DNA from: Arthrobacter sp. MYb213
Lineage (GTDB): Bacteria > Actinomycetota > Actinomycetes > Actinomycetales > Micrococcaceae
Reading direction: 5' to 3'
Assembly (NCBI RefSeq): GCF_002979915.1
Contig: NZ_PCQA01000004.1
Location: 310,001 to 374,000, forward strand
DNA: 64,000 nt
Positions 1 through 64,000 of this stretch are shown here, piece after piece. The number at the start of each line of letters is the position of its first letter. The stretch's first letter is position 1. Both the position numbers and the translations under genes were made by a program. The notes beneath the pieces are model-generated. The model made no database searches, was not told the DNA's origin, and was given only the letters and a program-made list of their open reading frames with translations.

Positions 1-2
1 TA

Positions 3-623
3 GGATTCAGCGGGGGCTATGGGCTGACCGAAACCGCGCCGGGGACCACCCTGTTGCAGGCCTCGCATTCGCGATCCAAGATGGGATCAGCCGGGCTGCC
101 CCATTTCTTTACCGACATTCGAATCGCCGATGCGCAAGGCAATGAACTTCCTACCGGCGAGGTAGGTGAAATTTTGATCAGTGGGCCCAACGTCATTAGC
201 GAATACTGGGAACGGGCAGACGCTACCGCGGGTGCGTTCTATGAAGGGGGCTGGTTCCGTTCGGGAGATATCGGTTATGTAGATGACGAAGGCTTCCTCT
301 ATATCTCGGATCGGCTCAAGGACATGATCATTTCGGGTGGGGAGAATATCTACCCAGCCGAAGTTGAGCAAGCAATTATGGAACTGGCAGATGTTGAGTC
401 GGTAGCGGTGATTGGTATCCCAGATGAAAAATGGGGCGAAGTGCCGCGTGCGGTGCTTGTTTTGAAGCCGGGTAGTGCCTTAAGCGAGAGCGACATCGTG
501 GCACATTTGAGCGGTCGTCTGGCGAGATATAAGATTCCTCGAACCGCAGTATTTCTCGACGAACTGCCGCGCACCGCGAGCGGAAAGATCCGCAAGGCAG
601 AATTGCGGAAGCAATACAGCTAA
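3..623 (+). CDS. AMP-forming acyl-CoA synthetase, C-terminal part (cut by window edge)
   Basis: This is the 3' portion of an adenylate-forming (ANL superfamily) ligase, which activates a carboxylic acid with ATP and transfers it to CoA. The frame is already open at the window edge and reads through YGLTETAP, the A5 motif. Further on are SGD (A7), DRLKDMI (A8) and the C-terminal PRTASGKIRK, whose lysine is the adenylation lysine of the family. The N-terminal AMP-binding half lies outside the window. The neighbouring vanillate and beta-ketoadipate genes make an aromatic or phenylpropanoid acid (for example ferulate) a reasonable substrate guess, but nothing in the visible part fixes the substrate. 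Confidence 0.9.
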   Translation, partial: GFSGGYGLTETAPGTTLLQASHSRSKMGSAGLPHFFTDIRIADAQGNELPTGEVGEILISGPNVISEYWERADATAGAFYEGGWFRSGDIGYVDDEGFLYISDRLKDMIISGGENIYPAEVEQAIMELADVESVAVIGIPDEKWGEVPRAVLVLKPGSALSESDIVAHLSGRLARYKIPRTAVFLDELPRTASGKIRKAELRKQYS

Positions 624-658
624 GCCGCGTGGTGTCGCAACTGAATTATTCGACTTGA

Positions 659-699
659 ACACCCGAGCCATCCAAGTACTTTCTGGATGGCTCGGGTGT
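659..699 (+). terminator. Hairpin terminator after the acyl-CoA synthetase
   Basis: A perfect stem has arms CACCCGAGCCATCCA (660-674) and TGGATGGCTCGGGTG (684-698), extended by an A-T pair. The loop is 9 nt. It lies 36 bases after the stop codon. There is no strong T tract, so it may need help or act as an RNA 3' end. Confidence 0.7.
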
Positions 700-740
700 A
701 TTGCGTCAATGTGTGACGCTGCGTTAAAACAGCATGTGCC

Positions 741-799
741 TTGGAAACCATTGGAATTCAAATAGTTATAAAGTCAACCATTGACTTTTTCAATGGTTG
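741..799. promoter_or_regulatory. Candidate operator cluster upstream of the ABC importer
   Basis: CAACCATTGA (775-784) and TCAATGGTTG (790-799) form a perfect inverted repeat with a 5-nt spacer. A third copy of the half-site ACCATTG lies at 747-753, exactly 30 bases before the copy at 777-783. The repeat covers a TTGACT sequence (781-786) that could serve as a -35 box for the importer operon. The cognate regulator is not proven; the IclR protein at 5519-6268 is the nearest candidate. Confidence 0.5.
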
Positions 800-882
800 C
801 ATTAGTCTTGAGTTGTGGCTCAAGTCACAATAATTTTGGCTCACCACTCGGAGCCGAATCAACGGGTTTCAAGGGGAAAAAC

Positions 883-1881
883 ATGAATAAGCGTTGGTCT
901 ACATTGCTCGCCGGAGCCTCGGTCCTTTCACTCGCGCTTGTCGGTTGCGGTTCCGGATCGCCGTCCGGCTCCGGCTCCGCCGACGAGGCAAACACCTCAG
1001 GCTCATCCGATAGCTCGCTGACCAAGCTCGTCGTAGGTATCTTGCCCATCGCACCATCAGTTGCCGTGCAGCAGGGCATTGACTCAGGCGTCTTCGAAAA
1101 GCACGGCCTTGACGTTGAACTAAGTACTTCAAACGCTGGAGCAGCCATGCTGCCGGCGGTTTCCACCGGTGAACTGGCTATCGCGGTGGGCAACCCACTG
1201 TCGGTGATGACGGCCGTGGATAAAGGTCTAGACATGAAAATTGTCTCCGGCTACTCCAATTCAGTTTCCGAAGGCGAAGATGCCAACGGCGTGATCGTCC
1301 GCAAGGATTCGGGCATTGACAGCTGGGATGACCTCGTCGGCAAGATCACTTCGGTCAACGCATTGCGTACCCAGGGCGACCTGACCATCATGGAATCAGC
1401 TGAAATGGCTGGCGCGAATCCGAAGGATCTCAAGTTCAGTGAAATGCCTTTCCCAGACATGGAAGCGCAACTGGACCGCGGCAACGTTGACGCGATATGG
1501 ACGCCGGAGCCATTCCTGTCGCGCGCCTTGGCAAACAAGGACAATGTCTTGCTCGGCTACCCAAATCAGGAAGCTATCGTGGGCATGCCAACGATGGTGA
1601 CCTTCACCAGTGGCAAGTTCGCTCAAGAGAACCCTGAAGTCATCAGCAACTGGAAGAGCGCGATGGACGAAATTCTTCCGGTTTCGCAAAATGACCCTGA
1701 TGCCGCTCGTGCTATGTTGCCCGACTTCATCAACATGGACGCCGAAGTCGCCAAGGGATTGACGATGGAGACCTGGGAAGCCGACACTCCCGTCGATGAA
1801 CTCACCAAGCTAGGCGACCTTGCGGCGAAGTTTGGATTCCTCGACAAGGCCCCAGACCTCAACTCAATGATCATTCAGTAA
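883..1881 (+). CDS. ABC transporter substrate-binding lipoprotein 1 (NitT/TauT/SsuA type)
   Basis: An extracytoplasmic solute receptor of about 332 residues, anchored as a lipoprotein. The N terminus MNKRW, a hydrophobic stretch and the lipobox LVGC give a lipid-modified Cys near residue 20. A Ser/Gly-rich linker follows, then an SsuA/THI5-like periplasmic-binding fold starting at KLVVGILPIAPS. ATG 883 is chosen over an upstream in-frame start because it sits behind the purine-rich AAGGGGAAAA and begins a proper signal peptide. It is paralogous to the next gene (shared GLDMK and MPFPD/VPFPD blocks) and opens the operon for two permeases and an ATPase. The ligand is unknown; neighbouring aromatic catabolism suggests an aromatic acid or sulfonate. 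Confidence 0.88.
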   Translation: MNKRWSTLLAGASVLSLALVGCGSGSPSGSGSADEANTSGSSDSSLTKLVVGILPIAPSVAVQQGIDSGVFEKHGLDVELSTSNAGAAMLPAVSTGELAIAVGNPLSVMTAVDKGLDMKIVSGYSNSVSEGEDANGVIVRKDSGIDSWDDLVGKITSVNALRTQGDLTIMESAEMAGANPKDLKFSEMPFPDMEAQLDRGNVDAIWTPEPFLSRALANKDNVLLGYPNQEAIVGMPTMVTFTSGKFAQENPEVISNWKSAMDEILPVSQNDPDAARAMLPDFINMDAEVAKGLTMETWEADTPVDELTKLGDLAAKFGFLDKAPDLNSMIIQ

Positions 1882-1901
1882 TCTTCATCGCGCCGAGTTC
1901 G

Positions 1902-1941
1902 ACTTGCTGCGGATCGGGTCTTCAACGGATCCGCAGCAAGT
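1902..1941 (+). terminator. Intercistronic hairpin between the two binding-protein genes
   Basis: A perfect 14-bp stem, ACTTGCTGCGGATC (1902-1915) with GATCCGCAGCAAGT (1928-1941), and a 12-nt loop fill the gap between the two receptor genes. There is no T tract. It is more likely an mRNA-stabilising or partial-termination element than a full terminator, since the downstream genes have no other obvious promoter. Confidence 0.55.
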
Positions 1942-1967
1942 AATTGCACCATATGGGAGAAATAGTC

Positions 1968-2945
1968 ATGAAACACTCGATTAAGCTAGCCGTTGCATCC
2001 TTGGCGGTACTCACACTTACTGCCTGCAGCTCTGGATCGCCTAGCGGCGGAGCCGCAGAAGAATCAGGCGCCGCAAATGGTGCGCTGGATAAAATTACCG
2101 TCGGAGTGATTCCCATCGTCGACACCGCGCCGATCTGGCTCGGCGACAAGCAGGGATTCTTCGCTGACGAAGGACTCGACCTGGAAATTGAAACCGCCAC
2201 GGGCGGCTCGGCAATTGTTCCGGGAATCCAGTCGGGAAGTTACGACTTCGCGTTCTCAAACTTCATTTCTGTCATGGTCGCCAATGACAAGGGCCTAGAC
2301 ATGAAATTTGTGGCTAACGGTATTTCCACCACCGGAGACACCAAATCTGACGTCGGCTCCGTCATTGTTAAGGCCGACTCAAAAATTTCTTCACCAAAGG
2401 ACCTTGCAGGTAAGAAGGTCTCGGTGAACAACCTTTCCAATATCGGTGACACCACCATCAAATCCATCGTCAAAGCAGATGGTGGTGACCCTTCGAGCGT
2501 TGAATTCGTAGAGGTTCCATTCCCGGATGCTCCGGCTGCCCTCGAAAACGGTATCGTCGACGCAGCGTGGATCCTGGAGCCCTTCCAGAGTGTGGCCCTT
2601 GAATCGGGTGCGAAGATGCTCTCGGCAAACTTCGCTAAATTTGATCCAGAACTGGACGTAGCCGGCTATTTCACCTCCACCGAATATGCCGAAAAGAACC
2701 CAGAAGTAACCGAAAAGTTCACGCGTGCCATGAACAAATCCTTGGACTACGCGCAAGAGAATCCTGACGCTGTCCGCGACATCGTCGGAACCTACACGAA
2801 GATCGATGACGCGGGGCGTGCCGAGATGGTCCTTCCGCGTTTCCGCTCAGAGTTTAATCGTGAAGCCGCACAGAAGCTAGGCGACGCAGCACAAAGCTTT
2901 GGAACTCTGTCAAAGCCAGTTGACCTGGACAAGCTGCTTCCATGA
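1968..2945 (+). CDS. ABC transporter substrate-binding lipoprotein 2 (NitT/TauT/SsuA type)
   Basis: The second solute receptor of the same operon, about 325 residues. MKHSIKLAVASLAVLTLTAC gives a signal peptide with lipobox LTAC. A Ser/Gly linker and an SsuA-like fold follow (KITVGVIPIVDTAPIW onward). ATG 1968 is preceded by GGGAGA; an upstream TTG (1944) lacks a ribosome site. The stop overlaps the start of the permease by four bases (ATGA), implying translational coupling. Two receptors feeding one permease/ATPase set may widen substrate range, or this may be a recent duplication. Confidence 0.88.
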   Translation: MKHSIKLAVASLAVLTLTACSSGSPSGGAAEESGAANGALDKITVGVIPIVDTAPIWLGDKQGFFADEGLDLEIETATGGSAIVPGIQSGSYDFAFSNFISVMVANDKGLDMKFVANGISTTGDTKSDVGSVIVKADSKISSPKDLAGKKVSVNNLSNIGDTTIKSIVKADGGDPSSVEFVEVPFPDAPAALENGIVDAAWILEPFQSVALESGAKMLSANFAKFDPELDVAGYFTSTEYAEKNPEVTEKFTRAMNKSLDYAQENPDAVRDIVGTYTKIDDAGRAEMVLPRFRSEFNREAAQKLGDAAQSFGTLSKPVDLDKLLP

Positions 2946-3775
2946 GTACCGTAACCACCACGCCGGCGCGAGGTAAAGGAGCCCGGCGCAAAACTACCAA
3001 GGCCAAGGTGCCCAATGCGGTCTGGGGTTTGATTGGTATCCTCGTGTTCCTAGGGATTTGGGAACTGTTACCGGCTCTTGGCATCGTGAAAGCGGAGTAT
3101 TTGCCACCCGCCTCAGAAGTGCTGGTCACGCTGGCCAAGGACTTCACCTTGACCGCATTCTGGTTGGCCGTGGGCGAAACCATGCTCGCCTGGTTCATTG
3201 GACTATTAGTCGCGGTGCTCCTTGCCCTGGTGCTGGGACTGGTCATCGGAATGTCGAGCTTCCTGCGCAGGGCCACCAACTCCACCATTGAGTTTCTACG
3301 CCCTATTCCGTCGGTAGCGCTGATTCCGTTGGCGGTGCTGCTCTTTGGCACCAAAATTGAATCCTCGCTGATGTTGATCATTTACGCCTGCTTCTGGCAG
3401 GTGCTGATCCAGGTGCTCTACGGTGTAGCGGACGTTGATAACGTGGCGATGCAGACTGCACGATCCTATGGTTTTTCACCATTCCAGCGGATCCGCGACG
3501 TCATCTTCCCCACCATGCTTCCGTACCTAATGACCGGTATTCGGCTCGGAGCTGCGGTGGCATTGATCCTGGCAATTACGGCAGAACTGATCATCGGTTC
3601 ACCCGGTCTGGGTAAAGAAATCCAGCTGGCCCAGTCCGGCGGTGCCATCGCTGGCATGTACGCATTGATTGTTGCCACCGGGCTTCTAGGCGTGCTTATC
3701 AACTTAGGCATGCGACTAATTGAAAAGCGCATCCTGTCATGGCACGTCTCAGTTCGTGGGGAGAACATCGCATGA
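2942..3775 (+). CDS. ABC transporter permease 1 (SsuC/TauC-like)
   Basis: An integral membrane permease of 277 residues in the BPD_transp_1 (binding-protein-dependent transport) family. After a basic N terminus (residues 1-25) there are about six hydrophobic segments. The EAA-like cytoplasmic loop that docks on the ATPase is seen at ARSYGFSPFQRIRDVIFP (from about residue 173). It overlaps the preceding receptor gene by four bases and the next permease by four, so it is one translation unit. It probably forms a heterodimer with the following permease. Confidence 0.9.
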   Translation: MSTVTTTPARGKGARRKTTKAKVPNAVWGLIGILVFLGIWELLPALGIVKAEYLPPASEVLVTLAKDFTLTAFWLAVGETMLAWFIGLLVAVLLALVLGLVIGMSSFLRRATNSTIEFLRPIPSVALIPLAVLLFGTKIESSLMLIIYACFWQVLIQVLYGVADVDNVAMQTARSYGFSPFQRIRDVIFPTMLPYLMTGIRLGAAVALILAITAELIIGSPGLGKEIQLAQSGGAIAGMYALIVATGLLGVLINLGMRLIEKRILSWHVSVRGENIA

Positions 3776-4545
3776 AAACTCTCAAGTCTCTCCTCTATAT
3801 TCTGGCGCTTCCAGTACTGCTGATCCTCTGGTGGATTCTTGCTACGGCAGGTGGGGCGAGCTTCTTCGTTCCCACCCCGGCAGACTTAGTGAAGACCTTC
3901 ATTGATACCTGGATCGGCGAGCGTATGTTCACCGACGTGTTGCCAAGTATCCGCCGGCTACTCATTGGCGTCGTTGGTGCGATTATTCTCGGCGTGCTGT
4001 TGGGACTACTCGTTGGTCTAAACCGCACCGCACGTGCCATCACCGAGCCGGTCTTTGAATTCTTCAGAGCACTTCCACCACCGGTATTGATTCCCGTGCT
4101 GATGCTGCTGGTCGGCATTAACGACGGAATGAAAGTTGCGGTCATCATCTCCGGTGCCATTTGGCCGGTGCTGCTTAACACCATTGAAGGTGTGCGCGCG
4201 ATTGATCCGGTACAAAACGAAACCAGCCGCTCCTACGGGATCAGCGGATTCGCGCGAATTCGTTACCAGATACTACCGAGCGCCATGCCGACCATTATGG
4301 CTGGCATCCGCCAGTGCCTGTCCATCGGTCTGATCCTCATGGTCATTTCCGAAATGTTTGCCTCATCCTCCGGATTGGGCTTCGCCATTGTGCAGTTCCA
4401 GCGTTCCTTCGCGGTTCCCGAAATGTGGTCCGGCATCGTGGTTCTCGGGCTGATCGGTGTCATCATGTCGTTTATTTTCCAGTGGATCGAACGCCGCGTC
4501 TTGCGTTGGTACAACGGTCTGAAAGAGGTTGAAAATGCTGTCTAA
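3772..4545 (+). CDS. ABC transporter permease 2 (SsuC/TauC-like)
   Basis: A second BPD_transp_1 permease of 257 residues. The chosen ATG (3772) overlaps the stop of permease 1 as ATGA and begins MKTLKSLLYILALPVLLI, a natural first membrane segment. Upstream in-frame starts would add residues that duplicate the end of the previous gene. The EAA loop reads ETSRSYGISGFARIRYQILP. It ends inside the ATPase gene start (11-base overlap). Two distinct permeases rather than one homodimer is a variation on the usual SsuABC layout. Confidence 0.9.
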   Translation: MKTLKSLLYILALPVLLILWWILATAGGASFFVPTPADLVKTFIDTWIGERMFTDVLPSIRRLLIGVVGAIILGVLLGLLVGLNRTARAITEPVFEFFRALPPPVLIPVLMLLVGINDGMKVAVIISGAIWPVLLNTIEGVRAIDPVQNETSRSYGISGFARIRYQILPSAMPTIMAGIRQCLSIGLILMVISEMFASSSGLGFAIVQFQRSFAVPEMWSGIVVLGLIGVIMSFIFQWIERRVLRWYNGLKEVENAV

Positions 4546-5404
4546 TTCCAATGGCATCACCGGTGGACGTACGCTGCCCGAAGGCGAAGCGCTGCTATCG
4601 GTGCGCGGATTGAAGAAGGTTTATCACACCGACGGTGGCGATATTGAAGCGGTACGCGACCTGACCTTTGACCTGGGCCGCGGAGAACTCGTGTGCTTGG
4701 TTGGACCTTCTGGTTCCGGTAAGACCACCTTGCTCAAATGCATCGCAGGACTCTTGAGCGCAACGAGCGGTGAAGTACTACTCGACGGCGAAAAGGTCAC
4801 CGGACCGCCAAAGAAGATGGCGGTAGTTTTCCAGGAATATGGCCGCTCCCTGTTCCCTTGGCTACGCGTGGCGGACAATGTTGAATTGCCGTTGAAGAAT
4901 GCCGGGGTGCCCAAAGCCGAGCGTAAGAAGCTTGTGGAAGACGCACTGGACGCCGTGGGCCTTAGCCACGTGCCGCGCTCTTACCCTTGGCAGCTTTCTG
5001 GCGGTATGCAACAGCGCGTGGCGATTGCCCGTGCCGTCGCCTACCAGCCTGAGGTGTTGCTGATGGATGAGCCTTTCGCGGCCGTTGATGCGCAGACTCG
5101 CGCGGATCTTGAAGACCTGATCCGCAACGTCTGGAAGAAGCTGGGCGTGACCGTGCTGTTCGTAACTCACGATATTGATGAGTCGATCTATCTAGGTGAA
5201 CGTGTGATTATCTTGTCGTCCTCACCGACGGTGGTGCAAGAAGATATTGTCATTGATTTGCCTGCGGAACGTGATCAGTTGGAGACTCGGTCGCTGCCGC
5301 GCTTTACCGAGTTGCGTCACCATGTTTATGCCGAGATTCAGAAGGCTAAGCAGGGGCACCGCCCGGAGGAAGCTAAGACTACATTCCTGACTAATCCGAA
5401 GTAG
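4535..5404 (+). CDS. ABC transporter ATP-binding protein (SsuB/TauB-like)
   Basis: The energising subunit of the importer, 289 residues. It has an intact Walker A (GPSGSGKTT, about residue 57), Q-loop, signature LSGGM, Walker B LLMDEP and switch-histidine THD. ATG 4535 follows GAAAGAGG inside the end of the permease gene. It closes a five-gene operon (two receptors, two permeases, one ATPase) that ends in a strong bidirectional terminator. All catalytic motifs are present, so the transporter should be functional. Confidence 0.93.
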   Translation: MLSNSNGITGGRTLPEGEALLSVRGLKKVYHTDGGDIEAVRDLTFDLGRGELVCLVGPSGSGKTTLLKCIAGLLSATSGEVLLDGEKVTGPPKKMAVVFQEYGRSLFPWLRVADNVELPLKNAGVPKAERKKLVEDALDAVGLSHVPRSYPWQLSGGMQQRVAIARAVAYQPEVLLMDEPFAAVDAQTRADLEDLIRNVWKKLGVTVLFVTHDIDESIYLGERVIILSSSPTVVQEDIVIDLPAERDQLETRSLPRFTELRHHVYAEIQKAKQGHRPEEAKTTFLTNPK

Positions 5405-5430
5405 TTTCTGAGTGCTGTTCTTGTTTTTGA

Positions 5431-5475
5431 TGTTGGCCTGACTGATTCCTGAAAAGGTGTTCAGTCAGGCCAACA
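5431..5475. terminator. Bidirectional terminator between the importer operon and the IclR gene
   Basis: A perfect 15-bp stem, TGTTGGCCTGACTGA (5431-5445) with TCAGTCAGGCCAACA (5461-5475), and a 15-nt loop. It sits between convergent genes and can serve both strands. Confidence 0.8.
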
Positions 5476-5518
5476 GACGTTTAATCATGAACAGTGTGGG
5501 TATTGATTGAGCCAACGT

Positions 5519-6268
5519 TTAAGCGTTATTTGTTAGTAGTAGTGCGCGCGAGATTCCTCGCGCCGCGGTGCGCAGTGCCATGGCAGCGGGCTGCAACGAC
5601 GTTGAATCGCGGGGGACTACCACCGATAGAACGGCTACTTGGTAGCCCGAACTATCCAGAATTGGCGCCGCTGCTCCGGTCGTTTCCGAGTCGATGTACC
5701 CATCGAATGAGGCGTATCCGTTGCGTCGGATCTCGGCCATTTCTGCTCGAAAGTTCGGGTGCGTTGATTCCATAATTTCTTGGTGGCGCGTCAGGAACTC
5801 ACGGATAACTTCTGGACGTGAGAAGGCAAGTAACGCCATCCCCATGGAAGTACTGTGGACCGGCATTCGACCGGCCACGTTGGCCTTGTTGACTACCGAG
5901 CCGGGACGAGAGAGTCGTTCAATGATCAGCACTTCATCTTGGTGGAGCATCGAGAGCTGCGTATTCTGCCCTAAGAGCTGGTTGATATCTTCCATAAAAG
6001 GTAATGCGGCTTTACGCAGATCCTGTGTGGTGGTGCTTCGGTTCGCCAATTCCCACAACCGTAGCCCGAGGCGCACCTGGCCATCTTTATTCCGTGCCAG
6101 CAAATCGTGGCCAACTAACTCATCGAGCAGTCGATACATGGTGGCTTTGGGAATTTCAGCCCGGCGAGCCAGCGCAATGACGCTCAGTGACTGATTTTCT
6201 GAGTCAAAAGAATCCAGGATTCGCACTAAACGATCCAGCATTGAATCCCCGCTGGGTGAATTTGCCAT
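5519..6268 (-). CDS. IclR-family transcriptional regulator
   Basis: About 249 residues: an N-terminal winged helix-turn-helix (LSVIALARRAEIPKATMYRLLDEL, about residues 28-50) followed by the IclR effector-binding domain. IclR proteins commonly control aromatic and small-acid catabolism. The start is uncertain: ATG 6268 (MANSPSGDS) fits family length, with an alternative at 6304, and neither has a clear ribosome site. It lies between the ABC importer and vanR, on the opposite strand to both flanking operons. It may bind the ACCATTG repeats upstream of the importer (inference). Confidence 0.88.
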   Translation of the reverse strand: MANSPSGDSMLDRLVRILDSFDSENQSLSVIALARRAEIPKATMYRLLDELVGHDLLARNKDGQVRLGLRLWELANRSTTTQDLRKAALPFMEDINQLLGQNTQLSMLHQDEVLIIERLSRPGSVVNKANVAGRMPVHSTSMGMALLAFSRPEVIREFLTRHQEIMESTHPNFRAEMAEIRRNGYASFDGYIDSETTGAAAPILDSSGYQVAVLSVVVPRDSTSLQPAAMALRTAARGISRALLLTNNA

Positions 6269-6352
6269 GGTTCTACTGTAAATCAGTACGGTGGCCAGAC
6301 TCATTAGGGAGAACGGATATCCACTGTCCAGATTGGATTGGGATGTAGTGGA

Positions 6353-6934
6353 CTAGCCGTTGAGCTTGTCCACAAGCCTCAGACCACGTTGTGCCCACGC
6401 GATCTCGGCCTCGGCCTGAGCGATCAGCCCTTCATAAGTGAAGCGTTTAAAGGCGCGGGTTTTTTCCTGATCTTTCTTGGGCGTGTGTGCCAAGCGCCGC
6501 GCCAGCATGCCACTGGTCCCGTCTTCAATTTCCTTCATTGTCTGTTGCCACTGAGCCAGCATGGAGCTGTGGTGCTCGATATGCGCCAACAAATGCTCGC
6601 GCGCTGCGTCAGGTTCCGCCCACTCTAGGTAAGCGGCTTTTAGGTGAGCGGGATCGCGAGTACGAGCATATTCCAGAGGAGTGTTCATCCAAGTTTTAAA
6701 AGCCTCACGGCCAGCAGGCGTGACGTGATATTGGCGTTTCTTGCCACGTGGGCCCCACGGAATGTCTTCCCCTTCGAGTAGGCCTTCCGCTTCCATACGT
6801 TTAAGCGTTGGGTAAATCTGCGAATCGGGGGCATGCCACACATGGCCGACTGAAGCTTCGAAGTGCTTGTGGAGGTCATAGCCGGTCATTGGCTCTACTA
6901 CGAGCAGGGCTAGCAGCGCGTTTGGGAGGCTCAT
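6353..6934 (-). CDS. vanR: PadR-family repressor, VanR-like
   Basis: About 193 residues with the PadR winged helix (MSLPNALLALLVVEPMTGYDLHKHFEASVGHVW, then SQIYPTLKRMEAEGLL) and a Vir_act_alpha_C-type helical tail for dimerisation. ATG 6934 is chosen because the PadR domain begins exactly there; the longer frame runs into the operator. It is transcribed divergently from vanABK. In Corynebacterium glutamicum the vanABK repressor is likewise a PadR protein (VanR), released by vanillate. The same arrangement here supports the name, although effector and sites are untested. Confidence 0.82.
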   Translation of the reverse strand: MSLPNALLALLVVEPMTGYDLHKHFEASVGHVWHAPDSQIYPTLKRMEAEGLLEGEDIPWGPRGKKRQYHVTPAGREAFKTWMNTPLEYARTRDPAHLKAAYLEWAEPDAAREHLLAHIEHHSSMLAQWQQTMKEIEDGTSGMLARRLAHTPKKDQEKTRAFKRFTYEGLIAQAEAEIAWAQRGLRLVDKLNG

Positions 6935-6967
6935 GAAAACTTTCTCTGGCGTAAAGGTCTTGCCAAT

Positions 6968-7022
6968 AACTATATACATAGTTAGTCTGTGATTCAGAAC
7001 ACTCACTATCTCGATAGTGAGT
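6968..7022. promoter_or_regulatory. vanR-vanA divergent operator region with two palindromes
   Basis: Site 1 has AACTAT and ATAGTT arms with a 4-nt spacer (6968-6983). This matches the layout I recall for the C. glutamicum VanR operator (AACTA-type arms, N4 spacer). Site 2 is a perfect repeat, ACTCACTATC (7001-7010) and GATAGTGAGT (7013-7022), with a 2-nt spacer. Site 1 overlaps a TATATA-like -10 for vanR. Site 2 lies 26 bases before the vanA start codon. Confidence 0.65.
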
Positions 7023-7047
7023 TGTTCACACTCTGGGAAGGAACACC

Positions 7048-8142
7048 ATGACAACCACCGCTGCAACCAGCTCCACCACTAATAAGGTCCTGCCTCATCC
7101 ACTCAACGCGTGGTATGTCGTCGGCTGGGATCACGAGATCACCCGAAAGCCGATGTCCCGGCGGATTGCTAACCGTCCGGTAGCGCTATATCGCACCGAA
7201 GATGGCAAGGTTGTGACGCTGGCGGATGCGTGTTGGCATCGCTTGGCACCGTTGTCGATGGGTAAAACCGTTGGCAAGGATGGAATCCAGTGCCCGTATC
7301 ACGGCATCGTCTATAACTCGGCTGGGCGCTGTGTCTCCATGCCAGCGCAGGAAACCATCAACCCTTCGGCTACCGTGCCTTCTTTTCCAACGGTAGAGCG
7401 CTATCGCTACGTCTGGATCTGGATGGGAGATCCGACTTTGGCTGATCCAGAGTTGGTCCCGGACATGCACCAGATGACTTCGGAGAAATGGGCCGGCGAT
7501 GGGCTAACCATTCATGCGGCCTGCAACTTCCAACTGGTGCTAGATAACCTGATGGACCTGACTCACGAAGAATTCGTCCACTCTTCCACTATCGGCCAGG
7601 AAGAGCTCAGTGAATCTGATTTTGTGACCGTCCGTGAAGGCAACAAAGTGACCGTCACCCGGTGGATGCACAACATCGATGCCCCACCGTTCTGGCTGAA
7701 GAACATGCGCGATAAGTTCCCCGGCTTTGAGGGCAAGGTGGATCGTTGGCAAATCATCAATTTCGAGGCTCCCTCGACCATCAGCATTGACGTGGGCGTA
7801 GCCAAGGCAGGTACCGGCGCCCCAGAGGGTGACCGCAGTCAGGGCGTAAACGGCTTTGTCATGAACACCATCACTCCGGAGACTGACAGGTCATCGCACT
7901 ACTTCTGGGCCTTCATGCGCAACTATTGCCTCGACAGCCAGCTGATCACCACGCAGCTACGTGACGGCGTGCACGGTGTCTTCGGAGAAGACGAGGAAAT
8001 GCTCAAGGCGCAACAGGCTGCCATCGATGCTAACCCTGATTATGAGTTCTACAACTTGAATATCGACTCCGGGGGCATGTGGGTACGCAGGATTCTAGAG
8101 GCCATGTTGGACGCCGAGGGGCGTCTGCCCTCAGCAAGCTAA
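7048..8142 (+). CDS. vanA: Vanillate O-demethylase oxygenase subunit (Rieske non-heme iron)
   Basis: 364 residues. The Rieske [2Fe-2S] ligands are Cys62-x-His64 and Cys82-x2-His85 (ACWHR and CPYHG). The mononuclear iron site is in NLMDLTHEEFVH (His173, His178). The fold matches the VanA group of aromatic-ring oxygenases, which oxidatively removes the methoxyl methyl group of vanillate to give protocatechuate and formaldehyde. It has a good ribosome site (GGGAAGGA) and is followed 29 bases later by its reductase. Substrate is inferred from synteny with vanR-vanB-vanK. Confidence 0.88.
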   Translation: MTTTAATSSTTNKVLPHPLNAWYVVGWDHEITRKPMSRRIANRPVALYRTEDGKVVTLADACWHRLAPLSMGKTVGKDGIQCPYHGIVYNSAGRCVSMPAQETINPSATVPSFPTVERYRYVWIWMGDPTLADPELVPDMHQMTSEKWAGDGLTIHAACNFQLVLDNLMDLTHEEFVHSSTIGQEELSESDFVTVREGNKVTVTRWMHNIDAPPFWLKNMRDKFPGFEGKVDRWQIINFEAPSTISIDVGVAKAGTGAPEGDRSQGVNGFVMNTITPETDRSSHYFWAFMRNYCLDSQLITTQLRDGVHGVFGEDEEMLKAQQAAIDANPDYEFYNLNIDSGGMWVRRILEAMLDAEGRLPSAS

Positions 8143-8171
8143 TGAGCGTTTAGAAAGAGCGAGAGAAAACC

Positions 8172-9182
8172 ATGGCAGCGACAAACATTGAAACCTGGCA
8201 ATCAGCCACCGTGATTGAGACCCGCGAGGTGGCACAAGGCATCTTACGTATCGTGCTTGAACCTACAATGCCGGTCAAAGCCGAGCCCGGAACGCATATA
8301 GACCTCATGGTGCAGGTTGACGGGGAAACTGTCAAACGTTCCTATTCAGTCGTGGATTTCAACCAGACGGGCACTCGTCTAGCGCTTAGCGTGACGAAGG
8401 CGCCACTGTCACGGGGCGGTTCGATCTTCATGCATTCCCTGCGCCCGGGACAGAAGCTGGAAATTACTCAGCCGCTACAGAATTTTCCGTTACGCGTCGG
8501 CGCTCAACGCTATGTTCTGCTTGCAGGTGGTATCGGCATCACCGCTATCGCCAACATGGCCGCCGTGCTGAAGCGGTTGAAAGCAGACTACACGCTGGTC
8601 TATGTCGGGCGTAGCCGTCAGGCAATGGCTTACCTAGACGAGCTGACCGAGCTACACGGACAACGGCTCGAAGTACACATAGACGATGAAGGAAGTTCGC
8701 TGAAGGTCAACGAGCTCGTGGAACGGGCCAGCGTTGGGACAGAGCTGTATATGTGCGGCCCTATCCGGTTAATGGATGCCGTTCGACGCAATTGGATTGA
8801 ACGCGAATTGGATCTGCCAAACCTGCGTTACGAGACTTTTGGCAATAGTGGATGGTATGACCCTGAGGAATTCACAGTCCGAGTTCCCAAGCTCAACTTG
8901 GAAGTCAAGGTCCCGCAGGGGCGTTCCATGCTTGAAGCTTTGGAAGATGCCGGCGCGGATATGATGTTCGACTGCCGCAAGGGTGAGTGCGGCCTGTGCG
9001 AGGTTCGCATCCTGGAACTATCTGGGACTATCGATCACCGAGATGTCTTCTACTCCGAGCGTCAGCAACGGTTATCGACCAAGATGAACTGCTGTGTCTC
9101 GCGCGCTGTGACCTCAAAGACCGGGGCACAAATCGATGCGTCTATGGCGGGCCCCGCCATCATCACCATCGAACCTAACTAG
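8172..9182 (+). CDS. vanB: Vanillate O-demethylase reductase subunit (flavin/NAD/2Fe-2S)
   Basis: 336 residues in the phthalate-dioxygenase-reductase order. An FMN-binding barrel with KRSYSVVD is followed by an NAD(P)-binding domain (LLAGGIGITAIANM, MCGP). The C-terminal plant-type ferredoxin has Cys268, Cys273, Cys276 in CRKGECGLC plus a later Cys in MNCCVSRA. It transfers electrons from NAD(P)H to VanA and is cotranscribed with it. Confidence 0.9.
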   Translation: MAATNIETWQSATVIETREVAQGILRIVLEPTMPVKAEPGTHIDLMVQVDGETVKRSYSVVDFNQTGTRLALSVTKAPLSRGGSIFMHSLRPGQKLEITQPLQNFPLRVGAQRYVLLAGGIGITAIANMAAVLKRLKADYTLVYVGRSRQAMAYLDELTELHGQRLEVHIDDEGSSLKVNELVERASVGTELYMCGPIRLMDAVRRNWIERELDLPNLRYETFGNSGWYDPEEFTVRVPKLNLEVKVPQGRSMLEALEDAGADMMFDCRKGECGLCEVRILELSGTIDHRDVFYSERQQRLSTKMNCCVSRAVTSKTGAQIDASMAGPAIITIEPN

Positions 9183-9203
9183 AGAACACCCAAAACACCA
9201 TTT

Positions 9204-9244
9204 AACGTCTCCTAGGGTTCCCAACAGGGGAGCCCTAGGACGTT
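9204..9244 (+). terminator. Hairpin between vanB and vanK
   Basis: A long imperfect stem pairs AACGTCTCCTAGGGTTCCC (9204-9222) with GGGGAGCCCTAGGACGTT (9227-9244), with a 4-nt loop. There is no T tract. It could reduce read-through into the transporter gene or stabilise the vanAB message. Confidence 0.55.
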
Positions 9245-9275
9245 GGAACGTGCCTAAAAATGGAAGAACTCTGCA

Positions 9276-10634
9276 ATGAATATCAAAGAACGTATTGATG
9301 CTTCGCCCATGACTGCCTTCCAATGGGTAGTGGTGGGTGTTTGTACCTTTCTAAACGCCTTAGACGGGTTTGATGTGTTGGCCATGGCCTTCACCGCAAA
9401 CCAAGTCTCCAACGAATTTGGCCTGAATGGTGCTCAGCTTGGCGTCCTACTTAGCGCCGGGCTACTCGGGATGGCAGCTGGATCACTCTTCTTGGCGCCT
9501 TTCGCGGATATCTTTGGCCGGCGCCCAATGCTGCTGTTCACTACGGCGCTGACCGCAGTGGGCATGTTTCTGTCATCTACGGCTGATGACGTCACGCAAT
9601 TAGGCCTATGGCGTGTGATCACCGGATTGGGAGTGGGCGGCATCCTCGCCTGCACTAATGTCATCACCAGCGAGTATTCCAATAAACGCTGGCGGGGAAT
9701 GGCAGTCAGCATCTACACCGCAGGGTACGGAGTAGGAGCTACCCTCGGTGGCATGGCTGCAGTATCCCTCCAAGCTAACTTTGGATGGCGTTCGGTATTC
9801 ATTTTCGGTGGAATTTTCACTGCAGTTGCGTTTATATTGCTACTAATTGTGGTTCCAGAGTCTGTAGATTTTCTACTGACGAAACGTACCGATAGGGCCG
9901 AAGCGAAACTGCGAGTTCTTGTACGTAAACTACGTTTGGCCTCAGATACCGTCGTATTCTCTTCCAACGCACGAGGAACAGCTGCGGGTGGGAAAAAAGG
10001 GCAACAATTAACAGCCCTGTTTTCTCCTACGAACCGCCGCGTCACCAGTCTGATCTGGGTTGCATTCTTTGCCATCATGTTCGGCTTCTACTTTGTTAAC
10101 AGCTGGACGCCTAAACTGTTGGTTACCGCTGGCATGACCGAAAGCCAAGGCGTAATTGGCGGACTGATGCTGACCCTGGGCGGAACCTTTGGAGCCTTGT
10201 TGTTTGGCCTCTTGACCACCAAGTGGCAGACGCGCAAAGTTTTGCTCGGTTTCACTGTGCTTTCGTCGATCACTATGGTGCTTTTCATCTCTGCGGTAGG
10301 TGTCTTGGCACTAGCATTCGTGATGGGTGTTGTCGTGGGCATGCTCATCAACGGTTGCATTGCCGGCCTCTACACCTTGGCGCCGGCCTCTTATGAACCG
10401 CAGACGCGAAGCACCGGGGTGGGCTGGGCTATTGGTATTGGCCGGTTCGGCGCGATTCTTGCACCGCTGGCGGCAGGGACATTGCTTGATGCCTCATGGA
10501 GCGCGGGCCAACTTTATCTAGGAGTAGGCCTAGTGGTGCTCATAGCCGCCGTTGCTATTGGATTCATGCGACCACTGGCGACTGCTGATCCGGAAACTAC
10601 TTCTCAGGCTATTGCCCTGGAAACGGCAGGCTAA
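9276..10634 (+). CDS. vanK: MFS aromatic acid:H+ symporter, VanK/PcaK-like
   Basis: 452 residues with about twelve membrane segments. The first helix carries LDGFDVLAMAF, the acidic signature of the AAHS family. The loop GRRPMLL between helices 2 and 3 is the MFS signature. It probably imports vanillate and/or protocatechuate by proton symport. Third gene after vanAB as in C. glutamicum vanABK, but separated by 93 bases and a hairpin. A strong hairpin at 10770-10807 ends the operon. Confidence 0.87.
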   Translation: MNIKERIDASPMTAFQWVVVGVCTFLNALDGFDVLAMAFTANQVSNEFGLNGAQLGVLLSAGLLGMAAGSLFLAPFADIFGRRPMLLFTTALTAVGMFLSSTADDVTQLGLWRVITGLGVGGILACTNVITSEYSNKRWRGMAVSIYTAGYGVGATLGGMAAVSLQANFGWRSVFIFGGIFTAVAFILLLIVVPESVDFLLTKRTDRAEAKLRVLVRKLRLASDTVVFSSNARGTAAGGKKGQQLTALFSPTNRRVTSLIWVAFFAIMFGFYFVNSWTPKLLVTAGMTESQGVIGGLMLTLGGTFGALLFGLLTTKWQTRKVLLGFTVLSSITMVLFISAVGVLALAFVMGVVVGMLINGCIAGLYTLAPASYEPQTRSTGVGWAIGIGRFGAILAPLAAGTLLDASWSAGQLYLGVGLVVLIAAVAIGFMRPLATADPETTSQAIALETAG

Positions 10635-11007
10635 CTATCGGTGGGTCCCGTTCCCAGTTCGAGAGACACGACGTGCATATGAAGCGTGCTTGAGAGTTCA
10701 ATTCACGATTCTCCTACCACGTACGTCAACAAATCATCCTCCTACCTAGAAGCACAGATTCGGCAATAGCAGCACCTTTCGGCGGGCAGTAAAACCGAAA
10801 GGTGCTGCCGTATTTGGTCTGAAAATAGCTACGCCGCTCGGCATATGGGAAGGTGCAACCGCTACGGTGGGAGGGAGCCAAAGAGTCAAAAAATGCGCGT
10901 GTATTCGTACTCGTGTAAAAACGTAGCATCGACGTGAGCGTGAACCGCCAAGTCAGTTTGCCGGGGCAACATTATGTTGAACCAAAGTTAGTGGAAGGAT
11001 TCTTCAC
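10635..11007. other. Intergenic region, no gene seen
   Basis: 373 bases between vanK and the DUF3237 gene. Apart from the terminator at 10770-10807, I see no supported coding frame. The segment after the hairpin probably carries the promoter of the next gene. Confidence 0.6.
10770..10807 (+). terminator. Terminator of the van operon
   Basis: A perfect 13-bp stem pairs CAGCACCTTTCGG (10770-10782) with CCGAAAGGTGCTG (10795-10807), with a 12-nt loop. Confidence 0.75.
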
Positions 11008-11481
11008 ATGACAATTATTCCCACCCCGCCAGGCCTGGACTTCGTGGCAACAATCGATGTTGAAGTAAGTGAAACAATCACCATTGGCAATACCGCTCAA
11101 GGCATGCGCCGGGTCGCCCCGATCCGGGGCGGTAGCGTGAGCGGTCCGCAGTTGACCGGACGTGTGCTTGATGCGGGTGCAGACTTTCAGCGATACCCAT
11201 CCGCAGACCTTGCATACCTGGAAGCGAACTATGTGCTCGAGCTGGATGACGGTCACCGCATTTTGGTCGAGAACCGCGCAATACGTTCAGCCGCTCCGGA
11301 GGACCTTGAGCGCATGATGGCGGGGGAACACGTGGATCCTTCCCGGGTTTATTTCCGATGCATACCCGCTCTCTCCGCCGATGATTCTGGACCTTATGGG
11401 TGGCTGAACCGCACATTATTCTTGGGCTCCGGTGAACGGCTTGCCCACGGAGTGCGCATCGATGTGTTCCGCGTTCGTTAG
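11008..11481 (+). CDS. DUF3237 domain protein
   Basis: 157 residues, one DUF3237 domain along its whole length (start DFVATIDVEVSETITIG; core RVAPIRGGSVSGPQLTGRVL; end FRCIPAL and GWLNRTLFLGSGER). The family is a small beta-barrel of unknown function, often found beside catabolic genes. It has its own ribosome site (GTGGAAGGA) and is followed by a terminator, so it looks monocistronic. Association with aromatic catabolism is by position only. Confidence 0.85.
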   Translation: MTIIPTPPGLDFVATIDVEVSETITIGNTAQGMRRVAPIRGGSVSGPQLTGRVLDAGADFQRYPSADLAYLEANYVLELDDGHRILVENRAIRSAAPEDLERMMAGEHVDPSRVYFRCIPALSADDSGPYGWLNRTLFLGSGERLAHGVRIDVFRVR

Positions 11482-11497
11482 AAGTCGGCGCTATCTA

Positions 11498-11546
11498 TGG
11501 GTTTGGTGCCGAGCGTTTTCCGCGCTCGGTCCCTAACCCATTTTTA
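11498..11546 (+). terminator. Rho-independent terminator after the DUF3237 gene
   Basis: TGGGTT plus GCCGAGCG (from 11498) pairs with CGCTCGG plus TAACCCA (to 11540), followed by TTTTTATTT. Confidence 0.75.
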
Positions 11547-11900
11547 TTTCGCGCAGATCTAGGACGCAGCTACCATCGGGTGTTTTGCCAAGGGTGCACA
11601 AAATTTCTGTGATGAGCTTTTGCGGCCGGCGTGATCTGGCAGAGCGGCCAACTACGCCCGAGGCACATTCAATGAAGCGATCATTGGATGTGCCGAGCAT
11701 TATCCCGTTCGAATATCCTGAACCTACCTATCGCCAGGTGCCGACACGGGTGCCGTCTGTAGTCCTTGGAGCTGAGCGCTCGAATTTGCAGCGCTTTCGG
11801 ATAACGAGTCCCATCATCTTTGTCACTGTTTTGAGCGATGTCGGATAGACAAAATCGTTACTAACCAGTGGCCCAGAAAGTTGAATCTCGCAGGTAGTGT
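11547..11900. other. No supported gene; possible decayed DNA
   Basis: Short frames exist on both strands, including about 55 codons on the minus strand ending at 11533 that looks weakly protein-like. None has a ribosome site, a recognisable domain or a supported start. I regard the stretch as non-coding or degenerate. Confidence 0.5.
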
Positions 11901-12152
11901 GTGGAAAGTAAGCAAAACCATTGGGGAAATGGGGGAGTGGTGTTACAGGAGCGTAACTGGAAGACGATGGCGCTCGCGGCGATTGGTGCGTTGGTTCTTA
12001 GCGGTTGTACAAGCGGTCCGGCGACATCGACAGGGGCTTCACCCTCCGGAGCCGTGGCGTCGAGCAAAGCGACATCCGTTGAATCCGGGTCGTCTTCGGT
12101 TGAGACTGCCAAGCCGCCGGAAAAATCAGCCGAGATGAAAGGCGGGGTTTGA
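11901..12152 (+). CDS. Short putative lipoprotein, possibly a truncated remnant
   Basis: Up to 83 residues. A basic segment (ERNWKT), hydrophobic run ALAAIGALVLSGC (lipobox LSGC) and a Ser/Ala-rich linker are typical of a lipoprotein N terminus. The frame stops only about 48 residues after the Cys, before any folded domain. The start is unclear (GTG at 11901, 11937 or 11940; GGGGGAG precedes the last two). It could be a small lipoprotein, but the surrounding gene-poor DNA suggests the 5' remnant of a larger gene. Confidence 0.5.
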   Translation: MESKQNHWGNGGVVLQERNWKTMALAAIGALVLSGCTSGPATSTGASPSGAVASSKATSVESGSSSVETAKPPEKSAEMKGGV

Positions 12153-12675
12153 TAAGTCAACCGGTTGGGAACCTCTGGACCTCATGTATAACGCTCAGTA
12201 GAGCCAAAATATCCACTTCGTTCCACGCTCAGATTACCGACCAATCCTCGGTATTTGCGACGCACTAATTTTCTCAATTAATCCGAGATCTAGGCCCAAC
12301 TTGAGTCTCGGATCAATTCGGTTTGTTGGCGCTCGGACCCGCGTTGCCGTCGTCTTTGGGCGAATAAATGGCTGGGGGAGCAGTCGCGGCGGCTATTGGC
12401 CGTAAAGTAAAGGGCTCTTCGTTCGGAAGCGACCAAGGTATCTTGTTCCTTGCCCTCTGGATTTGCTCCGCTACTCAGCGGACGCTCAATAGATGATTTG
12501 GGCAGCTCTGAAGTGCACTTGTCGTTCTTGAGATACTCCACTGAGCATGATGAAGCCTCTGTGCTTACCCTGCCAAAGTTAAAAACGGTATCGTGTCGCA
12601 AATTGTTCCCCCAAAGCCAGTCGTGGATTTTCTTTGTTAGCCACCTCTTGAAAATGAAGAGTGCTCACTGCTAAA
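12153..12675. other. Gene-poor stretch upstream of pcaF
   Basis: About 520 bases with no supported gene. Frames on both strands are short, Ser/Arg-rich and without ribosome sites. The 3' end leads into the pca operators. Confidence 0.55.
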
Positions 12676-12709
12676 GTTCATATTACGAACAGAAGTTCAC
12701 AATGTGAAC
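12676..12709. promoter_or_regulatory. Paired IclR-type operators upstream of pcaF
   Basis: GTTCATATTACGAAC (12676-12690) and GTTCACAATGTGAAC (12695-12709) are two 15-bp sites with GTTC and GAAC ends. The second is a perfect 7-1-7 palindrome. They lie 19 bases apart centre to centre and 28 bases before the pcaF start. GTTC-N7-GAAC resembles sites bound by PcaR/PobR-type IclR activators; a PcaR-like gene lies at the end of this cluster. Confidence 0.7.
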
Positions 12710-12736
12710 AAAACCTAGCGATGGAGCAGTGGATTT

Positions 12737-13948
12737 ATGCAGCAGGCATACCTATACGACGCAATCCGTACCCCTTTTGGAAAGATCGGTGGAGCGCTAT
12801 CCTCCCACCGTCCAGATGACTTGGCAGCGCATGTAGTGCGCGAGCTGGTGGCTCGCGCTCCAAAGCTCGATACCAGCTCCATCGATGAAGCGATCTTCGG
12901 CAACGCCAACGGCGCCGGCGAGGAAAACCGCAACGTTGCACGCATGAGCACCCTGCTGGCAGGCCTACCTACGTCCTTGCCAGGCACCACCATGAACCGT
13001 TTGTGCGGTTCATCGCTGGACGCCGCCATTGCCGCCTCCCGCCAGATTGCCACCGGTGATGCCGACTTGGTGTTGCTCGGCGGAGTCGAATCGATGAGCC
13101 GTGCCCCATGGGTACTGCCAAAGACCGAACGCCCTTTCCCGATGTCCAACCTTGAGTTGGCAAATACCACCTTGGGCTGGCGTTTGGTCAACCCGGCCAT
13201 GCCTGGTGAATGGACCGTTTCTCTGGGTGAAGCCACCGAGCAGCTGCGAGAAAAGCACAATATCTCGCGTGAAGATCAGGACGAATTCTCGGCTCTGTCT
13301 CACCAGCAGGCAGCGGCCGCATGGGATGCCGGAAAATATGACAACCTCGTAGTTTCGGTTCCCCCAGCAAACAAGCGCGGAACCGAGCTGACTCGGGATG
13401 AGACCATCCGTGCGGATTCCACCGCAGAAACCTTGGCCAAGCTACGCACGGTATTCCGTACCGGCGAGAACGCCACAGTGACTGCAGGTAATGCCTCGCC
13501 TATGAGTGACGGCGCCTCGGCAGCCTTCATCGGTTCTGCTCGCGGCGGCGAGTTGCTAGGCGCCGCTCCCTTAGCTCGAATCGTCTCCAACGCTTCCTTT
13601 GCCTTGGACCCACAGTTCTTCGGCTTCGCCCCGGTAGAAGCGGCAAATAAGGCAGTGGCCAAGGCTGGTCTGAAGTGGTCCGATATTTCAGTTGTTGAGC
13701 TCAACGAAGCTTTCGCTGCACAGTCCTTGGCCTGCATCCGGGCCTGGGATATTGACCCAACCATCGTCAACGCATGGGGCGGCGCGATCTCCATCGGTCA
13801 CCCACTGGGTGCGTCGGGATTGCGCATCTTGGGCACCGCGGCACGCCGTCTGCAAGAATCCGGCCAGCGCTACGGTGTGGCAGCGATCTGCATTGGCGTC
13901 GGCCAGGGGCTGGCAGTAGTTATCGAGAATGAAAACGCAAGCAAGTAG
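12737..13948 (+). CDS. pcaF: Beta-ketoadipyl-CoA thiolase
   Basis: 403 residues, type II thiolase family. The nucleophile is Cys90 in TTMNRLCGSSLDA. The histidine motif GGAISIGHPLGASG and the C-terminal catalytic Cys in CIGVGQGLAVV are intact. It cleaves beta-ketoadipyl-CoA to succinyl-CoA and acetyl-CoA, the last step of protocatechuate/catechol degradation. The specific assignment rests on its operon with pcaIJ and pcaR. A small 9-bp hairpin (13940-13964) overlaps its stop codon before pcaI. Confidence 0.9.
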   Translation: MQQAYLYDAIRTPFGKIGGALSSHRPDDLAAHVVRELVARAPKLDTSSIDEAIFGNANGAGEENRNVARMSTLLAGLPTSLPGTTMNRLCGSSLDAAIAASRQIATGDADLVLLGGVESMSRAPWVLPKTERPFPMSNLELANTTLGWRLVNPAMPGEWTVSLGEATEQLREKHNISREDQDEFSALSHQQAAAAWDAGKYDNLVVSVPPANKRGTELTRDETIRADSTAETLAKLRTVFRTGENATVTAGNASPMSDGASAAFIGSARGGELLGAAPLARIVSNASFALDPQFFGFAPVEAANKAVAKAGLKWSDISVVELNEAFAAQSLACIRAWDIDPTIVNAWGGAISIGHPLGASGLRILGTAARRLQESGQRYGVAAICIGVGQGLAVVIENENASK

Positions 13949-13991
13949 TCTCCGGCTACTTGCTTTCACAAATCTTTAGAAAGGCTCAAAC

Positions 13992-14663
13992 ATGGCACCA
14001 CGTATAGCTAGCTCGGCTGCGGACGCCGTCGCCGAAATCAAGGATGGTTCAACCGTCTTGATTGGTGGCTTCGGTAACGCCGGCCAGCCGATGGAACTGA
14101 TTGACGCGCTGATGGAATGCGGCGCCACGGACCTGACCGTAGTGAACAATAACGCTGGTCAGGCTGACGCCGGCCTTGCGTTGCTGATCAAGGAACGCCG
14201 GGTGAAGAAGATTATCTGCTCCTTCCCACGCCAGTCGGACTCATGGCACTTTGATGAGGCCTACCGCGCCGGTGAAATCGAACTTGAACTGGTTCCACAA
14301 GGAAACCTCGCCGAGCGTATCCGTGCCGCAGGTGCGGGCATTGGTGGATTCTTCACCCCAACCGGCTACGGCACCTTGTTAGCTGAAGGCAAGGAAACTC
14401 GCGTTATTGATGGTAAGGGTTATGTTTTGGAAACCCCCATCAATGCAGACTTCGCGCTGATCAAGGCACTGACGGCTGACACCATGGGCAACCTGGTGTA
14501 CCGCAAGACCGCCCGTAACTTCGGTCCGATTATGGCTACCGCCGCCAAGCAGGCCATCGTTCAGGTGGACGAGGTAGTCGAGGCAGGCAACCTAGATCCT
14601 GAAAACGTCATCACCCCAGGGATCTATGTAGATACCGTTGTGGCACTTGGAGGAAATAAATAA
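13992..14663 (+). CDS. pcaI: 3-oxoadipate CoA-transferase subunit A
   Basis: 223 residues, family I CoA-transferase alpha subunit (GSTVLIGGFGNAGQPMELIDAL, GGFFTPTGYGT). With PcaJ it moves CoA from succinyl-CoA to 3-oxoadipate. The ribosome site AGAAAGG precedes ATG 13992. Its TAA stop shares one base with the pcaJ ATG, so the subunits are translationally coupled. Confidence 0.9.
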   Translation: MAPRIASSAADAVAEIKDGSTVLIGGFGNAGQPMELIDALMECGATDLTVVNNNAGQADAGLALLIKERRVKKIICSFPRQSDSWHFDEAYRAGEIELELVPQGNLAERIRAAGAGIGGFFTPTGYGTLLAEGKETRVIDGKGYVLETPINADFALIKALTADTMGNLVYRKTARNFGPIMATAAKQAIVQVDEVVEAGNLDPENVITPGIYVDTVVALGGNK

Positions 14664-15319
14664 TGAGCAACTACTCCAGCACTCAAGAAAAACTCAGTCG
14701 CGATGAGATGGCTCAGAAGGTCGCCGCGGATATTCCATCCGGTGCCTTTGTGAACCTCGGAATCGGACAGCCGACTAACGTCTCCAACTTCCTGACCAAT
14801 GAGCAGGGAGTCACCCTACACACCGAAAACGGTATGTTGGGTATGGGCCCGGTTGCTACCGGGGAAGACATTGACGAGGATCTGATTAACGCAGGCAAGA
14901 TTCCGGTCACCGAACTTCCTGGCGCCTCGTTCTTCCATCACGCTGATTCCTTCGCAATGATGCGCGGTGGGCACTTGGACGTTTGTGTACTTGGAGCCTT
15001 CCAGGTATCCGAGGCCGGCGACCTAGCTAACTGGCACACCGGCGCCGAAGGTGCAATCCCTGCGGTCGGTGGGGCCATGGATCTGGCTATTGGCGCGAAA
15101 CAGACTTGGGTCATGATGAGCCTGTTCACCAAGACCGGCGAATCAAAGCTGGTCGAGGCACTTTCCTACCCGGTCACCGGGCTTGGCTGCGTCTCACGAA
15201 TCTACACCGAGGTAGCAATCTTTGAATTACGAGATTCAAAGGTCTTCGTACGTTCCGCACACGGAATCAGCTTCGAAGAACTGCAGTCCAAGGTTTCGGT
15301 TGAACTGACCAAGGCCTAA
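14663..15319 (+). CDS. pcaJ: 3-oxoadipate CoA-transferase subunit B
   Basis: 218 residues, family I CoA-transferase beta subunit. The conserved ENGMLGMGP carries the glutamate that forms the CoA thioester; GIGQPTNVSNF is the N-terminal glycine-rich element. It completes the transferase encoded with pcaI. A strong terminator follows, separating it from pcaR. Confidence 0.9.
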   Translation: MSNYSSTQEKLSRDEMAQKVAADIPSGAFVNLGIGQPTNVSNFLTNEQGVTLHTENGMLGMGPVATGEDIDEDLINAGKIPVTELPGASFFHHADSFAMMRGGHLDVCVLGAFQVSEAGDLANWHTGAEGAIPAVGGAMDLAIGAKQTWVMMSLFTKTGESKLVEALSYPVTGLGCVSRIYTEVAIFELRDSKVFVRSAHGISFEELQSKVSVELTKA

Positions 15320-15332
15320 AACAAAGTAGATT

Positions 15333-15378
15333 AGTGGGGGTGCTTTACCAATATTTTGTGTAAGGCACCCCCACTTTT
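15333..15378 (+). terminator. Intrinsic terminator of pcaFIJ
   Basis: AGTGGGGGTGC (15333-15343) pairs with GCACCCCCACT (15365-15375). The stem extends inward through TTTAC/GTAAG with one G-T pair and ends in TTTT. Confidence 0.85.
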
Positions 15379-15420
15379 CAATACCAGCGGGCCGTTGTGA
15401 TGGTCTGTGCAAGGAGTTTC

Positions 15421-16203
15421 GTGAGCGAGCAGGGTGCAATTACTACCTCCGTGCAGTCTTTGGCGCGCGGACTTCAGGTGATCAGCAGCTTTGATGCGGA
15501 CCATCCGTCGATGACGCTATCTGAGGTTGCCGTGCGAACCGGGCTGTCCCGCGCGACCGCGCGCCGATTCCTACTGACCTTGCAAGAGCTTGGATATGTC
15601 CGCTCGGACGGCAAGTACTTCGAACTCACCTCCAAGGTTTTGCAACTAGGCTATGCGTACCTTTCTAGCGCCACGTTGCCGCAGCTCATTGAGCCGGTCT
15701 TGGAAGAACTCTCGGCTAAGGTGCATGAATCTGCGTCGGCGTCCGTGCTTGATGACTCTGACATCGTTTATATCGCGAGGGTCCACACCCGCTCGATCAT
15801 GCGCGTGGGAATCTCGGTGGGTACCCGATTCCCGGCGCTGAATACCTCCATGGGCAGGGTGCATCTGGCCTATCAGAGCCAGGAGAAGCAAGATGCCGTG
15901 GTGTCTGCTGGGGTGCCCGCGGGAACCGGTGTAGGCATCGATAATCCGCAGGATTTGTTCGCGGAACTGCACAAGATCCGCGCTCAAGGATATGCGGTGG
16001 TGGATCAAGAATTGGAGATTGGGCTACGCTCGGTCGCCGTACCGGTGTTCGGTCCCGACGGAAACGTGGTCGCTGCGATGAACGTGTCAATGAGCGTGCA
16101 CCCGAATACCGTCGAATCTGCCGAACAGGCCGCACAGAAGATCTTGCCTGAGCTGCTAAACGCTTCGCAGCAGGTATGTGAAGCCTTGGCCGCAAGCCGC
16201 TAA
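15421..16203 (+). CDS. pcaR: IclR-family regulator, PcaR/PobR-like
   Basis: About 260 residues. The winged helix is at MTLSEVAVRTGLSRATARRFLLTLQELGYV; the effector domain includes YIARVHTRSIMRVGISVGTRFPALNTSMGRV, characteristic of the PcaR/PobR/PcaU branch. GTG 15421 is chosen because AAGGAG precedes it; an upstream ATG lacks one. It probably binds the paired GTTC-N7-GAAC sites before pcaF in response to a beta-ketoadipate pathway intermediate. Target and effector are inferred. Confidence 0.85.
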   Translation: MSEQGAITTSVQSLARGLQVISSFDADHPSMTLSEVAVRTGLSRATARRFLLTLQELGYVRSDGKYFELTSKVLQLGYAYLSSATLPQLIEPVLEELSAKVHESASASVLDDSDIVYIARVHTRSIMRVGISVGTRFPALNTSMGRVHLAYQSQEKQDAVVSAGVPAGTGVGIDNPQDLFAELHKIRAQGYAVVDQELEIGLRSVAVPVFGPDGNVVAAMNVSMSVHPNTVESAEQAAQKILPELLNASQQVCEALAASR

Positions 16204-16283
16204 GCGGCTTTGCGTTACTTCGGCTTTGCAGGATTCCAATCGATATCGGCGCAAGCGATTATAGTTGCGAGTAACCCGAGGGA

Positions 16284-16740
16284 TCAAATGCTGGCCGCAT
16301 GAATATGCTCGGTGGCCGCAGCGCACGCGTCTTGCGCGATCATCACATGGTAGCCGTGGTCCACGGCGGCCAGGGCGGTGCTTTCCACCGAAATATTTGT
16401 TGCGACCCCGGCGATGATCAAGGAATCAATTCCGCGGAAATTAAGCACTTCTGCCAGCTGGGGGCTGATTCCACCGATTCTCTGATTGGTGAGCACCACG
16501 TCGTTAAGCTTTGGCCCAAGAGCCTCGATGATCGTTGCAGAGTCGGAACCTTCGACTAAACATCGGGCCTGTTTGACCATCTGGAGTAGCGGCTAGTTGA
16601 GCTCCATATCTACGTCGCGGCGAGCGATCTGTTCTTGGAACAAATGCGCGAAGGCACCATTTGGTCCAATAATGTCTCCTTGATTGTGAATGGAATTCAT
16701 CGCGGTTTTTGCCGGATCAAAATTCGTGGGGTGCTTCGTT
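16284..16740 (-). pseudogene. Isochorismatase-family cysteine hydrolase, decayed
   Basis: Two fragments of one protein are visible on the minus strand. The upstream piece (about 16736 to 16593) reads TNFDPAKTAM then NSIHNQGDIIGPNGAF, lacking the expected segment with the catalytic Asp between them, and ends at TAG (16593-16595). The downstream piece (16580 to 16284) gives the C-terminal half (DVVLTNQRIGGI, GVATNISVESTALAA). Family members usually have Cys where this reads Ser after GVATNI. No start codon is in frame with the first piece. Internal deletion, nonsense codon and lost nucleophile argue for a dead gene. Confidence 0.72.
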
Positions 16741-16815
16741 GCATGGCTGCCGAACGCTTCAACAAGGTTCGATTACAGCCCGCCATGAGCCGATGATATG
16801 AGCCGGCAATTTTAG

Positions 16816-17209
16816 TTACAGCCGACGCAGATCCCGGCGGATCGGGTGCTCCTCGGGCACTTGCACCAGCACGATGCGGGTCCCGTCGGGGTCCTGAATC
16901 CATCCTTCGATGAGTCCCCAGGGTTCTTTGTGGGCCTCACGAGTAACCGTGGCTCCGCGGTCGATCAGCAGTTCCAACTGTGCTTGCTGCCTCGCGAACC
17001 TGCAGCCAAAGCACCAGCGTGGCGTCGGGCCCGGGATCCCGCTGGCCGGAAACTTCGAGTAATCCGTTGCCAAGAAAAAACACCAGTCTGGGCCACTTAG
17101 AATTGCCGAATTCGCGGGCCACGGCTAGCTGCAACACCTCGCGGTAGAACTTTTGGGTCTCGATCAGGTCCACGGGTCATAAAAGTACGCGGCTGGATAG
17201 TCCATCCAT
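16816..17209 (-). pseudogene. VOC-family (glyoxalase-like) gene with stop and frameshift
   Basis: A small VOC protein can be reconstructed: MDGLSSRVLL, a TGA codon at 17177-17179 where CGA (Arg) would continue PVDLIETQKFYREVLQLAV, then a frame change near 17000. After the shift it reads ARQQAQLELLIDRGATV and WIQDPDGTRIVLVQVPE, the C-terminal betaalphabeta unit. Two independent lesions in about 130 codons indicate a pseudogene, next to another one. Confidence 0.75.
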
Positions 17210-17257
17210 GGGCTCTAACCTAGCCGCCGGCCGGCGCACTGCCTAGGGCAGTGGTGT

Positions 17258-17294
17258 GGCCCGTCCCGGCAACACTTGACTGCCGGGACGGGCC
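17258..17294. terminator. Hairpin at the 3' end of the lipase gene
   Basis: A perfect 14-bp GC-rich stem, GGCCCGTCCCGGCA (17258-17271) with TGCCGGGACGGGCC (17281-17294), and a 9-nt loop. It lies 10 bases past the lipase stop on the minus strand. Confidence 0.7.
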
Positions 17295-17303
17295 CATTCG
17301 GGT

Positions 17304-18185
17304 CTACAGGTAGCAGGAAGGACGGTAGCCCGGATCTGCCGGGCCATCGGTGGACAGGGCGTTGAGTACCCAGCGGTGGACCACAGGATCAACTGCCACG
17401 CTGGCGTGGGACGAGATGTCCAGTGGGCACTTGTCCTGGAGCACCACATTGGTCACATGTGCACTATCGCCCTGGAGGGCTTGGGACTTGTACGGCATGA
17501 CGACCTCGTCGTACTTGGTGGAAATGACCGTGTAATCCACGCCCGGGACGGTGTCTCCGATCGAGTTCAGTTCGGTGAGGAACTTGCTGCCCGCCACCTG
17601 GTCGGCGCAGGCATCACAAACCCAGCCAACATAGTTACCGGCAAGTTTCACTCCGGTGGGGCTTTGCACCAAGATGCCCTGGGTGCCGTGGCTCGACGGT
17701 GCGATCGCCACCAATTCATTGACGTACTTCGCCCCGCCCATGTGGCCCATGTACCAGCGAGGCATCATTCCACCCTGACTGTGCCCGACGAGGTCCACCT
17801 TCTTGGCGCCGGTGGCCTGGCGGACGCGGTCAATGAAGTCGCTGAGTTGGGCTGCCGAGTCGGGTACATGTGCCGCACCCGAGATACCGTTTTCAAAGCC
17901 GTAATTCAATGCGAAAACACAATATCCGTTGCGCTTGAGCTTGGGGGACAAGGAGATCCAGTTGACGTCCATGGTGACAAAGGTTCCATGAACGAGGACT
18001 ACGGGATACGGATGTTCTGCATCGAGTTCGCAATCCCAATCATTAGCCCCCGATGGGCTGATGCTCAGGGAAGAAACTGTCTCGGCTTGTGCGGTGCTTC
18101 CCGCGCTCGGCACGATGGCCGGGGCGGTGAGCGTTGCAGCGGCTAGGCAAAGTGCGGCCAGACCGGAAAATATGCGTCGTTGCAT
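17304..18185 (-). CDS. Secreted lipase/esterase, alpha/beta-hydrolase
   Basis: 293 residues with a Sec signal peptide (MQRRIF, hydrophobic core, cleavage near AQA-E at about residue 35). The oxyanion region is VVLVHGTFVTMDVNW. The nucleophile is Ser136 in GHSQGG; later acidic and His residues complete the fold (DISSHASVAVDP). Similar to actinobacterial secreted triacylglycerol lipases. Monocistronic: palindrome upstream at 18213-18239 and a hairpin downstream. Acyl specificity cannot be told from sequence. Confidence 0.87.
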   Translation of the reverse strand: MQRRIFSGLAALCLAAATLTAPAIVPSAGSTAQAETVSSLSISPSGANDWDCELDAEHPYPVVLVHGTFVTMDVNWISLSPKLKRNGYCVFALNYGFENGISGAAHVPDSAAQLSDFIDRVRQATGAKKVDLVGHSQGGMMPRWYMGHMGGAKYVNELVAIAPSSHGTQGILVQSPTGVKLAGNYVGWVCDACADQVAGSKFLTELNSIGDTVPGVDYTVISTKYDEVVMPYKSQALQGDSAHVTNVVLQDKCPLDISSHASVAVDPVVHRWVLNALSTDGPADPGYRPSCYL

Positions 18186-18212
18186 GGTGGTCTTTCGGCT
18201 GGAAATGATGGG

Positions 18213-18239
18213 TTATCACTCGTTACTGACGAGTAATAA
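18213..18239. promoter_or_regulatory. Inverted repeat upstream of the lipase gene
   Basis: TTAT-c-ACTCGT and ACGAGT-a-ATAA form a gapped dyad around a 5-nt centre, 28 bases upstream of the lipase start. It looks like a repressor site; the regulator is unknown. Confidence 0.4.
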
Positions 18240-18657
18240 ATGCTTATCCTCACAGTAGATTGAGGTGCTGTCTAGGGTTGATTTTTGATGAAAAATTTGC
18301 TGAAGCTAAGATTTGGGATTCTTAAGGGATCCGGAGGGGGCGGTTGAAAGTAAGATCTCTATCTATCGCCTATCAGCGGTTTACTTCATTAAATTCCACT
18401 CTCACCACCGGCCTTTTGGGCGAGCTTGATTTCACTGGAGCATGGATTCTCGCCCAGAGGATGCCGCCCGCTTGCGGCCTTACGCGGTCGGTGGCGGTGG
18501 CGCATTGTGACGCGAGTAGTAATCAAAAATTACTTGTATCTTCAAGCAAATGCGGTATTCTGGTCTTGTGGGAGCTTCCGTGGAAGCATCGCGATCTCCG
18601 ACTTCGTATCCACCTTTGGGCCTGGCCCACGAGCAACTTATGAGGAGCTGACCTGCC
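18240..18657. other. Intergenic region with a likely promoter for the esterase gene
   Basis: About 420 bases between divergent genes without a supported gene. TTGTAT (18534-18539), 16 bases, then TATTCT (18556-18561) is a plausible sigma-70-type promoter reading toward 18658. Open frames here lack ribosome sites and domain features. Confidence 0.5.
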
Positions 18658-19308
18658 ATGAGCAATCTGCTAAGCGATGTGCGTTCTGCCAATTGGAGTA
18701 GCAATCCGCAATCTGCAGCCGTGCTGGTCTTCCTGCATGGCTATGGCTCAAACGAAAACGACTTGAGCTCGCTGGCAGAGCCGCTGGGCTTGGGCCTGCC
18801 ATGGGCTTCGCTACGGGCACCGATGGAACTGGGGCAGGGTGGCGCGGCATGGTTTCAAATCATCACTCCTGGCGTACCCGATGCGACGCCAGTCGAAGCG
18901 GCTACCGCAGCGATCTGGGCCTGGATCGATGAAAATGTGGATCCAGAAACTAAGATCATTCCCATCGGATTCTCCCAAGGTGGTCTGATGGCAAGTCAGT
19001 TGCTGCGAACCCGCCCGGAACGCGTACTGGCCACGACAATTCTTGGTGGCTTCGTCCTCGGCGGGAAACAGGCAGCCGACGCTACGCTCGTGCAACAGTT
19101 GCCGGAGGTGTTCTGGGGTCGCGGATCCGAAGACCGCGTGATCGCGCAGGTTGCAATCGAGCGCACCGCCGAATTTTTGCCTCGTCATTCATCGTTGACC
19201 CAACGCATCTATCCCGGCTTGGCATATGGGATTAATATGGATGAACTGAACGATGTGCGCAATTACGTCCGCACGCAACTAGGCGCTGGTTCGGTCGACG
19301 AAGTCTAA
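18658..19308 (+). CDS. Carboxylesterase/phospholipase-family protein with altered catalytic His
   Basis: 216 residues of the abhydrolase_2 family (human APT1-like). Visible: FLHGYGSNENDL (oxyanion loop), GFSQGG with Ser106, and Asp159 in GSEDRV. The family's catalytic His normally lies in a GHGI-type motif just before the C-terminal helix. Here that place reads YPGLAYGINMDEL, with Tyr190 encoded by TAT, one transition from CAT. The enzyme may be inactive, use another base, or have a binding role. Good ribosome site (GAGGAG). Confidence 0.82.
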   Translation: MSNLLSDVRSANWSSNPQSAAVLVFLHGYGSNENDLSSLAEPLGLGLPWASLRAPMELGQGGAAWFQIITPGVPDATPVEAATAAIWAWIDENVDPETKIIPIGFSQGGLMASQLLRTRPERVLATTILGGFVLGGKQAADATLVQQLPEVFWGRGSEDRVIAQVAIERTAEFLPRHSSLTQRIYPGLAYGINMDELNDVRNYVRTQLGAGSVDEV

Positions 19309-19374
19309 GCAAAGGAAAATAGTTTTACGTGCTTCCTTGATTTTTGGTGCAGAGCACACAGGTAATCTTGGTTC

Positions 19375-19668
19375 ATGGCCACTATGAATCAGGCGTTGGC
19401 GGAAATCCACGAGGCGATCGCAAAACTCCATCGTGCCGCCGCGCATGATCAGGATTCACGGCGAGAACATGTAGCGAGTTGGCTCGATGATCTTTTTGTT
19501 GATATCAAAACCCGAGAGCAGTTGTCTGAGGCATCCGGCGAAGCCTTGGGACTTTACCGCGGCGGTATGGGCTCATTTCATGATGTGGGCACCGCTGTGA
19601 TGGCCGAAGCGGTGGATGGGCTAAATCGCGCACTACACGCGGCCCATGGAAGGGTATTGCGCGGCTAA
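19375..19668 (+). CDS. Hypothetical protein, mostly helical
   Basis: 97 residues, not recognised. It is predicted helical from the pattern (QALAEIHEAIAKLHRAAAHDQ, and AVMAEAVDGLNRALHAAHG), Ala/His-rich, soluble, with no signal peptide. It follows the esterase gene by 66 bases on the same strand and ends at a shared terminator, so it may be cotranscribed. The coding call rests on length, start context and uninterrupted frame only. Confidence 0.6.
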   Translation: MATMNQALAEIHEAIAKLHRAAAHDQDSRREHVASWLDDLFVDIKTREQLSEASGEALGLYRGGMGSFHDVGTAVMAEAVDGLNRALHAAHGRVLRG

Positions 19669-19715
19669 CCGCTTGTGCGGTTCCGCGCATGTGGGACGTA
19701 CTCGAATGTGCGAAA

Positions 19716-19751
19716 GGTGCGGCCAGTGCCATGGTGGCACTTGACCGCACC
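19716..19751. terminator. Bidirectional hairpin between convergent genes
   Basis: GGTGCGG then CAGTGCCA pair with TGGCACT then CCGCACC (19716-19751), with a short loop. It serves the hypothetical gene (+) and the membrane protein gene (-). Confidence 0.7.
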
Positions 19752-19765
19752 GCGAAGAATTTCAT

Positions 19766-20866
19766 CTACGCAGCAACGGTTTCTTCGACTTCTCTGATCT
19801 TTGCATACTCATTAGCTAGGCGGGTTTTCCGCACGCTCCAGGTGTGGGTCAGGATGATCAATGCAACCCCGGGAACGAGCCACAGAATCAGACGCAAGAT
19901 ATCCATGCCGATCGCTTGATCTGGGAAATAGACCAGGGTTTGCACCGCATGTAGCCACCCCGCGCCGTTCCAGAAGGCATTTAATGCGCCGTAAAAACCA
20001 GGCTGCATTTCTGGTTGAAAAATTCCACCCGAGCTGGTGAAATTCAGGGCGACGAAGCACAGGGTCAATGCGGGGGTGGTCCAGTGCCGCAAAAGGGGAT
20101 GTAAACCTAGGCCTAGCAGGGTAATGCCAGCTGCATAGACCCAAGAAATGAGCCAAATCCCGGCGTGATGGCTGTTGATGACCTGATATATCGGTCCGGC
20201 AATCAATACCGCAATCGAAGCCACTACCGCTGCAGCAACTGCCGCCATGGCAAAACGAACGGGAAGTTTGACCTTGCCCATGAAGCCTGCAATTGGCACC
20301 GCGCTGGCATAACCACCGATACTTAGTGCCACCAACAAGAAGAATAGCCCCTGACCGGTAGTGTCTTGTTCTCCGGTGGAAACCACATCTTCGACGTGGA
20401 AACGTTGCCCCTGCTCAAAAGCAAGATTCATGAAAATCTTCTGAGCGATGTTCAGCGATGTTTCCGAAGCTGCACTGGAAGCAAAGAGGGTTGCCGTCGA
20501 GTCCTTGGTTTCGTAAGCTGCTACGATTTCTCGCTGCTCGACGAGCTTTTTAGCGCTCTGGGAGTCAGGTACGGTGCGCACGCTCAGTGCTCCGTCTGCC
20601 TCGTCCTGAAGAGACTGTGCGAAGACCTTGGACTGCGCAGAATCACCAACCACCGCCACCTGGACGTTATGAGGTGTAGGTGCGTGGAATGCACCTAAGT
20701 AGAACAAGCCCATAATCGCGCAAAGGAAAAATGGGATCAGCATGGTCAAAACCAGCTTCCCCCAACCAAGCTTCGCGGGCTTGGCTGCGGGAGCCTTCTT
20801 TGGCACGGGCGTGCTTGCGTGTCTGGAAGAAGGGGTTTTAGCGGGGGAGGTATCAGTGAGAGTCAT
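19766..20866 (-). CDS. ABC-2/YhgE-like membrane protein under MarR control
   Basis: About 366 residues. A Pro/Ala/Lys-rich cytoplasmic N terminus is followed by one membrane helix (LVLTMLIPFFLCAIMGLFYLG). An extracytoplasmic domain of about 130 residues follows (VQVAVVGDSAQSKVFAQSL onward), then about five more helices. This is the topology of ABC-2-type and YhgE/SNG1-like exporters. ATG 20866 is preferred: a TATTCT -10 ends nine bases upstream, indicating a leaderless or nearly leaderless message, while the next ATG (20896) lies in the operator. Divergent to marR, so a drug- or stress-efflux role is likely. Substrate unknown. Confidence 0.72.
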   Translation of the reverse strand: MTLTDTSPAKTPSSRHASTPVPKKAPAAKPAKLGWGKLVLTMLIPFFLCAIMGLFYLGAFHAPTPHNVQVAVVGDSAQSKVFAQSLQDEADGALSVRTVPDSQSAKKLVEQREIVAAYETKDSTATLFASSAASETSLNIAQKIFMNLAFEQGQRFHVEDVVSTGEQDTTGQGLFFLLVALSIGGYASAVPIAGFMGKVKLPVRFAMAAVAAAVVASIAVLIAGPIYQVINSHHAGIWLISWVYAAGITLLGLGLHPLLRHWTTPALTLCFVALNFTSSGGIFQPEMQPGFYGALNAFWNGAGWLHAVQTLVYFPDQAIGMDILRLILWLVPGVALIILTHTWSVRKTRLANEYAKIREVEETVAA

Positions 20867-20886
20867 TAGATTTAAAGAATACCCGT

Positions 20887-20907
20887 AATGTTGCATTATG
20901 CAACATT
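20887..20907. promoter_or_regulatory. MarR operator overlapping the divergent promoter
   Basis: A perfect 10-1-10 palindrome with arms AATGTTGCAT and ATGCAACATT. On the minus strand the TTGCAT inside it lies 16 bases before TATTCT, so the operator covers the -35 box of the membrane-protein promoter. It lies 39 bases before the marR start. Confidence 0.8.
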
Positions 20908-20945
20908 GAAAGTGTGTTTATTGCGCCACGTACTAGACTCGAACT

Positions 20946-21377
20946 ATGGGCACCGAACAGCGAGAGACTGATATCCAATCGGTCTACCTACACATGCAAA
21001 TGATCACCCGACGTGCCAATGCGCGCGCTCGACAGCTGGCCGAACCGCTGAGTCTGGTGGAGCATTCGCTCCTGCGATTTATTGCAGATACTCCCGGCAC
21101 CCGGGCCACAGACATCGCCGAAGCCTTCGCGTTAAACCGTTCGACAGTCTCCCGGCAGGTCGGGACATTACTAGATTTAGGCTATGCCGCTTATGACGAC
21201 GCTGAGGCAGGCCGTGGTCGCGTACTAGGGCTGACCGATCTGGGACGAGAGAGATTAGCAGCTTCTGCCGCTGTGCACCGCGACGCGGTCAACGATCGCT
21301 TAGCGGGCTGGAGCGAAGAGCAGATCTCGTCATTCGCGGCGGCGTTGGAACGCTACAACGTAGCCGATTCACAGTAG
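20946..21377 (+). CDS. MarR-family transcriptional regulator
   Basis: 143 residues with the MarR winged helix (LVEHSLLRFIADTPGTRATDIAEAFALNRSTVSRQVGTLLDLGYA) and flanking dimer helices. It is divergent from the membrane protein gene and shares its palindromic operator, so autoregulation plus repression of the exporter is the simplest model. No clear ribosome site precedes ATG 20946; a leaderless start is possible. Confidence 0.9.
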   Translation: MGTEQRETDIQSVYLHMQMITRRANARARQLAEPLSLVEHSLLRFIADTPGTRATDIAEAFALNRSTVSRQVGTLLDLGYAAYDDAEAGRGRVLGLTDLGRERLAASAAVHRDAVNDRLAGWSEEQISSFAAALERYNVADSQ

Positions 21378-21401
21378 CAGCCGCCCAAGTAGCTTTTAGA
21401 G

Positions 21402-21611
21402 TTAAGCAATCCGGGCAAAGCGCGGACCCTTGTAACCGTCGCGCTCAACAATTTCGTCAAACATCGCCAACGGGCGGGCCCAAAAACTGTAGTCATCGTA
21501 GAGCTTGCGGTAAAAGACCAGCGGTTCTTCGGTCTCACTGTGGTTGCCTACGGCCAGCACCTCGTAGCGCTGCCCCTTAAAGTGCTGGTAAATTCCAGGC
21601 TCGATACTCAC
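21402..21611 (-). CDS. DUF1653 domain protein
   Basis: About 69 residues covering the DUF1653 fold (PGIYQHFKGQRYEVLAVGNHSETEEPLVFYRKLYDD, then FWARPLAMFDEIV). GTG 21611 is chosen because GAAAGG lies upstream; ATG 21632 would add seven residues. Function of the family is unknown. It sits directly after the mog/moaB gene on the same strand. Confidence 0.8.
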   Translation of the reverse strand: MSIEPGIYQHFKGQRYEVLAVGNHSETEEPLVFYRKLYDDYSFWARPLAMFDEIVERDGYKGPRFARIA

Positions 21612-21648
21612 CGTGGTGGCCTTTCTGATCAAGATGGTGCAAGGAAAA

Positions 21649-22164
21649 TTAGCGAGGACCGTGCCCGGTACCGCCGCTGCGTTGGGCCAGCAGGTGATCC
21701 AGGATCGGTTCCAGGACAGCCAACCCGTCTTTCACGCCTCCGGTGGAACCGGGCAAGGTGATCACGAAACTATCGCCCGCGAACCCGGCCACTCCGCGAG
21801 TAATAATCGACAGTGGGGTGGACGCCTCACCGCGACGGCGAATGGCCTCGATAATTCCGGGCAGCTGCACATCCAACAGCGGGGCTACCATTTCGGGGGA
21901 CTGATCATCGGGGGAGACCCCGGTGCCGCCGGTGACGATTACTACCTGGACGCCATGAGCCAATAATTCATCTACGGCAAAACGCACCGGCTGCCCATCG
22001 GCAACGACCTGTGGTTCACCCGTTTCAAAACCACGCTCGGTCAGCCACCCGGTAATCAGCGACCCGGTTCTATCTGTGGTGGTTCCTGCCGCCGCACTGG
22101 TAGAGGCGACAACCACCGCAGCACTACGCTCAGTCTCCACGAACCCAGTCACCACTCTTTCCAC
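21649..22164 (-). CDS. Molybdopterin adenylyltransferase-like protein (MogA/MoaB)
   Basis: About 171 residues, MoCF-binding domain: VVIVTGGTGVSPDDQSPE (the GGTG motif) and SIITRGVAGFAGDSFVITLPGSTGGVKD. It adenylates molybdopterin before metal insertion by MoeA. The start is one of several GTG codons (22164, 22155, 22152); the gene overlaps the end of moaC by tens of bases. Part of the minus-strand run moaD-moeA-moaC-mog. Confidence 0.87.
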   Translation of the reverse strand: MERVVTGFVETERSAAVVVASTSAAAGTTTDRTGSLITGWLTERGFETGEPQVVADGQPVRFAVDELLAHGVQVVIVTGGTGVSPDDQSPEMVAPLLDVQLPGIIEAIRRRGEASTPLSIITRGVAGFAGDSFVITLPGSTGGVKDGLAVLEPILDHLLAQRSGGTGHGPR

Positions 22165-22606
22165 CAGACTTAGCCAACACCTTCACCGAGCGAACCTCGG
22201 CTTGCTTGTCCACGGCCTTGACCATGTCATAGAGGGTCAGTGCGGCAACGCTAGCAGCTGTTAAGGCTTCCATTTCCACCCCGGTGACACCCTTGGTGGT
22301 CACCTGTGCGGTAACCCGCACCGCAGAATCCTCTGCAGTGAAGTCGATGGAGACCTTGGAGATGGGGAGCGGGTGGCATAGTGGGATCAGTTCCCAGGTA
22401 CGCTTAGCAGCCATGATTCCGGCAACTCGGGCGGTGCCCAGCGCTTCGCCCTTAGGCAGGTCTCCGGTCATCAGCATCTTAATGACCTCCGGGCGGGTGA
22501 CGAAGATAGCCTCGGCGGTAGCCACACGCTTGGTGACGGCTTTGTCGCTGACATCGACCATATGAGCGCTGCCGTCTTCGCGCAGGTGGGTGAGTTTCTC
22601 AGACAT
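22130..22606 (-). CDS. moaC: Cyclic pyranopterin monophosphate synthase
   Basis: 158 residues. MoaC hallmarks: MVDVSDKAVTKRVATAEA, LIPLCHPLPISKV, GVEMEALTAASVAALTLYDMVKAVDK. It turns the MoaA product into cyclic pyranopterin monophosphate. Its ATG lies within the last codons of moeA (8-base overlap), implying coupling. Confidence 0.95.
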   Translation of the reverse strand: MSEKLTHLREDGSAHMVDVSDKAVTKRVATAEAIFVTRPEVIKMLMTGDLPKGEALGTARVAGIMAAKRTWELIPLCHPLPISKVSIDFTAEDSAVRVTAQVTTKGVTGVEMEALTAASVAALTLYDMVKAVDKQAEVRSVKVLAKSGGKSGDWVRGD

Positions 22607-23831
22607 TCATTCTCCAAATTTTAACGCTTTGCCCAGCGACCAGCTCGCTGACTCCTACCGGGATATGCACCAGCGCATCGGCGCGGGCAAGGTCATGGAC
22701 CAGATGTGATCCTGGATCCAGGATGGTGACTTGACCATCTTGGATCAGTGCTCGGCGCACCTGATGTTTATGTTCCGGGGAACTCACCGTTTGCGCCAAG
22801 GGGAAGTGCTCCGGTTGCGGTTCAGGCAGTCCATTGAGCGCGCGCAGTAACGGGGTGAGGAATAGTTCAACCGAAAGTAGGGCGCTGACCGGGTTGCCCG
22901 GAAAACACAGTACTACGGCGTGCTCCAGCTGGGCGAAGCCCTGTGGCCCGCCCGGTTGGATCGCCACATGATGGAAATTGCCTCCACGCCCGGCGAGCGC
23001 CTGCCGGACCACTTCGTATGCGCCTGCACTAATCCCACCTACGGTGAGGATCAGATCGACTTGTTCTTGGAGTTGGTCGATAGCCACCGCGAACCGGTCT
23101 GGGTCATCAGGCAGCTGGAGGGTGCGCACATCTACCCCGTAGCGGCGCAGCAGGGCCGCGAGCATGGGGGAGTTGGCATCCGGGATCTGGCCCTCGGCCG
23201 GGTTGCTACCACCCAGTTCGTCACCGGTAGTGCACAGTGCCACCGTCAGTGTTCGGCGTACCGGGATCTCGCGTAGTCCGCTGGAAGCCAGGGCTGCGAT
23301 CATGGTGGGGGTCAGTCTGGTACCGGCACTAGCCACCAAGGCTCCGGCTTCCAGATCAACTCCCACCGGGCGGATGAAACGTCCCGAGGCGCTGGGTGCG
23401 GTGAATTGTGCGTGACCGCTGACAGTGCCTTGGCCCGCACGAACCAGCTTTGGAAAAGTACCGAGGACGCTTTCTTCTACGGGGATGACGGTGTCCGCTC
23501 CCTGGGGAATCATCGCCCCGGTCATCACCGGACTGACGGTGCCCGGCTGGAGTTGAACCTGCCGGTCTCCGGCTGCCGCGGTGAAGCCCAAAGGCAGCGT
23601 TACCGGGGTAGTTCGGGAAGCTGAGAGTAGGTCGGCGCTACGCGCAGCATAACCATCCATCTGCGAATTGGTGAAGGCGGGGATGGGCAAGGCAGCAAAG
23701 AGATCTTCGCTGGTGACTTTGTCGCAGAGCTGCGCGCTTGCCACCGGGAGTAGCTGCGTACCCAAGGAGCTGAATACCGGGCGCAATAGCGCTTCAAGTT
23801 CGGAGCGATGGTGTTCTAAGGTGCAGGACAT
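22599..23831 (-). CDS. moeA: Molybdopterin molybdenumtransferase, copy 1
   Basis: 410 residues, MoeA fold: N-terminal domain with NSQMDGYAARS, central PVMTGAMIPQGADTVIPVEE, MoCF domain with LILTVGGISAGAYEVV and FPGNPVSALLSVELFLTP. It inserts molybdate into adenylated molybdopterin. One of two moeA genes in the window (the other starts at 38910). Downstream of moaD with a 3-base gap. Confidence 0.93.
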   Translation of the reverse strand: MSCTLEHHRSELEALLRPVFSSLGTQLLPVASAQLCDKVTSEDLFAALPIPAFTNSQMDGYAARSADLLSASRTTPVTLPLGFTAAAGDRQVQLQPGTVSPVMTGAMIPQGADTVIPVEESVLGTFPKLVRAGQGTVSGHAQFTAPSASGRFIRPVGVDLEAGALVASAGTRLTPTMIAALASSGLREIPVRRTLTVALCTTGDELGGSNPAEGQIPDANSPMLAALLRRYGVDVRTLQLPDDPDRFAVAIDQLQEQVDLILTVGGISAGAYEVVRQALAGRGGNFHHVAIQPGGPQGFAQLEHAVVLCFPGNPVSALLSVELFLTPLLRALNGLPEPQPEHFPLAQTVSSPEHKHQVRRALIQDGQVTILDPGSHLVHDLARADALVHIPVGVSELVAGQSVKIWRMNV

Positions 23832-23834
23832 GGA

Positions 23835-24086
23835 TTATCCGCCCGCAAAGGGCGGCAGTACGTCCACGGTCAGCGACTCATCATTGCCTAATGCACCGGC
23901 GTCGCGCCGGACTACGCCATTGATCAGGAAGCTTCCGGCGCGCAGTACCTGAGCCATCGCCGGGCCGTAGGCTTCACTGAGCTCTGTACGCAATTGGGCT
24001 AGGGTTTCTGGTTTGTTCCATAACTCCTGCTCGGTCCCTGCCGCCGCTGCGGCGGCAGCGAAGTAGCGTATCGTAATCTTCGACAT
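23835..24086 (-). CDS. moaD: Molybdopterin synthase small subunit
   Basis: 83 residues, ubiquitin-like ThiS/MoaD fold ending in the obligatory Gly-Gly (PPFAGG), which carries the thiocarboxylate sulfur. First gene of the minus-strand run; divergent from moeB with starts about 40 bases apart, so they share a regulatory region. A run of Ala codons (AAAAAAAG) near the N terminus is unusual. Confidence 0.92.
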   Translation of the reverse strand: MSKITIRYFAAAAAAAGTEQELWNKPETLAQLRTELSEAYGPAMAQVLRAGSFLINGVVRRDAGALGNDESLTVDVLPPFAGG

Positions 24087-24125
24087 GACTTCATGCTATC
24101 GCGCCGGCGCGCGGAGGACACGATG

Positions 24126-25298
24126 ATGAGCGAACGCGACTTTCCAGCCCTTGTTGGCCCCGGGGCTGAACTGAGCGCAGAGCAGCGGCAACGGGCCGAA
24201 CGGCAGCTTTCGTTGCCCGGGTTTAATCTCATTGCCCAGCGCCGGTTGGCTGCCGCCCGGGTACTGGTGATCGGCGCCGGTGGTCTGGGCAGTGCTTGCA
24301 TCCCGTATCTGGTCGGGGCCGGGGTGGGCACCATTGGGATAGTTGATGATGACGTAGTTGAGTTATCAAATTTGCACCGCCAGATCACCCATGCCACCGC
24401 AAATATCGGGGTTGCTAAGACCGCTTCACTGGCCCAAGCGGCCACCGCATTGGACCCCAATGTGAGAATCATCGAGCACACACTGCGGTTGGACTCGGAC
24501 AATGCGTTGGAGATCTTTGCGAATTATGACCTGGTGATCGATGGAAGTGACAACTTCCCGACGCGTTATCTAAGCAATGATGCCGCGCAACTATCCGGGA
24601 TCCCACTGATCTGGGGATCAATCCTGCAACACCATGGCCAAGTTTCCGTGGCCTGGCATGAGCACGGCCCGGGCTACCGAGATCTCTTCCCAGTGCCACC
24701 GGCCCCGGGCACCGTGCCGGATTGTGCGGTGGGGGGAGTGCTGCCTGGATTATGTGGAACCATCGGTTCACTACTGGCCACCGAAGCGCTGAAACTGATT
24801 ACCGGAATCGGTACCCCGCTGGTAGGTAAGGTGCTGATCTATGACGCACTGGCCGCCAGCACCCGCACCCTTGAATATTCACGTGACCCGCAAGCCGCAG
24901 AAGTGACCGGATTAATCGACTACGTGCTCTTCTGCTCGGGAGCACTACCGGAGGCTGGAGGTATCGACGCTGCCGCGCTCGCCGAAGCACTTGCCGGAAC
25001 CGGCGCCCCGGTGCTGCTGGATGTGCGCAATGAAGACGAGCGGGCCGAGCAGCATCTTGCTGGTTCCCTGCACCTTCCGTTGCCTGACTTGGAAGCCGCC
25101 ATTGAATCCGGTGCCACCCTCGAACAAATCCCCGCTCGCGTCACGGTGTACTGTGCCCGCGGCCCACGCTCGCAACGTGCCGCCGCATTACTGGCCGGCC
25201 GCGGAGTAGAAGCTAACTACCTTGAGGGCGGAATCCCCGCCTTGGCGGCACTGGCCCCGAACCTGCTGGCCGAACCCTCGAACGCTGAAGGAGCCTGA
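24126..25298 (+). CDS. moeB: MoaD adenylyltransferase with rhodanese domain (MoeB/MoeZ type)
   Basis: About 390 residues. The N-terminal ThiF/E1-like domain has VLVIGAGGLGS (nucleotide), NLHRQ and DGSDNFPTRYL. The C-terminal rhodanese domain has VLLDVRNEDERAEQHLAGSLHLPL and active-site loop YCARGPRS. It activates the MoaD C terminus and probably sulfurates it in one polypeptide. ATG 24126 has GGAGGA at good spacing; ATG 24123 is the alternative. moaE follows after two bases. Confidence 0.9.
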   Translation: MSERDFPALVGPGAELSAEQRQRAERQLSLPGFNLIAQRRLAAARVLVIGAGGLGSACIPYLVGAGVGTIGIVDDDVVELSNLHRQITHATANIGVAKTASLAQAATALDPNVRIIEHTLRLDSDNALEIFANYDLVIDGSDNFPTRYLSNDAAQLSGIPLIWGSILQHHGQVSVAWHEHGPGYRDLFPVPPAPGTVPDCAVGGVLPGLCGTIGSLLATEALKLITGIGTPLVGKVLIYDALAASTRTLEYSRDPQAAEVTGLIDYVLFCSGALPEAGGIDAAALAEALAGTGAPVLLDVRNEDERAEQHLAGSLHLPLPDLEAAIESGATLEQIPARVTVYCARGPRSQRAAALLAGRGVEANYLEGGIPALAALAPNLLAEPSNAEGA

Positions 25299-25300
25299 CT

Positions 25301-25708
25301 ATGAGCTATGCCTTGATTACCGAAAAACCCATCGACGAAGCCGCGGTACGTGACGCGGTACAGTCCGATACCGCCGGAGCGGTGGTGCTCTTTCACGGGA
25401 TTATCCGCAATCACGATGGTGGGCAATCGGTGAACTCGCTGGACTACTCACATCACCCACAGGCCCAAGAATTCCTGGAAAAAATCATTGCCGAGGAAGA
25501 ACAGCGCACCGGGCTGAAGCTTTCGGCTGTGCACCGCGTGGGTCCGTTGAAGATCGGTGATGCCGCACTGGTGGCTGCTTCGGCCGCAGCGCACCGCAAG
25601 GAGGCATTTGACGCGATCGAGAACCTAGTGGAACGCATCAAAGCCGAGGTGCCGATATGGAAAAAGCAACACTTCACCTCCGGTAGCTCCGAATGGGTGG
25701 GGCTGTAA
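25301..25708 (+). CDS. moaE: Molybdopterin synthase large subunit
   Basis: 135 residues: GAVVLFHGIIRNHDGGQSVNSLDYSHHPQAQEFL, AVHRVGPLKIGDAALVAASAAAHRKEAFDAIENLVERIKAEVPIWKKQ. The conserved Lys/Arg active-site residues and C-terminal WKKQ are present. It inserts two sulfurs from MoaD into the pterin precursor. Translationally linked to moeB. Confidence 0.95.
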   Translation: MSYALITEKPIDEAAVRDAVQSDTAGAVVLFHGIIRNHDGGQSVNSLDYSHHPQAQEFLEKIIAEEEQRTGLKLSAVHRVGPLKIGDAALVAASAAAHRKEAFDAIENLVERIKAEVPIWKKQHFTSGSSEWVGL

Positions 25709-25745
25709 AGCTACTGCTGGGAACGTTTTTCAATTGAGGAATCCT

Positions 25746-26060
25746 ATGACAATCTGTGCGCGCAGGACCTTCGCGGTACTTGGTTCGATATCTTTAGTTG
25801 CGCTCAATGTAGGTGTTTTCGCTTTCTACAATCTGTGGCAAATTGCTGATACCGCTGCAATCAACCTTATGGAAACAGCATCGGGAGTGAACCCGGCAGC
25901 ATTGCTTCCGCACTCTAACTTGATGTGGGTGGCCGCACATGGGTCGATCCTTGCAGTCGTGGCATTGGATGTTTTAGCGATCGCATTTGTCGCCGTGGCA
26001 TTCTCTCCCCGCCACCGGCGAAACGCTTCTGGAGTGAGAGCCGCTAGTCTCTCGTCCTGA
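25746..26060 (+). CDS. Small membrane protein, hypothetical
   Basis: 104 residues, not recognised. Two hydrophobic segments (TFAVLGSISLVALNVGVFAFY and LAVVALDVLAIAFVAVAF) flank an extracytoplasmic loop; the C terminus is basic. GAGGAATCCT precedes ATG 25746. It lies 37 bases after moaE and could be cotranscribed. It is the last gene before the accessory segment. Confidence 0.65.
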   Translation: MTICARRTFAVLGSISLVALNVGVFAFYNLWQIADTAAINLMETASGVNPAALLPHSNLMWVAAHGSILAVVALDVLAIAFVAVAFSPRHRRNASGVRAASLSS

Positions 26061-26197
26061 CTCTTCAGCCCGACTCCATTACGAACATTTGACAGTCTCG
26101 GGCCGGCATCCTCGGCGTTTCAACGGAATCATGGCCGCTCTCCAGTCGTGGATAGAAGTCCTTCTTCGTTTGGCTGGAACATAAAGATAACTGACTC

Positions 26198-26653
26198 GTG
26201 GAGCTCATTTTGTCGGGCCACCGATTCAACGATCAGGCCCAGAACAAAGACCAAGATACCGCGCGCGAACCCAATGACGTGCAGCAGGACACCGAGCGGA
26301 GTTCAAAGGGCGATCTGGAACAAGACGCAGCCGAAGCACGACAAGACGAATCAGCTCACTTGTCCAGGGGCGACGTTGCAGAAGCTGAGACTGAGAAAGA
26401 TACGAAGAACACGGCACTGGGTGAGTCGAAAGAGGTCACTGGCCAGCGTAATGATCCTGTTGACCGTCCGCTGACCGAGCACAGCCCGAGCAGCGAGAGA
26501 ATCCTTGCCGTGTGGAAGGAGAAGGGCGGGAAAGATGCCGATTTCCCCAAGCCTCCTACCACCGGTAACCCTCAGACCGCGATGAAAAACCGTAAGCGCG
26601 TGATGGCCGGTGCCTCCGCGCAGCGCACCCAGTCACAGGAGTTGTCACGATGA
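26198..26653 (+). CDS. Hydrophilic protein of a conjugative-element remnant
   Basis: Up to 151 residues, very polar and low complexity (Asp, Glu, Gln, Lys, Arg), probably disordered up to about residue 110, ending in a basic tail (MKNRKRVMAGASAQ). No domain recognised. It overlaps the DUF4913 gene by four bases (ATGA). The GTG start has no convincing ribosome site and a stop codon lies just before it, so the 5' end may have been lost at the island junction. Confidence 0.55.
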   Translation: MELILSGHRFNDQAQNKDQDTAREPNDVQQDTERSSKGDLEQDAAEARQDESAHLSRGDVAEAETEKDTKNTALGESKEVTGQRNDPVDRPLTEHSPSSERILAVWKEKGGKDADFPKPPTTGNPQTAMKNRKRVMAGASAQRTQSQELSR

Positions 26654-27102
26654 TTGGGCTTCCCCCTGAGGATGACACCACGCTGGATCTGGACGGCGAA
26701 GTGCAGGAACCACAACAGAGTCCCGCAAACGAACCGGAGGGTACAGAGGAAGAAGAGCGTCCTTTTGTGTATCAGGATGCCGAGCAATGGCTGCACGGCT
26801 ACGCGCTTCCAAGGTATCTGCGCAAGCTAGGTCCCTCAGGGCGTGCTTGGGCACCGAACTGGTATGAGTATCCGGAAGTGTATTCACTGGTGAGCGCACT
26901 GTGGGAGACGTGGGAGCAGATGCGCTGGGATGGTCCCCAGCAGATTCTGGTGTTCTATCGTGATTACTTCTACCCGTTATTCGATCGTATGACCGCGTTG
27001 GATGGCCCGTTCCACGCTTATGACAAGGTGATGCATCCAGAACTTCCCGAGATGTTCCCGGTTCAGAAGGCACCGAGCGAATACTTTCGTTCAGCGGTGT
27101 AG
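26650..27102 (+). CDS. DUF4913 domain protein
   Basis: 150 residues: an acidic N-terminal stretch, then DUF4913 (WLHGYALPRYLRK, WAPNWYEYPEVYSLVSALWETWEQMRWD, FYRDYFYPLFDRM, GPFHAY). This family is typical of actinobacterial plasmids and integrative conjugative elements, close to TraG-like genes. Function unknown. It is coupled to the preceding gene and followed by a strong terminator. Confidence 0.8.
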   Translation: MIGLPPEDDTTLDLDGEVQEPQQSPANEPEGTEEEERPFVYQDAEQWLHGYALPRYLRKLGPSGRAWAPNWYEYPEVYSLVSALWETWEQMRWDGPQQILVFYRDYFYPLFDRMTALDGPFHAYDKVMHPELPEMFPVQKAPSEYFRSAV

Positions 27103-27175
27103 AAGCACAGGACAACTCGATAGGTCGGTGGCGATTCCTTGCTGTGCTGTGCTGTGCCAAGAGCATAGAAATAAC

Positions 27176-27210
27176 GACGTAGACCCTGAATTTCCTTCAG
27201 GGTCCACGTC
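27176..27210. terminator. Bidirectional hairpin after the DUF4913 gene
   Basis: GACGT-a-GACCCTGAA pairs with TTCAGGGTC-c-ACGTC (27176-27210), loop of a few bases, between convergent genes. Confidence 0.75.
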
Positions 27211-27242
27211 CTCATTGCGGAGCTTGATAATACGGTAGTGAC

Positions 27243-27662
27243 TCAGTCGTCGTAGCCGAAGGCTATTCTGGATCCTTTGCCAACTTCCATTAATGTCAGG
27301 TCCACGGACTTATCAGGTTGATCAGCATACACATGGTAGAAGTGTGCTGGGCCGCCGCGCTCGAACTCGACCATCGTGAAGTTGGAAGAGGTGACTTCTG
27401 CCGAATCCATGTCGGTCTTCAGCGCAGCTAGCTGTGTGTTCATGACTGTTTCGTCTAATTTGTCCATGATCACTGAACACGCTTTGTCATAGTCAATGGT
27501 TTCTGCAGCTTCAAGTAGTATTCGAACTGCTTCCTGAGGCTCGCTGATGGGTTTTCCTCTGTCGCAAGCCTGCTGCCTATCGGCTGAGCATCCTGTTGCC
27601 GAAAAAGTTAGCGGCAGGAGCAACAGTGGGGCAATAATCTTTGAGAAGAGTTTTTTGTTCAC
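27243..27662 (-). CDS. Putative lipoprotein of the accessory segment
   Basis: About 139 residues from GTG 27662, which has AAAGG eight bases upstream; the TTG at 27677 does not. VNKKLFSKIIAPLLLLPLTFSATGC is a lipoprotein signal with the Cys near residue 25. The mature part has an EAVRILLEAAETIDYDKACSVI segment and a beta-rich C terminus, loosely like small ligand-binding or transport-associated lipoproteins. Not recognised. The local DNA is richer in A+T than the backbone. Confidence 0.65.
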   Translation of the reverse strand: MNKKLFSKIIAPLLLLPLTFSATGCSADRQQACDRGKPISEPQEAVRILLEAAETIDYDKACSVIMDKLDETVMNTQLAALKTDMDSAEVTSSNFTMVEFERGGPAHFYHVYADQPDKSVDLTLMEVGKGSRIAFGYDD

Positions 27663-28052
27663 AAATGACCTTTGCAAATTGAATGAGCTGTAGGACTAGA
27701 TCCTATGCGCGTACCAAGTTACATTCACCGGTTTTAGCTCAGTGAATGGCTTTTTCAACATAGAGTTGCCGTGGTACGAGCGGTTCGGGACCCCCCTGCT
27801 ACCGATGTGTCGAGGCATCGCATCATTTAATTACTTTTTCCGCGTTAAGGGCGGGATCAGAAGGGGATATTAACCAGATTGAGAGTGACTGGATTGATGA
27901 AAAGAACTCGCTCAGTAACGTACACGTGATGATTCGATTCCACCGCTACAGCGATTGAAGCGCAGGTGCGGTCATGGATTTTTGATCACAAAACCTGACT
28001 GGCTTGTGATCGATATTTAAAATCAGGCCCGTATCCAATTTTGATTGAAATT
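27663..28052. other. AT-rich intergenic stretch
   Basis: About 390 bases without a supported gene. It contains an 8-bp hairpin, GATCACAA (27984-27991) with TTGTGATC (28004-28011). Composition is visibly AT-rich compared with the flanking moa genes. Confidence 0.55.
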
Positions 28053-28093
28053 AAAAATGGCCAAATCAGCTTGTAAGTGACTTGACCATTTTT
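28053..28093 (-). terminator. Intrinsic terminator of the exported-protein gene pair
   Basis: AAAAATGG (28053-28060) pairs with CCATTTTT (28086-28093), the stem continuing through CAA/TTG and TCA/TGA with mismatches. On the minus strand it ends in a T tract, nine bases past the stop of the 28102 gene. Confidence 0.8.
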
Positions 28094-28101
28094 AACGAGC
28101 T

Positions 28102-28668
28102 TTATTTAATTGATTCGAGCACTGAGATCATTTCATTTTCTGGAATCGAATTAATGTTTCTATTTTCGGTGTTAATTTGATACATTTTTTCAGCAGCTGG
28201 AGCGTAAAGTATCCGTAACGATTTAGCTTCCGGGTTTTCTGTTGTAAGTACTACGCTCTCGGAGCCGTTTACGTCGACAGTGGAACGTTGATCGGTGGGA
28301 AATTCCTGAACGTTAACCTCATCCGGAAAGGGACGTATCAGTTCCTTAGCAACAAGGTCGTACGATGCTGCATTCTGATTCTTGTAAACAAGGGTTAGTT
28401 GCTTCGGGTTACTATCCTGCGGGGGAAATTGTGTAACCAAGACACGATCCAACTGGTAAGAGTCCGGTACATATGAAGGTGTGGAAACGTTGTAACCAAG
28501 ATCTTCTAAGGCCTGGTTTAGCTCATTCGGTTTGTATGTGCGTTCCTCCACTGTGACTGGCCCTCTTGTCATGCTGATGGCTAGCCAAACAAGTACGCCG
28601 ATCACTACGGCGAGAAGAAGAAATAATCGATTTTTCTTGGTTTTCACCTGAATCATCTTCCGGTTCAT
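28102..28668 (-). CDS. Single-pass membrane-anchored protein, DUF4367-like
   Basis: About 188 residues. After a basic N terminus (KTKKNR) comes one membrane helix (LFLLLAVVIGVLVWLAI), then an exported domain. PSYVPDSYQLDRVLVTQF, QLTLVYKN and VDVNGSESVVL resemble the DUF4367 pattern; this is tentative. Its start overlaps the end of the next upstream gene (ATG 28668, with later ATG/GTG alternatives at 28656 and 28647), so the two are probably one unit. AT-rich codon choice. Confidence 0.65.
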   Translation of the reverse strand: MNRKMIQVKTKKNRLFLLLAVVIGVLVWLAISMTRGPVTVEERTYKPNELNQALEDLGYNVSTPSYVPDSYQLDRVLVTQFPPQDSNPKQLTLVYKNQNAASYDLVAKELIRPFPDEVNVQEFPTDQRSTVDVNGSESVVLTTENPEAKSLRILYAPAAEKMYQINTENRNINSIPENEMISVLESIK

Positions 28669-28675
28669 TTGTGGA

Positions 28676-29740
28676 TTAGTCAACAAGAAAGTCTTCCAAG
28701 GGTGGGAACTTGCCAGTTTTGCCGATTATGTCAGTGTAATCAAAGCTCACAAAATCATGGCCGTCGCTCACCTTATTCAATGAAAATTTGAACTTTACGG
28801 TATCCCCGGGTGCGAACTGTTGGGTGTGATCGCCACTGAAAGGGAGCTCTACGGGTGTGCGTGCATCGTTGAAGTAGAAGAAAGTTGCGTCACTTTCTTG
28901 ATCGAACTTGATATCGCTAATCGTGTCCGAAACTGTGACAGAGTCATTAGCTGACAGGCTCTTTGGGACGTCAATTAGTGAATCTTGTTCACGATCATAG
29001 AATTCTTCGTAGAGTTCGCTAAATGTCAGGCTCGCGTCAGCTGACTTCATGAACTTCCGCGCCTTGTCCGAGGAGCGAAGATGAGATTCTGACGGCTTTA
29101 GATACATTTTGTCTTGAACTTGCGCGAAATCTGGTTCTTGCGTAGCCGGATCTGCGTTAAGGGAGCGAAGCGACTTAGTGCCGTAGTGATAGTAGGCAAC
29201 CCATATGCGCCACTTATGCGAGGAAGTAGAATTATATGAGGCAATGTAGTTCCCTGTTTTGCCACTTCCAACTGTGTAGGTGCTGTACTGATTGTGCCCT
29301 ACAGTTCGGTTGATCAGCTTAGAAGAGCCCTTGCGTAGTACCACGCCGATTTTTCCTGTGTAGAAAAGCTGTTGGGAATTCCCCCACATCTCAATTTTGT
29401 GCCCGGCCTTCTGAGCGAAAACCTTTTTGTCAACCGTGTTGACTCCGTTGCTTCCCTTGTTGAAACTAACGCTCCCTGGGGTTGATGTTGCCCTGGAGCC
29501 ATTATCGGAAAACGTAGCTTTGTGCTTTACAGGTGATTTCGTGTTAGCCAAGATGTATTCGAATGCCGCCATCATGACACTCTTCCATCCGATCAGTGCT
29601 ACTGAGCCAACATCGGGTTCAACTGCTTCCACCTGTGGCTTTATGGTCTCGGCATGAGCCGGAGCAACTCCGACCCCGGATGCTATAAGCGCCGCAATAC
29701 TGGTGGATGTTACTAAGGTTTTCAGTTTTTTGTTTTTCAT
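28676..29740 (-). CDS. Secreted protein of unknown function
   Basis: About 354 residues. ATG 29740 has GAGGAAAATC upstream. A Sec signal (MKNKKLKTLVTSTSIAALIASGVGVAPAHA-E) is followed by a Tyr/Ser/Gly-rich region (about residues 40-170, including HKWRIWVAYYHYG). A C-terminal region has a beta-rich segment (DSVTVSDTISDIKF, APGDTVKFKFSLNKV). No Cys and no anchor, so probably released. No family recognised. Upstream gene of the pair with 28102. Confidence 0.65.
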   Translation of the reverse strand: MKNKKLKTLVTSTSIAALIASGVGVAPAHAETIKPQVEAVEPDVGSVALIGWKSVMMAAFEYILANTKSPVKHKATFSDNGSRATSTPGSVSFNKGSNGVNTVDKKVFAQKAGHKIEMWGNSQQLFYTGKIGVVLRKGSSKLINRTVGHNQYSTYTVGSGKTGNYIASYNSTSSHKWRIWVAYYHYGTKSLRSLNADPATQEPDFAQVQDKMYLKPSESHLRSSDKARKFMKSADASLTFSELYEEFYDREQDSLIDVPKSLSANDSVTVSDTISDIKFDQESDATFFYFNDARTPVELPFSGDHTQQFAPGDTVKFKFSLNKVSDGHDFVSFDYTDIIGKTGKFPPLEDFLVD

Positions 29741-30013
29741 GATTTTCCTCATTCGATAGAGATATTAATGAAAGAGCGACTACTTTTAATGGGAAATCGG
29801 CGCGGGGTGCCTTGTAGGAAAGCATGTCAGATAAGTTTTCACTAAATCATCTGAAACTTTCAGTAGTCTATGTTTGATTCTTGTTTGCGTCAATGTAATT
29901 TTGGTGTATTTATATTAATTTGTTGAAGTAGGATTCCTGCCTACCGTGAATATATCGAACTATCGGGCGGAATTTTTCAAGTCAAACGGTACCAACAAGA
30001 GTCTAAATAACTA

Positions 30014-31006
30014 TCATGCGGCCTGAACTGCCCGATCTTTCGGATTGTTAATCCACGCAGCTTCAGGCATCGCTAAGATCTTCGGATCCTGCGACGTACT
30101 AAAGCGTTCAGGATGCCGCGCACGAGCCGCCGCCAACGTTTGTGAACGCTTCGCAGCGACCGAATCAGCCAACCCAAAATGAACGTCCGCTGGCGTATGC
30201 AACCCGATCCCCGAATGCTGATGATCCTGGTTGTACCACTGCACGAATTCACTTATAAACTGTCTTGCGTCACCCAACGAAGAGAAACGTTCAGGGAACT
30301 GAGGAGCATACTTCAACGTCTTGAACAACGACTCGCTGTAGGGGTTATCATTGCTCACTCGCGGCCGCGAATGCGATCTAGTCACCTCTAAATCAGCGAG
30401 CAAAGCCGCGACCGTCTTCGAGGTCATACTCGTTCCACGGTCAGCATGAACCACCTGTGGAATCCCATGAACACCAAAGATTTCCTTCATCATCTCTACT
30501 GCTAGCAGGCCGGACTCGGTAGCGTGCACGTGCGCGCCAACGATATACCGTGAATAAATATCGACCATCAAATAGCAGTCAAAGTACTGACCCTTCACCG
30601 GACCAGCCAGTTTCGTAATATCCCAAGAATAAACTTGACCTGGTGCATTAGCTTCCAGCTCTGGGATCGCACGCGGCTTATGCCTCGCCAACCGGCGGCG
30701 TTCCTTGACCAGCCGATTCTCATTCAGCACCCGATAAAACGTCGATAAAGAACCCAAATATTCTCCTTCATCGAGTAACTTTGCATAGACCTGCATCGGG
30801 GCCATATCCACACATTCAGGGCTGTTCAAAGCGTCAAGAATCGCAGCCCGCTCAGCATCAGTGAGCTTGTTCGGCGGTGCTGGACGCGGAGCATCTTGCG
30901 GTTTGCTCGGCTTGCGGTTCATCGTGGTGCGTGAAACACCGACCATCTCAGCGGCGTTACGTTGCGGGATTTTGATGGCCAGCAGCTGTCGGTAGGCGCG
31001 CTTCAT
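30014..31006 (-). CDS. IS3-family transposase OrfB (DDE integrase)
   Basis: 330 residues. An N-terminal HTH region (PQRNAAEMVGVSRTTMNRKP) precedes an rve integrase core. Acidic residues are visible in VYSWDITKLAG, VVHADRGTSMTSK and NPYSESLFKTLKY. The C-terminal SGIGLHTPADVHFG is the usual IS3 ending. ATG 31006 overlaps the orfA stop as ATGA after an A-rich run (AAGAAGAAATGA), compatible with coupling or a programmed frameshift. Confidence 0.9.
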   Translation of the reverse strand: MKRAYRQLLAIKIPQRNAAEMVGVSRTTMNRKPSKPQDAPRPAPPNKLTDAERAAILDALNSPECVDMAPMQVYAKLLDEGEYLGSLSTFYRVLNENRLVKERRRLARHKPRAIPELEANAPGQVYSWDITKLAGPVKGQYFDCYLMVDIYSRYIVGAHVHATESGLLAVEMMKEIFGVHGIPQVVHADRGTSMTSKTVAALLADLEVTRSHSRPRVSNDNPYSESLFKTLKYAPQFPERFSSLGDARQFISEFVQWYNQDHQHSGIGLHTPADVHFGLADSVAAKRSQTLAAARARHPERFSTSQDPKILAMPEAAWINNPKDRAVQAA

Positions 31007-31395
31007 TTCTTCTTGGACTTCGGTTCGTCCTGTGACTCGTTGATGGCGTTCTCGAAGAACGCCGAGAGTTTTCCCATGATGTTTAGGGCATCCTCGGTTT
31101 TCTTCCACTTGTCCTCGCTCACCTCTAACTGGCGGCGCAGGCGGGCAATTTCGGCCTGTTCGGCGCTGAGCTTGCCAATACGGGCTCCAGCTGCTTTGCC
31201 TTCCAGCACGCCTGCGTCGCGTAGCTTGCGCCATTCGGCGATGTGAGAGGAATACACGCCATGTTCACGCAGGTAGGCGCCGCCTTTTTGCTTGGCGATA
31301 GCTTCCTCGTAACCGGCTAACAGTTCAAGTTTCTCGGTGGGGTTGAATGTTCTGCGTCGGGACGGTCCACCGGCGCGCGGTCCTGGAGTAGTCAT
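31003..31395 (-). CDS. IS3-family OrfA (helix-turn-helix)
   Basis: About 130 residues from ATG 31395 (an in-frame start at 31437 would lie outside the element). RRRTFNPTEKLELLAGYEEAIAKQKGGAYLREHGVYSSHIAEWRKL is the HTH_Tnp_1-type DNA-binding part; SAEQAEIARLRRQLEVSEDKWKKTEDALNIMGKL is the leucine-zipper region. It ends PKSKKK at the orfB start. Confidence 0.85.
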   Translation of the reverse strand: MTTPGPRAGGPSRRRTFNPTEKLELLAGYEEAIAKQKGGAYLREHGVYSSHIAEWRKLRDAGVLEGKAAGARIGKLSAEQAEIARLRRQLEVSEDKWKKTEDALNIMGKLSAFFENAINESQDEPKSKKK

Positions 31396-31424
31396 ACGAC
31401 TATCTTGTCCCATTTGGGTTGTGG

Positions 31425-32358
31425 CTAGGTCAGACATTGAGGATGATTTCCTGGTTCTTGCCCTACGTGCTGGGGTGTTTTTGCTGTGTGTCGTTGGTAC
31501 CGTTCAAGCCTGACACGTAGGGGGGTTGCGATGCCCTCGTAGTATTCCATTGAATCTTTAATGTCCTGGGCATAAGGCTTAGACGAGTAGTGCTGTAGAT
31601 CGATCAATCCGGCTGGCATGCCGGAGCTGGTGAGAATGGCACGGCCTCGAGGTAGTGCCGCGAGGTCGGACACGTCCATGATTTTTTCGCGCTGCATAGA
31701 GCTAGATACCGACCGCCCGCTCTTGCTGCTGGTGCTGGATGATTGTTTGAGCACGTCGCGTTCGCCTACGAGCTGGGAGAGGAACGGCAGGAACTTATCG
31801 TCAGAAAGACCAGATCCTGCGACGCGAATATTGGCTGCGCCCCAGAGCTTGTTCATGCCCTTCTCGCCGTAAGCTTCCACAACTTGGCTGTAGGACTGGA
31901 AAAACGTGGAGACGATGATGCCACGGGAGCCGTAGTGGGAATACACGTCGGGCAGTTCGCGCCAACGCACCACGTTTGCCGCCTCATCCAATACAGTCAT
32001 CAGGGGACGTTTGAGTCGCCCGCCAGGCTGTAGCGCTGCGGTCTTTTCCGCTTCGGTCATCACAGCCATGACCAGGGCAGCGGTGATGGCACGAGCAGAT
32101 CCACCGCCTTCTTTCGATACCAGATACAAGGTATCTGTGCCGGTAGCTAATTTACGATGATCAAATTCGGCACGCTGCGAGCCGTTGTGGCGAATCCACG
32201 GAATGACTTTCTCATAGGAGAGTACGTTAACCCACAGGTAACTTGTGCCGTACGCGCCGTCGCGCTGATTCTAAGTGGGCTTCTGGATCTTGCGCGCATA
32301 TGAACGCATCGGTGATTGGACGCTGGACTACCGTAGCGGCAAAGTGCAGATGCGGGAG
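31425..32358 (-). pseudogene. TraG/TraD-type coupling protein, C-terminal remnant
   Basis: The intact part (32129-31425, 234 residues) has the TraG/TrwB C-terminal region: LYLVSKEGGGSARAITAALV, Walker-B-like LMTVLDEAANVVRW, STFFQSYSQVVEAYG, LPRGRAILTSSGMPAGLIDLQHY. Coding resemblance continues upstream: GTDTLY and YLWVNVLSYEKVIPWIRHNGSQRAEF in frame, then after a frame change near 32265 TVVQRPITDAFICAQDPEAHLESARR. The Walker A half is gone. IS3 insertion abuts the 3' end. A dead type IV coupling protein gene. Confidence 0.75.
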
Positions 32359-32610
32359 TCACCGCTTCCCACCTGACTCGAAATGGGCATCCTGTTTAGT
32401 ACCCGCACCGGGTTCGAAGGTCTCCTACTCGGAAATGATGTCGGGGAGCCTGTCGTCGATTTCCTCCGCCATGTATTCGATGCTCCGGTCTCCGACCTTC
32501 CCTCCAGCCCGGCGACTGACCGTCATGGGGCTGGGAATCCGGCCAACGGCCACAGAAGCGTTGTCGTTATTTGTTTGCCCGATGCGCCCAACACGCAGCT
32601 GCGCGCTTCG
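32359..32610 (-). pseudogene. Unidentified coding remnant at the island edge
   Basis: The minus strand reads RSAQLRVGRIGQTNNDNAS, then PSPMTVSRRAGGKVGDRSIEYMAEEIDDRLPDIISE, an in-frame TAG, and ETFEPGAGTKQDAHFESGGKR before a TGA. Composition and continuity suggest real coding sequence interrupted by the TAG. It begins directly at the stop codon of the WYL regulator gene, which probably marks the right edge of the accessory segment. Not identified; probably another conjugation-gene fragment. Confidence 0.4.
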
Positions 32611-33567
32611 TTATTCACAGGAAGCAAGGAGGAGGTTAGAAATCCATGAATCTAGGAGCGCGCGCAATTCCTCAGGTTGTACATCGCTGACCTTGGCCTC
32701 ACTCATCGCCAGACCAAAAGCTGCCCAGCGCAGATCCATATTCTCCGTGCGCACAAGGCAACTTTCCTCATCGATCTGCTGGATCTGAAACCAACGACCG
32801 ATGAGTGGCTCCAGCTTTTGCGCACTGGCGTGAATCCGCGCGCTTACTTCGGGTTGCCCACTGCCGCGCAACCCTGCGCGTACGAATCCCGCAGCATCGC
32901 CGCCTGGCACTTGTCGGGGCGTGAAACGCAACGCCCTGGGCGAGGGATTCTGCGCGCGGTCCACGCGGAAGCTACGCCAATCATCGCGGTCCAGATCAAA
33001 AGCCACCAGGTAGTAGCGGTTGCCCACATTCACCAGCTGGACCGGCTCTACCCTGCGCGAGCTCGCGCTTCCTTTGGCGTCCTGGTAATCGAAGGAGATT
33101 CGTTCATGGTCGCGACAGGCCTGGGCAAAAGCAACAAGTACCCCGGGATCCACTGGATCGGGTATGGAGGACTGTGAATTGAGCGGGACAGTGCTCGTGG
33201 TCAGGGCTTGCGCGCGCTGCCGTAATCTGGCTGGAAGCACCGGCACAACTTTGCCCATTGCCCTCAACGCGGCCTCGGCTAGCGTAGAAGATCCGCCGTG
33301 AACGGTGGACTGCAATGCGACTACCAGTGCCACGGCTTCCTCGTCGTCAAGCACCAACGGTGGCAGCGCGGTACCGGATGCCAACTGATAGCCACCGCCC
33401 ACGCCACGATCAGCCTGCACCGGATACCCCAGTTCGCGTAGCCTGTCGATGTCTCGGCGCACGGTGCGCAAGCTGACATTCAGGCGTTCGGCCAGCTCGT
33501 CTCCGGACCAATAACGATGGGTCTGTAGAAGTGAGAGCAAACGCAAAAATCTGGTGCTGGTACTCAT
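32611..33567 (-). CDS. WYL-domain transcriptional regulator (YafY type)
   Basis: About 318 residues from ATG 33567. The N-terminal HTH_11 is RFLRLLSLLQTHRYWSGDELAERLNVSLRTVRRDIDRLRELGYPV. The WYL domain has RISFDYQDAKGSASSRRVEPVQLVNVGNRYYLVAFDLDRDDWRSFRVDR, and a WCX-like C terminus follows. A longer frame to 33612 lacks a ribosome site. Divergent from the DinB gene with about 100 bases between; this pairing is common and suggests it regulates that gene. Confidence 0.9.
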   Translation of the reverse strand: MSTSTRFLRLLSLLQTHRYWSGDELAERLNVSLRTVRRDIDRLRELGYPVQADRGVGGGYQLASGTALPPLVLDDEEAVALVVALQSTVHGGSSTLAEAALRAMGKVVPVLPARLRQRAQALTTSTVPLNSQSSIPDPVDPGVLVAFAQACRDHERISFDYQDAKGSASSRRVEPVQLVNVGNRYYLVAFDLDRDDWRSFRVDRAQNPSPRALRFTPRQVPGGDAAGFVRAGLRGSGQPEVSARIHASAQKLEPLIGRWFQIQQIDEESCLVRTENMDLRWAAFGLAMSEAKVSDVQPEELRALLDSWISNLLLASCE

Positions 33568-33671
33568 GCAATAATTCTGCCTTGATTTAGGACAAAAACT
33601 GGCACTTAACACTCATATTCTGGGTATTACCAGCTGGAAATACCGGCTGCAGCTTATGCCAGGAGGCAATT

Positions 33672-34217
33672 ATGAGCACCATGGCCATCACCAACACCAC
33701 CCTGAGTGGCGAACGCGCCGACCTGTTCCAGGCACTGGCCAATGCCAGGCATTTCCTGCGGTTCACCGTCCAAGGTCTGACCGACGAACAGGCAGTGCAG
33801 CGCACTACGGCCAGCGAGCTGACCCTTGGCGGATTGATCAAGCATGTGAATGCCGTGGAAAAGCAGTGGCAGGGATTCATCGTCAAGGGCCGCGCCGCCA
33901 TGGCCTGGGACGGCGCGGATTTCAGCCAGATGCCACCGGAAGCCATCGAAGCCTTCCATAGCGAATTCCACATGCAGCCCGGCGAAACTCTGGATGCGCT
34001 GCTGGAAAACTATGCGCTGATTGCCGACCGCACCGATGCCCTCTTGGCTGAGGCAGACCTGGACACCGTACATGAGCTCCCATCGGCTCCGTGGTTCGTC
34101 GACACCCACTGGTCGGTTCGCCGCACCTTACTGCACATCATCTCCGAAACCACCCAGCATTCAGGACATGCAGACATCATTCGCGAGTCATTGGACGGGC
34201 AGAAAACGATGGGCTAG
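33672..34217 (+). CDS. DinB-superfamily protein
   Basis: 181 residues, four-helix-bundle DinB/DUF664-type. Metal-ligand histidines are suggested by GGLIKHVNAVEKQW, WSVRRTLLHIISETTQHSGHADIIRE. Ribosome site GGAGG. The family includes thiol- or metal-dependent enzymes and stress-related proteins of mostly unknown substrate. Divergent from the WYL regulator. Confidence 0.85.
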   Translation: MSTMAITNTTLSGERADLFQALANARHFLRFTVQGLTDEQAVQRTTASELTLGGLIKHVNAVEKQWQGFIVKGRAAMAWDGADFSQMPPEAIEAFHSEFHMQPGETLDALLENYALIADRTDALLAEADLDTVHELPSAPWFVDTHWSVRRTLLHIISETTQHSGHADIIRESLDGQKTMG

Positions 34218-34250
34218 TACGGGATCCAACATCATCTCAACCCATCGACA

Positions 34251-34270
34251 ATGTCACCGTACGGTGACAT
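34251..34270. promoter_or_regulatory. 20-bp perfect palindrome before the HTH/nucleotidyltransferase pair
   Basis: ATGTCACCGTACGGTGACAT is fully self-complementary and ends 9 bases before the start codon at 34280. Occupation by a dimeric regulator would block transcription or translation start, so it is the probable autoregulatory site of the HTH protein. Confidence 0.75.
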
Positions 34271-34279
34271 GATGGGATT

Positions 34280-34876
34280 ATGAAAAGCTCATCGTTCACG
34301 GCCGCTAGCTTGGCAGACAAGATCCGCACCCAGCGCGGTGTTCTCGGTCTGACTCAAGCTGCGTTGGCCAGTTCGGTGGGTGTTTCGCGCAAGTTTATCG
34401 TTGACCTGGAATCTGGAAAAGAGACGGTGGCTCTTGGGCTGGTTCTCAAAGTCCTAGAGACGCTTGGTTTCGAGGAGCCCGGACGGCGCATCATACGCAA
34501 CCGGGGTGCTGAAATAGCGCGCGAGTTTCAACAGACTCTCAATGCACAGGACTACGAATATGCGCTACGTCTTGTGAGCGAGTATTCCGCGGAGTCCATA
34601 GACCAAGGCCGTCCGCTCTTGGATAAGTCGCCGGCCTTAGAAGACGCTCAATATCAGGTGGCGCTGGCCGCACTAACTCGTTGGATTGCGAATAAAACTC
34701 AGACTCCAATCCCGCGGTGGGCCGCAGACATCACGCGTCCAGCGGAGCCTGTTTTCCTCTTGGAAGAGTTGTATCCGGTAGGGGAGAAGATGAAGGAAGT
34801 TATCCGCGCTGAAACTCCTAGAGAACTTCAAGAGCTGAACGTTTGGATACGTGAGCGAAGCTTAGGAACAACATGA
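34280..34876 (+). CDS. XRE-type HTH protein, antitoxin-like
   Basis: 198 residues. A HipB-like XRE domain fills about residues 9-65 (LADKIRTQRGVLGLTQAALASSVGVSRKFIVDLESGKETVALGLVLKVLETLGF). The C-terminal two thirds is unassigned and helical. It is coupled to the nucleotidyltransferase gene (ATGA overlap) and preceded by a perfect palindrome, the layout of an antitoxin-autorepressor. Whether the pair is a true toxin-antitoxin system is inference. Confidence 0.75.
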   Translation: MKSSSFTAASLADKIRTQRGVLGLTQAALASSVGVSRKFIVDLESGKETVALGLVLKVLETLGFEEPGRRIIRNRGAEIAREFQQTLNAQDYEYALRLVSEYSAESIDQGRPLLDKSPALEDAQYQVALAALTRWIANKTQTPIPRWAADITRPAEPVFLLEELYPVGEKMKEVIRAETPRELQELNVWIRERSLGTT

Positions 34877-35433
34877 GTGGAGCAGGGATAAGAAGATTCC
34901 AAGTCGTTGAGTTGCTTGTAGAACTCGACAGGCGCATGGATGAACGCGAACTCACTTTGAATATTAGGATCGTCGGGGGCTCAGCACTGCTTCTTCACGG
35001 TCTAATTGATCGTGCTACGGAAGATATCGACGCCTACTATTCGCATCAAGCCGAGGTGGAAGAAATCATCGAAGCAATGGCTAAGGAGTTGGGACTGCCT
35101 AAGAAATGGCTGAACTCGAGTGCAGCTGCGTTTATCCCCGACAATGCCGGCTGGACAGCTGCTCCAGATTCGGCTCTTGCCCACGTCAAGTTAGCAGATT
35201 TACCAACATTGACCGCTATGAAGCTGGCAGCCGAACGTGACAAAGACATTGTTGATTTGGGACATTTAGTCAACGCTTTAGGACTCAAGAATCCAAGCGA
35301 AATAGTCGACCTCGCCTACGAAAAATATGGAGAAGATTCGATCCCTTTATCCCAGGGACGAGCCAATTATGAGATCGTCGCAGAAGAAGCCCTAAGTGCA
35401 GCGCGACGTTTCAAGGCCAACAAAAACCTCTAA
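34873..35433 (+). CDS. Nucleotidyltransferase-fold protein (DUF6036/AbiEii-like)
   Basis: 186 residues. The nucleotidyltransferase core shows IRIVGGSALLLHG followed by ATEDIDAYY, the GGS-x(n)-DxD pattern with EDID. Later PTLTAMKLAAERDKDIVDLGHL matches the conserved Lys/Arg-Asp segment of AbiEii-like proteins. Translationally coupled to the XRE gene. Overlaps the convergent moaA by four bases. Such proteins can act as tRNA- or protein-modifying toxins, but activity here is unproven. Confidence 0.75.
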   Translation: MSGAGIRRFQVVELLVELDRRMDERELTLNIRIVGGSALLLHGLIDRATEDIDAYYSHQAEVEEIIEAMAKELGLPKKWLNSSAAAFIPDNAGWTAAPDSALAHVKLADLPTLTAMKLAAERDKDIVDLGHLVNALGLKNPSEIVDLAYEKYGEDSIPLSQGRANYEIVAEEALSAARRFKANKNL

Positions 35434-36470
35434 CCGCCGATGTAGGACATTTCGATACGCTTGCGATTGCCCGGCGTCAGCGCCGCGCGCAGCTCCGAGT
35501 AATTGTCATCGCGTTTGCGCCAGTGGCCGGTTAACGCCTTGGCCAAGTCTTCGTCGCTGATTCCGTCGCGCATCAGCTGGCGCAGATCATAACCTGAGCC
35601 GGCGAACAGGCAGGTGTACAACTGACCTTCGGCCGAGACTCGGGCCCGTGAGCAATTGCCGCAGAAGGCATTGGTGACACTGGAAATTACGCCGATTTCA
35701 CCGGCACCGTCGGCATAGCGCCAACGGTTGGCTGTCTCGCCCGGCTCGGTTTTAGTGACCGGTTCCAACGCCCACCGCTTGTTGATCATGGAGACCACTT
35801 CAGCAGAAGGGAGCACCTCGTCAAGCTTCCAGCCATTGGTGGTGCCGACATCCATGAATTCAATGAAGCGCAGGATGTTCCCGGTACCACGGAAATGCTC
35901 GGCTAGGGAAAGGATCTCGCTATCATTGACGCCGCGCTTGATGACGGTATTGATCTTTACCGGTCCCAGACCGACATCGCGGGCCACCTCGATAGCTTCC
36001 AGAACCTTAGAGACGGGGAAGTTCACATCATTAATGGCCTTGAACTTTTCATCATCCAGCGAGTCCAAGGAGATGGTGACACGGTTGAGCCCGGCCTCTT
36101 TCAGGGCAGGTGCGAGCACCGGCAAGGCTGAGCCATTGGTAGTCATCGCTAGATCAACGCTCTGACCCTCTGGGGTGCGCAACTTGGAGAGCATCGCCAC
36201 CAGATCCACAATGCCGCGGCGCAGCAGTGGTTCGCCACCGGTCAGGCGTAGCTTGGTGACGCCCAAGGACACCGAAACCCGAGCCAAGCGTTCAATTTCC
36301 TCGAAGCTGAGTAGCTCCGAGCGCTCACGGAATTGGAAATCACGGCCAAAAATTTCCTTGGGCATGCAATACACGCACCTGAAATTGCAACGATCCGTAA
36401 CCGAAATCCGCAAGTCATGCAGGGGGCGTGAACGGGCATCGAGGATGTCCCCTGCTAATGGAGATTTCAT
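35430..36470 (-). CDS. moaA: GTP 3',8-cyclase
   Basis: 346 residues. Radical SAM cluster Cys28-x3-Cys32-x2-Cys35 (CNFRCVYC). C-terminal [4Fe-4S] ligands are in FCGNCSRARVSAEGQLYTC, and the chain ends in the essential Gly-Gly. It performs the first step of molybdopterin synthesis together with MoaC. It is read divergently from modABC, opening the second half of the molybdenum locus. Confidence 0.95.
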   Translation of the reverse strand: MKSPLAGDILDARSRPLHDLRISVTDRCNFRCVYCMPKEIFGRDFQFRERSELLSFEEIERLARVSVSLGVTKLRLTGGEPLLRRGIVDLVAMLSKLRTPEGQSVDLAMTTNGSALPVLAPALKEAGLNRVTISLDSLDDEKFKAINDVNFPVSKVLEAIEVARDVGLGPVKINTVIKRGVNDSEILSLAEHFRGTGNILRFIEFMDVGTTNGWKLDEVLPSAEVVSMINKRWALEPVTKTEPGETANRWRYADGAGEIGVISSVTNAFCGNCSRARVSAEGQLYTCLFAGSGYDLRQLMRDGISDEDLAKALTGHWRKRDDNYSELRAALTPGNRKRIEMSYIGG

Positions 36471-36603
36471 ACTTCCCAGCTTAACCCGGTTGGGGTCTTA
36501 GGCGATAGGGAGTCGTCTGAAAGCGCAAATCAGCACGTAAAATTAACCGGGAGCACGGAGGACGGTTGTAGCATGGGCTCAAAGCACAATTTCTGGAGAA
36601 TTC

Positions 36604-37368
36604 ATGCGCGTACGTTGGCCGTTGGCCCTCCGATGCACGGTGCTCGTCACCGCGACCTCGCTGGCCCTGACCGGCTGTTCGGCGAGCAACAAGGCAGCCG
36701 GAGATTCCATCAGCATTGCCGCAGCGGCCTCCCTGCAGGGTGCCTTCGAGCAGATCTCCGAAGAATTCGCTGCAGAACACCCGGAAGTGCAGATCACCAG
36801 CATCAACTACGACGGTTCCTCGACGCTGGCCACACAAATCCTTGAAGGCGCCAAGGTGGACGTCTTTGCCTCGGCTGACGAACGAAATATGTCCGAGGTG
36901 ACGAAGGCTGGCCTCGGCAAAAATCCGGTCACCTTCGCCAGCAACACCCTGGTCATCGCGGTGCCACAAGAGAATCCGGCGAACATTGAATCCCTAGCTG
37001 ACCTCGCCAACGCCACCACCATACTTTGCGCGCCACAGGTACCTTGCGGCGCTGCTTCGCAACGACTACTGAAGGCCAGCGGGGTGGAGGTCACCCCGGC
37101 CAGCCAAGAACAGAATGTCACTGCGGTGCTGCAGAAGGTAGCAGCGGGTGAGGCAGATGCCGGACTGGTCTACGCCACCGACGTGGGGCAAGATCAAAGA
37201 GTCGCAGCGATAGTGCCCCAGGGGGCAGAAGACATCGTCAATAGCTACCCGATTACCACTCTGGGAGAGAACCCCGGAGCGCAGACATTCGTCGACTTTG
37301 TAGTCGGCGAGCGCGGCCAAGCGATTATGGCCGAGCACGGCTTCGGCACCGGTCAGGCACATGGCTAG
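36604..37368 (+). CDS. modA: Molybdate-binding lipoprotein
   Basis: 254 residues. Signal peptide with lipobox LTGC. The periplasmic-binding fold has ISIAAAASLQGAFEQISEEF (the ligand-binding Ser region), TFASNTLVIAVP and DAGLVYATDV, typical of ModA. The ribosome site TGGAG precedes ATG 36604. It overlaps modB by eight bases. Confidence 0.93.
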   Translation: MRVRWPLALRCTVLVTATSLALTGCSASNKAAGDSISIAAAASLQGAFEQISEEFAAEHPEVQITSINYDGSSTLATQILEGAKVDVFASADERNMSEVTKAGLGKNPVTFASNTLVIAVPQENPANIESLADLANATTILCAPQVPCGAASQRLLKASGVEVTPASQEQNVTAVLQKVAAGEADAGLVYATDVGQDQRVAAIVPQGAEDIVNSYPITTLGENPGAQTFVDFVVGERGQAIMAEHGFGTGQAHG

Positions 37369-38167
37369 CGATACCGGGGTGCGAGTTCCCGGGTTTGCCA
37401 TCGCCCCGGCACTGTTAGGTGTGGCTCTCTTAGTGCTGCCGCTGCTGGCCTTGGTGGGCCGCGCCAGCTGGTCCACACTCATCGCCGATGCCACCAGCGA
37501 GGTAGCGCTGTCCGCGCTCTGGCTGAGCCTGCGCACCGGGGTGGCTGCCACCGCACTGTGTGTGTTGCTCGGTGTGCCGCTGGCGGTACTGATGGCCCGC
37601 AGCTCGGCCCGGGTGGCTCAGCTGCTTCGCGCGCTGATCGCGGTGCCGTTGGTGCTTCCGCCGATGGTTGGCGGTGTTGCGCTGCTCTTCTTATTTGGGC
37701 GCACCAGCCCTATCGGCCAAGTGATCGATTCGCTGTGGGGGATCACCTTGCCCTTCTCCACCGCCGCGGTGGTCATTGCCCAAAGTTTTGTTGCACTGCC
37801 ATTCCTCGTGCTCTCCGTAGAAGGCTCGCTACGCGCAGCTGGCAACGGGTATGAGCAGGCCGCCGCCACCCTGGGTGCCGGACGCTGGATGGTGCTCACC
37901 AAGATCACTTTGCCGCTGGCCGCACCGGGCTTGGTCGCCGGAATCATCTTGTGCTTTGCCCGAGCCATTGGCGAGTTCGGTGCGACCGCACTGTTTGCCG
38001 GCAATGCGCCGGGTGTCACCCAGACGATGCCGCTGGCCATCTACACCGCGTTTAATGGTGCAGGCACCGGGCGCGACTCGGCTGTCGCGCTGTCTCTGCT
38101 CTTGCTGGCCACCGCAGTGGTGGTACTGCTGCTGGTGCGTGCCTGGCGTCCGGGGGCGCTGAAATGA
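37361..38167 (+). CDS. modB: Molybdate ABC transporter permease
   Basis: 268 residues, about six membrane helices. The EAA loop reads YEQAAATLGAGRWMVLTKITLPLAAPGLVAG; ARAIGEFGATALFAGN is the ModB-type C-terminal motif. Overlaps modA (8 bases) and modC (4 bases). Confidence 0.93.
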   Translation: MASDTGVRVPGFAIAPALLGVALLVLPLLALVGRASWSTLIADATSEVALSALWLSLRTGVAATALCVLLGVPLAVLMARSSARVAQLLRALIAVPLVLPPMVGGVALLFLFGRTSPIGQVIDSLWGITLPFSTAAVVIAQSFVALPFLVLSVEGSLRAAGNGYEQAAATLGAGRWMVLTKITLPLAAPGLVAGIILCFARAIGEFGATALFAGNAPGVTQTMPLAIYTAFNGAGTGRDSAVALSLLLLATAVVVLLLVRAWRPGALK

Positions 38168-38913
38168 CGCTCAAGGTCCAGCTGCGCGTGCCGCGCACCG
38201 GATTCGACGTGGACGTTACATTCGAGGTTCCAGCCGGACGCACGCTGGCGATCATGGGCCCGAGCGGATCGGGTAAGTCTACGATTGTCCATGCCATTGC
38301 AGGGATCCAGAAAATCATTGCCGGGAAAATTGAACTCTCCGGACATGTCCTCGCCGATGCCAGGGAACACCGTCCGCCGCACCTGCGCGAAGTTGGCCTG
38401 CTGGGTCAGGACCCACACCTGTTCCCGCACTTAGATGCGCTGAAGAACATTGCTTTTGGTGCCCGCGCGGGGGGACTGGAGAAGTCCGAGGCCAAGGCTG
38501 CCGCCAGCGAGTGGATCGCACGGCTGGGACTTCAAGAAATTGCCACACACCGGCCCGAAGCCCTCTCCGGCGGCCAACGCCAACGCATCGCCTTAGCGCG
38601 TGCGCTCGCCGCCAAACCGAAAATCCTGCTCATCGACGAGCCCTTCGCCTCACTGGATGTTGAGGCCGCCATGGACATGCGCGCCTTGGTGCGCGAAGAG
38701 CTGGCTCGCACCGCTACCAGCGCCATCGTGGTCTCACATTCGGCGGCCGACACCTTGGCGCTCGCCGATGATCTGCTGGTGCTTGAGCGAGGCAAGATCA
38801 TCCAGCAGGGCACCGTGGACGAGGTCTTTGCCGACCCCGCCAGCCGCTTTGTGCGCGCAGTGGTGGCTACGCTGCCCGCCCACCCGAAAAGCATTCAGGA
38901 AGAGCAACCGTGA
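38164..38913 (+). CDS. modC: Molybdate ABC transporter ATP-binding protein
   Basis: 249 residues: Walker A GPSGSGKST, signature LSGGQRQR, Walker B ILLIDEP, SHSAAD switch region. It lacks the long C-terminal TOBE/MOP domain of E. coli ModC, so it is a short-form version. Overlaps moeA copy 2 by four bases. Confidence 0.9.
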   Translation: MTLKVQLRVPRTGFDVDVTFEVPAGRTLAIMGPSGSGKSTIVHAIAGIQKIIAGKIELSGHVLADAREHRPPHLREVGLLGQDPHLFPHLDALKNIAFGARAGGLEKSEAKAAASEWIARLGLQEIATHRPEALSGGQRQRIALARALAAKPKILLIDEPFASLDVEAAMDMRALVREELARTATSAIVVSHSAADTLALADDLLVLERGKIIQQGTVDEVFADPASRFVRAVVATLPAHPKSIQEEQP

Positions 38914-40157
38914 ACACCGCCAATGAACCATTAGAACTCGAAGTACACCGTACGCGGCTACTCTCGCAGGTGGTGCCCGTGGCCCCGCAGCGTATTGCGG
39001 TGGCCGGCGGTTTCACCGCATTGCATGGCGCGGTGCTGGCCCAGGATGTCACTTCCGCGCACCCGCTACCGCTGTGGGATAACTCGGCCATGGATGGCTA
39101 TGCGGTGCGCTCGGTCGATATCGTAGCAGCTCCGGTGACGCTGGCAGTGATCGGTGAAGTGCCGGCCGGAAGCGGCTGGGAACCGGTCCTAGAGCCAGGC
39201 CAGTGCGTGAAGATCATGACCGGCGCCCCGATCCCATCGGATGCTGATGCCGTGGTGCGCATCGAAGATACCTCTGCCGCGGTTGATGGCTGGGAGGTGA
39301 AGACCGTGCAGGTCAATGTGCAGGTGCCTGCCGGCAAGGACATTCGCCGCAGCGGGGAAGACAAAGATGCCGGGGAACCGATGGCCTACGCCGGCGAGGA
39401 ACTGACCGCGGCCCGGCTTTCAGCGTTGGCAGCAGCCGGATCCAGCACGCTGGAAGTGCGCACCATGCCCAAGGTGGCGGTGCTGATCACCGGAGCGGAA
39501 TTGCGTACCCCCGGGCAAGCGTTGACGCGCGGGCAGATCCCGGAAACCAACTCCCTGCTGATGGCTGGGCTGCTGGCAGAGTCAGGAATCCAAGCAGCTA
39601 CCGTAGTGCACTGCGTCGATGACATTGAAGCAGTGCGCGAGCAGCTGGCGATCCTTGGCGCGACCCATGATGCGGTGCTGAGCACCGGGGGCGTGGGACC
39701 GGGCGCCTATGACGTCATGCGCCAAGCACTGGAATCAGAACCCGAAGTGCAGGCGGTGCGGGTGAAGATCCGTCCGGGCCAGCCGCAGTGCGCCGGACGG
39801 TTGGCAGCCGGGGCGATGGTCTTCGCCCTGCCGGGTAATCCGGTCAGTGCCGCGGTGAGTTTCGAGCTGTTCGTCCGTCCGTGCCTGCGTGCCATGCAGG
39901 GCCACCGCGATGTGCTGCGACCCACCCTGCGTGCGGTTGCCGCGGTAGGTTGGCGCGCCGCCGCAGGACGCATCCAGGTCATCCCGGTCGTTTTCGAGCA
40001 TGGAGCGCAGTTGCGCTGTGCCCCCGCGGTCCAAGCACAGAGTATTTCCCACTCGGTAGGCGGCTTCGGTGCGGCCCAAGGCTACGCCCTGGTCCCGGCT
40101 GGAATCACCCAGGTCAACCCCGGCGATGAGGTTGAAGTCCTGAGGATGGTTCCATGA
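38910..40157 (+). CDS. moeA: Molybdopterin molybdenumtransferase, copy 2
   Basis: 415 residues with the full MoeA set: LWDNSAMDGYAVRSVDI, CVKIMTGAPIPSDADAVVRIED, AVLSTGGVGPGAYDVM, FALPGNPVSAAVSFELFVRP. Inside the modABC-moeA-mobA transcription unit, overlapping both neighbours by four bases. It differs clearly in sequence from copy 1 (22599-23831), so this is not a recent duplication. The two may serve different metals or cofactor forms (inference). Confidence 0.93.
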   Translation: MNTANEPLELEVHRTRLLSQVVPVAPQRIAVAGGFTALHGAVLAQDVTSAHPLPLWDNSAMDGYAVRSVDIVAAPVTLAVIGEVPAGSGWEPVLEPGQCVKIMTGAPIPSDADAVVRIEDTSAAVDGWEVKTVQVNVQVPAGKDIRRSGEDKDAGEPMAYAGEELTAARLSALAAAGSSTLEVRTMPKVAVLITGAELRTPGQALTRGQIPETNSLLMAGLLAESGIQAATVVHCVDDIEAVREQLAILGATHDAVLSTGGVGPGAYDVMRQALESEPEVQAVRVKIRPGQPQCAGRLAAGAMVFALPGNPVSAAVSFELFVRPCLRAMQGHRDVLRPTLRAVAAVGWRAAAGRIQVIPVVFEHGAQLRCAPAVQAQSISHSVGGFGAAQGYALVPAGITQVNPGDEVEVLRMVP

Positions 40158-41032
40158 GTGCTTCGAAAGTGATCGGCTTCGACGCCTTGGTTCTTGCCGG
40201 GGGTCGAGGTGCCCGGTTGGGCGGTGCGGGCAAGGCAGAACTGCAATTGCATGGACAGCGTCTAGTTGACCGTGTGGTGGCAGCGACCCGCAAGGCAGGA
40301 GCCGCCCGAGTAGTCGTTGTTGGTCCGGACACTGCCGGGACCAAAGCCGATGCGGTGGTGCGTGAAGACCCGCCGTTTGCCGGCCCCTTGGCAGGCATTG
40401 CCGCGGGGTTGAAGGAACTAAGCGGTGAAACCGCGAGCAAATGGACCATGGTCTTGGCCTGCGATTTGCAACGCCCGGTCGCGGTCGCCACCGCATTGAC
40501 CAAAAACTTCGAGCAGCGGGACACTGATGGCCTGCTGCTGGTTGATGCCCAAGGTCATACCCAATGGTTGGCCGGGATTTACCGAACCGCGGCTTTGTCC
40601 TCGGCCTGCGAAGCACTCGGCGAGAAGCTCATCGACGCGCCGGTACGGCGCGTATTGAACCAGCTTCGCCTGGCACAGGTGGCGGTGGATGATGAAACCA
40701 GCAGTGATATTGATACCCCGCAGGCGTTAGAAAGCGCCCGCCACAATGAAAGGACACGCATGGCACAGCACCTGCCACCCGAAGCGTTGAACGAATGGCT
40801 GGAAGCCGCAGCCAAAGAATTGGGCCTAGATTCCGGTGACGTAGATATCGCCACCGTGCTGGATGTTGCTAAGCATGTAGCTCATGAGGTTGCACGCCCA
40901 GCGGCGCCGTTGAGCACCTTCTTGCTTGGCCTAGCTATGGGAAGCGGCAAGGGAGACCTTGCGGGTCTGTCGGAACAGCTTGTCTCACGTGCTCATCGTT
41001 GGGCGGATGAAAACCCCGAAAAGCTCAGCTGA
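40154..41032 (+). CDS. mobA: MobA-like molybdenum cofactor guanylyltransferase fused to DUF6457
   Basis: 292 residues in two parts. Residues about 8-195 are an NTP-transferase (LVLAGGRGARLGGAGKAELQLHGQRL, PPFAGPLAGIAAGL, VLACDLQRP). The usual Asp before Lys in the GG-x-D-K motif is replaced (GGAGKAEL). Residues about 200-292 form a helical DUF6457 domain (LPPEALNEWLEAAAKELGL). The family attaches GMP or another nucleotide to molybdopterin. The domain fusion may bring in a partner or recipient-binding function. Confidence 0.85.
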   Translation: MSASKVIGFDALVLAGGRGARLGGAGKAELQLHGQRLVDRVVAATRKAGAARVVVVGPDTAGTKADAVVREDPPFAGPLAGIAAGLKELSGETASKWTMVLACDLQRPVAVATALTKNFEQRDTDGLLLVDAQGHTQWLAGIYRTAALSSACEALGEKLIDAPVRRVLNQLRLAQVAVDDETSSDIDTPQALESARHNERTRMAQHLPPEALNEWLEAAAKELGLDSGDVDIATVLDVAKHVAHEVARPAAPLSTFLLGLAMGSGKGDLAGLSEQLVSRAHRWADENPEKLS

Positions 41033-41101
41033 GCCATTTCTTGCATGTCAGGTCTTTTCTGGCATATTGCGTTGCGCCGCATGCCGCGGTGGAATATAGG
41101 C

Positions 41102-41620
41102 ATGGAAGAACAAGTCGCACTGTTTAATGAGCACGGCCAAGTGGTTGGTCAAGCCCCGCGTTCGCAGGTGCGGGCGGAGAATTTGCGGCATGGTGCCAGC
41201 TCAATTGTGGTGTTCAACGCCGACGGAAAGATCTTCGTTCACCAGCGCACTCAGATTAAGGACGTATATCCGGGGCTGTATGATTTCACCGCCGGTGGGG
41301 TGATTCAGGTGGCCGAAGACCCTGATGAATCAGCGCGGCGTGAAGCCAAGGAAGAGCTGGGAGTCGACAGCGAGCTGGTGGGGCTTGGCGAAGCGAATTA
41401 TTGCGACGCCAACACCACCTATCGGGCCTTCCTATATTGGACTATCGCCCACGGACCTTTGAGCCTGCAGGCCGAGGAAGTCGCCTGTGGATTTTGGGTA
41501 GCTCAGAATGAATTGATTACAGATATAACCCGAGACCCCGCGCGGTACATGCCTGACTCGGTAGAGCTCCTCCTTGATTGGCTGCGCGGGTTGAACGGGA
41601 ATTTGCCAGTTGCTCACTAG
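41102..41620 (+). CDS. NUDIX hydrolase (YfcD-like)
   Basis: About 172 residues from ATG 41102. A complete Nudix box is present: GGVIQVAEDPDESARREAKEELGV fits G-x5-E-x7-REUxEExGU. The start of the domain (VALFNEHGQVVGQAPRSQVR) matches the YfcD/isopentenyl-diphosphate-isomerase-like subgroup. An upstream in-frame ATG at 41045 would add 19 residues. Substrate unknown. Confidence 0.87.
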   Translation: MEEQVALFNEHGQVVGQAPRSQVRAENLRHGASSIVVFNADGKIFVHQRTQIKDVYPGLYDFTAGGVIQVAEDPDESARREAKEELGVDSELVGLGEANYCDANTTYRAFLYWTIAHGPLSLQAEEVACGFWVAQNELITDITRDPARYMPDSVELLLDWLRGLNGNLPVAH

Positions 41621-41790
41621 GTGTCCTATTCATCAGGTTAAAGACATCTTTTGAGTCTTTGAGGGCTGTTTTAATCGCTTCCTATCGTCGCGGCCCGTGC
41701 TCTTGCAACGTATCCCTTTAATGAGAACTTGTGGACGCTAGTCTTTGGGGCGTAAAGAGGTGCTGCGCGCCCACGGTAAACTCGTGAACT

Positions 41791-42333
41791 ATGGCTATCG
41801 GCGCGACAATACAAACTTTTGAAGTCCAACTGGCTGATGTGGATCGCGGTGTTTACGAGGATCTTTCATTGCGGGTGGCACAACACCCCTCGGAAACCGA
41901 CGCCTATCTGATCACCCGTGTTCTGGCCTACGCACTGGAGTTTGAAGAGGGCATTACCTTCTCCGCAGGTGGAGTCTCAACCGGCGAAGAACCAGCGGTG
42001 ATGGTCAAGGATCTGACCGGGGACATTTTGGCTTGGATTGAGGTCGGTGCACCGGATGCCGCTCGTCTGCATTTGGGAAGTAAAAAAGCCGACCGGACCG
42101 CCGTATATACCCACCGCGAACCAGCAAAATTGTTGGCCTCGTGGAAGGGTAAAACGATCTACCAAGCGCAGGACATTGTGGTTCGTTCATTTGACCCACG
42201 ATTCATTGACTCGGCTGCCAAGGAGCTGACTCGGCGCAATACCCTTTCGGTCTCGGTGACCGAAGGGCAGATTTATCTTGAAATCAACGGCACCAATCTT
42301 GAGACTGAGATTCACCAGCACCAGATTGATTAA
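41791..42333 (+). CDS. YaeQ family protein
   Basis: 180 residues matching YaeQ end to end: IQTFEVQLADVDRGVYEDLSLRVAQHPSETDAYLITRVLAYAL, DLTGDILAWIEVGAPDAARLHLGSKKADRTAVYTH. The fold is PD-(D/E)XK nuclease-like; role unclear. TAAACT (41777-41782) ends eight bases before the ATG, suggesting a leaderless message. An intrinsic terminator follows. Confidence 0.9.
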   Translation: MAIGATIQTFEVQLADVDRGVYEDLSLRVAQHPSETDAYLITRVLAYALEFEEGITFSAGGVSTGEEPAVMVKDLTGDILAWIEVGAPDAARLHLGSKKADRTAVYTHREPAKLLASWKGKTIYQAQDIVVRSFDPRFIDSAAKELTRRNTLSVSVTEGQIYLEINGTNLETEIHQHQID

Positions 42334-42434
42334 CTGCCGGTGGAGCGTTCCGTTTCGGTGCCTGCTCTGGGCATCGAAACGAGCCTTCAGCGTCTAAGTG
42401 TTCCGGCGAATTCACTGAGTGGTTTTGAACGAAA

Positions 42435-42478
42435 AAATACCCCGGTTTCCTTTATTTCTAAAGGGAACCGGGGTATTT
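42435..42478. terminator. Intrinsic terminator between yaeQ and tRNA-Ser
   Basis: AAATACCCCGGTT on the left pairs with AACCGGGGTATTT on the right, extended by CCTTT/AAAGG with one mismatch. A tracts on one side and T on the other allow use by both strands. Confidence 0.85.
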
Positions 42479-42483
42479 CTTAG

Positions 42484-42574
42484 TGGCGGTGACGGTGGGA
42501 TTTGAACCCACGGTACGGGGTTACCGTACACAACATTTCGAGTGTTGCACCTTCGGCCGCTCGGACACGTCACC
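42484..42574 (-). tRNA. tRNA-Ser (CGA)
   Basis: Read on the minus strand: acceptor GGTGACG pairs with CGTCACC, anticodon stem CAACA/TGTTG around loop CTCGAAA (anticodon CGA), a long variable arm (ACGGTAACCCCGT) as expected for Ser, TPsiC loop GGTTCAAATCC, discriminator G and encoded CCA (42484-42486). Confidence 0.95.
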
Positions 42575-42668
42575 AGACCTGATAACTCTATAACGAACCT
42601 TTAGAGAACACCAAAACGAAAGGGCTCCAATGCGCGGTTAGTGGTTCGAAACACATTGTCGGTTGCGA

Positions 42669-43145
42669 TTAGATGCGTTTGGAACGGAAAAAATCGCGCA
42701 ATAGCTGTGCACATTCTTCTTCTTTCACCCGAGGATAGACCTCAACCCAGTGGTTCAGTCGTGGTTCTCTGACGATGTCAAAGACGGAACCGCATGCCCC
42801 GGCTTTCTCATCCCAGGCGCCGAAGACCAAACGCGGGATCCGCGCAAGCACAATTGCCCCGGCACACATGGCACAGGGTTCTAAAGTGACTACGAGGGTG
42901 CAATCCTCTAGTCGCCACCCGTCGGCGATGCCTTCTGCCTGCAGTGCCTTCACTGCATTTCGGATGGCAAGAACCTCAGCATGCGCCGTGGGATCCGCGC
43001 CCGCTTCGCGTTCGTTGCGGCCGGTAGAGAGCAGCTTGCCTTCGGGGGAGATGATGATCGCGCCGATAGGTACATCATCGGTCTCTAACGCGGCTCGTGC
43101 CTCCGCCAAGGCCAGATCCATCCAACTGTCATGTACGTGCTCCAT
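42669..43145 (-). CDS. tadA: tRNA-specific adenosine deaminase
   Basis: 158 residues, cytidine-deaminase fold: TAHAEVLAIRNAV (zinc His and proton-shuttle Glu) and PCAMCAGAI (two zinc Cys). It converts A34 to inosine in tRNA-Arg(ACG), which is itself encoded at 63743-63819. Divergent from upp. Confidence 0.92.
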   Translation of the reverse strand: MEHVHDSWMDLALAEARAALETDDVPIGAIIISPEGKLLSTGRNEREAGADPTAHAEVLAIRNAVKALQAEGIADGWRLEDCTLVVTLEPCAMCAGAIVLARIPRLVFGAWDEKAGACGSVFDIVREPRLNHWVEVYPRVKEEECAQLLRDFFRSKRI

Positions 43146-43344
43146 AGTGCTTTTACTCTACGTGCTCTGGACGGCGCGGGTCCCACTTCGGCAGCTCGCG
43201 ACGAAGAAATCGTGCCGGCAGAGTCGTTAGAGCAAGCAAATATTCGCTGTTTCCTGTTTAGTTGGGCACATCAACGAGTTTTTCCGCCGGAATTTCGGGC
43301 TTTTCTCTCGTTTGCGGACCCGGTGGGCTGATAGATTTCTACCT

Positions 43345-43992
43345 ATGCGCGTACAGGTAGTCGACCACCCATTGGTGGCACACAAGGTTTCAGTTCTTCG
43401 AGACAAAAACACTCCGTCCCCAATTTTTCGTCAGCTGACCGACGAACTGGTCACCCTGCTGGCCTATGAAGCAACCCGCGAGGTGAAAACCGAGGAAGTT
43501 CAGGTCGTCACACCGGTAGCCACCACCACGGGTATTACTTTTGCGAAGCCCACCCCATTGGTGGTCCCAATTCTGCGTGCAGGTTTGGGCATGCTCGAAG
43601 GTATGACCCGTTTGGTCCCTACCGCCGAGGTTGGCTTCTTGGGCATGGCCCGTAACGAAGAAACCCTGGATATCATCACCTACGCAGACCGCGTACCAAA
43701 CGACCTGACCGGTCGTCAGGTGTTCGTACTGGACCCAATGCTAGCCACCGGCGGTACCCTGGCCGAGGCAATCAAGTTCATCTTCGCCCGCGGTGCCGAA
43801 TCGGTGACCTGCATCTGCCTGATCGCAGCTCCGGAAGGCGTTGAACGTCTGAAGGAAATCCACGGCGGCGACGATCGCATTCACATCGTGCTGGCAGCCA
43901 TGGATGAGAAGCTCGACGAGAAGTCTTACATCATCCCGGGTCTGGGAGATGCCGGTGACCGCCTCTACGGCGTCACCGCGCCCATCGCCTAG
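43345..43992 (+). CDS. upp: Uracil phosphoribosyltransferase
   Basis: 215 residues from ATG 43345. PRPP-binding loop [19 protein letters not shown]-terminal [27 protein letters not shown], uracil site near [15 protein letters not shown]. It salvages uracil to UMP. An in-frame ATG at 43312 would add 11 residues not found in the family. Overlaps the convergent histidine kinase gene by four bases. Confidence 0.95.
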
Positions 43993-45487
43993 GCGATATC
44001 CCTTGATTCGAGGGTTTCTGGTTTGTCGCTGGCTGGCACTTTGTCGGCCAGCGGCAACCGCACCTCGAAGAGCGTATGACCGGGCTGAGATGTCACCGTA
44101 ATGGTGCCGCGGTGCGCTTCGACAATACTTTTAGCAATCGGCAAACCCAGTCCAGTGGTGCCGTCGGAACCCGAACGCGCCTTATCTGCGCGGGTAAACC
44201 GTTCAAACACCTTGGGTAGGAAGTCTTCAGAGATCCCCTCACCGGTGTCGTGTACCTGCAAGACGGCTTCGTTATTTTCCAGGTCTTGTCCCACGCTAAC
44301 GGTCACGCTGTTACCCGCCGAAGTGTGTTTGCGGGCGTTGGCCAGCAGGTTTGTAATCACCCTACGGAGCGACGACGAGTCGGCGTCAACAAAAGTTCCT
44401 GGCGCTTGGCACTCAAATTCCCATTGATGATCATCCGCGGTGGCTTTAAAATCCTCGGTGATGTCGGCGGTCAGCACGCAGAGATCTAAACGTTTCATAG
44501 TGAATGAGTTTTCTTCATCCAAACGAGCCAACAGCAACAGGTTTTCCACTAAGGAACCCATGCGGTGGCTTTGCTGCAGAACCCGGTCCACGGAGCGACG
44601 GCCGTCCGGCGAGAAATGTTCGGTGGCGGAGAGTAACTCGGTGTATCCCCGAATTGCCGACAGCGGGGTGCGCAGCTCGTGGGATGCATCTGCCACAAAT
44701 TGGCGCATTTGATCTTGGGATTTTTCACGCGCAGTCAGTGCGGTGGATACGTTATCGAGCATCGCATTGAGCGCGCGTCCCACATTCCCGACTTCGGTGC
44801 CTGGCACCGCATCGGCTAAGTCCACACGCTGAGTCAGCTCCACCTTGCCTGAATCAAGCTCTTCGGCTGCTACGGAGGAAGCTACCGCGGCTACACGCTT
44901 TAATGGTGCGAAGGAGCGGCTAATCAGCCAGGTCCCTACTAGGCCGGTACCCAGCACTAAGCTAATCGCGATGAACAACGTCAGCCAGGCCATTTCAAGC
45001 AACGTGCGATCGGTGGAATCCAGCGGTAGGCCAACGATCAGCACCCCGCCGGAACCGGGATCGGGAACAGCAGAAAGTAGATAGTCACCTACGGATAAGG
45101 AACGGCGTACAGGCTCTGAGTTCACATCGATGGTCACCAGATGAATCGCATCATCCTGGGTGAGCATCACTCGTTCGCCATGTTGATCGAGCACATCGCC
45201 GGAAAATACATAGCGGTCCACAAAGCGGGCGGTGAGCGTACCCGCAGCTTGGCCGGGGGCATACAGGCGTTGATCGGGCCGAGCCAGTCCGACCGAGTAG
45301 CTGCTGGCGCGTTCGACCGAGGCGTTGAGTTGTTCATGCAGCTGGTCCATGAGCGTTTGGCGCATGCCGGCGTTGTAGAGCAGACCAAGCAGCACGCAGA
45401 CGGCAGTCAGCGAACCGAGCAGAATAATCAGCAGCTTTCGCTGTAAAGCGTGAGGAGAGCTGGGCCTTAGTCCCGTGGGAAACGAAC

Positions 45488-45491
<4 letters not shown>
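43989..45491 (-). CDS. Sensor histidine kinase (TrcS-like)
   Basis: 500 residues. Membrane helix 1 at about 18-40, extracytoplasmic sensor of about 125 residues, helix 2 at about 168-190, HAMP, HisKA with phosphoacceptor His271 in [13 protein letters not shown], and HATPase_c with N, G1 and G2 boxes ([27 protein letters not shown]). Coupled to the response regulator (four-base overlap). Signal unknown. Confidence 0.92.
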
Positions 45492-46228
<737 letters not shown>

Positions 46229-46597
46229 GTTAACCAGCTTCTCCTATTGCCATAGGGCTTCTTTATGTTTTAGCTGTGCAATTCCTATGCTTCCAAGTCG
46301 AGTTTATGCAGGAAAAACCCATTCAGTAAACGGTTAATTTGGTCAAGGGGCACCTTCTGCGAATGTTTGAACCGTGGACGGCCGTACCTGCTGAATGATT
46401 ATTCACAGTCATGAATGGCATAGTCAAACTGCTGCATCCCTGCGTTTAGGTTGATCAATACGCTTAGTTAAGCGTTTAGATTTCCGAGAAATGACTAAAG
46501 TGTGCTCCGTCACTTTTGGACACATTCGTCTCACATGGTGAACAGCGGTGACCTTTGTTACTTGCAAGTTTCGAATGTTACGGGGAATACTTGTTGT
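46229..46597. other. Intergenic region, no gene seen
   Basis: About 370 bases between the divergent response regulator and the Cys-rich small frame. No supported gene or clear palindrome. It presumably holds promoters for both directions. Confidence 0.6.
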
Positions 46598-46705
46598 GTG
46601 AGTACGGCGCAGATCAACAACAGCAGTCAGGATCAAGGCCCTGACGGTACGCTTGCGTGCTGTTGTCGAATGCTCGGCGTCGGTGGAGTTGAGTGGGAAA
46701 GCTAA
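46598..46705 (+). CDS. Putative 35-residue Cys-rich upstream ORF
   Basis: GTG-initiated frame of 35 codons, with GGGGA (46582-46586) eleven bases upstream. It encodes MSTAQINNSSQDQG, then DGTLACCCRMLGVGG and ends VEWES. The run of three cysteine codons recalls the polycysteine upstream ORFs that control cysteine-responsive genes in mycobacteria. The next gene, an orphan winged-helix regulator, starts 136 bases downstream. No attenuator hairpin was identified; coding status is provisional. Confidence 0.4.
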   Translation: MSTAQINNSSQDQGPDGTLACCCRMLGVGGVEWES

Positions 46706-46841
46706 CGAGAAAAGCTGTCTAACTCAGGGTCATCGACGGGAAACCCAACTGCTGTTCGTGAATGAAGGTCATGGGCGGCGCAAGCAAAACCCGAAGCATT
46801 AACGCCAAATCACTTGGCCTTCGCACAAAAAGGAAGTCATC

Positions 46842-47633
46842 ATGTCGGCTGGATCCGGATACGTACACGTTTCAATTCGCAACGCTCAGAACCGAGCTGC
46901 GGCGGCGCAACGCGCAGCCGCCGGTAGCGGAAGCTATGCCCCTGCGGGCTACCGTCCACTGCGCGCGGTAAACAACGTTCATGAGACACGTGAACCGATG
47001 CATCAGGCCGCCAGTGCGCCAGTGCAGACCGCGGGTACGCCAAGCGTGGACACTAGCGCTCGTGGCTTTGTCCTTTACGTTGGACTCGACGAAGCTGCAG
47101 CTCAGGCGCAGGGAACTTCACTAGGCAAGCTCGCAACTCAGGTTCGCGCATTCTTAGCTACCTTGTCTCCACAGGCACAGACCCACGCTGCAGTAGCGTT
47201 GGCACCGACCAGTGCACAGGGTGAGCCAATCGACGTAGTTCGTCAAGCACTAGGTGATCCGACGTTGTCGCGCCGCCCTCGTGCCGAAGCGCGCCCAAGC
47301 GCACCTCGCCCATCTGGCGTATTGATCGACCTGTCCCGTCGCGAGGTTTACCTCGACGGTGAAACGCTGAACCTGACCTTCAAGGAGTTCGAACTGCTGA
47401 ACTTCTTGGTGGAAAATGGGACCCGCACCGTGGGACGTGAAGAACTGTTGGAAAACCTGTGGCGCAATGCCGAGGAGATTCCCAACGAGCGAACCATTGA
47501 CGTGCACATCCGTCGCCTGCGTTCGAAGCTGGGCCGCTTGGCTAACACCGTACGCACCGTACGCGGCCAGGGTTACCGTTTCTACGAGCACCCAGAGGTT
47601 GTCGTCTGGGCAGCCCCGGAGTACTCCATCTAA
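46842..47633 (+). CDS. Orphan winged-helix DNA-binding protein without receiver domain
   Basis: 263 residues. An N-terminal region of about 150 residues (Ala/Arg-rich, then FVLYVGLDEAAAQAQGTSLGKLATQVRAFLATLSPQAQTHAAVALAP) has no phospho-acceptor motifs. The C-terminal OmpR-type winged helix is LIDLSRREVYLDGETLNLTFKEFELLNFLVENGTRTVGREELLENLW to TVRGQGYRF. AAAAAGGAAG precedes ATG 46842. It must sense something other than phosphorylation, or act constitutively. The N-terminal domain is not recognised. Confidence 0.85.
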   Translation: MSAGSGYVHVSIRNAQNRAAAAQRAAAGSGSYAPAGYRPLRAVNNVHETREPMHQAASAPVQTAGTPSVDTSARGFVLYVGLDEAAAQAQGTSLGKLATQVRAFLATLSPQAQTHAAVALAPTSAQGEPIDVVRQALGDPTLSRRPRAEARPSAPRPSGVLIDLSRREVYLDGETLNLTFKEFELLNFLVENGTRTVGREELLENLWRNAEEIPNERTIDVHIRRLRSKLGRLANTVRTVRGQGYRFYEHPEVVVWAAPEYSI

Positions 47634-47647
47634 GTAGAGCTTTTGTC

Positions 47648-47684
47648 GCCGAGGCGAGTGAACCGCAGGGTTTACTCGCCTCGG
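47648..47684 (+). terminator. Terminator after the winged-helix gene
   Basis: GCCGAGGCGAGT then AACC pair with GGTT then ACTCGCCTCGGT around a short loop, ending at about 47684, followed by CGTTT. Confidence 0.75.
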
Positions 47685-47716
47685 TCGTTTAACCGCAACA
47701 CGTCTAAGCTTGAGCT

Positions 47717-48238
47717 ATGAATACTGTGCAGCGGCGTCGACTGATACTCATGCGTCACGGAAAGTCTGATTACCCTTTGGGCATCAGCGATCATGACCGA
47801 CCGCTGGCGGCTCGCGGTCACCGGGAAGCACCGTTGGCTGGAGCGTGGTTGGTGGAAAATGACCTGATACCTGACTACATTATTTCTTCAGATGCCTTGC
47901 GTGCACGCTCGACCTGCGCCTGGGTACTGTCGGAGCTAGGCGAAAAGGGGCCCACCCCATATGTCGACTCACGAGTTTATGGTGCAGGAGCCTCGGCGCT
48001 CTGCTCCATCATCAATGAGGTGCCAGATACCGTCTCGACGTTGTTAGTCATTGGGCATCAGCCAATTTTGCAAGAGCTTGCCCTGCGTTTAGCCTCGGTG
48101 CAATCCGATGAAGAAGCGGTGTATGAATTGGCAATGAACTATCCCACTTTAGGTACCACGGTGTTAGAGACCGAACTTTCTTACTCACATTTGGACGCAC
48201 GTGATGCGCGGGTCACACACTTTCATGTCCCCCGCTAA
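47717..48238 (+). CDS. Phosphohistidine phosphatase (SixA family)
   Basis: 173 residues, histidine phosphatase superfamily. LILMRHGKSDYP carries the catalytic His; DHDRPLAARGHREA and IISSDALRARSTCAWV are SixA-type; the second His is in LLVIGHQPILQEL. It removes phosphate from phosphohistidine proteins or similar substrates. Monocistronic by context. Confidence 0.88.
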   Translation: MNTVQRRRLILMRHGKSDYPLGISDHDRPLAARGHREAPLAGAWLVENDLIPDYIISSDALRARSTCAWVLSELGEKGPTPYVDSRVYGAGASALCSIINEVPDTVSTLLVIGHQPILQELALRLASVQSDEEAVYELAMNYPTLGTTVLETELSYSHLDARDARVTHFHVPR

Positions 48239-48318
48239 GCATGAGAACATTCTCATCAAGTATTTTCAAAGTTCCAAGTCATCTGCATAATCCGTGTTGG
48301 TCTGGTCTTATGAATTGC

Positions 48319-48338
48319 TGATGAGAGTCTCCTCATCA
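48319..48338. promoter_or_regulatory. Inverted repeat upstream of the P-loop/ABC operon
   Basis: TGATGAG (48319-48325) and CTCATCA (48332-48338) with a 6-nt centre. A related dyad, TGAGAACATTCTCA, lies at 48242-48255. They could be operators or a weak terminator for sixA. Confidence 0.4.
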
Positions 48339-48361
48339 AATTCTCCTCATTGGCTCAGGAA

Positions 48362-48383
48362 TGGTTCATCTTTGGTTCATCTT
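48362..48383. promoter_or_regulatory. PHO-box-like 11-nt direct repeat
   Basis: TGGTTCATCTT occurs twice in perfect tandem (48362-48372, 48373-48383). Two GTTCA-containing units spaced 11 nt apart is the layout of PhoP boxes in Streptomyces and relatives. It lies about 90 bases upstream of the P-loop gene. Confidence 0.5.
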
Positions 48384-48473
48384 CACTCGCTTGACTGAGA
48401 TTCATCGCGGCACAGTGCCGCATGAAGATCACGGTTTCCTCCCGGGGGAACCTTTGCGAGAAAGGCTAAGACC

Positions 48474-49610
48474 ATGGGCATTGACACACAGATCATCTCG
48501 AATGAAAACGCAGAGAGCTACACCGTCGGCGATACCCGGCTCACGCTCGACACTTTGCGTGCAGCAACCATCAAGGCGGCCTACACCACTCGCTTTGTTT
48601 CGGCCGAACTAAACCGCAACCCCCAGGACTTCCACATCGTGGCCAGCTCAACGATGGCTCCCCGCGCCGGGGACGTGGTCATCGCGAAAGTCACCGAAAT
48701 TGGCAAGCACACTGCGTTGCAGTCACCACACTCGCGTCGTCAAAAGCTCTTTGTTGGTCAAGAAGTCATGGTCGCGTACGGGGATCGATATGCTCCGGAT
48801 CAGTTCCTCGCCCACGTTCCAAAAAACCTCGGACCATGCCAGTTGGTGGCCGGCGGCGGTGTCGCCTCGCTGGTCGAGCAGCAGCACGCGTCCATCGATC
48901 GCGCTACCGAGCTAGAGCCGGTTGGACTGCTGATGCGCGGCGGTAAAGTCGTGACCCTGCGAGACTTCGCCCCACTGAGCATCGAGAACCCTTCGGTCAA
49001 TGCCAGCGCACAAGGCCAAGGACACCGTGTGCCGGTGATCGCGGTCCTCGGCACCTCCATGAACTCCGGAAAATCAACGACTCTAGGCTGCCTGGTTAAT
49101 GGTTTGAATAACGCGGGGCTGCGCGTTGCTGCCGGTAAAGCCACCGGTACCGGAGCCGGGAACGACCCCAATCTGTTCACCGATGCCGGAGCTTTCAGCG
49201 TCTGCGATTTCACCGACTTCGGTTACCCAACCACCTACCGTCTGGACTATGACACGGTGCGTGAGCTGCTGGTCTGCATGATCCAAGAGCAAAGCGCCAC
49301 CGGCGCCGACGCGGTGATCATCGAGATCGCCGATGGACTGTTCCAGGGTGAAACCTCCCGTCTCTTAGGCGACCAAATCTTCAAGGAACACGTTGACCGG
49401 GTACTATTCAGCGCCCAGGACGCGCTTGGCGCTAAAGCTGGAGAGAGAATTCTTCTCGACGCAGGCCTTGACCTCGCCGCAGTCTCCGGTGTGCTCACCG
49501 CATCCCCATTGGCTGCCGCGGAAGCTCGTGCGCATATGGACAGTGAAATCATCGACACCTTCGACCTGTGTGACCCCCAGGTGGCTAGCGCACTGCTGCC
49601 AACTCGTTAG
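48474..49610 (+). CDS. P-loop NTPase with novel N-terminal domain (DUF1611/MobB-like, tentative)
   Basis: 378 residues. Residues 1-180 form an unassigned, soluble domain (GDVVIAKVTEIGKHTALQSPHSRRQKLFVGQEVMVAYGDRY and GPCQLVAGGGVASLVEQQ). Residues about 188-378 form a P-loop NTPase: Walker A GTSMNSGKST (193-202), AAGKATGTGAGNDPNLFTDAGA, and ADAVIIEIADGLFQGE as a likely Walker B. It resembles MobB/DUF1611-type GTP/ATP-binding proteins, but the assignment is uncertain. AAAGG upstream. The degenerate ABC exporter gene follows after eight bases, so the two products probably work together. Confidence 0.72.
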   Translation: MGIDTQIISNENAESYTVGDTRLTLDTLRAATIKAAYTTRFVSAELNRNPQDFHIVASSTMAPRAGDVVIAKVTEIGKHTALQSPHSRRQKLFVGQEVMVAYGDRYAPDQFLAHVPKNLGPCQLVAGGGVASLVEQQHASIDRATELEPVGLLMRGGKVVTLRDFAPLSIENPSVNASAQGQGHRVPVIAVLGTSMNSGKSTTLGCLVNGLNNAGLRVAAGKATGTGAGNDPNLFTDAGAFSVCDFTDFGYPTTYRLDYDTVRELLVCMIQEQSATGADAVIIEIADGLFQGETSRLLGDQIFKEHVDRVLFSAQDALGAKAGERILLDAGLDLAAVSGVLTASPLAAAEARAHMDSEIIDTFDLCDPQVASALLPTR

Positions 49611-49618
49611 GAGCATCC

Positions 49619-51274
49619 ATGTCAGGCATATATTCCGAACACCCAATGGTACGTGAACCAGCGCTGCCAGCGCTGATTGCACCCGGACGGCGCATGCTGC
49701 TGGCGACACTACTGCTACTGGCCTTAGCAGTCGGGGTGCTCTCGGTGATCATTGCATGGCAGGTAGGGCAACTCGCGGCAGCTTTCTCCTTGGGAGCCCT
49801 GCTGTGGGTGATCGTGTTGTCTGCGGTCTTCTTCGGTGGAAAGTTTGCCGAGAGAGTATTGGCAGAAAAACTCGGTCAGCACTACGTGGCTCAGCTACGA
49901 GTGTCCTTGATATCCCACGCGCTCAAGGCGAGCCGCGGGCCATCGGTTGGAATTACCGTAGCTCGCTCCAGCAATGATTTGTCCTCCATTCGGAATTGGG
50001 TCACTCAGGGGATTGTGCCATTGATTGCCGGAATCCCGCTGATTATTTTTGGTGCTTTCGGTTTAGGGCTTTTACATCCGCTCTTGGCTGTAGCCCTAGT
50101 GATTCCAGTGTTGTTGGAGGTAAGTTTGCTCGCCGGCTTGGCCCGAGGGGCCCTGCGCACCGCGCGAGTACTACGTCGGCACCGGGGCAATCTTGCCGCG
50201 CGCATCGCCGACACGGTGTCAGCGTCCACCACCATTAGCGCGGCTGGCGGGGTGCACCGCGAGGTGCAACGTGTAGATCAGAGCGCGCAAAAGGTTGTGC
50301 ACGCCTCGGTGCACCGGGCAAAATATGCCGGAGCGCTGCGAGCCGGCGCATTGAGCGTCCCGCTGGTGGGCACCGCGCTGGTCGTTGCAGCTGGCTCATG
50401 GGCTGGATTAGGCGCAGGATTATTGGCTAGCGCACTAACGCTGATGGGGATCTGTGCTGGAACCATGGGGGAGTGGGGCCGGATTGTTGAATATCGGCAA
50501 AACTATCGAGCCGGCCGGCGGATCATTGCTCCACTGCTTGAACAGGAAAAATCTTGGCGTGAAGCCGAACAACAACTAACCTCTACCCGAGTGTCCAAAG
50601 ACTTGAACCTTGAGGAGTTGGCGGTGCGGATTCGCCCCACCGCCGAAGGGCTAGAAGGCTGGCCCTCATTGCGGGCACAAGGCGGAGCGCGAATACAGCT
50701 TCTGGGCACTGGGGCACAATCAAATGCCCTACTTGAAGCACTAGCGACCGGACGGGTCGGAACAGACGTTCAGCGCTTAGGCGGACTGTGGATTGCCGAA
50801 GGTCGAAGCGAGGATTTGCCGGCTACCGAACGGCGCAAGCTGGTAGGCGCGGCCTTGAACACGATGGCCCTCGAACGCGGCACGATACTTCGTGCACTGA
50901 CGTATCGCCATCCCGGCTCCTCGACCAAACGGGCACTGCGTTTGGCCGATGAGTGTGGGCTTGAAGTGACTAGTCTTCCCGAGGGCGAAAGCACCATGTT
51001 GCGTCGTGGAGGAGAACCTTTGGACTCCGCTCAGCGAGCCTCGTTGATCATGGCGCGTGCCCTGTTGCGACAACCGGCAGTTCTCATTGTCGATTCGGTC
51101 ATCAACCGGTTGCCGCATGAAGCACAGACCGACTTGGCTGCGCGGCTTAACGATTACCCAGGCGTGGTAATTTTCCACGGTGAAATGACCGGGATTAAAG
51201 CCACTCGCACGTGGGAACCAACGGCGACACAGGACGTGGCGGTATTGCAGCCGGCCGGGGCTGACGAAGAATAG
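49619..51274 (+). CDS. ABC exporter-like protein with degenerate ATPase domain
   Basis: 551 residues. About six membrane helices (residues 26-290) arranged like a type IV ABC exporter half-transporter are followed by an NBD-like domain (about 330-545). The catalytic motifs are lost. The Walker A position reads LLGTGAQSNALLEAL (no Lys, 361-375), the signature reads LRRGGEPLDSAQRASLIMARALL, and Walker B AVLIVDS has Ser493 where the catalytic Glu belongs. The fold outline is kept, so the frame is under selection rather than decaying. It probably relies on a partner NTPase, perhaps the preceding P-loop protein. Confidence 0.78.
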   Translation: MSGIYSEHPMVREPALPALIAPGRRMLLATLLLLALAVGVLSVIIAWQVGQLAAAFSLGALLWVIVLSAVFFGGKFAERVLAEKLGQHYVAQLRVSLISHALKASRGPSVGITVARSSNDLSSIRNWVTQGIVPLIAGIPLIIFGAFGLGLLHPLLAVALVIPVLLEVSLLAGLARGALRTARVLRRHRGNLAARIADTVSASTTISAAGGVHREVQRVDQSAQKVVHASVHRAKYAGALRAGALSVPLVGTALVVAAGSWAGLGAGLLASALTLMGICAGTMGEWGRIVEYRQNYRAGRRIIAPLLEQEKSWREAEQQLTSTRVSKDLNLEELAVRIRPTAEGLEGWPSLRAQGGARIQLLGTGAQSNALLEALATGRVGTDVQRLGGLWIAEGRSEDLPATERRKLVGAALNTMALERGTILRALTYRHPGSSTKRALRLADECGLEVTSLPEGESTMLRRGGEPLDSAQRASLIMARALLRQPAVLIVDSVINRLPHEAQTDLAARLNDYPGVVIFHGEMTGIKATRTWEPTATQDVAVLQPAGADEE

Positions 51275-51301
51275 AACGGACCAGTGCAGTACAAGGGCTG
51301 G

Positions 51302-51916
51302 CTAGTGATCGGTGACCGGTTCGTGTGTTGCTAACAATCCATCAACGATGAATAGCACGGAGTTTAAGATGGTTTCGCGGTCCTCTGGGTTCATCGAGGC
51401 GGCACGTAGCCGCGCCGAGAATAGCGCCGCACCAAAGAGCGCGGTAGCCACCGGTTCTTTTTCTTCTTGGCCTAAAACAACTATCCGGTCTATGACTTCA
51501 ATAATTGTTGAGGTCACCCGGGTATAGACCGGGGTGATCTGTTCTCCCCAGTCACTTTCGGGGCTTAGCTGTTCACTGATCCAGATTTGTGCGAATGAAG
51601 GATATTTCTCGACAAAATCAATGGCGATTGTTGCCATGGTGCGTAAGGCATCCCGAGGTTCGGCGAGTGTGGACGCCTCGTCTAGCTGGGCAACTAGCAT
51701 GTCAGCACCGAACTCCAAGACTTGACCAATCATCTTGTCTTTGGAACCAAAGTTGTAATACACGGTGCCCTTGGATACCCCAGCAATTTGTGCGATTTCG
51801 TCTACCGAAACTGCGTTGGGTCCGCGTGCCCCGAGCAGCTGCATTGATGCCGCGAACAGTCGCTCCTTGGAATCAGTAACCCGGGTACGGGGGCGCGAGT
51901 TAGGTGATGCGGTCAT
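51302..51916 (-). CDS. TetR-family repressor
   Basis: 204 residues. The TetR_N helix-turn-helix is TDSKERLFAASMQLLGARGPNAVSVDEIAQIAGVSKGTVYYNFGSKDKMI; a TetR_C-type helical ligand domain follows. Last gene of the minus-strand unit after the ABC-like and YhgE genes (four-base overlap). It probably binds the 32-bp palindrome at 55221-55252 and so represses its own operon. Confidence 0.9.
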   Translation of the reverse strand: MTASPNSRPRTRVTDSKERLFAASMQLLGARGPNAVSVDEIAQIAGVSKGTVYYNFGSKDKMIGQVLEFGADMLVAQLDEASTLAEPRDALRTMATIAIDFVEKYPSFAQIWISEQLSPESDWGEQITPVYTRVTSTIIEVIDRIVVLGQEEKEPVATALFGAALFSARLRAASMNPEDRETILNSVLFIVDGLLATHEPVTDH

Positions 51917-54243
51917 ACCGTCAGCTCCGGTTGTAACGTCTTTAGTGTCCAGGTCTTATGCTTGCGCACTGCCAAGAAACTCAACAGTAGCCCCAGCACC
52001 ATGTATCCGATCACCGGGAGGATAGTACTAACAAGCATACTCAGATCAGCACCATAGATCACGTGCCTTAGCGCTGCCACCACATTGCTCATCGGGAGGA
52101 TTTGGTGCAAGAACTGTAAGGGGGCCGGAAGTGTTTCCCACGGGAACGTGCCTCCGGCAGTCACCAACTGGAGAACCATCAGCAGCAGCACCACAAATTT
52201 ACCTGCGGCACCCATCAGAGCACAGATGCCTTGAATCAATGCACTGAAGCAAAGCGAAGCTAGCAGTAGTAGGGCCCAGGTCAGCCACGGGTGTACCGGA
52301 TCCAATCCGATAGCGAAAACTACCACCGCATATAAGGCGGTGCACTGAATAACGGAGATGAAGGCAAAGGGAAGCCACGCCCCGAGAGCGATCTTCCAGC
52401 TTCTACCATTAGAAGCCAACGCGCGATTATTGACCGGGCGCATGACCTGGGTAAGGATGAATGTGCCAATCCAGGTGGCTAGGGTCATGAAGAACGGTGC
52501 CAACCCTGCACCGTATGCGCCCGCTTTGGTTTGGGCGTTCGAGTTCACTCGCAGCGGGTCACCGATCACGTCTGCTAATTGATCAGAAGCAGTCGAATCC
52601 GGATTTGGTACCTGATCTACGCCGTCGTCTAGTCCCTTGGACAGGTCGCCGGAACCATCCTTAAGCTCGTGAGCGCCGTCGCCGAGCTTACCGACACCTT
52701 CATCAAGACTGATCAACGAGTCATGCAAGGTACCTGTTCCGGTAGCGAGTTCCTGGGCACCTGCATTTAGTTTTTTGCTGCCTTGTGCGGCTTCCTTGGT
52801 TCCCGACAGAGCAGATTTTTGCCCGTCTTCTAGGGTCGAGGTGCCAGCGGCCAATTTTTGCGAGCCATCGGCAAGCTGGCTACCACCATTTGCTGCCGAG
52901 GAGATTCCGTCCACAAGAGCTGGCACCGAGGCGTCCAATTTTTTGGTGCCCTGCGCGAGGGTGTGTAATCCGCTGGCTAACTGTTTATTGCCGTCGGCAA
53001 CTTTTTCCGAACCTTCCGCGAGCTGGTTCAGGTCTTCTTGCGTAGAGCTAAGTTTTGCGTTGACATCTTTGACCTTGCTATTGAGCTGCTGGGTAACCGT
53101 TGAATTTTGTACGGTGGATTTCAGCTGCGCGGAGATCTGATCTGCTTGCTCTTGCGTCAGAGTGCCTGCGGTGACTTGAGCATTCAGGAAGTCAGCGGTG
53201 TTCTTCTCTACTTGATTCAGCCGCGTTTCGGCATCGGTCTGCAATTCTTGGATCACGCTCATAGCGTCGTCCGCGGTGGCGCTGAGTTTCGCGTTGCCAT
53301 CGGCTACCTGCCGAGAACCTGTGGCTAATTGGTCAGCCGAGGAGGCTGCCTTCTGGGTTCCGTCGTTAAGCTTAGAGACCGAGCTAGGCAGGGTAGATGT
53401 TTTTGATTCTAAGGTGTTTAGACCCTTGCTCAGTGTCTGGGCTCCTGAATTTAGCTCGGTGCTGCCCTTGGAGAGCTCGTGGGTACCAGAGACTAGCTTG
53501 TCTTGGCCGTCGGTCAACTTTCCTAAGCCAGTGGACAGGGTGCCGGTACCATCATGGAGCGCCTGTGCGCCGTCTTCAAGTTTGGCTCCGCCGGTGACTA
53601 ACTGCGCGGTGCCATCTTGTACGGTGACCACACCATCGGAGAGCGTAATGGTGCCATCATAGAGTTTCTTGGCCCCATCGGCGGCTTCGCCCATTGATTT
53701 GTGGATGTCGACAAAGCCAGCAATCATGCCTTCAGCAGTTTCGGTTCCAACTTCTTTTGACACCGAATCTCGTACCTCGGTGGCCAGGGTTTTGGCGAAG
53801 TTACTGGCCATGAAGTTATTGGCATCATTTGTGGTCAGCTCGAGGTTTGCCGCATTGGCTTTTTTCATCTCGGCGGGGGAGGTGAGGGAAGCTGAAAAGT
53901 CTTGGGGGATGGTCATCGCGAAGGCATAGTCGCCATGGGCAACACCATCAGCGGCAGCCTGCTGTGAGTCAACTACTTCCCAGTCGAAGGTGGAGTCTTT
54001 CAAGAGGGATTCGACTACCTCGTCACCCACCTTCGTGGCTTTCCCGTCTCGCTCGGCTCCATCATCGAGGTTCACCAAAGCAGTTTTGATGCCACTGAGG
54101 TTTGATTGTGGGTCCCAGTTGCCATAGAGGTAGAGAGCCCCGTAGAGCAGCGGTACGCAGGTTACCGCGATCAGCGCCAATTTGGGCAAGGTTCCACGGG
54201 TCATGCGCTTGAGCTCAGAGAGAGCAAGTCCCAGAGTCGTCAT
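51913..54243 (-). CDS. YhgE/Pip-family membrane protein
   Basis: 776 residues. An N-terminal membrane helix (LPKLALIAVTCVPLLYGALYLYGNW) is followed by a very long extracytoplasmic domain. Many repeated L-x-D/S-G-x-x-x-L-A-x-G units (about residues 170-520) are predicted to form an extended helical or coiled-coil stalk. About five C-terminal helices then form an ABC-2-like membrane domain. The family includes the lactococcal phage-infection protein Pip and mycobacterial MmpL-independent exporters. It sits between an ABC-ATPase-like gene and tetR. Confidence 0.88.
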   Translation of the reverse strand: MTTLGLALSELKRMTRGTLPKLALIAVTCVPLLYGALYLYGNWDPQSNLSGIKTALVNLDDGAERDGKATKVGDEVVESLLKDSTFDWEVVDSQQAAADGVAHGDYAFAMTIPQDFSASLTSPAEMKKANAANLELTTNDANNFMASNFAKTLATEVRDSVSKEVGTETAEGMIAGFVDIHKSMGEAADGAKKLYDGTITLSDGVVTVQDGTAQLVTGGAKLEDGAQALHDGTGTLSTGLGKLTDGQDKLVSGTHELSKGSTELNSGAQTLSKGLNTLESKTSTLPSSVSKLNDGTQKAASSADQLATGSRQVADGNAKLSATADDAMSVIQELQTDAETRLNQVEKNTADFLNAQVTAGTLTQEQADQISAQLKSTVQNSTVTQQLNSKVKDVNAKLSSTQEDLNQLAEGSEKVADGNKQLASGLHTLAQGTKKLDASVPALVDGISSAANGGSQLADGSQKLAAGTSTLEDGQKSALSGTKEAAQGSKKLNAGAQELATGTGTLHDSLISLDEGVGKLGDGAHELKDGSGDLSKGLDDGVDQVPNPDSTASDQLADVIGDPLRVNSNAQTKAGAYGAGLAPFFMTLATWIGTFILTQVMRPVNNRALASNGRSWKIALGAWLPFAFISVIQCTALYAVVVFAIGLDPVHPWLTWALLLLASLCFSALIQGICALMGAAGKFVVLLLMVLQLVTAGGTFPWETLPAPLQFLHQILPMSNVVAALRHVIYGADLSMLVSTILPVIGYMVLGLLLSFLAVRKHKTWTLKTLQPELTV

Positions 54244-54246
54244 GAG

Positions 54247-55212
54247 TTAGTCCTTTGGGGTGGATGATTTTGCTGCAAGCTCGGCTTCTTCTTGCGCAGG
54301 AGGTTCAGGTACTTCGGGTGCTTCGGGAGCTTCGCGGTGAAGCGGTGAAGATTCCAAGAGCTCGGCAGTATTTTGCGGCTCGGATTCTTTGACCATTTCA
54401 GAGGTGGTATCCGTTGGAGGGGTGTAATCCTCAAGCGCCGCAGGCTCCGCTGAGCTGGTTGTTTCTACGAACTCGGTGTCCGTGGGTTCGTCCGTCGGTA
54501 GTTCCGGTGCCGGCTCGACATCGACCTCGTGGGCCTCCGGATCATTTTCAATCTGTGGGACGGTCGCGGTTTGTAATGCCGAGTCGTCGATGGTGGCTGT
54601 TTGTCCGGCGAATACGACGGGGCCCTGCCAACTATCAGGGATTCTAGAAACTACGGCGATGACGGTGAGCTGACGACGTGTATGGGTTAGTTCTTCCAAC
54701 GATTCCAGCCATGTCGGTTCGTCGATGCCGTGGCGGTCCGGAGAATCAAAAACCAGACAATCGGTGTCGTGGTTTTCTAAGGCAAGCTGCGTAAGCAGGT
54801 CTAAGCGGGTCTGTGGGTCGATAGCGTCGATCCAGTCTCCGGCGAGGTGCTCAAAACCGTGTTTGGCTAACCACTTCTTGCTTTGCGGGCGGCGCCAGAA
54901 AGGTCCGGGAACTAGAGATAGATCCTCGCTAACGACGTCTCGGACCTTCAGGTGGGCCTCGGGCTCGTTGACTTGCGGGGAGTCAACGAGCGCACTGTGT
55001 GCGCGTAGCGTTTTCATGCCAGGCGCCGTAGACCACTGGACAGTCCCCGAACTAGGGCTCATTCGCCCAGAAAGCATCAGGGCGAGAGCGGTGCGCTCAA
55101 GCTGCGCATCGGCAACCACAAGCAATAGCGCACCTCGCTCGACTGCCAGGGAGGTTTTGTCGACGAGCTGGCCGTGGCGCCCTTTGAAGCTCAATGAATT
55201 AGCAATTAACAC
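54247..55212 (-). CDS. ABC-ATPase-like protein lacking catalytic motifs, with acidic tail
   Basis: 321 residues from GTG 55212. Residues 1-215 follow an ABC NBD outline (MLIANSLSFKGRHGQLVDKTSLAVERGALLLVV, LALMLSGRMSPSSGTVQW), but the P-loop reads VVADAQLERTAL without Gly-Lys. The Walker B position is CLVFDSPDRHG without the catalytic Glu. Residues about 225-321 are a Pro/Glu/Thr-rich disordered tail. The start follows a -10 box by six bases, so the message is leaderless. Three bases separate it from yhgE, implying a partner role for that ABC-2-like protein. Confidence 0.72.
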   Translation of the reverse strand: MLIANSLSFKGRHGQLVDKTSLAVERGALLLVVADAQLERTALALMLSGRMSPSSGTVQWSTAPGMKTLRAHSALVDSPQVNEPEAHLKVRDVVSEDLSLVPGPFWRRPQSKKWLAKHGFEHLAGDWIDAIDPQTRLDLLTQLALENHDTDCLVFDSPDRHGIDEPTWLESLEELTHTRRQLTVIAVVSRIPDSWQGPVVFAGQTATIDDSALQTATVPQIENDPEAHEVDVEPAPELPTDEPTDTEFVETTSSAEPAALEDYTPPTDTTSEMVKESEPQNTAELLESSPLHREAPEAPEVPEPPAQEEAELAAKSSTPKD

Positions 55213-55220
55213 ACTTTAAT

Positions 55221-55252
55221 ACTAATTGAACTGACCGGTCAGTTCAATTAGT
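55221..55252. promoter_or_regulatory. 32-bp perfect palindrome with embedded divergent promoters
   Basis: The left arm ACTAATTGAACTGACC is repeated as its exact reverse complement GGTCAGTTCAATTAGT. On the minus strand TTGAAC (55247-55242), a 17-bp spacer and TAGTAT (55224-55219) form a promoter six bases before the GTG at 55212. On the plus strand TTGAAC (55226-55231), 17 bp, then TAGTGT (55249-55254) is nearly symmetric. A bound TetR dimer pair would close both. Confidence 0.85.
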
Positions 55253-55338
55253 GTGAAAGTTTATTTACTCACCAGTAGACGTGACGCGCGTCATGGTCTT
55301 GGATGGTTCATGGACCGACAACCGGAAACCATCCGATG

Positions 55339-55355
55339 ATTCATCCTGAATTCAT
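55339..55355. promoter_or_regulatory. PHO-box-like repeats upstream of the nuclease gene
   Basis: ATTCAT at 55339-55344 and 55350-55355 are spaced exactly 11 nt. A GTTCAT at 55306-55311 lies three units upstream (33 nt). This matches the 11-nt direct-repeat layout of PhoP sites and lies about 80 bases before the nuclease start. Confidence 0.45.
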
Positions 55356-55431
55356 TAGTGGCTGATTGAATCGATTGCGGGTCAACCGAGCGCTACCGCG
55401 CTGGGGTACTTACAACGAACTAGGACTATCC

Positions 55432-57357
55432 ATGAAGAAACGCACCACGACAGCCTTTGTGGCGACCTGTCTAGGAACCGCATTGGTTGCTGGAATGATG
55501 GCGCCTGCCTCGGCGGCTGGAACCGGTAATGAACTGACCGAGATCGAAGAGATCCAGGGCACCGGAAGCGCCACAGAAATGGCCGGCATGCAGGTAAGTG
55601 TTCGAGGGGTGGTCACCGGGGCCTACGCAGAAGGTGGAATCCGAGGCTTCTACATCCAGACGGCTGGTTCGGGAAGTGAGATCTCTTCGGCTGGCAGCTC
55701 AGCGATTTTTGTGTATTCGGCTGGTGTCGCGAAGGTGGCGGTAGGTGATCATGTTCAGGTCTCTGGTGAAGTTGCTGAATACTACGGAATGACTCAAATT
55801 AGCGCTACGACTCAGGATGTTGAAGTGCTCACCGAGCCGGCGGAAGCGATCAAGCCGCTGGCTATCGATATTCCTGACACGGATGCTGCACGTGAACGAT
55901 TTGAAGGAATGCTGATTGACCCACAAGGTCAATGGACCGTTGCTGATAACTACAGTCTGAATCAGTATGGGGAGATTACCCTGGCCGAAGGCACCAGTTC
56001 GATACTCGACGGAGAGCGCACCCTGCGTCAGGCCACCGACGTCTTCGCGCCCGGAAGCGATGAAGCCAAGGCCTTGGAAGCCGAAAATGAATCTCGCGCA
56101 TTGATTTTAGATGACGGTGCCACCTTGAATTTCTTGGGTGCCGCGGCGAACAAACTCGTTGAAGTACCCTACATTTCGGCGTCGGAGCATGTCACGGTAG
56201 GCAAAAGTGCGACCTTCACCGCTCCGGTCATCATGGATTACCGCTACGACCTGTGGCGGCTGCAACCACAGGGGCAGGTAGTAGGTGCTCAGGATTCCGA
56301 CATTCCGGTGAGCTTTGAGCAGGTAGCGAACGAAGCCCCTGCTGAGGTTGGCGGAAACGTCAGTGTGGGTAGCTTCAACGTATTGAATTTCTTCACCACC
56401 ACCGGAGACCAGCTTCAGGGGTGCAATTACTACACCGATCGTGAGGGGAACCCGATTTCGGTGCGCAGTGGTTGTGATGCTCGTGGTGCTGCAGACGCCG
56501 AAAACCTAGCACGCCAGCAGTCCAAGATCGTTACGGCATTGAACAAATTTGATGCAGATGTGGTGGTTCTTGAAGAAATTGAAAATTCGGCCCGTCTTGG
56601 CCAAGACCGTGACGCCGCCTTGCAAATCTTAGTGGATGCGTTGAATCAGGCTGCCGGCACAAAACGCTGGAGCTTCGTCCCTAGTCCAGCGGAACTTCCG
56701 GCTGACGAGGATGTCATTCGTACTGCCATGATTTACCAGCGTGATGCGGTGAAGCTCATTGATGAATCGGTAGTGCTTGACGACGCTGCCTTTGATAATG
56801 CACGTGATCCGCTAGCCCAGGCATTCCAGCGTGTAGGTGGTAACTCTAAGACTCGTTTCCTTGTAGTGGCGAATCACTTCAAATCCAAAGGTTCTGACCC
56901 CAAGGATGGCTCCGAGAACGCAGATCAGGGTGATGGTGCAGGAGCGTGGAACGCCGCACGCGTCGAACAAGCCGAAGCCTTAGTGGATTTCGCTGAAGGG
57001 CTGAAGAAGAAACGAAACACCAACAAGGTGCTGTTGGCCGGTGACTTCAATTCCTATTCGGCCGAGGACCCTATTAAGGTGATGACTCGGGCTGGCTATG
57101 TTGATTTGGGCGCGAAGGCGAGTACTCAAAGCTACCTCTTTGGAGGTCGAACTGGGTCCCTGGACCATGTGCTCGGGTCGGCAGAAATTGCACCGTCGGT
57201 GACCGGAGAAACAATCTGGAATATCAACGCGACGGAGTCCGTGGCCTATGAATACAGCCGCTATAACAACAACGTGGCTCAGTTGTTCTCCCCTGACCAA
57301 TTCCGCTCCTCGGATCATGATCCGGTGCTTGTTGGACTTCAGCTGAACAAGAAGTAG
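55432..57357 (+). CDS. Secreted endonuclease/exonuclease/phosphatase-family nuclease (ExeM/NucH-like)
   Basis: 641 residues from ATG 55432 (AGGA upstream; the longer frame would spoil the signal peptide). Sec signal MKKRTTTAFVATCLGTALVAGMMAPASA. An N-terminal OB-like domain of YhcR type (GTGSATEMAGMQVSVRGVVTGAYAEGGIRGFYIQ) is followed by the EEP catalytic core: SVGSFNVLNFF, DVVVLEEIENSA, VVANHFKSKGSD, VLLAGDFNSYSAEDP, RSSDHDPVLVGL. It probably degrades extracellular DNA or RNA to release phosphate or nucleosides. Confidence 0.9.
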   Translation: MKKRTTTAFVATCLGTALVAGMMAPASAAGTGNELTEIEEIQGTGSATEMAGMQVSVRGVVTGAYAEGGIRGFYIQTAGSGSEISSAGSSAIFVYSAGVAKVAVGDHVQVSGEVAEYYGMTQISATTQDVEVLTEPAEAIKPLAIDIPDTDAARERFEGMLIDPQGQWTVADNYSLNQYGEITLAEGTSSILDGERTLRQATDVFAPGSDEAKALEAENESRALILDDGATLNFLGAAANKLVEVPYISASEHVTVGKSATFTAPVIMDYRYDLWRLQPQGQVVGAQDSDIPVSFEQVANEAPAEVGGNVSVGSFNVLNFFTTTGDQLQGCNYYTDREGNPISVRSGCDARGAADAENLARQQSKIVTALNKFDADVVVLEEIENSARLGQDRDAALQILVDALNQAAGTKRWSFVPSPAELPADEDVIRTAMIYQRDAVKLIDESVVLDDAAFDNARDPLAQAFQRVGGNSKTRFLVVANHFKSKGSDPKDGSENADQGDGAGAWNAARVEQAEALVDFAEGLKKKRNTNKVLLAGDFNSYSAEDPIKVMTRAGYVDLGAKASTQSYLFGGRTGSLDHVLGSAEIAPSVTGETIWNINATESVAYEYSRYNNNVAQLFSPDQFRSSDHDPVLVGLQLNKK

Positions 57358-57365
57358 AGGTGGTG

Positions 57366-57397
57366 AATCCGGCGGATCAACGTTGATTCGCCGGATT
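57366..57397 (+). terminator. Terminator of the nuclease gene
   Basis: AATCCGGCG (57366-57374) pairs with CGCCGGATT (57389-57397), the stem continuing with ATCAA/TTGAT across CG. TTTTC follows. Confidence 0.8.
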
Positions 57398-57537
57398 TTC
57401 TTTGGAGAAAAATTATTTACCGCCCACTGACGAAGTCCCGGATCGAATAAACCATTTGACCTGTCTTCTTTTAGCCGTTGGTTGAAAATAAAGAACCTCC
57501 AAAGGGTAAGGGTTGCGCAGTGATTTGAGGTTCGGTC

Positions 57538-57567
57538 TTGACAACGGTTTGTGATCGGGCAGAATAT
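57538..57567 (+). promoter_or_regulatory. Promoter of the ceb operon
   Basis: TTGACA (57538-57543), an 18-bp spacer and GAATAT (57562-57567). The first CebR-like box begins 16 bases after the -10. Confidence 0.7.
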
Positions 57568-57582
57568 TGGGAAGATGATTTG

Positions 57583-57596
57583 TGAGAGCGCTCACA
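57583..57596. promoter_or_regulatory. CebR-like operator 1
   Basis: TGAGAGCGCTCACA differs by one base from the perfect box 2. It lies at about +10 relative to the predicted transcription start, where a LacI-family repressor would block clearance. Confidence 0.7.
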
Positions 57597-57669
57597 CGGT
57601 GTTTGCTTTAGGCGCTTTTATGCTTCATGGCCCGGTAGAAACTTGAAAAGGTGGATACCTGTTCTACTC

Positions 57670-57683
57670 TGAGAGCGCTCTCA
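57670..57683. promoter_or_regulatory. CebR-like operator 2
   Basis: TGAGAGCGCTCTCA is a perfect 14-bp palindrome. The Streptomyces CebR box is TGGGAGCGCTCCCA, so this is the same site with a symmetric G-to-A change in each arm. Centre-to-centre distance to box 1 is 87 bp. Confidence 0.8.
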
Positions 57684-57741
57684 TTTTGGATGTGACAGAG
57701 CCTCTCGACCTCTTATACCCGCACTGACACCTGGAGACATC

Positions 57742-59073
57742 ATGAAAACCTCGAGCAAAACAAAGCTCGCGCAATCGGTCGCACTGTTAGGCACTCTTGC
57801 CTTGTTGGCGACAGGTTGCAGCAACGCCGGCAATGCCCCGAAGGCGGACGCGGCATCGACAGACAACCCGGTCACCCTGACGGTCACGACTTTCGGCGCG
57901 ATGGGCCTGGACGGCTTGTACGAAAAGTATGAAAAGGAAAACCCCGGCGTCACTATCGAAGCAACTAACATCGATACCGGTGGCAACGCGTTGGTCGATT
58001 GGAAAACCAAGCAGGCTTCAGGTGCCGGTCTTCCTGACATCCAGGCAGTCGAAGAGGGGTGGCTAGGACAGGTTATGGCCGTCTCTGATTCCTTTAGCGA
58101 TCTGCGTGACTACGGAATAGAAGATCTCAAGTCCCAGTGGGTCGACTGGAAAGTTGAGCAGGCAACTGACAAAGACGGACGCATCATCGGCTACGGCACA
58201 GATATTGGCCCGGAAGGAATTTGCTATAACTCGAAACTCCTTGAAAAAGCCGGTATGCCATCCGAGCGTGGGGAATTTGCTGAATTCATCGGTGGACAGG
58301 ATTCCACTTGGGAAGACTACTTTGCCGCTGGTAAAAAATACGAAGAAAAAACCGGAAAGGCATGGTTTGATCAGTCCGGGTTTGTCTGGAACGCCATGGT
58401 CAACCAACTCACCGAAGGGTATTACAAAAAGGACGGGTCGTTGAATATTGACGGCAACGCCGAACTGAGTAACCGCTGGAAGATGTTGGCGGATGCTACC
58501 GAAGCAGGATTGTCGTCCGGACAGACCCAATGGGACTGGGGCAAAGGGCAAGCTTTCTTGGATGGTTCCTTCGCCACCATGCCATGCCCAGGTTGGATGC
58601 TAGGCAACGTCAAGGGGCAGGTTGAAGGTGCAGGTGGCGACGCAACCTCGGGTTGGGACTTCGCCGGCGTCTTCCCAGGTGGACCAGCGAACTGGGGAGG
58701 AACCTTCCTCACCGTTCCTACCACCTCGAAAAATCCAGCCGAAGCAGCCAAACTCGCTACGTGGCTGACCAGCGCACAGCCTCAGGCGGCAGCATTCGAA
58801 GCAGCCGGAACGTTCCCAAGCAACCTTGAAGCCCAGAGCTCCGAGCAGGTTACTGGAAGCAATGAACTGACCAAATTTTTCAATGATGCTCCGATCGGTC
58901 AACTACTGGCCGAACGTGCAGAGGGTGTGAAAGCACAGTTCAAGGGAGCCGATGATTCGGTCATCCAAGAGCAGGTTTTTGGTCCAGCGACGATCGCTTT
59001 GGATGGTGGCAAGGATGGACAAGCCGCATGGGATGAAGCTATGTCGACCATGAAGAACTTGGACATCAAGTAA
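57742..59073 (+). CDS. cebE: Cellobiose/cello-oligosaccharide-binding lipoprotein
   Basis: 443 residues, family 1 extracellular solute-binding protein. Signal with lipobox LATGC near residue 26. VTLTVTTFGAMGLDGLYEKYEKENPGVTIEATN is the typical start of the fold; GQAFLDGSFATMPCPGWMLGNVKG is in the sugar-binding region. First gene of a cebE-cebF-cebG-bglC-cebR order. Sugar specificity is inferred from bglC and CebR-like boxes. Confidence 0.87.
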   Translation: MKTSSKTKLAQSVALLGTLALLATGCSNAGNAPKADAASTDNPVTLTVTTFGAMGLDGLYEKYEKENPGVTIEATNIDTGGNALVDWKTKQASGAGLPDIQAVEEGWLGQVMAVSDSFSDLRDYGIEDLKSQWVDWKVEQATDKDGRIIGYGTDIGPEGICYNSKLLEKAGMPSERGEFAEFIGGQDSTWEDYFAAGKKYEEKTGKAWFDQSGFVWNAMVNQLTEGYYKKDGSLNIDGNAELSNRWKMLADATEAGLSSGQTQWDWGKGQAFLDGSFATMPCPGWMLGNVKGQVEGAGGDATSGWDFAGVFPGGPANWGGTFLTVPTTSKNPAEAAKLATWLTSAQPQAAAFEAAGTFPSNLEAQSSEQVTGSNELTKFFNDAPIGQLLAERAEGVKAQFKGADDSVIQEQVFGPATIALDGGKDGQAAWDEAMSTMKNLDIK

Positions 59074-59131
59074 TCACCACCGGTAAGCCGGCTGAACCAT
59101 CGGCCGGCCTATTGGGAAAGAGAAATCGATA

Positions 59132-60292
59132 ATGAGCATCATGACCAACAATGCTTCGGACGCCACAGGAGCTGCTGTGCCACCAGGGGAGCCAACCCCT
59201 GACGCGGTTCATCGCGCCGGTGATCCGGTGCAGGAGAAGAAAATGCGTCGCCGGCACCGCTGGGGACAAATTGATTTCAAATACTCGCCGTATCTTTATG
59301 TCTCACCGTTCTTTATTCTGTTCGCGCTGGTCGGACTCTTTCCGCTGATCTACACCTTCGTGGTTTCCATCAATGACTGGGATCTTCTCGGAGGAGCCGG
59401 CGAATGGGTGGGCCTAGATAACTACGTAGCCGAAATTAGCTCTCCGCTCTTTTGGAACTCACTGTTCAACACGTTCAGTATCTTCCTACTCTCGGCCATT
59501 CCGCAGTTGCTCGTAGCAACGTTCATCGCGGCCATTCTGGATCAGAATATCCGCGCGAAAACGTTCTGGCGGATGAGCGTACTGATTCCCTACGTAGTCA
59601 CTCCTGTAGCTGTCACGCTAATCTTCTCCTCGGCTTTTGATGAGAAATACGGGCTAATCAACAACCTGCTCCAAACCATCAATATTGATCCGGTGGCCTG
59701 GAAGAGTGAAGTAATTCCATCCCATCTAGCCATCGCGACCATGGTGAACTGGCGTTGGACTGGGTATAACGCACTGATTCTCTTGGCCGCCATGCAGGCA
59801 GTTCCCCGCGAACTGCACGAATCGGCAGCAATCGACGGGGCCGGTTCACTGCGTAGGTTCTTCGCAATTACTTTGCCAAGTATCAGGCCCACAATGATCT
59901 TTGTCGTCATCACCGCAACCATCGGTGGACTACAGATTTTCACCGAACCAAAACTGTTCAATCCCAGCAGTTCGGTGCCTGGCGGCCCCGAACGCGAATA
60001 CCAGACCACAGTGCTCTACCTATGGGATCTAGCATTCAACCGCGGCGACTTTGGAAGGGCCTCTGCGGTTGCATGGATGTTGTTCTTGATCATTATCCTG
60101 ATCGGATTGATCAACTTCTTCCTGTCGGGTTCCATTGCTTCATCTGCCGAAGGAGGAAGTCGTAAAAACCGTCGCCAACAACGCATAGCGCACAAACACG
60201 CGGTGCAAATGGCTCAGTCAAAGATTGCTTCAAACGGTATGCCCGGCTCAAATGGAACAGCTGGCGAAAAGGGCGGAGAATCCCATGAGTAG
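59132..60292 (+). CDS. cebF: Sugar ABC transporter permease (CebF-like)
   Basis: 386 residues, MalF-type permease. After a polar N terminus of about 45 residues come six helices (SPYLYVSPFFILFALVGLFPLIYTF first). The EAA loop is ELHESAAIDGAGSLRRFFAITLPSIRP. The C-terminal tail of about 55 residues is basic then Gly-rich, longer than usual. The energising ATPase (MsiK-type) is not in the operon and must be supplied elsewhere, as in Streptomyces. Confidence 0.87.
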   Translation: MSIMTNNASDATGAAVPPGEPTPDAVHRAGDPVQEKKMRRRHRWGQIDFKYSPYLYVSPFFILFALVGLFPLIYTFVVSINDWDLLGGAGEWVGLDNYVAEISSPLFWNSLFNTFSIFLLSAIPQLLVATFIAAILDQNIRAKTFWRMSVLIPYVVTPVAVTLIFSSAFDEKYGLINNLLQTINIDPVAWKSEVIPSHLAIATMVNWRWTGYNALILLAAMQAVPRELHESAAIDGAGSLRRFFAITLPSIRPTMIFVVITATIGGLQIFTEPKLFNPSSSVPGGPEREYQTTVLYLWDLAFNRGDFGRASAVAWMLFLIIILIGLINFFLSGSIASSAEGGSRKNRRQQRIAHKHAVQMAQSKIASNGMPGSNGTAGEKGGESHE

Positions 60293-61169
60293 CGCAACGT
60301 TAGCTAAAACTACGGCAGCTAAAAAGTTTGGCGCCAAAGGTAAAAATTTCTCGATGGACCGACGTCCTGGATTTCTTACCTATGGCTTATTGATCGCATT
60401 TTTCCTGGGCAGCACCTACCCATTGTGGTATTCGCTGTTGATCGGTTCAAATACAGGAGCGGTGTTCGCCTCAACTTACCCACCGCTGTTACCTGGCGGC
60501 GCGTTCTGGAAAAATGTTGCCGAGGTTTTTAACACCATTGATTTCTGGGGAGCTCTAGCAAATAGCATCCTCGTCTCCTCGGTCATCACCCTTTCGGTGG
60601 TCACGTTTTCCACCTTGGCCGGATACGCATTCGCTAAGCTGCGTTTCCGTGGGCGACAGGGGTTACTGGTTTTCGTGATCGCGACTCTGGCCGTCCCAAC
60701 GCAACTGGGTATTATTCCGCTGTTCATGGTCATGAAGGAATTCGGTTGGACCGGTTCGCTAGGGGCGGTTATGGTCCCCACCTTGGTTACCGCTTTCGGT
60801 GTGTTCTTCATGCGCCAATATTTGGTGGACGTAGTGCCCGATGAACTGATCGAGGCCGCCCGTATTGACGGGGCGAGCATGATCGGAACCTTCTGGCATG
60901 TGGGAGTGCCGGCGGCGCGCCCAGCAATGGCTATTCTGGCGCTCTTCACTTTCATGACCGCATGGACAGACTATCTCTGGCCAATGCTGGTAGCACCACA
61001 AAACCCCACCCTGCAGGTGGCCCTGAGCCAACTGCAATCTGCAAAATACGTGGACTACACGATTGTGATGTCCGGAGCCTTGATGGCCACCATCCCGCTG
61101 TTATTGCTATTCGTAGTGGCGGGCAAACAACTTGTATCTGGAATTATGGCAGGAGCTGTAAAGGGCTAA
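60285..61169 (+). CDS. cebG: Sugar ABC transporter permease (CebG-like)
   Basis: 294 residues, MalG-type permease, six helices. The EAA loop is ELIEAARIDGASMIGTFWHVGVPAARPAMA. ATG 60285 overlaps the end of cebF by eight bases and has GGCGGAGAA upstream; an earlier in-frame start at 60225 is unlikely. Its TAA shares its last base with the bglC ATG. Confidence 0.88.
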   Translation: MSSATLAKTTAAKKFGAKGKNFSMDRRPGFLTYGLLIAFFLGSTYPLWYSLLIGSNTGAVFASTYPPLLPGGAFWKNVAEVFNTIDFWGALANSILVSSVITLSVVTFSTLAGYAFAKLRFRGRQGLLVFVIATLAVPTQLGIIPLFMVMKEFGWTGSLGAVMVPTLVTAFGVFFMRQYLVDVVPDELIEAARIDGASMIGTFWHVGVPAARPAMAILALFTFMTAWTDYLWPMLVAPQNPTLQVALSQLQSAKYVDYTIVMSGALMATIPLLLLFVVAGKQLVSGIMAGAVKG

Positions 61170-62587
61170 TGACGAAACATCTATCTGAAAACTTTGCTTG
61201 GCCTAAAGAATTTCTTTGGGGCTCGGCCACCGCGGCCGCGCAAATCGAAGGAGCGAGCCACAGCTACGGTAAAGAAGACTCCGTCTGGGACGCATTCGCA
61301 CGAAAAGAAGGGGTCATTGCAGGAGGAGATAATCTCAAAGTAGCAGTGGATCATTACCACCGGTATCAGGAAGATGTGGGGCTGATGCGCGAGCTCGGCC
61401 TAGACTCCTACCGATTCTCCACCAGCTGGGCCCGCATCGTTCCAGGAGGGCGAAGCGTTAACAGCGAAGGTCTCGATTTCTATTCACGGTTGGTAGACGA
61501 ACTGTTGGAGAACGGGATCCTGCCGTGGCTGACTCTTTACCACTGGGATATGCCCCAAGCACTTGAAGAACAAGGTGGCTGGACCAACCGAGACACCGCC
61601 TATAAGTTTGCCGAGTATGCCGAAGCGGTCTATGCAAAGCTCGGTGACCGGGTGAATCACTGGACGACGTTTAATGAACCTTTATGCTCTTCACTTATTG
61701 GATATGCCGCAGGCGAGCACGCACCTGGACGCCAAGAACCGGCGGCGGCTTTGGCAGCGGTGCACCATCAGCATCTGGGCCATGGGCTTGCGACGCAGCG
61801 ATTGCGTGAACTTGGTGCGCAAGAACTTGGTATCACCCTGAACCTCACCAATGCGGTGCCCAACGACCCTACTGATCCCGTGGATTTAGAAGCGGCACGA
61901 CGGATTGACGCACTATGGAACCGGATGTTCTTAGATCCGTTGCTCCGCGGTTCATATCCTGAGGATCTTTTACAAGATGTCGCCGGACTGGGACTGGCCG
62001 AAGTTATCCAGCCAGGTGACTTGGAAATCATCCACCAGCCCATCGACTTTTTGGGTGTGAACCACTATCACGATGACAATGTCTCGGGACATCCGTTGAT
62101 AGGCGATGCTCCTGAGGCTGTCGTGCCCACCGACGCTCCTAAATCCTCACCCTTTGTGGGCAGTGAATACGTGACTTTCCCGAGCCGGGACTTACCGCGT
62201 ACCGCTATGGGTTGGGAGGTCAACCCGCAGGGTCTGCGGGTGCTGTTGAACCGGTTGAATGCTGATTATGCGGATCTTCCAGCGCTGTATATTACCGAAA
62301 ACGGAGCCTCTTACACCGATGAGTTGTCGTCGGATGGAATAGTGGCAGACACCGAACGCTGCGACTACATCTTTGACCATCTGGACGCCGTCGCGGGTGC
62401 AATCGAGGACGGGGTGAACGTCCGCGGGTATTTCGTATGGTCATTGTTGGATAACTTCGAATGGGCTTGGGGGTATCAGAAGAGATTCGGCATTATCTAT
62501 GTTGATTATGAAACGCAGGAGCGCATTATTAAGGACAGTGGTCGGGCCTACGCAGGACTGATCGCAGCCAACCGTACAATGGCATAG
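61169..62587 (+). CDS. bglC: Beta-glucosidase, GH1 family
   Basis: 472 residues. GH1 signature N terminus FAWPKEFLWGSATAAAQIEGA. Acid/base Glu170 in TTFNEP; nucleophile Glu377 in YITENGA; DNFEWAWGYQKRFG closes the barrel. No signal peptide, so it hydrolyses imported cellobiose in the cytoplasm. Coupled to cebG by a one-base stop/start overlap. In Streptomyces the orthologous bglC lies in the same operon under CebR. Confidence 0.92.
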   Translation: MTKHLSENFAWPKEFLWGSATAAAQIEGASHSYGKEDSVWDAFARKEGVIAGGDNLKVAVDHYHRYQEDVGLMRELGLDSYRFSTSWARIVPGGRSVNSEGLDFYSRLVDELLENGILPWLTLYHWDMPQALEEQGGWTNRDTAYKFAEYAEAVYAKLGDRVNHWTTFNEPLCSSLIGYAAGEHAPGRQEPAAALAAVHHQHLGHGLATQRLRELGAQELGITLNLTNAVPNDPTDPVDLEAARRIDALWNRMFLDPLLRGSYPEDLLQDVAGLGLAEVIQPGDLEIIHQPIDFLGVNHYHDDNVSGHPLIGDAPEAVVPTDAPKSSPFVGSEYVTFPSRDLPRTAMGWEVNPQGLRVLLNRLNADYADLPALYITENGASYTDELSSDGIVADTERCDYIFDHLDAVAGAIEDGVNVRGYFVWSLLDNFEWAWGYQKRFGIIYVDYETQERIIKDSGRAYAGLIAANRTMA

Positions 62588-62669
62588 CATCGGTGCGTGG
62601 CGTTTAGTCAAGCGCCACGCACCACACACTAGTAATAAGGAATAACCCAGCTACCGCGAAGAAGTCACG

Positions 62670-63689
62670 ATGCCCGAACCACGTAAACAACAGCCAACGC
62701 TGGAACTCGTCGCCGAGCGCGCAGGAGTTTCACGAGCAACCGTTTCACGCGTGGTCAACGGTTCTGACAAGGTCAAAGCAGATGTCGTGCGCGCGGTGGA
62801 GAAAGCCATCGCGGAACTAAACTACGTTCCCAACCGGGCGGCTCGTTCTTTGGCGCAGGGGCGGACTAATTCCATAGCTTTGGTGATCCCGGAGAGCACT
62901 GCCAAATTTTTCGCAGACCCATATTTCGCCTCGGTGATTCAAGGTGCTGCAATGTATCTGAGCACTACAGAATTCACGCTTTCTTTGCTCATTGCCACGG
63001 AATCAGATCCGGCAAAAACCAGCAGGTATTTGCGTGGCGGAAATGTTGATGGTGCGTTAATACTTTCGCATCACGCCGACGATAGTTCCTATAGCGAATT
63101 GGCCGGCTCATTGCCGTTGGTTTTCGGTGGCCGTCCGATGAGTAACGAAAACGGAAACGTCTTTGTTGTCGACGTAGATAATGCTGCAGCTGCCCGCAAG
63201 GCAACCGACGCGATGTTAAAAACCGGGCGGAAACATCCAGCAACGATTTCCGGACCACAAAATATGGGTGCCGCTATTGATCGCCAACGAGGTTTTGAAC
63301 AAGCGGTCCAAGAAGCGGGTTTGCCCGCTGGCCCAGTAGCAGTCGGTGATTTCACCCCCGATAGTGGCGAAAGTGCCATGCGAGAATTGTTGGCAAGCGG
63401 AGCAAAAATCGATTCGCTATTCGCTGCCAGCGCGCAGATGGCCTTTGGCGCGATGAAGGTAATCGCTGATGCCGGACTGTTGGTGCCAAGTGACATTGCT
63501 ATTTCGACTATCGATGATGACTCATTTGCGCGAAATGCTTCGCCTGCACTGACCACCGTGGCGCAGAATGCAGAGGAGCAGGGAGCGAAAATGGCAGAGG
63601 TAGTTGTCCAACGAATCAATGGGGAATCTGTGCCCGAGCGAATCATCATGCCCACAAAACTTATTTTGCGTGGATCCCACGGCGTCTAA
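62670..63689 (+). CDS. cebR: LacI-family repressor (CebR-like)
   Basis: 339 residues. LacI HTH: PTLELVAERAGVSRATVSRVVNGSDKVKADVVRAVEKAIAELNYVPNRAARSLAQGRT, followed by a periplasmic-binding-like sugar domain (SIALVIPESTAKFFADPYFASVIQGA). It lies 82 bases after bglC on the same strand, whereas Streptomyces cebR is usually upstream of cebEFG. It is the obvious ligand for the two boxes before cebE. Confidence 0.88.
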   Translation: MPEPRKQQPTLELVAERAGVSRATVSRVVNGSDKVKADVVRAVEKAIAELNYVPNRAARSLAQGRTNSIALVIPESTAKFFADPYFASVIQGAAMYLSTTEFTLSLLIATESDPAKTSRYLRGGNVDGALILSHHADDSSYSELAGSLPLVFGGRPMSNENGNVFVVDVDNAAAARKATDAMLKTGRKHPATISGPQNMGAAIDRQRGFEQAVQEAGLPAGPVAVGDFTPDSGESAMRELLASGAKIDSLFAASAQMAFGAMKVIADAGLLVPSDIAISTIDDDSFARNASPALTTVAQNAEEQGAKMAEVVVQRINGESVPERIIMPTKLILRGSHGV

Positions 63690-63710
63690 ATAAGTGCACG
63701 TACTTAAACA

Positions 63711-63743
63711 AAAAATCCCACTCGATTGAGTGGGAATTTTTTT
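63711..63743. terminator. Strong bidirectional intrinsic terminator
   Basis: TCCCACTC (63716-63723) and GAGTGGGA (63728-63735) with a GATT loop, A tract before and eight-base T-rich tract after. It ends the ceb operon and, on the other strand, transcription of tRNA-Arg. Confidence 0.92.
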
Positions 63744-63819
63744 GGTGCGCCCAGAGGGATTCGAACCCCCGGCCTCCTGTTCCGTAGACAGGCGCTCTAT
63801 CCAGCTGAGCTATGGGCGC
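63743..63819 (-). tRNA. tRNA-Arg (ACG)
   Basis: 77 nt on the minus strand: acceptor GCGCCCA with TGGGCGC, D arm GCTCAGCTGGATAGAGC, anticodon stem CCTGT/ACAGG around CTACGGA (anticodon ACG), TPsiC loop GGTTCGAATCC, discriminator A and encoded CCA. It is the substrate expected for TadA (42669-43145). Confidence 0.96.
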
Positions 63820-64000
63820 ATATTCAATTGTTTGTCGCCTTGACGACTCCAGTAACTTTACACCAGATTTTCTGCCAGAAAAAACCATTTGATGGCAAAG
63901 TGCGGTGATTCACAAAAACGTCATTCTAGCTCTATAAATGGAGGCTGACCGGCAAAGGGAGAAGTGTGGTGCGGTGACTTTTGGTCAACAGTTAGCCATC
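63820..64000. other. Window end, no gene seen
   Basis: About 180 bases upstream of tRNA-Arg. No supported gene start; presumably tRNA promoter sequence and the beginning of the next intergenic region. Confidence 0.5.

Follow-up and report, generated by a model that had tools for sequence, protein, structure and literature searches.

What drives an ABC exporter whose nucleotide-binding domain (NBD) has lost its ATP site, and what is the role of the P-loop protein encoded directly before it? ABC exporters are usually held to be defined by hydrolysis at the NBD. The window, the whole 64,000-nucleotide stretch of Arthrobacter sp. MYb213 DNA that was analysed, carries two such genes separated by 8 bp, both with unbroken reading frames and placed where the sequence-only reading of this DNA had put them. 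The first encodes the P-loop protein, here called the NTPase, and the second a protein of ABC-exporter fold, here called the exporter (Table 1). Exporters that have lost the ATP motifs are termed dead, and those with intact motifs live.

Table 1. The gene pair and its parts, by position in the window
Feature	Position	Strand	Remark or basis
P-loop protein gene, first of pair	48474..49610	+	378 aa, BioD/DUF1611-like
P-loop protein N-terminal domain, about residues 1-182	48474..49019	+	conserved GDVVIA...RRQ..FVGQE...RYAPDQF
P-loop protein Walker A GTSMNSGKSTT, residues 193-203	49050..49082	+	direct reading
P-loop protein KATGTGAGND, residues 222-231	49137..49166	+	conservation, weak alignment to dethiobiotin synthetase
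P-loop protein acidic motif E284-I-A-D287	49323..49334	+	E284 and D287 invariant, n = 69 sequences
ABC-exporter-fold gene with dead NBD, second of pair	49619..51274	+	551 aa
Exporter transmembrane domain (TMD), residues 25-324	49691..50590	+	AF2 model
Exporter pseudo-NBD, residues 330-537	50606..51229	+	AF2 model, LipB NBD structural match
Exporter Walker A remnant GTGAQSNAL, without Lys	50705..50731	+	alignment, motif count
Exporter retained Q-loop-to-YRHP segment, residues 400-433	50816..50917	+	dead/live information ratio 1.00
Exporter retained pre-signature stretch including RRGGEPL, residues 458-468	50990..51022	+	dead/live information ratio 1.02
Exporter degenerate signature LDSAQ, residues 468-472	51020..51034	+	alignment, motif count
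Exporter Walker B VLIVD, then Ser493 at the catalytic Glu position	51080..51097	+	alignment, motif count

Fold of the exporter and state of its ATP motifs

The exporter matches PF00664 (E 7.8e-10), and with PF00005 there is no match even at E 1. Six transmembrane helices, the last in two segments, and an NBD-like domain can be read from its AF2 model (pLDDT 90.3). In VIA-align the whole protein matches a CydDC chain with Z 25.9 over 505 residues, and residues 330-537 match the LipB NBD with Z 22.1 and 2.5 Å over 202 residues; the top NCBIfam match is to CydC (E 7e-18, yet well under the family cut-off). The predicted architecture is thus that of a type I ABC exporter, with a six-helix membrane domain and an NBD fold in one chain, as had been proposed.

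The proposed absence of the Walker A Lys, the broken signature and the Ser in place of the catalytic Glu are likewise borne out. The NBD reads GTGAQSNALL at Walker A, LDSAQ at the signature and Ser after VLIVD, and has no H-switch; as judged from the alignment, it lacks the motifs that let ABC proteins bind and split ATP. None of the 74 exporters compared has a classical Walker A (the window and 73 loci from the best 80 of 456). These are 77 rows less the partial sequences at L116, L123 and L131, with L139, where the match is split over two frames, retained. The Lys, the S-x-G signature and the H-switch are missing together in 70 of the same 74, while the catalytic Glu is still present in five and one, L063, still reads LSSGQ. 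Without a working ATP motor of its own, the mode of action of this exporter needs an explanation other than the usual motor.

The missing motor could come from a second, live ABC half-transporter whose gene lies at another place in the genome, and with which the exporter would form a heterodimer. TmrAB and CydDC, to which it is structurally closest, are both heterodimeric, and one locus (L118) bears both a dead and a live pair. Composite ATP sites need a Walker A and a signature, so that with a subunit lacking both, as any partner here would face, neither site could be complete. In the neighbourhoods of the best 80 of 456 loci, moreover, there is no second exporter family conserved near the pair. 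A heterodimer is considered very unlikely.

Conservation, selection and repeated loss

Pairing, which the sequence-only reading had marked for checking, is conserved. Both genes occur in the same 53 of 197 family genomes, adjacent in 52, and the exporter lies downstream of the NTPase at 78 of the best 80 of 456 loci; within this set the genes overlap by 1-4 bp in 37 of the 76 measurable pairs. The gene pair is conserved as one unit. At two of the 80 loci (L107 and L133) the NTPase is present without the exporter, which suggests that the enzyme may be kept alone. By our own rough gene calls each pair gene is found at 75 of the best 80 of 456 loci, the next largest family reaching 25. The families beside the window pair recur at fewer of these 80 loci: YhgE/Pip at 16, histidine phosphatase at 13 and TetR at 7. 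A pathway for the dead pair derived from its neighbourhood was dropped, since wide conservation is limited to the two genes (best 80 of 456 loci).

The dN/dS of the dead NBD is 0.12-0.45 over 37 pairs, in 33 of which the NBD is faster-evolving than the TMD; these rates indicate purifying selection on the dead NBD. The exporter alignment comprised 60 of 73 listed sequences, near-duplicates being omitted. Conservation in the dead NBD has been lost at the ATP motifs, and less or not at all in the segments presumed to face the TMD. Those segments are residues 400-433, expected to be TMD-facing, and residues 458-468, which we take to be the X-loop position. Residues that are near-invariant (95%) in the dead clade only include E419 and P467. 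The TMD has a dead/live information ratio of 1.02 and retains its conserved charged residues, as would be expected for a working transport path.

The last result bears on whether the dead exporter transports at all. It might be a membrane anchor, receptor or scaffold, keeping the NTPase in place, controlling it or detecting a ligand, and the loss of the ATP motifs from a retained fold would suit such a role, as would pseudo-NBD residues conserved in the dead type only. The TMD is, however, as conserved in dead as in live exporters, charged residues included, and a non-transporting role seems quite improbable.

The exporter could alternatively have become a secondary, proton-driven transporter, with the NTPase acting in the same pathway as an enzyme in its own right. 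There is a precedent in SbmA/BacA (SLiPTs), which, according to PMC13316013, lost the whole NBD and the coupling helices, gained TM0 and a glutamate ladder, and are secondary, proton-driven transporters after this loss. In the exporter the NBD has instead been kept and is selected. When the TMD is screened for positions with 90% or more conservation in the dead clade, no acidic one proves to be non-acidic in live exporters; at E78, E83, D120, E215 and E291, 5 to 9 of the 9 live rows also have an acidic residue. Proton drive is distinctly unlikely.

Relatives with intact Walker motifs, the finding that would have pointed to simple decay here, do exist, but on other branches. Deeper relatives have the P-loop protein beside intact exporters, and live pairs occur for instance in Arthrobacter sp. 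AL12 and Sulfitobacter. Searching for the family around two live genomes yielded matches in 2 of 16 genomes in one case and 1 of 5 in the other, the query genome counted. Across one deep clade the motif loss has become fixed, and it occurred a second time outside that clade: trees of 38 of the best 80 loci (of 456) place at least two losses of the NBD motifs, one in Actinomycetota and one on alphaproteobacterial plasmids. The AU test rejects a tree in which the dead exporters share a single origin (p 0.0002, for a group defined after the motifs and the tree had been seen). Decay of the exporter to a pseudogene here might be argued from the missing ATP motifs, from these intact relatives and from the homologue at L139, which looks frame-broken. 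The intact frame, the dN/dS range and the lack of a classical Walker A in all 74 members, with the same state again in Alphaproteobacteria, make it hardly credible. Conserved pairing, conserved motif loss and an unbroken frame under selection show that simple decay is not the cause, and the view that the change is an evolved one stands.

The P-loop partner

The upstream protein had been credited with a good Walker A, which it has. GTSMNSGKST (residues 193-202) is of the GX5GK form, as in the alignment line of dethiobiotin synthetase, and G193, M196, N197, G199 and K200 show no variation across 69 sequences (the alignment takes in 68 of the 82 locus NTPases, near-duplicates omitted). K200, K222, D231, D245 and E284 are invariant in these 69 and constant also in 15 divergent relatives, whether live-paired, dead-paired or exporter-less. 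In a weak sequence alignment (E 0.13), K222 falls on the Lys within the CKPVQTG stretch of dethiobiotin synthetase.

The partner is not wholly of no known family. The VIA-align rows mostly cover residues 183-378, i.e. the P-loop half, which matches BioD with Z 15.6 (rmsd 2.8 Å, 182 residues) and the DUF1611 structures 2g0t_A with Z 14.6 (170 residues) and 2obn_A with Z 14.0 (181 residues). CTP synthase and SRP GTPases match within about 1 Z of BioD, so the BioD match is not specific, and the top Foldseek rank is FtsY, the SRP receptor GTPase. In its modelled fold the P-loop half thus resembles dethiobiotin synthetase and DUF1611 proteins, and also SRP GTPases.

PF07755 (DUF1611) scores 21.6 bits against a gathering cut-off of 25, with 43 of 201 profile positions matched, and there are weak matches to it in 15 of 16 NTPase family members; a PF07755 family search of 60 genomes of the class gave none, and the protein's own genome had no match at E 1e-5. 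AAA_26, presumably the BioD-type Pfam family, is not reported for the window NTPase and appears in one of 16 members at E 0.056. The NCBIfam matches include no BioD model, and a PDB sequence search gave no significant match (best profile HflX, E 0.034). Among the relatives, NCBI names one "dethiobiotin synthase" and two "DUF1611". The predicted fold and the conserved residues fit an ATP-dependent enzyme, with SRP-type GTPases a near-equal match in fold.

The proposed powering or gating of the exporter in trans would have the NTPase dock on the pseudo-NBD and move the membrane domain through its nucleotide cycle. Such coupling would agree with the co-occurrence and start/stop overlaps of the two genes, with the conserved segments presumed to face the TMD and dead-clade residues such as E419 and P467, with the repeated death of NBDs in NTPase-paired exporters, and with the good match of SRP-type GTPases to the NTPase fold. 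NTPase relatives in which the P-loop Lys, the second Lys, the two Asp and the Glu are all retained, however, adjoin exporters with Walker A, and four distant relatives have no exporter within the DNA stretch read, so that the NTPase did not originate to take the place of a lost motor; the highest Z, moreover, is to a metabolic enzyme, BioD. In the form put forward, the proposal is not supported, and it is judged unlikely.

A proposed mode of action and known systems

The reading that we favour, tentatively and at less than an even chance, is that the pair comprises an ATP-dependent enzyme of the BioD/DUF1611 kind and a dedicated transporter of ABC ancestry that moves its cargo without NBD hydrolysis. 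The cytosolic enzyme and the transporter would form one functional unit and, we infer, handle the same small molecule. Relatives adjoin genes for PGA_cap, M55 D-aminopeptidase and M20 peptidase proteins; these neighbours vary by lineage and, although absent from the window locus, hint at amino-acid or peptide chemistry, and the cargo would probably be amino-acid- or peptide-like. In this clade a homodimeric transporter would move it without NBD hydrolysis, with the pseudo-NBD remaining as a platform to which the membrane domain is coupled, and the driving force might be the ATP that the enzyme spends on the cargo, through modification and hand-over, together with the resulting gradient.

A bolder version, rather unlikely as it stands, is that the motor was swapped twice for the adjacent BioD-like enzyme, whose ATP-consuming reaction on the cargo, with hand-over at the pseudo-NBD, drives transport. 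Such a system, if real, would amount to a group-translocation-like transporter, driven by modification, on an ABC exporter scaffold. The data present a widely conserved, selected exporter without a usable ATP site, relatives with the site intact beside the same partner gene, and a second independent loss. This is a natural before-and-after comparison for the role of a pseudo-NBD, for an alternative drive of an ABC membrane domain and for the product of the partner enzyme. It further offers a way into the DUF1611/BioD-like P-loop proteins, barely described in the literature searched, where the term DUF1611 occurs in two papers. A search covering few subscription journals found no publication on this gene pair.

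With BioD the NTPase shares the P-loop fold, the GX5GK Walker A and a second Lys; it differs in its additional N-terminal domain, in having no BioD-type family match at cut-off and in the adjacent transporter. With DUF1611 it shares the fold of 2g0t and 2obn, whereas its PF07755 score is below cut-off. DgcN is taken here to be a DUF1611 member. It is mentioned in passing in PMC10845958.

The exporter is like the type I half-exporters CydDC, TmrAB and MsbA in its predicted whole fold, and differs from them in that its family has no Walker A Lys in any of 74 members (loci from the best 80 of 456). In the heterodimeric exporters TmrAB, CydDC and BmrCD, which have a degenerate site, catalytic residues of an NBD have likewise been lost. 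These heterodimers retain one functional site, whereas here Walker A and signature are both gone and no partner gene is conserved nearby. The likeness to SbmA/BacA, as these are presented in PMC13316013, is of another kind: an ABC-exporter membrane domain works there, and would have to work here, without an ATPase of its own. Unlike SbmA/BacA, the exporter in the window keeps its pseudo-NBD and has an NTPase gene adjacent to it.

Fold and motifs of the gene pair

In the window a P-loop NTPase gene is followed by one for a protein of ABC-exporter fold, in a genome of 3.79 Mb, and the NTPase shares 96% identity with its Glutamicibacter ardleyensis counterpart. The exporter has a Pfam ABC membrane domain match (7.8e-10) and none to any Pfam NBD model, and it matches the CydC model at 7e-18, far below that model's cut-off. 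The whole exporter fold is present in its AF2 model (61 sequences, pLDDT 90.3), with Z 25.9 over 505 residues against a CydDC chain and, for the NBD part, Z 22.1 and 2.5 A against LipB. The Walker A position reads GTGAQSNALL, the signature LDSAQ, and Walker B VLIVD is followed by Ser at the catalytic Glu position, which bears out the sequence-only reading that the Walker A Lys is gone, the signature broken and the Glu replaced.

The NBD-like protein next to a YhgE/Pip exporter, with a homologue in 48 of 100 family genomes, is possibly another conserved dead ABC ATPase.

Genes of the pair and of the second NBD-like protein in the window
Feature	Position	Strand	Remark
NTPase gene	48474-49610	+	378 aa, open frame
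Exporter gene	49619-51274	+	551 aa, open frame
YhgE/Pip exporter	51913-54243	-	adjoins the NBD-like protein
NBD-like protein	54247-55212	-	without Walker A (VVADAQLERTALAL); second in the window

A conserved two-gene unit with a dead NBD

The NTPase and exporter form a conserved two-gene unit. The same 53 of 197 same-family genomes contain the NTPase (best E 2.5e-73 at the weakest) and a close exporter (weakest E 1.8e-46, next genome 1.4e-18, the 1e-40 cut being chosen post hoc once this gap was known). In 52 of them the two genes are neighbours in unchanged order, and in the other (G105) they are on separate contigs. Neither was found in the remaining 144 of the 197, where only the best first-look candidates were scored and misses are possible. 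A scan of 84,980 species genomes gave 456 NTPase relatives; the best 80 were kept, all under record titles with actinobacterial names. In 77 of the 80 loci the NTPase is followed by a match to the exporter family; beyond these, an exporter start is at the contig end in L077, and none is detectable in the ~650 bp left after the NTPase in L107 or downstream in L133 (Tessaracoccus). Of 76 measurable pairs, 37 show a 1–4 bp overlap of start and stop and 27 a gap of 0–40 bp, the start closest to the stop having been picked, which favours short distances. No other gene family near the pair is as widespread, the next being at 25 of the 80 loci by our own rough gene calls.

Among individual loci, Corynebacterium pollutisoli (L108:8482-11035) has two tandem NTPase copies ahead of one exporter, and in Pseudarthrobacter sp. 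Fe7 (L139:10960-12768) the exporter match is split across two frames, possibly by a frameshift. The pair is also in a record from human faeces labelled as phage (MT835675, L194:5905-8779), which may be a bacterial contig; its exporter has no Walker A or LSxGQ by pattern.

Motif loss is general in 74 exporters (73 loci and the window): the Walker A Lys is kept in none, G-x4-GK[ST] is absent from every NBD, and the catalytic Glu remains in 5, while 70 lack the Lys, S-x-G signature and H-switch all at once. LSSGQ can still be read in one (L063). The dead NBD is under purifying selection. Its dN/dS is 0.12–0.45 over 37 pairs drawn from 32 related exporters, with 0.05–0.31 for the TMD and 0.06–0.24 for the NTPase, and it exceeds that of the TMD in 33; the pairs are non-independent, dS is high in a few, and the NBDs covered are all dead ones. 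Between 39 dead exporters and 9 with Walker A, the dead/live information ratio falls at Walker A (0.59), signature (0.67), D-loop (0.78), Walker B (0.81) and H-loop (0.85), and is unreduced from the Q-loop to the YRxP segment (1.00), at the X-loop position (1.02) and in the TMD (1.02). Information in the live set is lowered by its small size and greater divergence, and the TMD ratio serves as the internal yardstick. Some residues, E419 and P467 among them, reach 95% conservation in the dead exporters but do not occur in the live ones. In known exporters the Q-loop–YRxP and X-loop segments touch the coupling helices.

Live relatives and repeated loss of the ATP site

Exporters with Walker A stand beside more distant NTPases in L118 (second pair), L155–L161 and L189 (Alphaproteobacteria), those of L155, L156, L157, L159 and L160 keeping all scored motifs. 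E replaces Q in the L189 signature, the L118 live exporter lacks the H and the signature's second Gly, and both the H and the catalytic Glu are missing from those of L158 and L161, so there is partial decay as well. In Paracoccus albus, P. liaowanqingii and Tritonibacter mobilis the pair is plasmid-borne and its exporter dead, with another set of residues; in Sulfitobacter the exporter is in the live form.

A tree of 58 NTPase rows unites 40 actinobacterial dead ones in a single clade (100/99) and places the three alphaproteobacterial dead rows (99/94) with live L189 (100/100). The same two dead groups (100/99 and 100/99) come out of a tree of exporter membrane domains with a distant outgroup (52 rows), L189 joining at 99/99. 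As an entire ATP site could hardly be regained, it was lost at least twice. Relatives with intact Walker motifs, which the sequence-only reading would have taken as a sign of simple decay, do exist (for example L155–L157), but the separate actinobacterial clade does not fit plain decay here; with an intact frame and constrained dead NBD, the change is an evolved one, as that reading held.

A single dead-exporter clade was rejected, the constraint costing 98.9 log-likelihood units (AU p 0.0002).

One locus of Arthrobacter sp. AL12 includes both forms of the pair, dead and live (L118:9794-12699 and L118:14966-18036).

The NTPase partner and possible modes of action

The NTPase model has pLDDT 93.5, and its residues 183–378 give Z 15.6 with dethiobiotin synthetase, 14.7 with CTP synthase, 14.6 and 14.0 with the DUF1611 proteins 2g0t and 2obn, and 14.4 with SRP GTPases, the SRP receptor FtsY ranking top in Foldseek. 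Values so nearly tied say that the predicted fold is a P-loop of the SIMIBI type. The GTxxxxGK motif, a second Lys aligned (weakly) with dethiobiotin synthetase and weak PF07755 matches in 15 of 16 family members favour a putative BioD/DUF1611 kinship. Across 69 NTPases there is no variation at K200, K222, D231, D237, D245, D248, E284 or D287. Counterparts of K200, K222, D231, D245 and E284 are likewise invariant in 15 live-paired, dead-paired and exporter-less relatives, in which those of D237, D248 and D287 vary, so that key residues of the NTPase were unchanged when the exporter died.

NTPase relatives adjoin PGA_cap proteins in L118 (after the live pair) and L155, HTTM membrane proteins in L157, L158 and L161, an M55 D-aminopeptidase in L160 and an M20 peptidase in L166; in Alphaproteobacteria an alpha/beta hydrolase or hypothetical gene precedes the pair. 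A distant relative on a Priestia megaterium plasmid (L193, 5893-6954) lies in a cluster of phosphonate/peptide-like look, with a carbamoyltransferase, two ATP-grasp genes, TPP enzymes, M20, an LLM oxidoreductase and the PEP-mutase family. These contexts, none of them in the window's own locus, suggest an enzymatic role of the NTPase in the chemistry of amino acids or peptides.

Upstream of the Gulosibacter/Zimmermannella dead pairs (L100, L111, L114, L132) are two membrane-protein-like genes similar to the HTTM genes beside live pairs; the HTTM score is 0.0026 in L114, under the cut-off, and there is no match in L132. On a Microvirga plasmid (L188:8929-10692) the NTPase frame continues into a Mutator transposase fragment, with CapA, HlyD and an ABC gene on the opposite side.

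The two-gene unit, the dead NBD, selection on it and two losses of the ATP site are shown, and substrate, direction and drive of transport are inferred. In the likeliest reading the NTPase, as an enzyme, and the exporter would act on one shared molecule, which the exporter would move without NBD hydrolysis. It had been proposed that a transporter or flippase-like sensor is powered or gated by the NTPase in trans. The retained segments make a pseudo-NBD serving as docking or hand-over site attractive, which comes near that proposal; but the partner is older than the NBD loss and looks metabolic, so it is less probably a motor dedicated to replacing the NBD.

The components are of known kinds, and their stable combination with repeated ATP-site loss is a new variation on these; no publication on this pair was found in the literature covered, outside which most subscription journals fall.

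The exporter could instead be proton-driven, for which SbmA is a precedent (PMC13316013), but no strongly conserved acid is unique to the dead exporters (39 dead against 9 live). The proton-driven SbmA family has also lost both NBD and coupling helices (PMC13316013), whereas the window exporter has kept its NBD fold.
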